A stretch of DNA of 39,318 nucleotides from contig CAIQPS010000098.1 in the NCBI GenBank assembly GCA_903873715.1, positions 1-39,318 of the forward strand, read 5' to 3'. Below are positions 1 through 39,318 of this stretch, piece by piece (positions within the stretch are counted from its first letter, which is position 1; the number at the start of each line of letters is the position of its first letter). The notes beneath the pieces were generated by a model that saw nothing but the letters and a program-made list of their open reading frames with translations, ran no database searches and was not told where the DNA came from. The position numbers and the translations under genes were made by a program. This DNA comes from an uncultured Actinomycetes bacterium (GTDB lineage Bacteria > Actinomycetota > Thermoleophilia > RBG-16-64-13).

Positions 1-1
1 C

Positions 2-130
2 GACGCCGCTGCTCAGACTGCCAAGAAACTGACCTCCACCATCGACAAAGCCGCCGCGCATAACGCTATTCATAGCAACAATGCGGCGCGCAAGAAGTCG
101 AGGGTGGCGCGTCTGCTCTCCCAGCTCTAA
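2..130 (+). CDS. rpsT: 30S ribosomal protein S20, C-terminal part (5' end outside window)
   Basis: The frame starting at base 2 is open to the TAA at 128-130 and encodes 42 residues. They are rich in Lys/Ala and end in AARKKSRVARLLSQL, matching the conserved C-terminal helix of bacterial S20 (AARKKSRL type). S20 binds 16S rRNA in the body of the small subunit. The start lies left of the window. The gene converges on holA, the usual actinobacterial arrangement (rpsT facing holA-comEC-comEA), which supports the call. Only a weak hairpin follows it (GGGGC at 151-155 against GCCCC at 160-164), with no T-run. Confidence 0.9.
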   Translation, partial: DAAAQTAKKLTSTIDKAAAHNAIHSNNAARKKSRVARLLSQL

Positions 131-232
131 GCGCCGCTTCCCCACCGCCCGGGGCTTCCGCCCCCACTCACGCCGGTCGCTCGCGCGTCCTGTCCGCGCG
201 CCGTACCTACACGCCCCGATCGCGCGCCTCGC

Positions 233-1246
233 TCACGCACCCAAGAGGCGCCCGAGACACAACTGGAACTCCATGTCGTCGGGCAGGTAGCCCATGCCTT
301 TCATGCGCGCATCGGTATCGGCCAGAACGGCCAGCCGACGGGCTATGCCCTCCGCCCCCAGGCGGCCTGCCTGCTCGAACAGCTTGCGGGCCGGGAACGA
401 CTTGAGCTTCATCTCGGACTGGATGGCATCCCGGTTGTAGCCGGCGTCACGCAGCGCCGCCACCCTTGAGAGTTGCTGGAAATGCCTGAGGATGCGGTAG
501 AAGAGCACCTCGTTCCTCTCCCCTGAGCTGAGCAGTTCGTCGGCGGCCGAGAAGGCTGCGGCTCCACGGCCGAGGGCCAGCGAGTCGAGCAGGTCGAAGA
601 TGCTGGCCTCCACGGTCGCGTTGGTGAGCAGCCGGATGTCGTCGTCGGTGATCGCCCGTCCGTCCGCGTAGAGGTCGAGCTTCTCGATCTCCCTCAGCAG
701 GATGCTCTGGTTGTCGCCGCAACGCTCCACCAGGTACCGCGCCTCGCGCATGCCCAGCCTGATCCGCATGCGGGCGGCCTCCTGGACCAGCCAGGAAGGC
801 ATCTCGCCCTCCTTAGGAGCCAGGAACTCGAGGATCTGGCCCTGCTTCTGCATGGCGGAGCGCAGCGGGTCGGAAGGGGTCAGCTTCTCGGCCACCAAGG
901 CGAGACAGGCGTCCGGCGCCGGCGATGCCATGTAGGCCGCTATCTGCTCCTTGTCGGCCTTCGGCCAGGAATCGGCGTGGTGGACGAGCACCAGCCGGGT
1001 CCCACCGAGGAAGGCCATGGTGTTCGCGGCGTTCACGATGTCGACGCCGCTGCTGTCGCCCGCTTCGAACTCGGAGATGTTGAGGTCAGACCCCGATTCC
1101 TCGATGATCCGCTGCTTGAGCCGCTTCAGGGCGAGGCCGATCTTCGGCAGGTCGTCACCCACGATCAGATAGCCCGCTCGCAGCGGGTCTTTGGCGGCTT
1201 TGGGAGCGGGCCCCTGGGGAGCACCGCCTCGGGGAGCGTCGGTCAT
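233..1246 (-). CDS. holA: DNA polymerase III delta subunit
   Basis: A 337-residue protein of the HolA family, the clamp-loader subunit that opens the beta sliding clamp. After an Ala/Pro/Lys-rich N-terminal stretch of about 25 residues, the family pattern begins at AGYLIVGDDLPKIG. It continues through the FLGGTRLVLVHHADSW segment and the helical C-terminal half typical of delta. The ATG at 1246 overlaps the comEC stop (ATGA), so translation is probably coupled. The frame stays open to 1639, but that part lies inside the comEC C-terminus and has no family similarity I can see, so I start at 1246. It is the last gene of comEA-comEC-holA and faces rpsT. Confidence 0.93.
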   Translation of the reverse strand: MTDAPRGGAPQGPAPKAAKDPLRAGYLIVGDDLPKIGLALKRLKQRIIEESGSDLNISEFEAGDSSGVDIVNAANTMAFLGGTRLVLVHHADSWPKADKEQIAAYMASPAPDACLALVAEKLTPSDPLRSAMQKQGQILEFLAPKEGEMPSWLVQEAARMRIRLGMREARYLVERCGDNQSILLREIEKLDLYADGRAITDDDIRLLTNATVEASIFDLLDSLALGRGAAAFSAADELLSSGERNEVLFYRILRHFQQLSRVAALRDAGYNRDAIQSEMKLKSFPARKLFEQAGRLGAEGIARRLAVLADTDARMKGMGYLPDDMEFQLCLGRLLGA

Positions 1247-4020
1247 CGCGCCTCGGTCCTCTCGGTCGCGACGGCGATCGCGCCGTCGTCCAAGGTCAAG
1301 GATACCCAACCAACACGGTCGGTGCGAAGCGCCGGTACGGCCGCCGCCGCGAGGGCGATCATTGTCCCCGGAGCAGGGTGCCCGAAGGTGTTGTCCTTGC
1401 CCACCGATATGACCGCCGACCTGGGACGTAGCGCGCCGAGCAGGGGGTCGCTCACCGCGCCCCGGCTGCCGTGATGACCCACCATGAACACGTCCACCGG
1501 ACCCAGCCCGTAGCGGACGAGCGTGTCCGCCTCGGCGTCGCCCGTCAAAAGAAGGCTGCCGCCGCCCGCTTCGAGCCGCACGACTATGGAGCCGGCGTTC
1601 AACTCGTCGCCCGTAGGCGGACTGTGACCCTCCCCCCACGGCTCCGGGCCGTCCACGAGCACGATCGGCTTGGCCGGCGCGTAGAGCCTCACCGTGACGC
1701 CGTAGAAGGAGAAGACCTCACCCGAGGTGGCGAGGGCAAGCCGGGTGCCCTTCTTCTGGAAGGCCGCCCTCATCTCCAGGTACTGTCCCGCCTCGGAGGC
1801 GCCGCTCGATTCGCCCGAGGACCATTCTCCGACCGGCCCGCCGCCCTTCTTCCCGCCGCTCGCCGAGCCGCCGGCGTCAGCGCCCGAAGCCCCGCCTCCA
1901 ACCGGCTCCACCAGGGACACCCTGTCCATGAAGACCCCCACATCCAGCGAACCGGTGGCCTCCGCCAACCCCGCGAAGTGATCGGCGTGAGGATGGGAGA
2001 TGACGACCAGGTCGAGGTGCTTCACCCCGAGCGCCCGTAGCTGTGCCTCCAGGCCGCAGCCCGCCGGCCCGCCGTCGAACAGAGCGGAACGATGGTCGGG
2101 TGTGCGCACGAGGACGGCCGTTCCCTGGCCCACATCGAGCACCCTCACCTCCACGTTCGACGGCCAGGTGTTGCCGCCCGCCAGGTACTGGGCCGACCGG
2201 ACCGCGGCCGCGGAAGCGGGATACAGTCCGGCGCCTGCTCCCGCGGCCGCGACGACCAAGAGGATCGCCATCGCCGCGGCCGCACCCCGTCTGCGCGGCC
2301 GATGCCGGCGCAGCCAGGCCGCCCCCTCCGCAAGACCGGGCAACCGCAGGCCCCACGGTGCGTGGGCGGCCCTCCCGGTCAGCGCGAGCGCGGCGGGTAG
2401 CGCCAGCACCGCGGCGCACACCCCCATGGCCACCATCCCGAGACGGCGCGCCTCCAGTACCGGGACCCGCGCGCAGAGGACGGACACCATCACCCCCCAC
2501 ATCATGGGGAGCGAGGCGGCGGTGTCGAAGGCCACGCTGAACCCGTTCCACAGGAAGCCCAGCAGCACCGCTCCCATCCCCAGGCCGGTCACCGCACCCA
2601 GCACCGGCACCACGAGCAGATTGGCCACCGGCGAGATGAGTGACGTCCGGCCGAACACCACCATCGACACGGGGGCCGTGCCCACGGTGGCGGCCACAGA
2701 GACTGCCAGGTTGGCCCTCACGCTCTCCGGCAACCGGCGGAACAGGCGTTCGAACGGGCGGACCAGCCCGAGCATCCCGGCGAAAGCCGAGAACGACAAT
2801 TGGAATCCCACGTCGAACACTGCGAACGGGTTCATGGCCAGCACCACGATGGCGGCAAAGGCCAGGCCCTGCCACTGGTCGCGCCGCCGGCCCACCAGGC
2901 GCCCTCCCAGGACCACCACCATCATCGCCGCCGACCTGACGATCGGAGGAGAAGGCCCGACGAACGGCACCATCAGCAGTGCGGCGCCGGCGGCCAGCAG
3001 GACCCCCGTGCGCCTGGACAAGCGGGCGAACCCGGCTATGGCGATCATGATCGCCGCCAGGCAGGCAACGTGGAGCCCGCTGACTGAGAGCATGTGGGCG
3101 GTGCCGGACCGCCGGAAGGCGTCCATCCACCCTTCGTCGATGCCCACGGTGTCCCCCATGACCACGCCCTGGAGGACCTCGTTGATCCGAGCGTCCGGTC
3201 CGTGGCTCAGGTGCGCCTTCGCGACCTCGCGCAACCGGTCGAACCAGCCGTTCACGCCGCCTCGTCTGCCCAGGACCGTCACCTGCGAGGGAGCATCCAC
3301 CTGCAGGACCACGCGGACCCCCTGGTGGAGCAGGGTCTTGGCCTGGTCGTATCCGGACGCCGACGGACCGTCCGGCGCGGCCAACTCCCCAGACACGGAG
3401 AGGCGGGCGCCCTGGAACAACGCGGTCCCGACGGCGCTTTCTCCAGGCGCGACTTCGAGCAGGACTTTCTCGTGGGCTCCCGCGCCGCCGCCCTCCACAG
3501 CACCCCCGGTGCCCGCGCCGCCCGTCCCGGTGGCGCCCGCGGCGCCCGTCCCTGCCTCGCCCGCGCCCGCCACCGGCGAAAGCCGCACCACTTCAGCGAT
3601 GGCGCTCTGCCAACCGGAGTGGATAGACACCGGCCCGGTGACTACGACCTCCGCACGGACCGTCTCCCCGATCCGTGAGGGCAGCGACCCCGAAAGGAGC
3701 GAGGAGAGGCGCAGGCCGCCCACCAGAAGCCCGGAAGCCGATCCGATGAGCACCACCGAGACCAGCATGAGAGGCAAGGCCGCCCGGACCCCGGGAGCCC
3801 ACTGGCCCAGCGCCTGGCCGGCCAGGGCGCCGGCCAACGCCACCGCGAGAAGCGCGACGGCTACCCTCTGGTGGCCGGGGGCCATGGCGGCCAGCGCCAG
3901 ACCGGCTGCGACCGCAACGGTGGTGCACCGGGCGAGGCCGGCCCGCCGCACGAACCACGAAGCGGCTCCGCGCCGGTCCCCACCCGCCGGTGCCTGGGTG
4001 GACCCGGCGTCGGCGGGCAT
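1243..4020 (-). CDS. comEC: ComEC/Rec2-family competence membrane protein
   Basis: This 925-residue protein is of the DNA-uptake channel type that carries single-stranded DNA across the cytoplasmic membrane. N-terminal hydrophobic segments (about residues 30-115) are followed by an OB-like soluble region. Next comes the competence domain with many membrane helices (about 290-600; the LSVSGLHVACLAAI motif is visible), then a C-terminal metallo-beta-lactamase-like domain. That domain carries HPHADH at residues 676-681 and a later LLLTGDAE motif, consistent with the proposed nuclease role. Two low-complexity Gly/Ala/Ser-rich stretches stand out at about 145-180 and 705-745. The start is one base after the comEA stop (TGA-A-ATG), and the stop overlaps holA. 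Confidence 0.93.
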   Translation of the reverse strand: MPADAGSTQAPAGGDRRGAASWFVRRAGLARCTTVAVAAGLALAAMAPGHQRVAVALLAVALAGALAGQALGQWAPGVRAALPLMLVSVVLIGSASGLLVGGLRLSSLLSGSLPSRIGETVRAEVVVTGPVSIHSGWQSAIAEVVRLSPVAGAGEAGTGAAGATGTGGAGTGGAVEGGGAGAHEKVLLEVAPGESAVGTALFQGARLSVSGELAAPDGPSASGYDQAKTLLHQGVRVVLQVDAPSQVTVLGRRGGVNGWFDRLREVAKAHLSHGPDARINEVLQGVVMGDTVGIDEGWMDAFRRSGTAHMLSVSGLHVACLAAIMIAIAGFARLSRRTGVLLAAGAALLMVPFVGPSPPIVRSAAMMVVVLGGRLVGRRRDQWQGLAFAAIVVLAMNPFAVFDVGFQLSFSAFAGMLGLVRPFERLFRRLPESVRANLAVSVAATVGTAPVSMVVFGRTSLISPVANLLVVPVLGAVTGLGMGAVLLGFLWNGFSVAFDTAASLPMMWGVMVSVLCARVPVLEARRLGMVAMGVCAAVLALPAALALTGRAAHAPWGLRLPGLAEGAAWLRRHRPRRRGAAAAMAILLVVAAAGAGAGLYPASAAAVRSAQYLAGGNTWPSNVEVRVLDVGQGTAVLVRTPDHRSALFDGGPAGCGLEAQLRALGVKHLDLVVISHPHADHFAGLAEATGSLDVGVFMDRVSLVEPVGGGASGADAGGSASGGKKGGGPVGEWSSGESSGASEAGQYLEMRAAFQKKGTRLALATSGEVFSFYGVTVRLYAPAKPIVLVDGPEPWGEGHSPPTGDELNAGSIVVRLEAGGGSLLLTGDAEADTLVRYGLGPVDVFMVGHHGSRGAVSDPLLGALRPRSAVISVGKDNTFGHPAPGTMIALAAAAVPALRTDRVGWVSLTLDDGAIAVATERTEAR

Positions 4021-4021
4021 T

Positions 4022-4732
4022 TCAGAGGGTGACCAGCGGCCGCAACTGCTCCAGCTTGGAATCCCCTATGCCGGGCACGTCTCCGAGTTGGTCGACCGAA
4101 GTGAACGGTCCCTGCGCCTGCCGGAAATCGATGATCTTCTGTGCTAGCGACGGGCCGATGCCCGGCAGCGAATCGAGTTGCTCGAGGGTGGCCGAGTTCA
4201 GGGACACCGGCCCACTCGAGCCGGTGGAGCCTCCACTCCCGCCGCTGCCGCCCGTAAGTACCGGTCCGGACAGCGTCTCGCCGATCTTCGGTACGTATAG
4301 CCGGCAGCCGTCGGTGAGGCGCGAGGCCAATGGGACCGTCTGCTGATCGGCGTCCTGAGCGAAGCCCCCCGCCTGCACGATCGCCTGGAAGGCCCGCGAC
4401 CCGTCGGGCATCTGATAGACGCCCGGTTCGACCACTGCACCCGCCACCTGCACGAAGATGAGAGGCGGTTCGGTGACCGTCGTGGTGACCTCCTGGGTGG
4501 ACGGCCCGCCGACGTTACCGGCGCCTTCCAGCCCGGTTACGTCCAGTACCGTGGCGTCCGGCCCTGTACCCGCACCGAGCGCGTCGACCCCGCCCGACAC
4601 GTCGAGCACCAGAGCATCGGTGTCCGTTCCGCCTGACCCCCGCGCGGCCACCAGGCCTGCCGTCCCGACCGCGAGGACCAGGAACCCGGCTGCGGCGTAT
4701 GCGAGGAGGCGCTTTTTAGGCAGTGCTGTCAT
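4022..4732 (-). CDS. comEA: ComEA-type DNA-binding competence protein
   Basis: A 236-residue exported protein. Lys/Arg residues at 5-9 precede one hydrophobic segment (about 10-30), a membrane anchor. A Gly/Asp/Val-rich stretch and a Thr-rich linker (about 78-92) lead to an SLBB domain (IFVQVAGAVVEPGVYQM onward) and a C-terminal double helix-hairpin-helix (SLPGIGPSLAQKI and DVPGIGDSKLEQL). This is the ComEA architecture, which binds incoming double-stranded DNA outside the membrane and passes it to ComEC. It is the first gene of the operon. A -10-like TACGCT lies six bases upstream of the ATG and there is no Shine-Dalgarno, so the mRNA may be leaderless. Confidence 0.92.
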   Translation of the reverse strand: MTALPKKRLLAYAAAGFLVLAVGTAGLVAARGSGGTDTDALVLDVSGGVDALGAGTGPDATVLDVTGLEGAGNVGGPSTQEVTTTVTEPPLIFVQVAGAVVEPGVYQMPDGSRAFQAIVQAGGFAQDADQQTVPLASRLTDGCRLYVPKIGETLSGPVLTGGSGGSGGSTGSSGPVSLNSATLEQLDSLPGIGPSLAQKIIDFRQAQGPFTSVDQLGDVPGIGDSKLEQLRPLVTL

Positions 4733-4738
4733 GCGGGC

Positions 4739-4744
4739 AGCGTA
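4739..4744 (-). promoter_or_regulatory. Putative -10 of comEA-comEC-holA (leaderless)
   Basis: On the minus strand TACGCT (TAnnnT) is followed by six bases and then the comEA ATG. A start site about seven bases after the -10 would fall on the A of ATG. At a 17-base spacing the -35 position reads GAGGCA, only a weak match. No purine-rich ribosome-binding site precedes the ATG. Confidence 0.4.
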
Positions 4745-4780
4745 CGGCCCGCGAGCGGTCCTGCCTCTACGACCTTGGCA

Positions 4781-5515
4781 CTATCTTGGAAGACCGGGCC
4801 GGTGCCCGGCCCCCAGCGTCTCGGCGAAGAAGGCGGCCACATGCTCGCCGACCTCTTTCTGCCTGTGCTCGAAGAAGTGCCCCGTCCCTTGGAGGACCGT
4901 CAGCCGGTAGTCGACCCCCACCCGGCGCAGAGCGTGGTCCACGACCTCCGGTGGCGCGAGATCGTCGGTCTCGCCGCACAGGGCGAGCACGGGCCCCTTG
5001 AAGGCCGACAGCCCATCGAGGACCCCGGGCGGCGCCTCCTCCCAGTCCACCACGAAGGCGATGAGGGCGAGGGCGTCCACCGGCACGGTGCTGGACCCAG
5101 CCGCCAGTGCGGCCATCATGCTGCCGAACGAGTAACCGGCCAGCCCGAGCGGAGCCCGGCGCCCGCCGGGCGGCTGCGGCAACCGGCCTCGGAGGTACGC
5201 GAGAGCCGCCTCGACGTCGCGGTGCTCGTCGACCCCGCTGTAGTGTCCGCCACTCCTGCCCACCCCGCGGAAGTTGAAGCGCAGGGCGGCGAAGCCCTCG
5301 TCGCGGCAGGCGCGGGCGACACGGAACACCACCGGCTGGGCCATGGTGCCGCCGTAGAGCGGATGTGGATGCGCGATGACGACACCGCCGGCCACGGGGT
5401 GCGGCTGCGCCGGCGCGCCGATGCCGGCCGCCGCCCCGGACGGCTGCGCCGCATCAGGCCACTCGAGTATCCCCTCCAGGCGGTCGTCGCCGGAGAAGAG
5501 GATGGAGTCCGTCAT
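4781..5515 (-). CDS. Alpha/beta hydrolase (dienelactone-hydrolase-like)
   Basis: A 244-residue alpha/beta-hydrolase with a complete visible catalytic set. The nucleophile elbow GYSFGS has Ser129, an acid is in CGETDDLAP (Asp184 or Asp185), and His213 is in GTGHFFEH. HPHPLYGGTM near residues 49-58 and FNFRGVGRSGGHYSG at 80-94 match the COG2945-like cytoplasmic hydrolase group. The substrate is not predictable. The ATG at 5515 overlaps the yajQ stop (ATGA), so the two are translationally coupled. The frame is open upstream to 6631 but lies there within yajQ and the antisense of the M23 gene, so the long version is rejected. Confidence 0.88.
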   Translation of the reverse strand: MTDSILFSGDDRLEGILEWPDAAQPSGAAAGIGAPAQPHPVAGGVVIAHPHPLYGGTMAQPVVFRVARACRDEGFAALRFNFRGVGRSGGHYSGVDEHRDVEAALAYLRGRLPQPPGGRRAPLGLAGYSFGSMMAALAAGSSTVPVDALALIAFVVDWEEAPPGVLDGLSAFKGPVLALCGETDDLAPPEVVDHALRRVGVDYRLTVLQGTGHFFEHRQKEVGEHVAAFFAETLGAGHRPGLPR

Positions 5516-6003
5516 TCGCGGAAGTTCACGTACTGGAGAGGCATCCCCAGGTCGCCTTCCTTGAGGGTGTGGATGGCGTCCTGGAGGTCGTCGCGGTTCT
5601 TGCCGGTGACGCGCACCTCTTCGCCCTGGATGGAGGCCTGGACCTTGAGCTTGGTGTCCTTGATGAGCTTGACCACTTTGCGGGCGGTCTCGATGTCGAT
5701 GCCGTTGGTGATGGTTACGATCTGACGGACCATGTCGCCGCCGGCCTTCTCGTGATCGCCGAACACCAGGGCCTCCGCCTCTATGGAGCGCCGCACCACC
5801 TTGGCGATGAGCATGTCCTTGATGGCCCGCAGTTTCATGTCGTCCTCGCTGAGGACCGTGATCTTGCCTTCCTTGCGGTCCAGATCTATCTGGGTCTTGG
5901 ATCCGCGGAAGTCGAACCTGGTGATGATCTCCTTCTTCACCTGGTTGACCGCGTTGTCCATCTCCTGCATGTCGACCCGGCTGACCACGTCGAAGGACGG
6001 CAT
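5512..6003 (-). CDS. yajQ: YajQ-family nucleotide-binding protein (DUF520)
   Basis: A 163-residue protein starting MPSFDVVSRVDMQEMDNAV, with the RFDFRGSK motif, and ending QYVNFRE. It matches YajQ in length and at both termini. The fold is two ferredoxin-like repeats. Members bind nucleotides or tRNA, and a Xanthomonas homologue is a cyclic-di-GMP effector; whether that holds here is unknown. I chose the ATG at 6003 because AAGGGGGT lies just upstream and the family starts at MPSFD; an in-frame codon at 6024 adds seven non-conserved residues. It is first in a two-gene unit with the hydrolase and divergent from the M23 peptidase gene. Confidence 0.93.
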   Translation of the reverse strand: MPSFDVVSRVDMQEMDNAVNQVKKEIITRFDFRGSKTQIDLDRKEGKITVLSEDDMKLRAIKDMLIAKVVRRSIEAEALVFGDHEKAGGDMVRQIVTITNGIDIETARKVVKLIKDTKLKVQASIQGEEVRVTGKNRDDLQDAIHTLKEGDLGMPLQYVNFRE

Positions 6004-6017
6004 ACGAACCCCCTTGG

Positions 6018-6046
6018 GAGACAATAAGCTTTTCTACCAGTATACT
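6018..6046 (+). promoter_or_regulatory. Promoter of the M23 peptidase gene
   Basis: GAGACA (6018-6023, four of six matches to the consensus -35), a 17-base spacer, and TATACT (6041-6046, a good -10). The ATG at 6054 is eight bases past the -10, so the transcript should start at or one base before the start codon (leaderless). The -10 lies inside the palindrome CAGTATACTG (6038-6047). Confidence 0.6.
6039..6044 (-). promoter_or_regulatory. Putative -10 of yajQ-hydrolase, overlapping the opposite -10
   Basis: Because CAGTATACTG is a perfect palindrome, the minus strand also reads TATACT. A start near 6032 would give yajQ a leader of about 29 bases containing its AAGGGGGT ribosome-binding site. 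No clear -35 is seen on this strand. Confidence 0.45.
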
Positions 6047-6053
6047 GCCGCGC

Positions 6054-7259
6054 ATGTTGCGCATCGGACCGAGAGGGGCCGTGGGCTCGCGAGTGGTGCG
6101 GGCCGCCGTTTTGGTGGTCGCGGCCTCCCTCTTCTTCACACTCATAGGCTCTGCGATACCGGCCGGCTTCGGGATGGCTCCGGCCCAGGCTTCCAGCCTC
6201 TCCCAGGCCCGCAGCGACTTGGCCAAGGCCAAGAAGCAACTCGCATCGCTGCAGGCCAAGCTCGACAAGCTTGCCAAGCAGCAGTCCGACGCCGAGGCGG
6301 ACCTGGAGAGCACCCAGGATGAGATCGCCGCGGTCCAAGGCCGGATCGACACCGCGATGGGTGACCTCACCGCCCTGCGGCAGCGGCTCGCGAGCCGGCT
6401 TGCCGAGATGTACAAGAACCGCGGATCGGATGGCAGCGACCTCCTGAACGTCATCTTCGCAGGAGACGAGACGTCGATCACCGCCGTGATCGAACGGCTC
6501 GCGATGGTCAGCCATATCGCGGGAGCGGACAAGAAGCTCGTGAACTCCGTGGTCGCCAAGGTGAGAGACCTCAAGGCCATGCGCGCCGACCTACAGGCGC
6601 AGAAGACCGCCGAGGTCGGGAAGAACTCCACCTACGTCGCCGCGCGAGAGCGGACGCTCGCGAGCTTGGAGAACGCGAAGGACGACTACAACACCCTGCG
6701 CAAGAAGGTCACCCAGCTCGCCGAGGCGGCCCGCCAGGCCGAACTGGCCGCGCAACAGGCGGCGGAAGCCAAGGCGGCGGCCGCGGCCGCCAGTAAGACG
6801 ACGGGCACCACCACCCGCAAGACCACGACCACTACCGAGCACAAGGTCACCGTGACCGGTGACTTCGTCTTCCCGGTGGACGGGCCCAATAGCTTCAGCG
6901 ACACCTTCGGCGCGCCCCGGTCGGGCGGCCGGACCCATCAGGGCTGCGACATCTTCACCGCCCGCAACACCCCGCTGGTGGCCTGTGTGAGCGGCACCAT
7001 CACCAGCACCAATCCCACGGATTCCGGATTGGGCGGCATCACCATCCACCTGAAGAAGGGGACCACCACCTACTACTACGCCCACCTGTCGTCGATCAAG
7101 GCGGGCATCCATGCGGGGGTGAAAGTCACCGCAGGACAGGTGATCGGGTACGCGGGCAACACGGGCAACGCCAGCGGCGGAGCGGTGCACCTGCACTTCG
7201 AGATCCGGCCGAACGGCGTGGCCATCGACCCGTATCCGATACTGATCCAGTACAGGTAG
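6054..7259 (+). CDS. Secreted coiled-coil M23 family metallopeptidase
   Basis: A 401-residue exported peptidoglycan peptidase (EnvC/NlpD-like layout). A Sec signal with a hydrophobic core (about 18-40) ends in an AQA cleavage site at 44-46. A long Lys/Ala/Gln-rich coiled coil follows (about 48-245), then a Thr-rich linker (about 249-270). The C-terminal M23 (LytM) domain has zinc ligands His295 and Asp299 (HQGCD) and the HLH pair at 379-381; the site is complete, so it is probably active. It would cut peptide crosslinks in the wall, or the coiled coil may restrain it as in division-linked LytM proteins. GTG codons at 6081 and 6093 are alternative starts, but the ATG at 6054 fits the promoter. 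Confidence 0.9.
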   Translation: MLRIGPRGAVGSRVVRAAVLVVAASLFFTLIGSAIPAGFGMAPAQASSLSQARSDLAKAKKQLASLQAKLDKLAKQQSDAEADLESTQDEIAAVQGRIDTAMGDLTALRQRLASRLAEMYKNRGSDGSDLLNVIFAGDETSITAVIERLAMVSHIAGADKKLVNSVVAKVRDLKAMRADLQAQKTAEVGKNSTYVAARERTLASLENAKDDYNTLRKKVTQLAEAARQAELAAQQAAEAKAAAAAASKTTGTTTRKTTTTTEHKVTVTGDFVFPVDGPNSFSDTFGAPRSGGRTHQGCDIFTARNTPLVACVSGTITSTNPTDSGLGGITIHLKKGTTTYYYAHLSSIKAGIHAGVKVTAGQVIGYAGNTGNASGGAVHLHFEIRPNGVAIDPYPILIQYR

Positions 7260-7298
7260 CGGGACCGGCTGCGGCGCGGCCTCGGCCCACAGCGGGGG

Positions 7299-9356
7299 CT
7301 AGGAGCGCTCTTCCTCCAGGCCGGCGACAGCTTCGGCCAGCTCTTCCCACTCGGCGTTCGCAGCGACCAACTGCTCCTTCACCTTCGTGAGCTCCTCGCT
7401 GGTGGAGTACAGCAACTCGTAGTCGGACATGTGGGCGGGATCGCTCAGCAGCGCCGCCAGTTCGGTCTGCCGTTCCTCGAGGGTCACGACCGTCTTCTCG
7501 GCCTTGCGATAGCGGCGCTGCAGGTCCTTGCGCTCCTGGTAGCCGAGCTTCGAGGCTGCGGAGTCTGCGGCCCGTTTCGGCGCCGCGGGCGTGTCGGCCG
7601 CCGCAGGTGCGGCATGACCGGCGGCAGACTGGGCGGCGGGAGGAGCCGGGGCCGCAGCCTTGGCCTTCGCGGGGGACTCGGCCTGAGCCGGCGCAGGAGC
7701 AGCCGCCGCGGTCCCGAGGGCCTGCTGCGACTTCTTCCACAGGTAGTACTCCCAGTCGCCCGGATAGTGGGCCAACTTGCCGTCGCGGACCTCGATCACC
7801 TTCGTGCCGATGGCGTTGATGAGATGCCGGTCGTGGCTGATGAACACCACCGACCCCTCGAACTGCCGGAGAGCCTCCGTGAGGATGGCACGGGAATCCA
7901 TGTCGAGATGGTTGGTCGGCTCGTCCAGCAGGAGCAGCCCCGCCGGGTCCATGAGCATGCGGGCGAGAGCGAGCCTCGCCTTCTCCCCACCGGAAAGCAC
8001 GCCCACCTGCTTCTTGACGTCGTCCTCGTCGAAAAGGAACGTCCCCAGGTAGCTACGCACCTCGGGCAGGCGCCCTACGGGGCCTGCCACCTCCTCCATG
8101 GTCTTGAGCACGGTCGACCCGGGGTGCAGCACCTCGAGCTGATGCTGGGCGAAGTATTCCCGGCGCACGGCGTGGCCCAGTGCCACCGTCCCGGCGTCGG
8201 GCTCGATGACCCCGGCGAGCATCTTGAGCAGCGTTGACTTCCCGGCGCCGTTGGGGCCCACCAGGGCGATCTTCTCGCCGCGCTCCACCACCAGGTCGAG
8301 CTTCTTGTAGACGACGAGGCCGCCGTAGGCCTTCTTTGCGTGCTTGACCTCGGCCACCACCCGGCCGGTGCGCGGCGGCTGAGGGAAGCGGAACCTGATG
8401 GTCTTGCGCTCGAGCGAAGGCGCCTCGATGCGATCGGTCTTCTCCAGCATGCGGATGCGCGCCTGCACCTGCTTGGCCTTGGTGTTCTTGGCGCGGAAGC
8501 GGCGGATGAACGCCTCGGCCGACTCTATCTCCCGCTGCTGGTTCTTCGCCGCGTTGACCAGGGCCTCGTAGCGCTCGCGCTTCTCTTCCTCGTAGTGGTC
8601 GTAGCTGCCGGCGTAGAGGTCGATCTGCCCGCGGTCCAGGTCCGCGATGTGGGTGACCATGCGGTTGAGGAAATACCGGTCGTGGCTGATGACCACCAGC
8701 GCCCCGGTCCAGTTCATGAGGAAGTCCTCGAGCCAGATGAGGCTCTCCAGGTCCAGGTGGTTGGTCGGTTCGTCCATGAGCAGGAGGTCCGGCTGCTCGA
8801 GCAGGAGGCGGGCCAGGGCGACGCGCATGCGCCAACCACCGGACAGCTCCGCGATGGGCCGGTCGAAGTCGGTCTCCTTGAAGCCCATGCCGCGCAGGAT
8901 GGTCTGCGCCCTGGTCTCGAGCTCGTAGCCGTGGGCGTTCTCGAAGGCTGTCTGGAGGGCGCCCATCTCGTGAAGGAGCGCGTCGACGTCGGCCACCGGG
9001 GCCGGGCCCGAGCCGGCAGGCCCGTCGTAGTGCCCGCCTATCAGCTCGCCAAGTTCGGCGATGCGCCGCTCGGCGTCCAGGATCTCGAGGTGTGACGCCA
9101 GCACTTCTTCGATGACGGCGTGATCGGCGATCTCCTCGATCTCCTGGGGCAGGAAGCCGATGCGCAGGTCTTTGCGGGCCGATATCTCGCCGCCGTCCAG
9201 CGACATCTCCCCCACGATGATGCGCAGGAGCGTGGTCTTGCCCGCGCCGTTAGCCCCGACCAGGCCGATGCGCATGCCCGGCTTGACGTGCAGGCTGGCT
9301 TCGTCGAGCACGGTCTGGGTGCCGAACGATTTGGAGATGTCGGTGAGGTGCAGCAT
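7299..9356 (-). CDS. ABC-F family ATPase (Uup/EttA-like)
   Basis: A 685-residue protein with two ABC domains and no membrane segments. Walker A motifs are GANGAGKT (residues 34-41) and GPNGAGKST; the signatures are LSGGWRMRVALA and LSGGEKARLALA; both Walker B segments read LLLMDEPTNHLD or LLLLDEPTNHLD. ABC-F proteins act on the ribosome as translation factors, and some protect against antibiotics. The C-terminus adds an Ala/Pro-rich linker (about 547-603) and a charged coiled coil (about 604-685), as in Uup-type members. It lies 30 bases after mqnD but has its own extended -10 (TGGTATCCT). The exact subfamily, and any resistance role, cannot be settled from sequence reading. Confidence 0.93.
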   Translation of the reverse strand: MLHLTDISKSFGTQTVLDEASLHVKPGMRIGLVGANGAGKTTLLRIIVGEMSLDGGEISARKDLRIGFLPQEIEEIADHAVIEEVLASHLEILDAERRIAELGELIGGHYDGPAGSGPAPVADVDALLHEMGALQTAFENAHGYELETRAQTILRGMGFKETDFDRPIAELSGGWRMRVALARLLLEQPDLLLMDEPTNHLDLESLIWLEDFLMNWTGALVVISHDRYFLNRMVTHIADLDRGQIDLYAGSYDHYEEEKRERYEALVNAAKNQQREIESAEAFIRRFRAKNTKAKQVQARIRMLEKTDRIEAPSLERKTIRFRFPQPPRTGRVVAEVKHAKKAYGGLVVYKKLDLVVERGEKIALVGPNGAGKSTLLKMLAGVIEPDAGTVALGHAVRREYFAQHQLEVLHPGSTVLKTMEEVAGPVGRLPEVRSYLGTFLFDEDDVKKQVGVLSGGEKARLALARMLMDPAGLLLLDEPTNHLDMDSRAILTEALRQFEGSVVFISHDRHLINAIGTKVIEVRDGKLAHYPGDWEYYLWKKSQQALGTAAAAPAPAQAESPAKAKAAAPAPPAAQSAAGHAAPAAADTPAAPKRAADSAASKLGYQERKDLQRRYRKAEKTVVTLEERQTELAALLSDPAHMSDYELLYSTSEELTKVKEQLVAANAEWEELAEAVAGLEEERS

Positions 9357-9365
9357 GACCCGGGT

Positions 9366-9374
9366 AGGATACCA
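9366..9374 (-). promoter_or_regulatory. Extended -10 upstream of the ABC-F gene
   Basis: The minus strand reads TGGTATCCT, an extended -10 (TGnTATNNT). Nine bases separate it from the ATG at 9356, so the leader would be one to three bases. No Shine-Dalgarno lies between. It sits in the 30-base gap after mqnD and may give the ABC-F gene independent expression. Confidence 0.4.
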
Positions 9375-9386
9375 GCACCCCGCGTA

Positions 9387-10256
9387 TCAGCTATCCCAGA
9401 ACAGCCCCAGACCGGATGGCGCGACGAGCCCGCACTCGGCAGCCGAGCCGAGTAGATGCTCGATGGCCCTCTCCCCCTCGTCGCCGTAGTCGACGCTGGC
9501 CTCGTTCACGTACAGGTCGATGTGGGCTTGGCAGACCGCAGGGTCCATCTCCTGAGAGTGAGCCGCTATGTACTCGCGCGAGGCGTCCGGGTTCGCCCGG
9601 GCGTACAGCACGCTGTCCCGGATGGCCCGATCGATACCGCCCTGTGTCTCGCGATCCAACCGCCGCGACACCGCGATGCCCCCGAGCGGGATCGGCAGCC
9701 CCGTGGTCCGCTCCCACCACTCCCCCAGGTCTACGAGCCGGCGCAGCCCGTAGGAGCCGTAGGTGAAACGCCCTTCGTGGATGATCACCCCGGCGTCCAC
9801 TTCTCCGGAAGCCACCGCCGGCATGATGCGGTCGAAGGGCATGACCACCCTCCGTCTGCCGTCGCCTATGAACAGCCCCGACAGGAGCGCGGCCGTGGTC
9901 AACTCCCCGGGTATCGCCACCCGGGCTCGGCTCAGGTCGTCTGCGAGGGTCGCAGTGCCGCCGTTCGCGTCGGCCGGCCGGAACGACGAGTCCTTGCGGG
10001 CCACGATGAGCGGCCCCACACCCCGGCCGAGGGCGCCGCCGGAATGGAGCAGGGCGTAGCGGTCGCGCAGATGCCCGAACGCGTAGAACGAGACCTTGAT
10101 GACGTCGGCCTCACCCGCCGCCGCCAGCCCGTTGAGGGTGTCGATGTCCTCCAGCCGCTCGACCACCGGCGGAGCGTCCGGCAGGAGCCCTTGCGTCCAG
10201 GCGTGGAAGATGAAGGTGTCGTTGGGACAGGGGGAATAGGCCAGGCGCAGCGGCAT
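9387..10256 (-). CDS. mqnD: 1,4-dihydroxy-6-naphthoate synthase (futalosine pathway)
   Basis: A 289-residue protein beginning MPLRLAYSPCPNDTFIF, the diagnostic MqnD N-terminus. MqnD converts cyclic dehypoxanthine futalosine to 1,4-dihydroxy-6-naphthoate in the chorismate-to-menaquinone futalosine pathway. It has a periplasmic-binding-protein-like fold; YSPCPNDTF and GVIIHEGRFTYG are conserved parts of the active cleft. The ATG at 10256 lies one base after the mqnB stop. A GTG at 10268 is in frame, would overlap mqnB and adds only four residues, so I prefer the ATG. Pairing with mqnB strongly supports the function. mqnA, mqnC and the later genes are not in the window. Confidence 0.92.
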   Translation of the reverse strand: MPLRLAYSPCPNDTFIFHAWTQGLLPDAPPVVERLEDIDTLNGLAAAGEADVIKVSFYAFGHLRDRYALLHSGGALGRGVGPLIVARKDSSFRPADANGGTATLADDLSRARVAIPGELTTAALLSGLFIGDGRRRVVMPFDRIMPAVASGEVDAGVIIHEGRFTYGSYGLRRLVDLGEWWERTTGLPIPLGGIAVSRRLDRETQGGIDRAIRDSVLYARANPDASREYIAAHSQEMDPAVCQAHIDLYVNEASVDYGDEGERAIEHLLGSAAECGLVAPSGLGLFWDS

Positions 10257-10257
10257 G

Positions 10258-11166
10258 TCAGGCGTCACCGCCCGGTCCCGCTTCTTGAGCCGGGAGCGGC
10301 AGCTTCTGCAGCGAGTCCACTATGGCCCGCGTGGCCCACGACGCCGCCGCCACGGCGCGCCGCACCTGCCAGCGCGCTCGGTCCCGGTCGCCCACCAGGT
10401 TGCTGATGCCGCGCACCTCCAGGAACGGCACACCATACAGCGCGCAGATATGCGCGGCGGCGGCGCCTTCCATGGACTCCGCCAAGGCCTCCCAACGCTC
10501 CGCCAGAGCCGATGCCTCGGCGGTGACGCCCGTGACCTGCGAAGCCGTGATGCACGGCCCCGCGAAGACCCGCGGATGTTGTTCGGGCCGTACGGCGGCC
10601 AGAGCGCTCGTCTCGTCGTGGGTGGCGGCCTCGGACACCACCTGCAGAGCGGCCTTCACCAGCCCGCCGTCGGCCGGGAACACCCCTCCGGTCTCGGCTC
10701 CATCCAGCAGCGCTATCGGCCAGCCGAGTTCGCGGGCGGACAACCAGCCGAAGGGGCTGGAACTGCCGGTGTCGGAGTAGGCCTCCCTGGTGGCGATCAC
10801 CACATCCCCGATCTCCGCGGGGACGAACTCGCCCACAGCCGGAAGTGCCCCCGCGATACCGGCCTGGAGCACCAGGCGCGGCCGCGGCCTCATCACCTGC
10901 AGGAGGCAGGTGAGCAGATGGGCTGCGTTCACCTTGTCTATCCCGCTGACGGCCAGCACCACCCGGCACCCCGGGGCGGACGCGTGCGGGTCCGCGCTGA
11001 GCGGCGCCAACTCTCCCAGAAGCACGCGCTTGCCGGCCACGAGGAACTCGCCCCCGTCGCGGAGGGCGGGAGCGAGCATGGCCGCCTCGATGTCGGTGGC
11101 CACCAGCAGCACCACCTCGCAACCGAGGGTGGCCGCCCACAGGCCTTCAGTATCGAGAGAATCCAA
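10258..11166 (-). CDS. mqnB: Futalosine hydrolase
   Basis: A 302-residue protein of the nucleoside phosphorylase/hydrolase fold. The MEGAAAAHICA segment carries the conserved Met-Glu pair, and RGISNLVGDRDR carries the usual RGISN motif with a catalytic Asp. MqnB removes hypoxanthine from futalosine, giving dehypoxanthine futalosine. Assignment as MqnB rather than a 5'-methylthioadenosine nucleosidase rests on adjacency to mqnD. The first 16 residues before VVLLVATDIEAAML are not family-like, so the start may be slightly downstream. It begins 13 bases after the E2 stop, as if carried on the dehydrogenase transcript. Confidence 0.87.
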   Translation of the reverse strand: MDSLDTEGLWAATLGCEVVLLVATDIEAAMLAPALRDGGEFLVAGKRVLLGELAPLSADPHASAPGCRVVLAVSGIDKVNAAHLLTCLLQVMRPRPRLVLQAGIAGALPAVGEFVPAEIGDVVIATREAYSDTGSSSPFGWLSARELGWPIALLDGAETGGVFPADGGLVKAALQVVSEAATHDETSALAAVRPEQHPRVFAGPCITASQVTGVTAEASALAERWEALAESMEGAAAAHICALYGVPFLEVRGISNLVGDRDRARWQVRRAVAAASWATRAIVDSLQKLPLPAQEAGPGGDA

Positions 11167-11179
11167 AGGTCGGTCCGTC

Positions 11180-12658
11180 TCAGGCTCCTTCCAGAAGCAG
11201 CAGGTCCGGGTCCTCCAGATAGCTGATCACCAGGTTGAGGAAGCGCGCCGCCTCCGCGCCGTCCACCAGGCGGTGGTCGAAGGTGAGCGCGAGGGGCATC
11301 ATCAGCCGGACGGCCACCTTGCCGTCGCGCACCACCGGGGTCTCCCGGACCCGGCCCATCCCCAGGATGGCCACTTCCGGATAGTTGATCACCGGTGTCG
11401 CATACAGGCTGCCGATGGCCCCATAGTTGCTGATGCTGAACGTCCCGCCCCGGAAGCCCTGCATGTCGATGGCCCGCTCGTCCGCCTTGTCGACCAGGTC
11501 GACGATCTCCTCGGCTATCTGGAAGATGCTCTTGCGGTCGGCGTCCTTGATGTTGGGGACCATCAGCCCGTACTTCGTGTCGATGGCGATGCCGATGTTG
11601 TAGTAGCGCTTGAGCAGGAACTCTTCGCCCGATTCGTCGAGCAGCGCGTTGAGCCTGGGGAACCGCTTCAGCGAAGCAGTCACCGCTTTCACCACGAAGG
11701 CGAGGTACGTGAGCCGGATGCCCCGCTCCGCCGCCAGCGTGCGCTCCTTCTCCCGGATGCGCTTGATGATGGTGACGTCGGCCTCGTCCATGGTGGTGAC
11801 CTGAGCCTGCTTGGAGACGGCCTCGGCCATCCGCTTGGCCATGCTGCGCCGCACCCCGCGGAAGGGCACCCGTTCCACCGGCCCGTGGCCGTCACTCTCG
11901 ATGGTGCCGCCCAGGACGGGCGCCGGAGGCGCCTCCTCTTCGCGGCCCGCGGCCGGCGCCGTCGGGGCCGGAGTCGCAGCCGGGGCAGCCGCAGCCGCTC
12001 CTTGCGCCGGGACCGCCCGCGCCCGGGGCGCCGCGGCGGCGATGGTCTCCCCGTAGGCGAGAGCCTCCGCGAGATCTTCAACGTCCTGCTTGAGGATGCG
12101 CCCTCCCTGCCCGGTGCCCCGCAGGGTCCTCAGGTCGATGCCCAACTCCTTGGCCAGGGCCCTCACCGAAGGCATGGCCAGGATCTCGGGCTCCTCGGTG
12201 GCGGGCGGCGGCGCAGGCTGCGCGGGCGCCTCCTCCTCTTCGTCCGGGGCCTCCTCGAGGCGGCCCACGACTGAGCCGGTGTAGGGCACGTCGTCGGGCG
12301 CGGGCTTGGGCGCGGGCTTGGGCGGTGCGGTCGGCGCGGACACGGGGGCGGGCGTAGGCGCGGCCGGCGGTCTCGGCGCCGCTGCTGGCGTGGGCGCCGC
12401 CGGCGCAGCCTGCGGCGCGGCCCCGTCGTCGATGGTCACCAACACGTCTCCGACGTTCACGATGTCACCCTCGGCCGCATGCAGCTTGACGACCCTGCCC
12501 GCCCGGGGCGACGGCATCTCGACCACCGCTTTGTCCGTCTCCATCTCGGCGACGGTCTGGTCCTGGGCTATCCGGTCGCCCTCCTTGACCTTCCAGGACA
12601 GCAACTCGCCCTCGGTGATGCCCTCTCCGATGTCCGGGAACTTGAACTCGAACGCCAT
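11180..12658 (-). CDS. pdhC: 2-oxo acid dehydrogenase E2 (dihydrolipoamide acyltransferase)
   Basis: A 492-residue E2 with one lipoyl domain (MAFEFKFPDIGEGITEGEL onward; lipoyl-lysine Lys43 in ETDKAVVEM). A long Pro/Ala linker leads to an E1/E3-binding domain (MPSVRALAKELGIDL ... GRILKQDVEDL) and, after another Ala/Pro linker, the catalytic domain with DHRLVDG (His462, Asp466) near the C-terminus. It transfers the acyl group from E1 to coenzyme A. Pyruvate versus branched-chain 2-oxo acids cannot be decided here, so pdhC is provisional and bkdB is equally possible. The start follows the nitroreductase stop by eight bases. No E3 (lipoamide dehydrogenase) gene is in the window. Confidence 0.92.
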   Translation of the reverse strand: MAFEFKFPDIGEGITEGELLSWKVKEGDRIAQDQTVAEMETDKAVVEMPSPRAGRVVKLHAAEGDIVNVGDVLVTIDDGAAPQAAPAAPTPAAAPRPPAAPTPAPVSAPTAPPKPAPKPAPDDVPYTGSVVGRLEEAPDEEEEAPAQPAPPPATEEPEILAMPSVRALAKELGIDLRTLRGTGQGGRILKQDVEDLAEALAYGETIAAAAPRARAVPAQGAAAAAPAATPAPTAPAAGREEEAPPAPVLGGTIESDGHGPVERVPFRGVRRSMAKRMAEAVSKQAQVTTMDEADVTIIKRIREKERTLAAERGIRLTYLAFVVKAVTASLKRFPRLNALLDESGEEFLLKRYYNIGIAIDTKYGLMVPNIKDADRKSIFQIAEEIVDLVDKADERAIDMQGFRGGTFSISNYGAIGSLYATPVINYPEVAILGMGRVRETPVVRDGKVAVRLMMPLALTFDHRLVDGAEAARFLNLVISYLEDPDLLLLEGA

Positions 12659-12666
12659 CTGATCCC

Positions 12667-13401
12667 TCACTCGCTCGGGGCGTGGCGGGCCACGTTGCCC
12701 ATACGCAGCTTCCGTATCTGTTTGCGCACTTCGTCGTCGCTCAGGAACATCCCTTCTCCCGACCCGTCGACGTGCACGATCTCGTCGAGATGGCGCATGA
12801 GCTTGGCCGGAGGGCCCTCTTCCAAGCCGCTGTAGCCGACAGCCAGCATCTCGTAAGGGTAGATGAACTCCGGCAATCCCAGATACTGCTTGATGAGTGC
12901 CTGAGGCCGGTCGTTCTTGACCGCCGACACCGGCTGGGCGCCCAACCCGACGCTCTCGAGCCCCAGCCATAGGTAGGCGAAGGCGTCGGCGAGGGAGGTC
13001 TCGAAGATGGACTCCCCCTTCTGCCGGCAAAACCGGGCGTTCATCGGCAGCCCTGCCTTGCGCCGGGTGTCCCCCACGATGAGGATGTACACCGGCGCCG
13101 CCGGGCACGCCACCCGGCCCCGGTCCTCGAGCGTCCAGGCGGGCCCTTGCCAGGCCTCGCGCGTGGCCTCGAGCACGTAGAAGTCGTCCTCGATCCAATC
13201 GTCGATGATGCGCTTGACCGCGGCCCGTTTCTCGGGGTCCGTGAGGACCAGGAACTCGGCCGGCTGCATGTTGAAGCCACTCGGGGCCCAGCGGGCCACT
13301 TCCAGCGCCTTCTCCAGGTCCTCCATGGGAACCGGGTCGGGCCGGAGGACCCGTATGGTCCGCCGGCTCTTCGCCAGCCTGAGGAGTTCGTCGTAGTGCA
13401 T
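12667..13401 (-). CDS. Nitroreductase-family flavoprotein
   Basis: A 244-residue protein with the nitroreductase FMN-binding start (SRRTIRVLRPDPVP, residues 12-25). It continues with EVARWAPSGFNMQPAEFLVL and ends with a C-terminal ESVGLGAQPVSAV / GLPEFIYPYEMLAVGY section. Family members reduce quinones, nitro groups or enones with NAD(P)H, and others dehydrogenate peptides or halotyrosines; the substrate here is unknown. It starts 11 bases after the E1beta stop, behind a GGGGGCTGGG stretch. Its position between E1beta and E2 is unusual and suggests co-expression with the dehydrogenase complex. The region between about residues 75 and 130 is longer than in the shortest family members. Confidence 0.85.
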   Translation of the reverse strand: MHYDELLRLAKSRRTIRVLRPDPVPMEDLEKALEVARWAPSGFNMQPAEFLVLTDPEKRAAVKRIIDDWIEDDFYVLEATREAWQGPAWTLEDRGRVACPAAPVYILIVGDTRRKAGLPMNARFCRQKGESIFETSLADAFAYLWLGLESVGLGAQPVSAVKNDRPQALIKQYLGLPEFIYPYEMLAVGYSGLEEGPPAKLMRHLDEIVHVDGSGEGMFLSDDEVRKQIRKLRMGNVARHAPSE

Positions 13402-13412
13402 CCCAGCCCCCT

Positions 13413-14393
13413 CTAGAACTTGAGCAGCGCCTTGGCGGCGTCCACCACCATCCCCGCATCCGGCTGATAGTAGTCTTCCAGTCTCCCCAGCGGCGGCATG
13501 GTGTCGAACCCGGTGATCCGCACGACCGGCGCCTCCAGATGCAGCACGGCCCGCTCCATGATCTGCGCCGATATCTCCGCCCCGAAGCCGCACGACCTGG
13601 GGGCCTCGTGCACGATGATGGCCCTCCCGGTCTTGCGAACGCTCGCCACCACCGTCTCGTAGTCGAACGGCGACAGCGTCCGCACGTCGATGACCTCGGC
13701 CTTGGCCACCGCCTCCGCTTCCAGCTTCTGGGCCGCGTCCTTGATGGTGCGCACGTGGGCCCCCCAGGCGATGAGGGTCAGGTCGGTGCCCTCCTGTACC
13801 ACCCGCGCCTTCCCGAGCGGGATTGTGTACGGCTCCTCAGGCACCTCGGTCTTGATGGCCCGGTACACCCGCGCCGGCTCGAAGAAGACCACCGGGTCGG
13901 GATCGGCCAGGGCCGCACTCAGAAGCCCCTTGGCCTCGTAAGGATCGGCGGGGATCACCACCTTGAGTCCGGGCACGTGAGCGAACACGGCCTCCATGCT
14001 CTCCGAATGATGCTCGAGCGCCCGGATACCGCCGCCGTAGGGCATGCGCACCACCAGCGGCACCGTGAACTCGCCGCGGCTGCGGTTGCGCATCCGGGCC
14101 GCGTGGCATACCAGCTGGTCGTACGCAGGATAGACGAACCCCGAGAACTGGATCTCGGCCACCGGGTGATAGCCGGCGATGGCCATCCCTATCGCCATGC
14201 CCACGATGCCCGACTCGGCCAGGGGCGTGTCGATCACCCGCTGGTCCCCGAAGCGCTGGATGAGGCCGTCCGTGACCCGGAACACCCCGCCATCGCGCCC
14301 GACATCCTCGCCCATGATGACCATCTTCGGATCGCGGTCCATGGCCTGCTGAAGGGCCTGGTCTATGGCGTCCACCATGTTCAGGCGCGCCAT
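13413..14393 (-). CDS. pdhB: 2-oxo acid dehydrogenase E1 component, beta subunit
   Basis: A 326-residue transketolase-like E1beta. It opens MARLNMVDAIDQALQQAM, with MGEDVGRDGGVFRVTDGL and DTPLAESGIVGMAIGMA next. The C-terminal transketolase domain contains IIVHEAPRSCGFGAEISA and IMERAVLHLEAPVVRITG. With E1alpha it forms the heterotetrameric thiamine-diphosphate decarboxylase that acylates the lipoyl group of E2. One base separates its ATG from the E1alpha stop, so translation is coupled. The name pdhB follows operon convention; branched-chain specificity (bkdA2) is not excluded. Confidence 0.93.
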   Translation of the reverse strand: MARLNMVDAIDQALQQAMDRDPKMVIMGEDVGRDGGVFRVTDGLIQRFGDQRVIDTPLAESGIVGMAIGMAIAGYHPVAEIQFSGFVYPAYDQLVCHAARMRNRSRGEFTVPLVVRMPYGGGIRALEHHSESMEAVFAHVPGLKVVIPADPYEAKGLLSAALADPDPVVFFEPARVYRAIKTEVPEEPYTIPLGKARVVQEGTDLTLIAWGAHVRTIKDAAQKLEAEAVAKAEVIDVRTLSPFDYETVVASVRKTGRAIIVHEAPRSCGFGAEISAQIMERAVLHLEAPVVRITGFDTMPPLGRLEDYYQPDAGMVVDAAKALLKF

Positions 14394-14394
14394 G

Positions 14395-15522
14395 TCACAC
14401 CCCCTCCGCCGGCTCGTTCGCCGACGTACCCCCAGCCCCGCCCGAGGTTCCGCCCGCCAGCCGGACTCGGAGCGCGGCCTCCTGCTCGAGCAGGGGCGCC
14501 GTCTTCTCTGCGTACACGTGGGCGAAGATCTCCTCGGGCCCCGGCGGATCCAGGGCCTCGAAGGCGGCCACCGCCTCCGCCACCTGCCGGTCGGCCTCGG
14601 CCAGCACCTCTGCCTCCCCCGCCTCGTCGAGGAGCCCGTTGGCGCGCATGTAGCGGGCCAGTCTCTCGATGGGGTCGCGGCCGCGCCAGGGGGCCACTTC
14701 CTCGTCCTCGCGATAGCGCCGGGCGTCGTCGGAAGTGGTGTGGTCGGTCACCCTATAGGTCAGGGCCTCGATGAGCGTGGGCTCGCCGCTGGTCCGGGCC
14801 CGCTCGAGCGCCTCCGAGACGGCCCGGTAGACAGCGAACACGTCGTTCCCGTCCACCTGCACCCCGAACATCCCGAACGCCAGCGCCTTCTGCGCCACGG
14901 TGGGCGATGCCGTCTGCCGGGTGAACGGCACGGAGATGGCGTACTGGTTGTTCTGACAGAAGAACACGACAGGCGCCTGGAAGACCCCGGCCATGTTCAT
15001 GGCCTCGCTGAAGTCCCCCTCGGAGGTCGCCCCCTCGCCGAAGATGGTGAGCACCGCCGCGTCCTCGGCGGACGCCTTCATCGCCCACCCTATGCCGACC
15101 GCGTGCAGCATGTGCGTCCCCACCGGGATGGCCACGGGAAGCGTCCGCAGCTCCTTGGGGAACTTCCCGCCCCGCTCGTCCCCACCCCAGAACTGGAGCA
15201 GCTGCGCGATGGGGATGCCCCGCAGCAGCAAGGCGCCGGTCTCCCTGAAGGCCGGGACCAGCCAGTCGGTGGCGCGCAGCGCGAAGGCTGCGCCCACATG
15301 CGCGCCCTCTTGGCCGGCCACCCGGGCGAAGGTCCCCAGCCGGCCCTGACGCTGCAGTTTGAACATGCGCTCGTCGACCTGCCGGGTGAGCACCATGTGC
15401 GCGTAGAGGCGCTTGATGTCGCCGGGCGAAAGAGAGGGCATCAACCCCTGGTCGACGGTGCCGTCTTCGCCCAGCACCTCGATGCGTTCTATGGAGTACG
15501 AGACCAGCGGACGGACAGGCAA
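14395..15522 (-). CDS. pdhA: 2-oxo acid dehydrogenase E1 component, alpha subunit
   Basis: A 375-residue E1alpha. LYAHMVLTRQVDERMFKLQRQ near the N-terminus resembles Bacillus-type PdhA. The thiamine-diphosphate/Mg site is visible as FGEGATSEGDFSEAMNMA, followed by NNQYAISVPF, and the variable loop with YRVTDHTTSDDARRYR is present. It starts at TTG (15522): GGAGG at 15530-15534 lies seven bases upstream on the minus strand, and no ATG fits better. The first 30 residues match E1alpha sequences that open with an extended arm. It is the first dehydrogenase gene, 38 bases after the alcohol dehydrogenase. Substrate (pyruvate or branched-chain 2-oxo acid) is undecided. Confidence 0.92.
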   Translation of the reverse strand: MPVRPLVSYSIERIEVLGEDGTVDQGLMPSLSPGDIKRLYAHMVLTRQVDERMFKLQRQGRLGTFARVAGQEGAHVGAAFALRATDWLVPAFRETGALLLRGIPIAQLLQFWGGDERGGKFPKELRTLPVAIPVGTHMLHAVGIGWAMKASAEDAAVLTIFGEGATSEGDFSEAMNMAGVFQAPVVFFCQNNQYAISVPFTRQTASPTVAQKALAFGMFGVQVDGNDVFAVYRAVSEALERARTSGEPTLIEALTYRVTDHTTSDDARRYREDEEVAPWRGRDPIERLARYMRANGLLDEAGEAEVLAEADRQVAEAVAAFEALDPPGPEEIFAHVYAEKTAPLLEQEAALRVRLAGGTSGGAGGTSANEPAEGV

Positions 15523-15529
15523 CCCACCC

Positions 15530-15534
15530 CCTCC
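15530..15534 (-). promoter_or_regulatory. Shine-Dalgarno that fixes the TTG start of E1alpha
   Basis: GGAGG within AAAGGAGGGGGTGGG on the minus strand, seven bases before TTG at 15522. It is one of the best ribosome-binding sites in the window and is the reason for choosing a non-ATG start. Confidence 0.75.
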
Positions 15535-15560
15535 TTTCAGGCGCTACTCATCTCTGAAGG

Positions 15561-16631
15561 TCATTCTCTCAGGTGACGGCCGCCCTGCGCTTCCGCCGTG
15601 TCGAGAGCGATCACCGCAGCTCCCCGGACACGGCCGCTGCGGAGCCGGTCGAGGGCCTCGCCGGCCTCCTCCAGCCGGAACAGTTCCACCTCGGTATGCA
15701 CCGGGACCTCCGGCGCCAGGGCCAGGAACTCGCGGCCGTCCTGCCGGGTGAGGTTCGCCACCGACCGGATCTCCCGCTCGCCCCACAGGTCTTCGTAGGG
15801 GAAGGACGGGATGTCGCTCATGTGGATGCCTCCGCAGACCACTGCTCCCCCCTTGGCCACCGCCTTCAGGGCCAACGGTACCAGGTCTCCCGCCGGAGCG
15901 AAGATGATGGCGGCATCGAGCGGCTCGGGTGCGGCCGTAGCCGTGTCGCCGGCCCATTCCGCGCCCATCTCCCGGGCGAACCCCTGGGAGGTGGTGTCGC
16001 CAGGCCGGGTGAAGGCGAAGACCCGGCGGCCCTGATACCGGGCCACCTGGGTGATGATGTGTGCGGCCGCCCCGTACCCGTAGAGCCCCAGGCGCTCGGC
16101 GTCACCGGTCATGGACAGCGACCGCCAGCCGATGAGGCCCGCGCAGAGCAACGGGGCCGCTTGCGGCACCGGATACCCGCCTGGGATCGGGAAGGCGAAG
16201 CGGTGGTCGGCAACCGCGTATTCGGCGAAGCCCCCGTCGATGTCGTAGCCGGTGAAGCGCGCATGGTCGCACAGGTTCTCCCGGCCGCTGCGGCAGTACC
16301 GGCAGGTGCCGTCGGTCCAGCCCAGCCACGGCACCCCCACCCGGTCGCCCACCTTCAGTGCGGCGGTGCCGGCGAAGGTCGAAGCCTCCGCGCCGCCTGC
16401 GACGTCCCCGTCCGCCTCCGGCCCAGCCTTGTCCACGACACCGACGATCTGGTGCCCAAGAATCAGCGGGCGCTTGTGAGGCGGCAGTTCCCCGTCGATG
16501 ATGTGCAGATCGGTGCGGCACACCCCGCAGGCCTCGACCTTGATCCGCACCTGCCCGGCTCGGGGCTCCGGGATCGGCACGTCGGCGAGCCGGAGCGGCT
16601 CTCCCGTCCGTTCGAACAGCATCGCGCGCAT
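15561..16631 (-). CDS. Zinc-dependent alcohol dehydrogenase (MDR superfamily)
   Basis: A 356-residue medium-chain dehydrogenase. The catalytic zinc ligand is Cys38 (EACGVCRTDLH), with His60 in GHQIVG, where Gln replaces the usual Glu as in one alcohol-dehydrogenase subgroup. The structural-zinc cysteine lobe reads CRYCRSGRENLC. The nucleotide-binding fold follows LGLYGYGAAAH. The expected reaction is NAD(P)-linked alcohol/aldehyde interconversion; the true substrate is unknown. A short Ala/Gly-rich insertion (AEASTFAGTAALKV) precedes the GDRVGVPW segment. It sits between the beta-CASP nuclease and E1alpha, in the same direction as the 2-oxo acid dehydrogenase genes. Confidence 0.88.
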   Translation of the reverse strand: MRAMLFERTGEPLRLADVPIPEPRAGQVRIKVEACGVCRTDLHIIDGELPPHKRPLILGHQIVGVVDKAGPEADGDVAGGAEASTFAGTAALKVGDRVGVPWLGWTDGTCRYCRSGRENLCDHARFTGYDIDGGFAEYAVADHRFAFPIPGGYPVPQAAPLLCAGLIGWRSLSMTGDAERLGLYGYGAAAHIITQVARYQGRRVFAFTRPGDTTSQGFAREMGAEWAGDTATAAPEPLDAAIIFAPAGDLVPLALKAVAKGGAVVCGGIHMSDIPSFPYEDLWGEREIRSVANLTRQDGREFLALAPEVPVHTEVELFRLEEAGEALDRLRSGRVRGAAVIALDTAEAQGGRHLRE

Positions 16632-16694
16632 CGGTGCCTCCTCACCTCGAGCGGCCGCCGGCGGGCCGCAGGCCCGGCCGCGCCGTCGTCCGGT

Positions 16695-18098
16695 TCAGGC
16701 GCTCGGGCCCACCTCGCCATCGAGGTCGATGATCTCGTTCGGCTCAGCCACGACGACCTTGAAGTGCAGCCGCTCCTCGAGCAGCCGCTCGAGCGTCAGG
16801 GCTGAGTTCAGTTCCCCGTGAACGAGGATCGTCAATCGCGGAGGCTCGAAGTTCGAAGCCCAGGCCATGAGCTGCTCCTGGTCGGCGTGCGCGGACAACC
16901 CGGTGATCTCGTCGATGTGGGCTTTGACCGCGATCTCCTCGCCGAAGATGCGCACCCGTTTGTCGCCGTCCAGCAGGCGGCGGCCCAGCGTCCCCTGCGC
17001 CTGGAACCCGGCGATGACCACGTGGGCTTCGGGCCTCCACAGGTTGTGCTTCAGATGGTGGCGGATGCGCCCGGCATCGGCCATGCCGCTCGCCGAGATG
17101 ATGACGACCCCCCGCTTGCCGTTGAGGGCCTTGGACTCATCGGCGCTATGCGTGAACTGGAGCTGCGGGAAGTCGAAGGCCCCACCCTCCTTCACCAGCT
17201 TCCAGGCTTCCTCGTCGAAGGCCTCCGGGTGCTTGCGGTAGACCTCGCTGGCCTTCGAGGCGAGCGGGCTGTCCACGTACACCGGCATGTCGAAGTCGTT
17301 CTCCTGGAAGATCTCGCGCAGGAAATAGAGGAGTTCCTGCGTCCTCCCTACGGCGAAGGCCGGGATGATGACGTTGCCACCGGTCCTCTTGGCGTCTTTG
17401 AGGACACTCGCGAGCTTGGCCTTGGGCGTCCCGTTGTGCTCGTGCAGGCGGTCGCCGTAGGTGGACTCCATGAGCAGGTAGTCGGTCTGCTTGACGATGT
17501 CGGGGTCGCGGATGATGGGCTGGTCCGGCTGGCCCACGTCGCCGCTGAACAGCACCTTGACCTTCTCGCCCTGGTCTTCGAGCCGCAACTCCAGGAACGA
17601 AGAGCCCAGGATGTGGCCCGCGTCGTGGAACACGACCCGCACGCCCGGGGCCAGGTCGGCAGGCTTGCCGTACTCGACGGGCCGGAACAGGCGAAGGGTC
17701 TTCCGAGCATCGTCCTGGGTGTAGAGCGGCTCTATCCCCCGGCGGCCGGCGCGGCTCGCCTTGCGCGTCCGCCATTCCGCCTCCATCTCCTGGATATAGG
17801 CGGAATCCATCAGCATGATCTCCGCCAGGTCACACGTGGGCGGCGTCGCGTAGACGGGGCCCGAGAAGCCGGCGCGGGCCAGGCGTGGGAGACGGCCCGA
17901 GTGGTCGATGTGCGCGTGGGTGAGCAGCACGAAGTCTATCTCGGCGGGGTCGTATGGGAAGGGCGCGAAGTTGAGCGCCTCCTCCTTGTCGCCCCCCTGG
18001 TGCATCCCGCAGTCCACCAGGAAACGGGTCTTCCCCACCTCCACGACATAGTTGGACCCGGTGACTTCCCGAGCAGCCCCGCACACCTGTAGGAACAT
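16695..18098 (-). CDS. MBL-fold beta-CASP RNA nuclease
   Basis: A 467-residue metallo-beta-lactamase/beta-CASP protein of the RNA-processing type, related to Thermus TTHA0252 and eukaryotic CPSF-73. The metal site is complete: HAHIDH (61-66), GHILGSS (His162), FSGDVG (Asp187) and SAHADQEQL near the C-terminus. Beta-CASP motifs are present as MESTYGDRLH, IPAFAVGRTQELL and SASGMADAGRIRHHL. It probably acts as an RNA endo- or exonuclease in the cytoplasm. The ATG at 18098 follows GGAGGGGG with a four-base gap. The open frame upstream to 20435 is antisense to acs and is rejected. It is divergent from acs. Confidence 0.92.
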   Translation of the reverse strand: MFLQVCGAAREVTGSNYVVEVGKTRFLVDCGMHQGGDKEEALNFAPFPYDPAEIDFVLLTHAHIDHSGRLPRLARAGFSGPVYATPPTCDLAEIMLMDSAYIQEMEAEWRTRKASRAGRRGIEPLYTQDDARKTLRLFRPVEYGKPADLAPGVRVVFHDAGHILGSSFLELRLEDQGEKVKVLFSGDVGQPDQPIIRDPDIVKQTDYLLMESTYGDRLHEHNGTPKAKLASVLKDAKRTGGNVIIPAFAVGRTQELLYFLREIFQENDFDMPVYVDSPLASKASEVYRKHPEAFDEEAWKLVKEGGAFDFPQLQFTHSADESKALNGKRGVVIISASGMADAGRIRHHLKHNLWRPEAHVVIAGFQAQGTLGRRLLDGDKRVRIFGEEIAVKAHIDEITGLSAHADQEQLMAWASNFEPPRLTILVHGELNSALTLERLLEERLHFKVVVAEPNEIIDLDGEVGPSA

Positions 18099-18131
18099 GC
18101 ATCCCCCTCCGGTCTCGATAGACGTCTGTGA

Positions 18132-18137
18132 TATTCT
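18132..18137 (+). promoter_or_regulatory. Putative -10 upstream of the acs leader
   Basis: TATTCT on the plus strand, with a predicted transcript start near 18144, about 219 bases before the acs start codon. No convincing -35 is seen at 16-18 bases. It overlaps the minus-strand TAGAAT by five bases. Confidence 0.4.
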
Positions 18138-18138
18138 A
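18133..18138 (-). promoter_or_regulatory. Putative -10 of the beta-CASP nuclease gene
   Basis: TAGAAT on the minus strand (five of six matches to the consensus). A start near 18126 would give a leader of about 28 bases carrying the GGAGGGGG ribosome-binding site of the nuclease gene. Confidence 0.45.
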
Positions 18139-18143
18139 CGCTC

Positions 18144-18329
18144 GTGCGCCTCAACAGGCTGCTGACGAATGACGCTGCGCGGAAGGATCTTCGGCACGCG
18201 CGACGCGGGGACCTTGGAATCGACCCCTCTCAAGGTGGGACCAAGGACAACGCATGGCGCGGCCCAGGATACCGGGGGGCCCGGAGCAGATTCCCGGCAG
18301 CCTTCGATGGAGCACCCGCAAAAAAGTAG
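18144..18329 (+). other. Possible leaderless small ORF in the acs leader (61 codons)
   Basis: A GTG at 18144 falls where the transcript from TATTCT should begin. The frame runs 61 codons to a TAG at 18327-18329, 33 bases before acs. The peptide is basic (many Arg/Lys) and resembles no family I recognise. No ribosome-binding site precedes it. In GC-rich DNA such frames also arise by chance, so this is only a candidate upstream ORF. The rest of the 18099-18362 gap contains no RNA family I recognise. Confidence 0.2.
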
Positions 18330-18362
18330 TTTTACCCCCCAAAACGAGCGGAGGCAAGTAGA

Positions 18363-20318
18363 GTGGCAGAACTTACCGATCAAGTATTCGACGTCCCAGC
18401 AGAGCTTCAGAAGGAAGCCTGGATCAACAGCATGGAGCAGTACCAGGAGATGTATCGGCGCTCCATGGACGACGCCGATGCGTTCTGGGCTGAGCAGGCC
18501 GAGCAGTACGTCAGCTGGTTCAAGAAGTGGGACACCGTCCAGAACCATGATTTCGCCAACGCGAAGGTCCGGTGGTTCGAGGGTGGCAAGCTGAACGTCT
18601 CCTACAACTGCATCGACCGGCACGTCGAGGCCGGCAAAGGCGACACTGTCGCTTACTACTTCGAGGGTGACTCCCCGGAATCCGTCGAGACCATCACGTA
18701 CAACGATCTGTACGAGCAGGTCACCAAATTCGCCAACGTCCTCAAGAAGAAGGGCGTCAAAAAGGGCGACCGGGTCTGCCTCTACCTGCAGATGACCCCC
18801 GCCCTGCCCGTCGCCATGCTGGCCTGCGCCCGCATCGGCGCCATCCACTGCGTGGTCTTCGGCGGTTTCTCCGCTGACGCCATCCGCGATCGCATCCTGA
18901 ACGCCGGCGCGACCGTCGTAGTCACCGCCGACACCGGCCTTCGCGGCAGCAAGCCCACCCCGCTCAAGACCAACGTCGACGCCGCTCTGCTCGAGTGCCC
19001 CGACGTCAAGAGCTGCATCGTGGTCAAGTGGACCGGCGTGGAGATCCCGTGGGTCGAGGGTCGCGACACCTGGTTCGAAGACGAGATGTCCGCTCCGGAC
19101 ATCAAAGCCGAGTGCGAATGTGAGTGGATGGACGCGGAAGATCCGCTCTTCATCCTCTACACCTCGGGCTCGACGGGCAAACCCAAGGGCGTGTGCCACA
19201 CCACCGGTGGCTACCTGCTCTACGGCGCCATGACCCACAAGCTGGTCTTCGACTACCATCCCGGCCAGGTCTACTGGTGCACCGCCGACATCGGCTGGGT
19301 CACCGGTCACACCTACATCGTGTACGGCCCGCTGGCCAACGGCGCCACGAGCATCCTCTTCGAGGGTGTGCCGAGCTACCCGAAACCCGACCGTTTCTGG
19401 GCTGTGGTCGAGAAGTACAAAGCCAGCGTCTTCTACACCGCTCCCACCGCTCTCCGCTCCATCGCCCGTGAAGGCGACGACTGGGTCAAAGCGCACGACC
19501 TGTCTTCCCTCCGCATCCTGGGCAGCGTGGGCGAGCCCATCAACCCCGAAGTGTGGCTGTGGTACCACGACCTCATCGGCGGTGGCAACTGCCCGATCGT
19601 GGACACCTACTGGCAGACCGAGACCGGCGGCTTCCTCATCACCCCTCTCCCGGGCGCGATGAAGACCAAGCCGGGTTCCGCCACCTTCCCGTTCTTCGGC
19701 ATCGAGCCCGTGCTCGTTGACGAAGACGGCAAGAAGATCGAAGGCCCGGGCGTGGGCAACCTGTGCATGGCGCGGCCTTGGCCGGGCATGATGCGCACCG
19801 TGTTCGGCGACGCCGACCGCTTCAAAGACACCTACTTCGTCCAGTACCCGGGTTACTACTTCACCGGCGACGGTTGCCGCCGCGATGAGGACGGTTACCA
19901 CTGGATCACCGGCCGCGTGGACGACGTCATCAACGTCTCCGGTCACCGCATGGGTACCGCCGAGGTCGAATCCGCTCTCGTCAGCCACCCGGCTGTCGCC
20001 GAAGCGGCCGTCGTGGGCATGCCTCACCCCATCAAGGGCCAGGGCATCTACGCCTACGTCACCCTGAACATCGGTGTCGAGCCGACCGACGACCTCAAGA
20101 AAGAGCTCGTCAAGCACGTGCGCACCGAGATCGGCCCGATCGCCAGCCCGGATGCCATCCAGTGGGCCCCCGGCCTGCCGAAGACCCGCTCGGGCAAGAT
20201 CATGCGCCGCATCCTCAAGAAGATCGCCGCGAACGATGTCACCGACCTGGGCGACACCTCCACCCTGGCCGACCCGTCCGTGGTCGACAACCTGGTGGAA
20301 CATCGCGCCAACAAGTAG
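18363..20318 (+). CDS. acs: AMP-forming acetyl-CoA synthetase
   Basis: A 651-residue enzyme that activates acetate via acetyl-AMP to acetyl-CoA in the cytoplasm. The adenylation loop [12 protein letters not shown] and the [10 protein letters not shown] core motif are present. YFTGDG and the hinge segment [22 protein letters not shown] follow, then [13 protein letters not shown] with catalytic Lys612, the site commonly acetylated in Acs regulation. Length matches the family. The start is GTG at 18363, with GGAGG at 18350-18354 eight bases upstream. The gene is visibly less GC-rich than its neighbours and uses more AAA and GCT codons, which may mean high expression or transfer. A strong terminator follows. 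Confidence 0.96.
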
Positions 20319-20374
20319 GACCTTGCATGACGGCGCCACCGCGCAAGCGGGCGGGCGCCTCCAGCGAGACACAA

Positions 20375-20398
20375 GGGGGCGGCCTTCGGGCCGCCCCC
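20375..20398. terminator. Bidirectional hairpin terminator after acs
   Basis: A perfect ten-base-pair GC stem (20375-20384 with 20389-20398) is closed by a C(TTCG)G tetraloop. A short CT-rich stretch (TCTGCTTTCCC) follows on the plus strand. It lies between the convergent acs and the hddC-gmhB fusion and can serve both. The T-run is weak, but the stem is very stable. Confidence 0.8.
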
Positions 20399-20445
20399 TC
20401 TGCTTTCCCAGACCCCCCGGCGCTTCCACCCGCACAGCCTAGCGG

Positions 20446-21657
20446 CTACCGGCCCGCAGCGGCCTCCTCGACGATGCCTCTGACCACCTCGGAGATGTCT
20501 CCGCCCTGATACAGGATCCCCCGCAGCCCCGCGGCCGCGGCAGCTTGCATGTCCGACGGCTGATCGCCGATCATCAGGCTGCGCCCCACGTCGGGCTGCC
20601 ACTCCGCGATCGCACGCTCGAGCAGCCCCGGGGCCGGTTTGCGGCATCCACAGTCGGCCAGATATGCACCGAGGCCCGCAGTGGGATGGTGCGGGCAGTA
20701 GTAGGTGGCGTCCACATGCGCGCCGGCCTCGGCCAGTCGCCCGTCGATCCAGGCGGTGAACGCCGCGAATTCCTGTTCCGTGTAGTAGCCCCTTGCGATG
20801 CCTGCCTGGTTCGTGACCACGATCGCCAGCCACCCCGCGTCGTTGAGCAGCTTGACCGCGCCGGGCATCCCCGGCATCCAGCGGAAATCCTCGATCCTGT
20901 GCACGTTGTCGACGTTCACGTTGATGACCCCGTCGCGGTCGAGGAATGCGCAGGGCTTGCGCCGCCACGCCGGGACGGATACCCGCGCTTCCGCCAAAGT
21001 CTCCGGCGTCCCGATGTCGGTGAAGAAGCCGGTGTATTCCCGCCCGGCCAAGCGGCCGGTGCGCACGAGTGCCGGGAATGCATCCGATTCGAGGGAAGAG
21101 CGCCCCTGAGACAGCCCGCGCAGCCACCGTGTCGCGGCGACGTAGGCTCCGGCATTGACGAGACCCCGGCCGGTCACCGTCTTCTCCCGGAAGGCTTGGA
21201 TGCGCCCGCTTGGGTCGACCTCTACGGCCCCCGAGTGTGCGGCGTCGGCCACCTCGGTCAGAGCCATCGCGACGTCGGCGCCGGTCGCTCGCCGCAGCAG
21301 GGCCAGGTCCAGGTAATTGCAGTCGATGAGCCCGTCCCCGTTGACGATGAGGACGTCATCCCCGGCGAGCAGCGATGCTGCCAGCGCGACGGCGCCCCCG
21401 GTCCCCAGCGGCTCGGTCTCGCGGGAATAGAGGGCTTCGACGCCCCAGCGGGACCCATCCCCCACATACGACTCCACAGCCTCGTGGAGCCAACCGGTCG
21501 CCAGCACGATCCTGCGGATCCCGTGCCGCGCTATGTTCCACAGCAGGTAGTCGAGAAGCGGGCGGTCTCCGAGCATTTGCAGGCACTTCGGCCTCTCGGC
21601 CGCCAGATCGCCCAGGCGCGTGGCGAGTCCTCCCGCGAGGACGATGGCCTCGTTCAC
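20446..21657 (-). CDS. Fused heptose-1-phosphate nucleotidyltransferase / heptose-bisphosphate phosphatase (HddC-GmhB)
   Basis: A 403-residue two-domain protein. Residues 1 to about 230 are a sugar-nucleotidyltransferase (VLAGGLATRLGDLAAERPK; NGDGLIDCN; EKTVTGRGLVNAGAYV) of the HddC type. Residues about 235-403 are a HAD phosphatase of the GmhB type: nucleophiles Asp240 and Asp242 in FLDRDGVIN, VVTNQAGIARGY, the zinc loop with CPHHP and CGCRKP, and MIGDQPSDM. Together they would dephosphorylate D-glycero-manno-heptose 1,7-bisphosphate and then charge heptose 1-phosphate with a nucleotide (GDP expected from HddC homology). The GTG at 21657 overlaps the gmhA stop (GTGA). Longer upstream versions run antisense-free into gmhA and are rejected. 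Confidence 0.88.
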   Translation of the reverse strand: MNEAIVLAGGLATRLGDLAAERPKCLQMLGDRPLLDYLLWNIARHGIRRIVLATGWLHEAVESYVGDGSRWGVEALYSRETEPLGTGGAVALAASLLAGDDVLIVNGDGLIDCNYLDLALLRRATGADVAMALTEVADAAHSGAVEVDPSGRIQAFREKTVTGRGLVNAGAYVAATRWLRGLSQGRSSLESDAFPALVRTGRLAGREYTGFFTDIGTPETLAEARVSVPAWRRKPCAFLDRDGVINVNVDNVHRIEDFRWMPGMPGAVKLLNDAGWLAIVVTNQAGIARGYYTEQEFAAFTAWIDGRLAEAGAHVDATYYCPHHPTAGLGAYLADCGCRKPAPGLLERAIAEWQPDVGRSLMIGDQPSDMQAAAAAGLRGILYQGGDISEVVRGIVEEAAAGR

Positions 21658-22241
21658 GAAAGTGCGTCCTCCACGAGCCCGCAGATGACGTGCGCGATCA
21701 GGATGTGCGCTTCCTGGATGCGCGGCGTCGACCTGGAGGGAACCACGAGCGCGATGTCGCACAACGGTCCCAATTCGCCGCCATCCCCACCGGACAAGCC
21801 GATCACCACCATCCGCCGCGTCCGCGCCTCCTCGGCGGCTCTCAACACGTTCGGGCTCCTGCCGGAAGTGGAGATCGCCAGAAGGACGTCACCCGGGCGG
21901 CCGTGCCCCGCGACCTGCCTGGCGAAGACCTCCTCGAACCCGTAGTCGTTACCGACGGCAGTCACGGCCGAGGTGTTCACCGGCAAGGCCAGGGCCGGCC
22001 AGGGTTCCCGCTCCTTGAGATACCGTCCGACAAACTCGGCAGCTACGTGCTGCGCGTCGGCCGCGGAACCGCCATTCCCACAGATGAGCAACTGCCCGCC
22101 GCCCGCCAGGCACTCGGCGATCACGTCGGCAGCTCGCCCGATCTCGCCCGCCATCGACGCGACCCCGTCGACCGCCTCGCGATGCTCCGCAAGGGCCCGG
22201 CCGAGCGCGGCAGAGGTCGCCTCCTCCCCTACACGGACCAT
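21654..22241 (-). CDS. gmhA: Sedoheptulose-7-phosphate isomerase
   Basis: A 195-residue SIS-domain protein with the GmhA motifs ICGNGGSAADAQHVAAEFVGRY and AISTSGRSPNVL, and a C-terminal EAHILIAHVICGLVE helix. GmhA converts sedoheptulose 7-phosphate to D-glycero-D-manno-heptose 7-phosphate, the first step of nucleotide-heptose synthesis. Length is typical. It overlaps hddA by 13 bases at its start and the fusion gene by four at its stop, so the three genes form a tightly packed operon. DnaA-binding DiaA-type SIS proteins look similar, but the neighbours point clearly to heptose synthesis. Confidence 0.92.
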   Translation of the reverse strand: MVRVGEEATSAALGRALAEHREAVDGVASMAGEIGRAADVIAECLAGGGQLLICGNGGSAADAQHVAAEFVGRYLKEREPWPALALPVNTSAVTAVGNDYGFEEVFARQVAGHGRPGDVLLAISTSGRSPNVLRAAEEARTRRMVVIGLSGGDGGELGPLCDIALVVPSRSTPRIQEAHILIAHVICGLVEDALS

Positions 22242-23257
22242 GCGCGCATGCCCTCCTCCACGAAACTGAAGTTGACCACCTCGGCCCCGTTGCGCCTCAA
22301 GGCATCCTGTACGGCAAAGCGCCGGGTCGGGTCGGTCAGGAAGAACATGAAGCCGCCGCCGCCCGCCCCGGAGATCTTTCCACCACGGGCTCCGGCCTGC
22401 ATGGCCGCGGCGTACACCTCGTCGATCCGGGGGTTCGTGATGCCCTCAGCCATCCGCTTCTTGGCCTGCCAGGACCGGTCGAGCATGGCGCCCATGGCCG
22501 GGAGGTCGCCCTGGGACAGCGCCTCCCTCATCTCGTACGCGATCCTCTTGAGCTCGTCCATGGCCGCCACTGCTTGCGCCGCCTTGGCATCGGCGTCCCG
22601 GTTGGCGAACGCGTCCATCTGACGCTCGATGATGTACCCCGAGAACCGCTGCCCGCCGACGAAGGCCAACACCAGTTCGTACTGCAGTTCGCACACCTGC
22701 TCCGGACTCAGGCTCAGCGGGCTGACGACCGTGTGCGCGTGGTTGAACTCCATGAAATTGAACCCGCCGAAGGCCGCGGCGTACTGGTCTTGCCGGCCTC
22801 CCTTGATGCCCGCTTGGTCGCGTTCTATGGAATAGGCCAGCTCCGAAACCGCGTACGGGTCCAGTCCGAGCCCCAGATACGCCGAGAGGGCGCCGATCAT
22901 GGCTACCACGATCGCGGATGACGAGCCGAGACCGCTGCCGGGAGGAGCGTCGTTGTGAAGCCGCACCCGCATGCCCTCGCTGAGCCCGTGTTCGCGGCGA
23001 AAATGGTCGATCACGGCCTTCGCCAGATCGAGTTGGCCGTCGTAGACGAAGGGGCGGTCGAGCGGGTAGCTCACGGCCGCGTCGTAGTCGATGGACTCGA
23101 CCTCGATGATGTCGCCCCCGGGGACGAGGGTGGCATACGCCCATCGGTCGATGGTGGCCGCGAGCACCGCACCGCCCCGCTCATCGCTGTAAGGGGAGAC
23201 GTCAGTCCCGCCGCCCCCGAAACTGATCCGCAACGGCGCACGACAACGTATCGTCAT
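22229..23257 (-). CDS. hddA: D-glycero-D-manno-heptose 7-phosphate kinase (GHMP family)
   Basis: A 342-residue GHMP kinase. It opens MTIRCRAPLRISFGGGGTD and carries the ATP-binding motif PPGSGLGSSSAIVVAM (from residue 105), with KISGAGGGGFMFFL near the C-terminus. This pattern is HddA-like: it phosphorylates heptose 7-phosphate at C1, making the 1,7-bisphosphate that the fused GmhB domain dephosphorylates. A fucokinase/heptokinase-type relative is possible, but gmhA and gmhB/hddC next door fix the pathway. I start at 23257, immediately before the conserved MTIRCRAPLR; AAGGAG lies upstream, somewhat distant (about 13 bases). The open frame on to 24460 is antisense to the acyltransferase and rejected. 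Confidence 0.9.
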   Translation of the reverse strand: MTIRCRAPLRISFGGGGTDVSPYSDERGGAVLAATIDRWAYATLVPGGDIIEVESIDYDAAVSYPLDRPFVYDGQLDLAKAVIDHFRREHGLSEGMRVRLHNDAPPGSGLGSSSAIVVAMIGALSAYLGLGLDPYAVSELAYSIERDQAGIKGGRQDQYAAAFGGFNFMEFNHAHTVVSPLSLSPEQVCELQYELVLAFVGGQRFSGYIIERQMDAFANRDADAKAAQAVAAMDELKRIAYEMREALSQGDLPAMGAMLDRSWQAKKRMAEGITNPRIDEVYAAAMQAGARGGKISGAGGGGFMFFLTDPTRRFAVQDALRRNGAEVVNFSFVEEGMRAWSV

Positions 23258-23318
23258 CCCAGGGTCCAGCTCCTTAGGTTCTGAGGATGCAACCCACGAA
23301 CGCCTTGCTTTCGCCCTC

Positions 23319-23324
23319 ATTGTA
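23319..23324 (-). promoter_or_regulatory. Putative -10 of the heptose operon
   Basis: TACAAT on the minus strand (five of six matches to the consensus) within an AT-rich TGTATATACG patch, which stands out in this GC-rich DNA. A start near 23312 gives hddA a leader of about 55 bases. No clear -35 is seen. The remainder of the 252-base gap to the acyltransferase shows nothing else I can name. Confidence 0.35.
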
Positions 23325-23509
23325 TATACGACGCGAGCAGCCCGTGCCCCTCCGCCGGGTATGGGACCTTCGGCCAACTTTCGGACACGGCCGAAGAGCC
23401 CGATACTAAGAAACGGTCCGCCGCCCTGCCGCAGGCGCGCGGCCCGTCCACGCGAAGCCTTTGTTCCCCGCGGTGATGTCCGGCTACTCGCGAATGGAGT
23501 GAAGAGACT

Positions 23510-24670
23510 ATGGCGACGCTTGTCGGCGCAGCGCAAAGTTCGGGTGCGGCCAAGACCGCGCCCAGTTCGATATCGGGCCGCATGGCTTTCATCGAAGTAG
23601 CGCGGGTGGTCTGCATCTTCATAGTGGTGCTCGCCCACACGGTGGACGGCATCCTGGCGGGCGCGAAACCCGGCCCCTGGACCCTCGTCTTCTCGTCCTT
23701 CATGCGGTTCGCGGTGCCGGCCTTCTTCATGATCTCCGGCCTCCTCATGGGCCTGCGCCACCGCGACCCCACCTACAAGCTGGACGTCGGCGGGTTCTGG
23801 CGCACTCGGGTGCGCACCATCGTCCTGCCGTTCTTCGTGTGGGACATCATCTACATGTTCATCTTCGTCAACCTCTGGCACAGCTCGTATTTCAGCCTGT
23901 CCACGCTGTGGTTCGTCCTCACCGGCTACAACCACCTGTACTTCATCGCGGTGCTCATCCAGTTCCTGCTGGTGTACTCGTTCATGGCCCGCTCGCTCAC
24001 TCCCCGCACCGCCCGGCTTGCCACCATGGTCTCGGCGGCGTGCACCCTGGCGTTCTACGCGGTGTCGGAAGCGCTCTTTTGGACGCAGAAGCCTGACCAC
24101 TTCTTTTTCGAGTGGCATTGGGGCAAGATCGGGTTCGCCTGGGCGTTGTTCTTCTTCTTCGGACTCTGGCTGGGGGTCGAAGGCGGGCTGTTGGAGCGCA
24201 TCCGCAGGTTGAGGTACCCCCTGCTGGCCGTCAGCGTCGTGTCCTTGGTCGCTTACTGGTTCGAGTTCCGCTACGAGTATCTCGACCTGGGCGCTGCCTC
24301 GCGGCAATACTTCTTGCTCCCCGGTCTTGTCTTCCAGTTCGCGGGGGCCGTCACCTTCCTCGCGTTCTTCTCGACATGGGAGCGGCGCTTCTCGGCCGGG
24401 AGCTTCTGGAGGAGGGTGCTCCCCTGGGGATCGCTGATGTTCGGCGTGTACATGGCGCACCTGGCCGTCCTGCAGGTCACCATCCCCCAGGGCATCAAGC
24501 TCCTGGGCTCGCTCCCGTTGATCCTTCAGACTGTCATCATAGGTCTGGTGACATATCTCGCAACCGTCGCAGGAGTGTGGATCTGCTCGCTCCCCTGGCT
24601 GCTCCCGCTCAACTTCCTCCTCTTCGGCGGAAGGAAAGGGAGCAGAAAGAGCGTGGCCGGGAAGGCCTAG
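23510..24670 (+). CDS. Acyltransferase 3 family membrane protein
   Basis: A 386-residue integral membrane protein of the acyltransferase-3 family. After a short N-terminal soluble stretch the family signature appears: RMAFIEVARVVCIFIVVLAH (arginine and histidine in the first helix region), then RFAVPAFFMISGLLMG. About ten hydrophobic segments follow, ending in a basic C-terminal tail (GGRKGSRKS). Members transfer acetyl, succinyl or longer acyl groups to extracytoplasmic sugars. Divergence from the heptose operon suggests a surface glycan as substrate, which is inference. Its TAG shares four bases (CTAG) with the stop of the convergent glucokinase gene. Confidence 0.85.
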   Translation: MATLVGAAQSSGAAKTAPSSISGRMAFIEVARVVCIFIVVLAHTVDGILAGAKPGPWTLVFSSFMRFAVPAFFMISGLLMGLRHRDPTYKLDVGGFWRTRVRTIVLPFFVWDIIYMFIFVNLWHSSYFSLSTLWFVLTGYNHLYFIAVLIQFLLVYSFMARSLTPRTARLATMVSAACTLAFYAVSEALFWTQKPDHFFFEWHWGKIGFAWALFFFFGLWLGVEGGLLERIRRLRYPLLAVSVVSLVAYWFEFRYEYLDLGAASRQYFLLPGLVFQFAGAVTFLAFFSTWERRFSAGSFWRRVLPWGSLMFGVYMAHLAVLQVTIPQGIKLLGSLPLILQTVIIGLVTYLATVAGVWICSLPWLLPLNFLLFGGRKGSRKSVAGKA

Positions 24671-25683
24671 ACGGGCCCGCGCCGTCCCCGTTGCGCCTCA
24701 GCCAGCCCGCAGGCCGCTGCGCCGAGCAGACCGGCGCCCGGGTCCAGGATGACGTGCACCGGCATGACGGTGAGTACCTCGCGGAACCTGCCCTTGGCAC
24801 GCAGCGCTTCGAGGAACCCCGGCCTCTGCAGCTCGCCCAGAATGCGCGGAGAGATGCCGCCCGCTAAATAGACGCCGCCGGTGGCCAGCACCTTGAGCGC
24901 CAGGTTGCCGGCCTCGGCCCCGAGGATGAGCACGAACAGATCGAGGACGGCCGCCGCCAATTCTGCCTGCCGGCCCTCGCCCTGCGCCGCCCGCAGGATC
25001 ACCGGGGTCGGGTCGTCGGCCGCAGCCAGTTCGGCCGCAAGCCAGTCCGGCTCCTCCAACCCGGTGGTCTTCAGGTAGGCGTAGAGGTTGGGGATGCCCA
25101 GCCTGCCCGAGCAGACCCGCTCGACGCTCACGTGGTCGTAGCCCTGGGCGTTCATGTGGGCGAGCAGCCCGATCTGCAGTGGGCCCACCGGTGCGAACGC
25201 GGCGTGGCCGCCCTCGGAGGGGAAGGCGCGATAGGCGCCGTCATGGAAGCTGAGGAACCCCTCCCCCAGCCCGGTGCCCGGCGCAAGGACGGCGATGCTG
25301 CCTCCCGGCACGCTGATGCCCTCGTTGAGGGTGAACCGGTCCTCGTCGCGGAGCACCGGGATGGCGCACCCGACCGACTGCATGTCGTTGAGCAGGATCA
25401 CGTCCGACCAGCCGAACTCCGACCGCAGGACAGAGGCGTCGACCACCCAGGTCAGATTGGTCACGCGGGCCCGCCCCGTCACCACCGGCCCCGCCACACC
25501 GAGGCAGGCGCGCTCGGCATGCAGTCGGGTGTCGTCCAGGAACTCGCGCACAATGGCCTCGAACGTCTCGTAGTGCCGGCTCGGGTAGCTCTTCTCGGCG
25601 AGCGGCGCGCGCGGGCCTCCCTCGGTCGTATAGACGGCGAGGATGGTCTTGGTGCCCCCGATGTCTCCGGCAATCACGTTCAT
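24667..25683 (-). CDS. glk: Glucokinase
   Basis: A 338-residue sugar kinase of the Glk family (E. coli type) in the ASKHA superfamily. The phosphate loop is AGDIGGTKT (residues 5-13), with LLNDMQSVGCAIP (catalytic Asp), VLAPGTGLGEGFL and PSEGGHAAFAP. The adenosine motif is GGVYLAGGISPRIL, and the tail reads DPGAGLLGAAACG. It phosphorylates glucose to glucose 6-phosphate with ATP. I chose the ATG at 25683 because it sits right before the conserved strand; ATG codons at 25698 and further up are in frame but add non-family residues. It lies 72 bases after the binding-protein gene and interlocks with the convergent acyltransferase. Confidence 0.9.
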   Translation of the reverse strand: MNVIAGDIGGTKTILAVYTTEGGPRAPLAEKSYPSRHYETFEAIVREFLDDTRLHAERACLGVAGPVVTGRARVTNLTWVVDASVLRSEFGWSDVILLNDMQSVGCAIPVLRDEDRFTLNEGISVPGGSIAVLAPGTGLGEGFLSFHDGAYRAFPSEGGHAAFAPVGPLQIGLLAHMNAQGYDHVSVERVCSGRLGIPNLYAYLKTTGLEEPDWLAAELAAADDPTPVILRAAQGEGRQAELAAAVLDLFVLILGAEAGNLALKVLATGGVYLAGGISPRILGELQRPGFLEALRAKGRFREVLTVMPVHVILDPGAGLLGAAACGLAEAQRGRRGPV

Positions 25684-25755
25684 GACCACAGCCACCATAT
25701 CGCAAAGGTCCACTCATCCGGCAGAAGCGTCGGGCGACGCTCCCCGGTCGCGCCG

Positions 25756-27159
25756 TCAGGGTGCCTGCGGACTGCTCTGCGCGTACTCCTGAGGCCAGAC
25801 CGTCACCAGCCGGCCGTCCTGAACCTGGAGCACGAGCAACCGCGCTTCCTGGTTCTGACCGGTGGCGTCGAACATGAGCAGGCCCTGGGGGATGACCAGG
25901 TGCTTGCCATACAGCGCCGTCGTCTTGAGGGCGCCGCGCAGCACCGGGCCCTCGGCCGACCCGCCTCGCTCGAGGGCGGAGGCCAGGACGTAGACCGCCT
26001 GATACGCGTACAACATGTCGGCGTCGAGCACCGGGTCCGACTGAGCCGTCCCCTGGTCCGCACCGAGACCGGAGGCCATGCCGGGGCCGGACTCCGCCAC
26101 GCTCATCACAAGGGCGGCCGTCTCTCCCGCGTCGCCGATGAAACCAGGGTCGAGGACCCCGCCCGCAGCGTCGACGATCGGTAGATTGAGATGGAGGGCC
26201 GCCGCCGACTGAGCGATCAGCACGGCGTCGGTCAACAGCGTGGCGGTGAGCACGGCCTGCGCCCCACGCTGCCTCACCGCGATGAGTTCGTTGTGCAGAT
26301 CGGCCTGGTCGGGCGCGTACTCGATGTCGGCTGCCACTTCTATGCCGGCGGCCGACAGATGCGCCTTCTGGCTCTCGGAGATCGGGCCGCCCAGATCGCC
26401 CTCGGGATGCAGCAGCGCGACAGAACCGATCGCCGATCCGTCGGCGGTCTTGACCGTTTTCAAGAAGGCCACCTGGTCCCGAGCGTACCAGTCGGCCTTC
26501 GGGCACAGACGGAAGGTGTAGCCGAAGCCGCGCGCGGTGATCTCATCGGCGGCACCGGAACTCACGATGAACGGTATCTGCAGCCGCTCGGCGGCATCAG
26601 TGGCCTCCAGAGCGACCGTCGATTGGCCCGTTCCCACGATGGCGGAGACCCCCTCCTTCTGCACCAGATCGGCGACCTGCGCCGCGGCCGTGGTGGGGTC
26701 TCCCTTGGAATCGGACTCGACGAGCGTCAGAAGTGCCCCGCCCATCGAGGCGATGCCCCCGGCCGTGTTGATCTCCTCGATCGCCAGACGCATCCCTTTG
26801 AGCGCGCTTTCCCCCTCCGCGGCCAGGTCGCCGGTGAGTGGGAAGAGGGCCCCGACCTTGACCACGCCGGGCAGAGCCGTGGTGCTGGTGGTCTCCTCCC
26901 CGGGCCCGGATGTCACCGTGGTGGAAGTCGCCGCATCGGACGTCGCCGTGGTGGAGGACGACACCGCGACCGTGGTCGACGTGGAAGCCGGCAGCGCAGA
27001 GGTGGAGGTCGCGGCTTCCTGAGTGCAGGCGCTCACGGCCAGGGGAACGGCGAGCAGCAGGACAAGAACCAACGCCCCGGCAGCCACCGCGGCCACGGCC
27101 CCCCGAGCCCGGCCGCCCGAACGGCGGCAGGCTTCCCCAGTCGCGCCCCCCTGGTGCAC
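25756..27159 (-). CDS. Branched-chain amino acid-type ABC substrate-binding lipoprotein
   Basis: A 467-residue exported binding protein of the LivJ/LivK (type 1 periplasmic-binding) family. A hydrophobic signal (about 20-42) ends in a lipobox with VSAC, so Cys45 should carry the lipid anchor. A Thr/Ser-rich linker follows (51-96), then the ligand-binding domain: VKVGALFPLTGDLAAEG, AIVGTGQSTVAL, PFIVSSGAAD and VALLHPEGDLGG. Ligands of the family include amino acids, amides and aromatic acids; here the ligand is unknown. No permease or ATPase gene is nearby, so it is an orphan. The GTG at 27159 is three bases after the leuS stop; the start is uncertain by several codons. Confidence 0.87.
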   Translation of the reverse strand: MHQGGATGEACRRSGGRARGAVAAVAAGALVLVLLLAVPLAVSACTQEAATSTSALPASTSTTVAVSSSTTATSDAATSTTVTSGPGEETTSTTALPGVVKVGALFPLTGDLAAEGESALKGMRLAIEEINTAGGIASMGGALLTLVESDSKGDPTTAAAQVADLVQKEGVSAIVGTGQSTVALEATDAAERLQIPFIVSSGAADEITARGFGYTFRLCPKADWYARDQVAFLKTVKTADGSAIGSVALLHPEGDLGGPISESQKAHLSAAGIEVAADIEYAPDQADLHNELIAVRQRGAQAVLTATLLTDAVLIAQSAAALHLNLPIVDAAGGVLDPGFIGDAGETAALVMSVAESGPGMASGLGADQGTAQSDPVLDADMLYAYQAVYVLASALERGGSAEGPVLRGALKTTALYGKHLVIPQGLLMFDATGQNQEARLLVLQVQDGRLVTVWPQEYAQSSPQAP

Positions 27160-27162
27160 GGA

Positions 27163-29742
27163 CTACCTGACGACGATGTTCACAAGGCGGCCCGGGACGA
27201 CCACCTCTTTGACCACTTCCTTGCCTTCCAGGTACTTCTCGACCCCCGGGAGGGCTTTGGCGGCTGCGAGGATGTCGGCGGCCGGGGCGTCCTGAGCGAC
27301 CTCGACGCGATCGCGCACCTTGCCGTTGATCTGCACGGCCAGCTCCACCGTGTCGGCGGCGAGGAAGCGTGGATCGGCGGTGGGCCACGGGACGTCCCAG
27401 ATGGCTTCGAAGCCCAGCATCTCCCCGAGTTCGGCGCCCATATGGGGCGCGAACGGCTCGAGGAGGCGGACCATGGTCTTCATGGCGTGGGTGAGCACCG
27501 CCTGTCCGGAGGCGGCCGCCCCCAGGCCGGCCGCGCGGGCGGACGCGATGTCGTTGTTGAGTTCCATGATGGCCGCAAGAGCGGTGTTGAAGCGGAAACG
27601 CTCGCCGATGTCCACCGTGGTCTTCTGCACGACCTGGTTGGTCTTGACGAGCAGGGCCCTCTCGGCGGCGGTCAGCGAGGCTTCGTCGAAAGCCGGGTCC
27701 GCAGCGCCGGTCGCCAGGTCGCCGTCGTCGAGCGCGTCTGTCACCTGCCGCCACACCCTGCCCAGGAACCGGTACACGCCCTCGATGCCCTGGTCGTTCC
27801 ACTCGGCGTCGCTCTCGGCCGGGCCCATGAAGAGCACGTAGGCGCGCACCGAGTCAGCGCCGAACTTGCCGACCATCTCGTCGGGGCTCACCACGTTGCC
27901 CTTGCTCTTGGACATCTTGGCGCCCTTGTAGTAGATCATGCCCTGGGTGAACAGCCGCTTGAAGGGCTCCTCGAAGGCCACCAACCCGAGGTCGTAGAGG
28001 ACCTTGGTGAAGAACCGCGAGTACATCAGATGCAGGATGGCGTGCTCCACCCCGCCGATGTACTGGTCCACCGGCAGCCAGTAGTCCACGGCCGTCTTGT
28101 CGAAGGCCACGTCGCTCCGCCACGGAGACGCGTAGCGCATGTAGTACCAGGACGAATCGACGAAGGTGTCCATGGTGTCGGTCTCGCGCCGGGCCGGCCC
28201 ACCGCACTGCGGGCAGGTGGTGTTGACCCAGTGTTCGGCCGCCGCCAGTGGCGACTTGCCCTTGGGCGCGTAGTCGGTGATGGCGGGGAGCAGCACCGGC
28301 AGTTGGTCGTCGGGCACCGCCACCTCGCCGCATTTCTCGCAGTAGATGATGGGGATAGGGGCGCCCCAGTAGCGCTGCCGGGACAGCAGCCAGTCGCGAA
28401 GCTTGTAGTTGACCGCGAAGTCGGCTTTCCCCTGCTCCTTGAGCCACTCGGTGACCTTGACGATGCCCTCGGCCTTGGACAGGCCGTCGAACTGCCCGCT
28501 GTTGACCAGCAGGCCGTCGCCGGCGTACGGCTGCACGAGGTTGCCCTCGCAGTCCTTGCACTCGTCGGGGCTCTCGATGACCTCGACGACCTCCAGCCCA
28601 TACTTCTTGGCGAAGGCGAAGTCACGCTCGTCGTGTCCGGGCACGGCCATGATGGCGCCGGTGCCGTAGTCCATGAGCACGTAGTCGGCCACGAAGATGG
28701 GGATCTTGCCGCCGGTCACCGGGTTGACGGCGAAACGACCGGTGAAGACGCCCGTCTTCTCCTTCTCGATGCTGGAGCGCTCGATGTGCGAGGTGGCCAT
28801 GGCTTTGGCCACGTACTTCTTGACCTGGGCCTCGTCGGGCTGCCCCGCCACCAGTTCGTCCACGAGCGGATGCTCGGGCGCCAGGATGAAGAAGGTCGCC
28901 CCGAACAGCGTGTCGGGCCGGGTGGTGAAGACCGTCACCTCGGCGCCGGCGGCAGCGCGCGCCGTCCCACCCTCCTCGGCCTCGTCCACCGGCGCGATGG
29001 CGAACACCACGTCCGCCCCGGTCGACTTGCCGATCCAGTTGCGCTGCATGGTGATGACCCGCTCCGGCCAGGACTCCAGCTTGTCGAAGTCCTGGAGCAG
29101 CCGCTCGGCATAGTCGGTGATGCGGAAGAACCACTGCGTCAGCTTCTTGGCCTCCACCACCGTGTCGCAGCGCTCGCACGAACCTTCCACCACCTGCTCG
29201 TTGGCGAGCACGGTCTGGCAGGACGGACACCAGTTGACCGGGGCCTCTTTCTTGTAGGCCAGGCCCTTCTTGTAGAACTGCAGGAAGAGCCACTGGGTCC
29301 ACTTGTAGTACTCGGGACGAGACGTGACCACTTCGCGGGTCCAGTCGATGGACACGCCCAGACGGCGGAGTTGGCGGTTGATGGTGGTGATGGCCTCTTC
29401 GGTGAACTTGGCCGGCGGCTCGCCCGTCTTGATGGCCATGTTCTCGGAGTTCAGGCCGAAGGCGTCGTACCCCATCGGATGGAGCACTTTCTGGCCCTGA
29501 TGACGGCGGAACCGGGCGATGATGTCGCCCATGGTGTAGTTCTTGACGTGCCCCATGTGGGCGCTGCCCGAGGGGTAGGGGAACATCTCGAGCACGTAGG
29601 TGGCGTCGCTGCCCTTGCCACCCGGCCGGGAGCCCGGCTCAGGGTTGTCCACCACGAACGTCTTCTGCTCGGCCCAGATCTGCTGCCACCTTGTTTCGAT
29701 GGCTTCCGGATCATATTTGCGGCCAGCACCCTCGCGCGCCAT
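27163..29742 (-). CDS. leuS: Leucyl-tRNA synthetase
   Basis: An 859-residue class I synthetase that charges tRNA-Leu. YDPEAIETRWQQIW opens the protein. The HIGH motif reads HMGH (residues 62-65), MGYDAFGLNSENMAI follows, and KMSKS is at 609-613. An editing (CP1) domain with TRPDTLFGATFF and VPGHDERDFAFAKKYG lies between them. A Cys4-type zinc site is visible (CPSC ... CERC), and another Cys pair (CEKCGE ... CPQCGG) lies in the later insert. The C-terminal domain ends VNIVVR. Length is typical of bacterial LeuS. GGGGAAGGA upstream of the ATG is a good ribosome-binding site. It is followed at once by the binding-protein gene. Confidence 0.97.
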   Translation of the reverse strand: MAREGAGRKYDPEAIETRWQQIWAEQKTFVVDNPEPGSRPGGKGSDATYVLEMFPYPSGSAHMGHVKNYTMGDIIARFRRHQGQKVLHPMGYDAFGLNSENMAIKTGEPPAKFTEEAITTINRQLRRLGVSIDWTREVVTSRPEYYKWTQWLFLQFYKKGLAYKKEAPVNWCPSCQTVLANEQVVEGSCERCDTVVEAKKLTQWFFRITDYAERLLQDFDKLESWPERVITMQRNWIGKSTGADVVFAIAPVDEAEEGGTARAAAGAEVTVFTTRPDTLFGATFFILAPEHPLVDELVAGQPDEAQVKKYVAKAMATSHIERSSIEKEKTGVFTGRFAVNPVTGGKIPIFVADYVLMDYGTGAIMAVPGHDERDFAFAKKYGLEVVEVIESPDECKDCEGNLVQPYAGDGLLVNSGQFDGLSKAEGIVKVTEWLKEQGKADFAVNYKLRDWLLSRQRYWGAPIPIIYCEKCGEVAVPDDQLPVLLPAITDYAPKGKSPLAAAEHWVNTTCPQCGGPARRETDTMDTFVDSSWYYMRYASPWRSDVAFDKTAVDYWLPVDQYIGGVEHAILHLMYSRFFTKVLYDLGLVAFEEPFKRLFTQGMIYYKGAKMSKSKGNVVSPDEMVGKFGADSVRAYVLFMGPAESDAEWNDQGIEGVYRFLGRVWRQVTDALDDGDLATGAADPAFDEASLTAAERALLVKTNQVVQKTTVDIGERFRFNTALAAIMELNNDIASARAAGLGAAASGQAVLTHAMKTMVRLLEPFAPHMGAELGEMLGFEAIWDVPWPTADPRFLAADTVELAVQINGKVRDRVEVAQDAPAADILAAAKALPGVEKYLEGKEVVKEVVVPGRLVNIVVR

Positions 29743-29803
29743 GCGTCGTCCTTCCCCAGTCTCGTCTCGTAGCTCTTCGCGGACGCGCGCCCAGCGCGAT
29801 CCG

Positions 29804-31114
29804 TCAGGCGATTATCCCAGCCTGTCCCTCTCCCGCCAAATCGCCGCCCTCCGGAGCTGTCGCAGCGCTCGCAGCGCCCGTGGGCGCCCGTAGGAAGCAC
29901 TGCGCGAGCGCCCCGACAAGCATGAGCCCGCCAAACGCCAGGAAAGCCGGGTCGTAGCTCCCGGCCGCGTCGAAGATGAAGCCTGTGGCGAACCCTCCCC
30001 CGATCGCGCCCACCGAGAAAGAGAACGCGACCAGCCCCACCAGGGTCCCGACGGCCCGCAGGCCGAAGAACGGGCCGAGCAATCCCATCCGGACCGGGAT
30101 CAGCGCGGCGAAAGCGAACCCCACCACCACGCCGAGGACGTCGAAGCTCCACGCATCCCCAGCAAGTGCGAAGAGGCACAGCGCGGCACCGTGCAGCGCT
30201 GAGAGGCCGACGAGCGCCCAGCGGTAGCCCATCCTCGTCGTCAGCGGCCCGGCCGCGATAGTGCCGACCGCCATGCCCAGCGCACTGATGGTGAGCACGA
30301 GCGCCGCGGTGGCTTCGGACACGCCCTCGTCGCCGGCGTAGGCGACCACGTGGGAGCTGAAGGCCACGGAGCCCAGCCCGAGCAGGATCCCACTCCAGAT
30401 GAGGATCCAGAAGGCCGAAGTGCGACAGGCCTCCTGCCACGTGAGACCGTGAGAGTCACTCCCGGTATCGGGGGTGCCCGCCGCCCGCGCGGGCCCGTGG
30501 TTATCGGCTCCCGAACCTTCCGGAAGGCGCTTGCCCCCCAACACCGCGATGGCGGGCACCCCGCAGGCGAACACCGCTCCCGCCATCACGAGCCATGTCG
30601 ACCGCCAACCGACGGCGCCTATCGACGCCGCGATGACCGGAGAGAGGACCATCTGCCCGGCGACCGACCCCAGGAACAGCGTCCCGATCGCCAGCGTGCG
30701 CCGCTCGGGACCGAAGGCGCGGGATACCGCGCTGACAGCCGGCGTGTTCGCGCATCCGGCCAGGATGCCTCCCCCGAGGCCGAACAGAAGGTAGAACTGC
30801 CACAGTGCCCCGATCCTCGAGACGAGCAGGTAGGAGACGGCACCGGCCACCACTCCCGGCACGACGGCCACCCGAGTCCCATAGCGGTCGGCCACCCGCC
30901 CCATCAGTATCCCGACAAGGCCGGATACCACCATGAGCACGGACATCGCGCCGGCGGCGGCGCCCCGGGCCCACCCGAACTCGTCTGCGAGCGGTTTCAG
31001 GAAGATGCCGAAGCTCATCTGCGTGCCGGCCGCTCCGAACAACAGCAGGAACGAGACCGCCACCACGGTCCACGCGCCGCGCAGCCTGTCTCCGGAGGCG
31101 GCGCGCTCCTTCAC
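29804..31114 (-). CDS. MFS transporter, oxalate/formate-antiporter-like (downstream paralogue)
   Basis: A 436-residue major facilitator protein with twelve predicted membrane helices and a central hydrophilic loop. The start region TVVAVSFLLLFGAAGTQMSFGIFLKPLADEF and motif A (GRVADRYGTR) match the OFA/monocarboxylate group, so small organic anions are likely substrates (inference). It is clearly similar to the gene just upstream: FGxFLKPLA(D/E)EFGW, a shared loop-2 motif and the same C-terminal GSYDPAFLAFG pattern. The GTG at 31114 lies one base after the upstream stop, so the pair is translationally coupled. An in-frame extension to 31156 would overlap that gene and is rejected. Confidence 0.87.
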   Translation of the reverse strand: MKERAASGDRLRGAWTVVAVSFLLLFGAAGTQMSFGIFLKPLADEFGWARGAAAGAMSVLMVVSGLVGILMGRVADRYGTRVAVVPGVVAGAVSYLLVSRIGALWQFYLLFGLGGGILAGCANTPAVSAVSRAFGPERRTLAIGTLFLGSVAGQMVLSPVIAASIGAVGWRSTWLVMAGAVFACGVPAIAVLGGKRLPEGSGADNHGPARAAGTPDTGSDSHGLTWQEACRTSAFWILIWSGILLGLGSVAFSSHVVAYAGDEGVSEATAALVLTISALGMAVGTIAAGPLTTRMGYRWALVGLSALHGAALCLFALAGDAWSFDVLGVVVGFAFAALIPVRMGLLGPFFGLRAVGTLVGLVAFSFSVGAIGGGFATGFIFDAAGSYDPAFLAFGGLMLVGALAQCFLRAPTGAASAATAPEGGDLAGEGQAGIIA

Positions 31115-31115
31115 G

Positions 31116-32408
31116 TCAGTCCGCCGCCGGGCCGCCCGCGGCGGCCGGGGTACCATCGGCGGCTTCGGCCGACTGATGATATCCAGGGGCTCCCTTCGGC
31201 GCCTTGAGGAAGTAGAGCCAGGCGGCGCCGAGCACCAGCAGGATGCCGAAGATCATGAAAGCCAGGTCGTAGCTGCCCGTCGAGTCGAAGATGTATCCGG
31301 CAAGGAACGGCCCGGCGATGGCGCCCATCGAGAACGATGCGGACGCCAAGCCGATGATGGCGCCCACCGCCCGGGTACCGAACAACGGCGGCACGACCGC
31401 CATCCGCACCGGCACCGCCCCGCTGAACGCGAAGCCGAGGACCGCGCCGAAAAGGTAGAACACCCAGGCCGAAGCGGCCGGGATGAACAGGAACATCGCT
31501 ACGGCGTTGAGAGCTGTGAAGAGGAGCAGGCTCCACCTGTGGCCAAGCCGATGGGTGGTAGCACCCGCGAGCACGCTCCCCAGAGCTCCGCCGACGCTGC
31601 TCACGGTGAAGATGAGAGCGGCCTTCTCGGCCGTCAGACCCACGTCGGTGGCATAGGAGACGATGTGCGCGTTGAAGGCGTAGAACCCCATGCCGATCGC
31701 GGCGCCGGAGGCCATCAGGATCCAGAAGGCCAAGGTATGTGCGCTCTCCGCCGCGGTGAGCCCGCCCGGCCCCGCCCCGCCGGCCTGGTGCCGCTCCGCG
31801 GCCAGCGCCGCCTCCCCGTCGGGATTCTTGCGCGCGAGGGCGAGAGCGGGGAGACCACAGACGAAACCGACTATGGCGAGCACCCACCACCCCGTGCGCC
31901 AACCGTCGGCTTCGATCACTCCGGAGATCACCGGCGAAAGGATCATCTGGCCGGCGATGACCCCCAGCAGGGCGATACCGATGGCAAGCGTCCGCTGCCG
32001 CGGCCCGAACCAGTCAGAGACGATGGTGACCGCCGGGGTGTACGAGCATCCGGCGAGCAGTCCCCCGCCGATCCCGAAGCACACGTAGAACTCCCACAGG
32101 TGGTTCATCCGGGAGAGCAGCAGGTAGCCGATCGCCCCTAGGACCAGCCCCGGAGCGATGGCCGCACGCGCACCCCACTTGTCGGTGGCCTTGCCCATGA
32201 AGATCCCGGCCAGGCCCGAAACGGCCATCAGCAACGACATCCCTCCCGAGACCGCCGCCCGGGACCAGCCGAACTCCTCGGCCAGCGGCTTGAGGAAGAG
32301 CCCGAAGCAGAGTTGTGTGCCGAACGACCCGACCAGCAGGATGAACGACACGGTGACTATCACCCAACCGTACGAGGGACGACGGCCGGTGAGTGCTGGG
32401 GTCTGCAT
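31116..32408 (-). CDS. MFS transporter, oxalate/formate-antiporter-like (upstream paralogue)
   Basis: A 430-residue major facilitator protein with twelve predicted helices. YGWVIVTVSFILLVGSFGTQ opens the first helix. FGLFLKPLAEEFGWSRAAVS and motif A (GKATDKWGAR) follow, and GSYDLAFMIFGILLV is in the last helices. The family contains oxalate:formate and monocarboxylate carriers; the substrate is not predictable. GGAGG lies seven bases before the ATG. A promoter (TTGACC, 17 bases, TACAGT) lies about 55-85 bases upstream. It is the first of two tandem paralogues and probably arose by gene duplication. Confidence 0.88.
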   Translation of the reverse strand: MQTPALTGRRPSYGWVIVTVSFILLVGSFGTQLCFGLFLKPLAEEFGWSRAAVSGGMSLLMAVSGLAGIFMGKATDKWGARAAIAPGLVLGAIGYLLLSRMNHLWEFYVCFGIGGGLLAGCSYTPAVTIVSDWFGPRQRTLAIGIALLGVIAGQMILSPVISGVIEADGWRTGWWVLAIVGFVCGLPALALARKNPDGEAALAAERHQAGGAGPGGLTAAESAHTLAFWILMASGAAIGMGFYAFNAHIVSYATDVGLTAEKAALIFTVSSVGGALGSVLAGATTHRLGHRWSLLLFTALNAVAMFLFIPAASAWVFYLFGAVLGFAFSGAVPVRMAVVPPLFGTRAVGAIIGLASASFSMGAIAGPFLAGYIFDSTGSYDLAFMIFGILLVLGAAWLYFLKAPKGAPGYHQSAEAADGTPAAAGGPAAD

Positions 32409-32464
32409 TGCGGAGCCTCCAGGAACGATGGGCTGCCTCGACGCCGGGACGGCGCGGCCCCATG

Positions 32465-32493
32465 ACTGTATAGCCTGAGGCAGGTTTGGTCAA
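32465..32493 (-). promoter_or_regulatory. Promoter of the MFS pair
   Basis: On the minus strand TTGACC (32493-32488) is separated by 17 bases from TACAGT (32470-32465); TATACA overlaps two bases earlier as an alternative -10. The predicted start near 32458 gives a leader of about 50 bases ending in a GGAGG ribosome-binding site. Confidence 0.55.
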
Positions 32494-32505
32494 ACGGCAT
32501 ATCCA

Positions 32506-32540
32506 AGAAACAAAAGCGGCCGCTCCGGAGGAGCGGCCGC
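32506..32540 (-). terminator. Rho-independent terminator of the TRAP operon
   Basis: A perfect 11-base-pair GC stem (32540-32530 with 32526-32516, three-base loop) is followed on the minus strand by TTTTGTTTCTT. It lies about 50 bases after the dctM stop. This is the best intrinsic terminator in the window and separates the TRAP operon from the MFS promoter. Confidence 0.9.
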
Positions 32541-32588
32541 GGCCTCAGAAGGGCGGGCGCAGCGCGGGTCCGCCGCGCCGCCCAGCCG

Positions 32589-33893
32589 TCAGTAAGTGAC
32601 GAGACTCGGCAACCAGGTGGCTATCTTCGGGAACAGCAGCAGCAGCGCCGCGAGGATCACCATCCCCACAAGGAAGAACATCGCCCCTTTGAAGATCTTG
32701 CCCATGGGCACGTCGGGCGCCACGCCTTTGATGATGTAGACGTTGATGCCCACCGGCGGGGTTATCACCCCCATCTCGACGACCAGAACGATGATCACCC
32801 CGAACCAGATGGGGTCGAACCCCAGGGCCACCACCGTCGGATAGAGGATGGGCACGGTCAGTGTGACCATGGCCAGGGAGTCCATGAAGCACCCGGCCAC
32901 GAGGTACATGGCCAGGATGAGGATCATGACGACGTTCGGCGGGACCGGCAGGCCGCCCAGGAAGTCCGACACCGCCCCGGGGATGCCGGTGACGGCCATG
33001 AAGTGTCCGAACACCGTGGCGCCGGCCACGATGGTCATGATCATGGCGGTGATGAGCAGGGTGTCCTTGATGGCATACCAGAACTTCTTGAGATCCAGCG
33101 ATCGGCGCGCGACGCCGATGACTATTGCCGCCGCCGTGCCCGCGCCCGCCGCCTGCGTCGGGCTGAACAGACCGGCGAACAGACCGCCGAGAACGAGCGC
33201 GAACAGGAACAGCATCTCGAACAGCCCGGTGATCCCCATGAGTTTCTGTTTCATCGTGGTGCTTCCGCCGGCCGGCGTCGCTGTGGGCTTGAAGACGCTC
33301 CATATCAACACCGCGCAGATGAACAAGAAGGCCAGCACCAGCCCCGGCACCACCCCTGCCACGAACAGTTTCCCTATGGACTGTTCGGACAGGATGCCGT
33401 AGATGATGAATATGGTGCTCGGCGGGATCATGATGCCGAGGCTGCCGGCGGCTGCCATGCAGCCGCAGGCCAGGCCGGGGTCGTAGCCGTACCGGCGCAT
33501 CTCGGGGATGGCCACTTTGCCCATGGCTGCGGCGGTGGCGCTCGTCGAGCCGCATATAGCTGAGAACCCTGCGGTCGCGACGATCGTGGCGATTGCCAGA
33601 CCGCCCCGGGCCTTCCCGAACAGGATGTATGCGCCGTCGTACAATCGCCCGCTCATGCCTGCATAGAACGCCACGCTCCCCATGAAGACGAACATGGGGA
33701 TGACCGTGAGGTTGTAACTCGACCACGTATCCCAGAAGTCGCGGGCGAGGATGCTCAGCCCGCTGTTGGCGCCTTTGGTGACCATGAACCCGGCGACGCC
33801 CACGAGAGCCATGGTGAAGCCCACGGGCATGCCCAGGAGGAAGATGACCACCAGGACGGCGACACCTATGATGCCGATGGTCACCGGGTCCAT
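32589..33893 (-). CDS. dctM: TRAP transporter large permease (DctM)
   Basis: A 434-residue membrane protein with about a dozen hydrophobic segments. It forms the transport channel of a tripartite ATP-independent periplasmic transporter and moves the ligand together with Na+. Visible family motifs include GMPVGFTMALVGVAG, PMFVFMGSVAFYAGMS, ATAGFSAICGSTSATAAAMG and GSLGIMIPPSTIFIIYG, plus the C-terminal EMGVITPPVGINVYIIKGV. Its ATG lies inside the dctQ 3' end (13-base overlap), so the two permease genes are coupled. A strong terminator follows. Together with dctP and dctQ the transporter is complete. Confidence 0.94.
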   Translation of the reverse strand: MDPVTIGIIGVAVLVVIFLLGMPVGFTMALVGVAGFMVTKGANSGLSILARDFWDTWSSYNLTVIPMFVFMGSVAFYAGMSGRLYDGAYILFGKARGGLAIATIVATAGFSAICGSTSATAAAMGKVAIPEMRRYGYDPGLACGCMAAAGSLGIMIPPSTIFIIYGILSEQSIGKLFVAGVVPGLVLAFLFICAVLIWSVFKPTATPAGGSTTMKQKLMGITGLFEMLFLFALVLGGLFAGLFSPTQAAGAGTAAAIVIGVARRSLDLKKFWYAIKDTLLITAMIMTIVAGATVFGHFMAVTGIPGAVSDFLGGLPVPPNVVMILILAMYLVAGCFMDSLAMVTLTVPILYPTVVALGFDPIWFGVIIVLVVEMGVITPPVGINVYIIKGVAPDVPMGKIFKGAMFFLVGMVILAALLLLFPKIATWLPSLVTY

Positions 33894-34444
33894 TGCTTAC
33901 CTGCCTTGATTATGGTCCGCACGAACTGCAGCACCAGGATCAGGAATGTCGCCAGGAAACAGACTGCCATCCCATACACGAAGGGATAGAAGGGGATCTT
34001 CTGCGTCATGGAGACCTCTCCGGACGAACGGAGAAGGCCTGCGTACCGGAAACTGTAGACCATGAGCAGCGCCACCAGAGCGACGCTCATCAGCGCCGTG
34101 AAACACTCGATGACCAGTTTCAGACGGCGCGGGAACGCCTCTACGATGAAGTCGACCGCCACGTGCCCTCGCATGACCTGCGTGAAGGGCACGGCGAAGG
34201 CGATCGCTACGACCGCGAGGAACGCGACGTACTCGATGCCCCCCGGGATGGGGTTGGAAAAGATCTTGATGGCCAGCACGTCCGCCACGATGAGGAGCGA
34301 CATCCCCACCAGGCCGGCGCCCGCTATCCAGAACAGGACCTTCGTGAACAGGGTGGTGTACTTATCCAGTGCTCCCAGGACGCCCTTGGCCGGCTCGCCT
34401 GCACGTATCGCCAACGGCTCCTGATCAGGAGGCAGCATCTCCAT
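33881..34444 (-). CDS. dctQ: TRAP transporter small permease (DctQ)
   Basis: A 187-residue protein with four predicted membrane helices, the DctQ layout. An N-terminal soluble stretch of about 30 residues is followed by VLFWIAGAGLVGMSLLIVADV, then GGIEYVAFLAVVAIAFAVPF, RGHVAVDFIVEAFPRR (a conserved motif of the family) and two more helices. It assembles with DctM in the membrane and guides substrate delivery from DctP. GGGGAGG precedes the ATG by four bases, and that site can be paired within an alternative hairpin, so translation may be controlled. It overlaps dctM by 13 bases. Confidence 0.92.
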   Translation of the reverse strand: MEMLPPDQEPLAIRAGEPAKGVLGALDKYTTLFTKVLFWIAGAGLVGMSLLIVADVLAIKIFSNPIPGGIEYVAFLAVVAIAFAVPFTQVMRGHVAVDFIVEAFPRRLKLVIECFTALMSVALVALLMVYSFRYAGLLRSSGEVSMTQKIPFYPFVYGMAVCFLATFLILVLQFVRTIIKAGKQWTR

Positions 34445-34448
34445 AGGA

Positions 34449-34503
34449 CCTCCCCGCCATGCGCATCAGGCGGGGAGGCGAGGCGGCCGCCTCGCCTCCC
34501 CGC
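34449..34503 (-). promoter_or_regulatory. Competing hairpins in the dctP-dctQ spacer (possible RNA switch)
   Basis: On the minus (mRNA) strand the spacer first forms a 34-base perfect palindrome (34503-34470). Its second half, CCTCCCCGCC (34478-34469), can instead pair perfectly over ten bases with GGCGGGGAGG (34458-34449). The latter contains the dctQ ribosome-binding site, GGGGAGG, four bases from the ATG. The two pairings cannot coexist: the first leaves the site free, the second hides it. No U-run follows, so it is not an intrinsic terminator. A third small hairpin (34530-34516, six-base stem) directly follows the dctP stop. Confidence 0.6.
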
Positions 34504-34533
34504 GGCTCGATAGTACGGTCGGCCCGACCGCTG

Positions 34534-35712
34534 CTACTTGGCCGGAGCCTTGACGTTCGCGTCGACCCAGGTCAGGCAGTCGGCTTCCGAGACCTGGTTC
34601 TGGGTCCAGTACTTGATGCGCTCCGCGATGAATGCGGAATAGTCGTCGTTGAGACCGGCGGCTTTCATGTCCGCGATCTTCTTGTCGACGATGGGCTTGA
34701 TAGCGGTGGCCCATTTGCCGGCTTCATCGGGTCCAAGATCGATGATCTCGCGGCCGGGCTGGGCCTTGAGGGCTGCGACGCCGTTGGCGTCTAGCGCGGA
34801 GGCGACCTTGGCCCAGTACTCGACGTACTCGGTGCTCACGTCGGTGAAGACCTGCTGCACGTCGGCGGGAAGCGAGTTCCACTTGTCGTTGTTCATGATC
34901 AGGTACATCGAGGTGATGGAGCCGACCGAGAAGCAGTTGGTCACGTACTTGACCACCTCAGCCTGCTTCCACCCCGCCAGCACTTCGCGCGGCGCCAGGC
35001 TGCCGTCGATGACACCCTTGGACATGAGTTCGTACGCTTCGTTCTGGGCGGCGGCGTAGCCTTCAGCGCCCAGAGCTTTGGCGATGGCCGCGCCGACCCC
35101 GGTCGAGCGGATGACCATGCCTTTGAGGTCTTCGAGCGTCTTGACCGGTTTCTTCACGGTCAGTATCAACTGCGGCCCGGTCCCGTAGAAGGCCAGCGGA
35201 TGGACCTTCCCGAGCTCGGCCGGCTTGAACTTCTGGAAGTAGTCGTTGACCACGTGAGTGTCGACATAGCCCGCCGGATAGCCGTTCGGGTAGTCGAGCA
35301 GGTCCATCACCGGGAAGATACCCGGTGTGTACGCGAACACGGAGAAGCCGAGGTCGGAGATGCCGGTCACCACACCGTCGTAGACCTTGTTGGCGGCGGT
35401 GAGAGAGGCACCGGGCAGATACTCGAAGGTGACCGCGCCGTTGGTGCGCTTTGTGATCTCCGCCATCCACATCTCACCCACGATGGCGATCTTGTTGGTC
35501 GCCGGGAAGAACGTGTTGAAGGTGAACTTCCACTTGCCCGCCGGGTAGGTCATCGCTGTCGACGGCGCAGTGGTCGACGCACCTCCAGTGGTGGCCGGAC
35601 CGGCAGTGGTGGGTGGAGACGTGCTGGTCGTCTCCTCGCCTGAGCCGCATGCGGCGAGGACCACCCCCAGTGCAAAGACGAGTACCAACCCAAGCAGCAG
35701 CACCCTCTTCAT
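34534..35712 (-). CDS. dctP: TRAP transporter substrate-binding lipoprotein (DctP family)
   Basis: A 392-residue binding lipoprotein. The signal MKRVLLLGLVLVFALGVV ends in the lipobox LAAC with Cys22. A Thr/Ser-rich linker (about 26-54) leads to the DctP fold. The conserved arginine that clamps the ligand carboxylate is probably Arg202 in GMVIRSTGVG. AAAQNEAYELMSKGVIDGSLAP is the usual family stretch. Ligands are generally organic acids; the exact one is unknown. The ATG at 35712 is preceded by AAGGAGG with an eight-base gap; the frame is open further upstream but without family residues. It is first in dctP-dctQ-dctM. Confidence 0.93.
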   Translation of the reverse strand: MKRVLLLGLVLVFALGVVLAACGSGEETTSTSPPTTAGPATTGGASTTAPSTAMTYPAGKWKFTFNTFFPATNKIAIVGEMWMAEITKRTNGAVTFEYLPGASLTAANKVYDGVVTGISDLGFSVFAYTPGIFPVMDLLDYPNGYPAGYVDTHVVNDYFQKFKPAELGKVHPLAFYGTGPQLILTVKKPVKTLEDLKGMVIRSTGVGAAIAKALGAEGYAAAQNEAYELMSKGVIDGSLAPREVLAGWKQAEVVKYVTNCFSVGSITSMYLIMNNDKWNSLPADVQQVFTDVSTEYVEYWAKVASALDANGVAALKAQPGREIIDLGPDEAGKWATAIKPIVDKKIADMKAAGLNDDYSAFIAERIKYWTQNQVSEADCLTWVDANVKAPAK

Positions 35713-35803
35713 TGCACACCCTCCTTGTGGTGCCGCAGGCCTCCCCAAGGCCTTGCGTAAGGAGTAGCACCTGGTCTCAAATCTAGCAGAAGCGGAATGA
35801 TTT

Positions 35804-35832
35804 ACGCTATACATTCATGACGCGCATACCAA
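35804..35832 (-). promoter_or_regulatory. Possible promoter of dctP-dctQ-dctM
   Basis: On the minus strand TTGGTA (35832-35827) lies 17 bases before TAGCGT (35809-35804), inside the AT-rich patch TGTATAGCGTAAAT. A start near 35797 would give a leader of about 85 bases with the AAGGAGG site. TATAGC, two bases earlier, is an alternative -10. Confidence 0.35.
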
Positions 35833-35900
35833 ATCCTCGGACTGCGCCTGCAACATCGAGAAGGCGCAGCCCACGTGGCGGGGCGCGCAGGCCGCGCCGC

Positions 35901-35929
35901 TTGTTCCCACGACCCCACGCCCCTAACAT
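35901..35929 (+). promoter_or_regulatory. Promoter of the MgtC-family gene (leaderless)
   Basis: TTGTTC (35901-35906), exactly 17 bases, then TAACAT (35924-35929). The ATG at 35936 is seven bases after the -10, precisely where transcription should start. No ribosome-binding site lies between. Confidence 0.6.
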
Positions 35930-35935
35930 GGGGAC

Positions 35936-36622
35936 ATGAGTATCTGGGCAGTCATCCTCAGGATCGTGGTGGCGGCGGTGCTCGCCGGCATCATCGGCAT
36001 CGAGCGCGAGTACCACGAGCATACGGCCGGGTTCCGCACCCACATCCTCGTTGGCGTGGGTGCCGCGGCGTTCACGCTCGCCTCCTCCTACGGCCTCGCC
36101 GGCACGACTTTCGACCCCAATCGCATCTCGGCCCAGGTCGTCACCGGCATCGGCTTCCTCGGGGCCGGCGCCATCATCCGCTACGGCGTGTCCGTCCGGG
36201 GGCTGACCACGGCCGCCAGCCTGTGGACGGTCGCGGCGGTCGGCCTGCTCGCCGCTCAGGGGTTCTGGCCGGCGGCGCTGGTGACCACAGGCATCGTCGT
36301 GGTGAGCCTGGCGGCCCTCCGGTTCATCGAGAACCGCGTGTTGTACAAGCGGTTCGGGCGGAAGCTCGGCGTGAGAGTGCAGTTCACCGATCCGGGCTAC
36401 GCCCCTCTGGCCCTCCTGTTCGACGCTCTGGAACAGGCGCACATCAAGATCGCGGAGTTGGGCGTGACATCGGAGGACAACGACCGCGACACCGTCCGCC
36501 TGCGCCTTGAGCTACCCCGCTTGATCGACGAGAAGAAGCTGCTCCTGCTCATCGCAGGGCTGCAATCCGTGAAGTCCGTGGGGCTGGAGAAAGACGCGTT
36601 GTCCCTCAAGATCCAGCCGTAG
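35936..36622 (+). CDS. MgtC/SapB-family membrane protein
   Basis: A 228-residue protein. Four to five hydrophobic helices occupy about residues 5-125, with the MgtC signature GIEREYHEHTAGFRTHILVG and SAQVVTGIGFLGAGAIIRYG (GIGFLGAGAI at 71-80) and GLTTAASLWTVAAVGL. A soluble C-terminal domain of about 100 residues (ACT-like in relatives) follows. In pathogens MgtC supports growth at low Mg2+ and inhibits ATP synthase; the role in free-living relatives is unsettled. It is divergent from dctP and convergent with uvrB. Its ATG coincides with the predicted transcript start. Confidence 0.9.
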   Translation: MSIWAVILRIVVAAVLAGIIGIEREYHEHTAGFRTHILVGVGAAAFTLASSYGLAGTTFDPNRISAQVVTGIGFLGAGAIIRYGVSVRGLTTAASLWTVAAVGLLAAQGFWPAALVTTGIVVVSLAALRFIENRVLYKRFGRKLGVRVQFTDPGYAPLALLFDALEQAHIKIAELGVTSEDNDRDTVRLRLELPRLIDEKKLLLLIAGLQSVKSVGLEKDALSLKIQP

Positions 36623-36627
36623 CGGGC

Positions 36628-36642
36628 TGCGCCCCGGGCGCA
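36628..36642. terminator. Small GC hairpin between mgtC and uvrB
   Basis: TGCGCC (36628-36633) pairs with GGCGCA (36637-36642) across a three-base loop in the 45-base gap between the convergent genes. There is no T-run on either strand, so its terminator function is only suggested by position. Confidence 0.3.
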
Positions 36643-36667
36643 AGTCCCGGCCCACTCGCAGGCCCGG

Positions 36668-38761
36668 CTACCTCCGGCGCCCGCCGCCTCTGTGGCGGCC
36701 ACCTGAACGCCCGCCACGTCCGGCCGCGTCCGCACCGGCAGCGTCCTTCCCGCCCGACCCTCCCCCGTCCCCGCGCATCCGCGCCAGGTCGCGCGCCAGG
36801 TCCTTGATCTCGTCGCGGAGTTTGGCCGCATACTCGAACCGCAACTCCTCGGCCGCCTGGAACATCTCCTCTTCGAGAGTAGCCATGAGCTTCTCGATGT
36901 CCTCCACCGACATGTCCTCGCCCCGGGCGGTCTTGCGGCGCTCCTTGTAGGGCACCGAGGCGCTGATGCCCAGCAGCTCGGCGATGTCCGACACGCCCTT
37001 GACGATGGTCTTGGGCTCGATGCCGTGCGCCTCGTTGAAGGCCAACTGCGCCGCGCGGCGCCGGTCGGTCTCGGAGATGGCCCGATCCATGGCCACGGTC
37101 CGCTTGTCCGCGTACATGACGACCTTGCCCTCGACGTTCCGCGCCGCCCGCCCGATCGTCTGGATGAGCGCCGTCTCGCCGCGGAGGAAACCTTCCTTGT
37201 CCGCGTCCAGGATGGCCACCAGGGTGACCTCCGGCAGGTCCAGGCCTTCTCGGAGCAGGTTGATGCCCACCAGGACATCCACCTCGCCCAACCGGAGCTC
37301 GCGGATGGTCCGGATGCGCTCCAGCGTATCCACCTCCGAATGGAGATAGCGCACGCGGAAGCCCATCTCCAATAGATAGTCGGTGAGATCCTCGGCCATC
37401 TTCTTGGTGAGGGTGGTCACGAGCGTGCGCTGCTTCTTGTCCACCCGCCCACGGATCTCGTTCATGAGGTCGTCTATCTGATGCTTGGTCGGCCGCACCT
37501 CCACCACCGGATCGACGAGACCGGTGGGCCGCACCAGCTGTTCCACCACCTGGGTGGAGACCGAGGTCTCCCATTCGCCCGGCGTGGCCGACACGAACAC
37601 CACCTGCGGAGCCTTCTCGATGAACTCCTCGAAGCGGAGCGGCCGGTTGTCCATGGCCGACGGCAGGCGGAAGCCGTGCTCCACCAGCATCGTCTTGCGG
37701 CTGCGGTCCCCTTCGTACATGCCGTGCAGCTGCGGTACCGTCATGTGGGACTCGTCGATCATCACCAGGAAGTCGTCCGGGAAGAAGTCGAGCAGGGTGT
37801 AGGGCGCCGAACCCGGCTCCCGTCCGGCCAGGATCCGCGAGTAGTTCTCGATGCCGTTGCAGTAGCCGAGCTCGCGCAGCATCTCCATGTCGTACTGGGT
37901 GCGCTGCCGCAGCCTGAAGGCCTCCAGTTGCTTGCCCTGGGCCTCCAGTTCGGCCACCCGCGTCTCCAGCTCCTCGGCTATCTCGACCAGCGAACGCTCG
38001 ATGGCGTCCTCAGAGGTGACGAAGTGGGTGGCGGGATAGATGGCCACGTTGGGCAGCCGGGCGACGACCTCCTGCGTGAGCGGGTCGACCTTGACGATCT
38101 CCTCCACCAGGTCGCCCCAGAGGGTGACCCGCAGCGCGTAGTCGTCGTAAGCGGGCCAGACCTCGAAGCTCTCGCCCCGCACCCGGAACTTGCCCCGGGC
38201 GAAGCCGATGTCGTTGCGCTCGTAGTGGATCTTCACCAGCTTGGCGAACACCTCGTCGCGGCTGATGTCGTCGCCTTCCTTGAGCAGCACCACCTGGCCG
38301 AGGTACTCCGCCGGCGAGCCCAAGCCATAGATGCACGACACCGAGGCCACGATGACCACGTCGTCCCGCATGAGCAGGTTGGAGGTGGCGGCGTGGCGCA
38401 GCCGGTCGATCTCCTGGTTGAGGGAGGAGTCCTTCTCGATATACGTATCCGTGGCCGGCAGGTAGGCCTCGGGCTGGTAGTAGTCGTAGTAGGAGACGAA
38501 GTACTCCACCGCGTTCTCGGGCAGGAACTCGCGGAACTCGTTGCAGAGCTGCGCGGCCAGCGTCTTGTTGGGCGCCATGACGAGCGCCGGCTTGCCGGAC
38601 TCGGCGATGAGGTTGGCCATGGTGAAGGTCTTGCCCGAGCCGGTCACGCCGAGGAGGGTCTGGAAACGGTCGCCCCGCTCGATACCCTCGACCAGTCTGG
38701 CCACCGCCTCAGGCTGGTCTCCCTTGAGTTCATACTCGGCCCTTACTTTGAACGATGACAT
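36668..38761 (-). CDS. uvrB: Excinuclease ABC subunit B
   Basis: A 697-residue UvrB, the damage-verifying helicase-like subunit of nucleotide excision repair. Walker A GVTGSGKT is at residues 38-45. The beta-hairpin region starts at [12 protein letters not shown] and continues [18 protein letters not shown]. Walker B reads [12 protein letters not shown], and motif VI is [11 protein letters not shown]-terminal UVR motif (about 625-655) contacts UvrC. The protein ends in an unusual Gly/Arg/His-rich tail of about 34 residues (664-697). It is 13 bases after the lytic transglycosylase gene and may share its transcript. Confidence 0.97.
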
Positions 38762-38774
38762 GCGCCCGCCCGTC

Positions 38775-39317
38775 TCAGCCTACTGCGAACACGCCGGGAT
38801 GGACCTTCTTGTACAGGGCCTCCCAATGCGTGACCCTGCGCACGAACTCCTTGGTCTCCGGGAACGGGATGTCCTCCAGACCGAAGGACTGTATGCCGCC
38901 GGCCTTCTTGATCCAGGAGCGCACGCTGCCCTGGCCGCCGTTGTAGGCCGCTATGACGGCGATGTCGCTGGCGAAGCTGCGATCCAAGTATGCGAGGTAG
39001 CAGGTACCGAGCTCCAGGCTGTCCAACGGATCGGTGAGGGTGGGGTCGTCAGGGCCTTTCCAGCTGTCGAGCGTGGTGACCCAGTCGGCCGTCGTCGGCA
39101 GCAACTGCATGAGACCCAGCGCCCCGTCCCCCGACTTGGCGCTGGGGTCGAAGCCGCTCTCCGTGCGGACCACGGCGGCGATCAGGTAAGGGTCCATGTC
39201 GTACTTGTCGGCCACCGCGGCGATCTCACTCCCATACTCGATGGGATACACCTTCCCCGAGATGCCCGGGACCACCACCCTGCCCGTCCACACAAGGACC
39301 GCGACCACGATGATGGC
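38775..39317 (-). CDS. Lytic transglycosylase, SLT domain (5' end outside window)
   Basis: The frame is open to the right edge, so the start is missing. The first residues visible ([16 protein letters not shown]) are a hydrophobic membrane or signal segment. The SLT domain follows: [23 protein letters not shown] with the catalytic Glu in [12 protein letters not shown], and [14 protein letters not shown]. This resembles the soluble-lytic-transglycosylase (Slt70-like) catalytic domain, which cleaves peptidoglycan between N-acetylmuramic acid and N-acetylglucosamine with formation of the 1,6-anhydro product. Actinobacterial and clostridial small SLT proteins of this length are common. A GTG at 39308 could be a start, but it would cut into the hydrophobic segment. 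Confidence 0.88.
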
Positions 39318-39318
39318 G

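Follow-up and report, generated by a model that had tools for sequence, protein, structure and literature searches.

A hairpin located immediately after dctP is a recurrent feature of many TRAP operons in Actinomycetota and Alphaproteobacteria. In the stretch of DNA analyzed here (39,318 nucleotides, referred to as the window), it takes the form of a perfect palindrome between dctP and dctQ. By analogy with published operons, we consider it probable that this palindrome acts in RNA as an intercistronic hairpin without a U tract, shielding the dctP message at its 3' end and raising the level of DctP over that of DctQM.

The operon and the dctP-dctQ hairpin

The features of the operon and of its dctP-dctQ spacer are as follows.

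34534..35712, minus strand: dctP, TRAP substrate-binding protein (PF03480, E 2.9e-40)
34536-34534, minus strand: dctP stop codon, TAG
34516..34530, minus strand: small second hairpin, CGGTCG-GGC-CGACCG, directly 3' of the dctP stop codon (from the sequence)
34503-34470, minus strand: perfect 34-nt palindrome with 17-nt arms, GCGGGGAGGCGAGGCGGCCGCCTCGCCTCCCCGC, in the dctP-dctQ spacer (from the sequence)
34469..34478, minus strand: stretch of the 3' arm of the hairpin, with one additional base, able to pair with the Shine-Dalgarno segment (predicted share at most 0.2%)
34449..34458, minus strand: segment GGCGGGGAGG, which contains the dctQ Shine-Dalgarno (SD), all ten bases complementary to 34469-34478; pairing not kept in orthologs
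33881..34444, minus strand: dctQ, TRAP small permease (PF04290, E 1.7e-18), with its ATG at 34444
32589..33893, minus strand: dctM, TRAP large permease, overlapping the end of dctQ (PF06808, E 3.3e-95)
32516..32540, minus strand: 11-bp terminator-like hairpin plus TTTTGTTT, 3' of dctM, of the ordinary U-tract type

The dctP product has a LAAC lipobox (identified by eye) and is likely to be a lipoprotein. Downstream of the TRAP operon and its terminator, on the same strand, lie two adjoining MFS-type transporter genes (29804-32408), one of them confirmed by Pfam.

The palindrome, which a reading made from the sequence alone had already pointed out, was confirmed at 34470-34503 on the minus strand. 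As RNA it is predicted to form a 15-bp stem capped by a GGCC loop (-36.4 kcal/mol), beginning 30 nt past the dctP stop codon, and it is the longest perfect hairpin of the window (15 bp, as compared with at most 11 bp in 20 whole-window dinucleotide shuffles). The smaller hairpin at 34516..34530 shows up in longer-context folds. Elsewhere in the window, an 11-bp hairpin with a 4-nt loop (AGGGGGCGGCC TTCG GGCCGCCCCCT, positions 20374-20399) equals the best shuffle hairpin and is possibly a terminator. An Rfam scan of the window gave no match.

Conservation in orthologous spacers

We compared the spacer with its orthologs in four genomes of the same family (DctQ 55-66% identical); the search turned up no genome from its own genus. 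All four ortholog spacers contain a homologous hairpin that shares the core GAGGCG. In the alignment used to score paired changes (five orthologs, stem of 15 pairs), 97.3% of the cells pair, as compared with 40-55% in slid controls, and changes on both sides are seen at 5 of the 15 pairs, a number that was reached in 3 of 500 shuffles (slid controls 0-2). Because of these two-sided changes, together with the excess of pairing over the slid controls, the stem is probably under selection.

We also considered whether a hairpin formed by the SD and dctQ codons 4-7 is conserved, but set this aside because the folds vary from ortholog to ortholog. At the start of dctQ (window positions 34453-34442), GGAGGTCCTATG is identical in the window and in the orthologs L128, L039 and L134, while most other spacer sequence has diverged.

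Survey of TRAP operons

We surveyed the P-to-Q, Q-to-M and M-to-P spacers of 120 Actinomycetota TRAP loci and two database loci (an ortholog contig and a Dehalococcoidia contig), counting a hairpin as strong if it was reached by no more than 1 of 100 dinucleotide shuffles. Strong hairpins are present in 57 of 89 P-to-Q spacers and in 1 of 25 Q-to-M spacers; about one-third of P-to-Q spacers lack one by this shuffle measure. With independent gene calling, hairpins were found in 37/56 P-to-Q and 12/18 P-to-other spacers, as compared with 0/17 Q-to-M, 1/31 other-to-P and 5/24 non-TRAP spacers, and with 19 of the 119 spacers that follow any gene other than P (P versus non-P, Fisher p = 1.6e-12). 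M-to-any spacers have hairpins as well (11/44), as operon ends would be expected to. Of ten P-to-Q spacers 50 nt or longer from alphaproteobacterial plasmid TRAP operons, six have hairpins reached by 0/200 shuffles and two further hairpins were reached by 4-8/200, for a total of 8/10. The genome has a second TRAP operon (L151), which also contains the hairpin.

The arm sequences of the TRAP hairpins vary between operons while the pairing stays, and the hairpin lies a median of 16 nt from the dctP stop (57 hairpins). G-U pairs outnumber A-C mismatches in the stems (25 versus 12, p = 0.047), an excess that weakly favors a sense RNA over a DNA palindrome.

Two further arrangements were seen in the survey. 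In operons with the rarer order Q-M-P (L156, L157, L148 and L110), the M-to-P spacers contain imperfect hairpins of 10-11 bp immediately ahead of dctP; the arms in L156 (TTCGGTGAGCCT) and L157 (TTCGGCAGGCCT) resemble each other. In the Dehalococcoidia locus (L042, JAUWIX010000022.1), an SD-like GGGAGGTGATTTC lies in the hairpin and loop of the dctP-dctQ spacer, approximately 40 nt upstream of the putative dctQ ATG, where it could be a displayed or a buried ribosome site.

The main rival to a protective hairpin is partial transcription termination (attenuation) 3' of dctP, with read-through into dctQM; we regard this as possible but unlikely. A GC-rich hairpin past the stop codon is consistent with it, and it would yield the same protein ratio. 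Judged by their tails, most post-dctP hairpins of TRAP operons are not intrinsic terminators, because only 3 of the 57 8-nt tails contain at least five T; at least four T are found in 8 of 57, and in this minority of operons with U-rich tails, which speaks against a uniformly protective reading, partial termination may occur. In the window, however, the hairpin is followed by CTGATGCG, with two T among eight, rather than by the U run of an intrinsic terminator, and the operon has a proper U-tract terminator at its end (32540-32516).

Complementarity to the dctQ Shine-Dalgarno

The sequence-only reading had proposed mutually exclusive hairpins that hide or expose the dctQ SD: the hairpin would keep the site free, and opening or cutting it would release the 3' arm to pair with the SD, turning the permeases off. 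The sequence elements on which this proposal was built are present, in that GCGGGGAGG of the 5' arm recurs at the dctQ SD (34457-34449) and 34449-34458 and 34469-34478, as an inverted pair, are complementary at ten of ten positions. Taken alone, the match is unusual (10 Watson-Crick pairs are reached by 0.06% of swapped arm/SD pairs, placing it beyond 99.9% of them), but it is the most extreme of the 57 loci and had been picked out from the whole window. In folds of RNA fragments that begin in the hairpin loop, the SD is predicted to be sequestered (-26 to -33 kcal/mol across these fragments).

The intact RNA is predicted to behave differently. In the fold of a 97-nt segment the main hairpin has a probability of 0.997 and the alternative 0.002, the forced structures being 3.9 kcal/mol apart, and across fold contexts the main hairpin stays above 0.99 and the alternative between 0.000005 and 0.002, so that the equilibrium share of the alternative would be no more than about 0.002. 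The dominance of the main hairpin agrees with the suggestion that the site is free by default, but in longer-context folds the SD pairs for the most part with the beginning of dctQ. Given these fold probabilities and the folds of the loop-start fragments, the models describe an arm-SD pairing that is physically possible and, as long as the 5' arm is present, negligible.

Comparison between genomes argues against the switch, in that the orthologs keep the hairpin but not the competing arms. In the four ortholog spacers the longest perfect complement between arm and SD is 4, 5, 4 and 5 bp, which is the level of chance (swap means 4.3-4.6), and the ortholog dctQ SDs are AAGGAGG or AGGGAGG, not GCGGGGAGG; a lack of conservation of the competing arms in relatives is the outcome that the sequence-only reading itself had named as contradicting it. 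Across the 57 hairpin spacers, the duplex energy of the SD with its own 3' arm lies at a mean percentile of 0.47 of swapped pairs (0.49 for the 5' arm), and the Watson-Crick run averages 4.25 for own pairs versus 3.99 for swapped ones (58 of 2000 permutations reach 4.25), an excess of which much is supplied by the window's single run of 10. The SD pairing of L151 is unremarkable (swap fraction 0.57), and no trigger able to open the hairpin was seen in the sequence.

These comparisons suggest no general SD-hiding role for TRAP hairpins. We rejected the switch as the main explanation on the swap tests and the orthologs, and consider it very improbable; the arm-SD match is most likely an incidental, lineage-private likeness of two G-rich segments, the arm and the SD. 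We give as little credence to a narrower version, in which the hairpin doubles, within this genus, as a processing-triggered off switch: an RNase cut would free the 3' arm, the dctQ SD would be paired 10/10, and the leftover dctQM fragment would be silenced, increasing the excess of DctP. An SD switch would be of importance only if shown.

That the element is an operator or other protein-bound DNA palindrome, or a REP-like dispersed repeat, is scarcely credible: it is a perfect dyad in DNA, but it has no second copy in the genome (so it lacks the many copies of a REP-like element, and a dispersed repeat was rejected), the arm sequence varies between operons with pairing kept, and the location is after dctP rather than before the operon (other-to-P 1/31).

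A probable protected 3' end for the dctP message

The reading that we favor is protection of the dctP message. The hairpin at 34470-34503 has the structural properties of protective hairpins: it is stable, it stands directly after the dctP stop inside the operon, it has no U tract, and its structure is kept in orthologs. We infer protection of the malE type because the location 3' of the binding-protein gene (regardless of the next gene), the conserved stem of free sequence and the absence of a U tract match published hairpins. Once the polycistronic mRNA is cut or begins to decay within dctQM, 3'-to-5' exonucleases would halt at the hairpin, and the dctP part would outlive the dctQM part, giving more DctP than DctQM. 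The hairpin would thus work through decay, rather than through partial termination or as a processing site, and would presumably set the protein ratio. Of the earlier interpretation, the remark that the hairpin might keep DctP high relative to DctQM is in line with the position-specific recurrence after dctP, with the effect on the ratio itself still conjectural, whereas the SD switch is unsupported.

If this is correct, then TRAP importers share with ABC importers a structural trick for producing binding protein in excess over permease, and a hairpin after the binding-protein gene that is free in sequence and constrained in shape would be a simple, testable rule for many TRAP operons. It would also help annotation to distinguish decay-control hairpins from terminators. 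Our literature search found no paper giving a post-dctP hairpin as a rule of TRAP operons; older work on Rhodobacter dctPQM could hold an earlier mention.

Comparison with known systems

Translational attenuators of the ermC type sequester the SD through alternative hairpins. As in these, two segments here could compete for one partner; unlike in these, no leader peptide or ligand is seen, the competing arms are unconserved and the alternative is predicted to be barely populated.

Intercistronic protective hairpins are a known kind of element. The malE hairpins are REP sequences, repeated in the genome, whereas the hairpin described here is unique in its genome, belongs to a TRAP rather than an ABC importer, and affects decay only by supposition. 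Like the E. coli malE-malF intercistronic protective hairpins (Newbury 1987, as cited in PMC5927463), it lacks a U tract and lies between binding-protein and permease genes, in a system in which the binding protein is needed in excess. Hairpin protection has been published for malEFG and four other E. coli ABC importers, the stabilized gene always being that of the binding protein, and the 3'-protective hairpins published for operons whose segments decay at different rates include 3' ends without a U tract (PMC5927463). The intercistronic stem-loop of the Rhodobacter capsulatus puf operon is an mRNA decay terminator responsible for unequal expression within the operon (Chen 1988, as cited in PMC5927463). 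The puf operon is a photosynthesis operon, of unrelated sequence, but both stem-loops are intercistronic within one operon, and the decay-terminator function shown for puf is the one that we propose for the hairpin after dctP.
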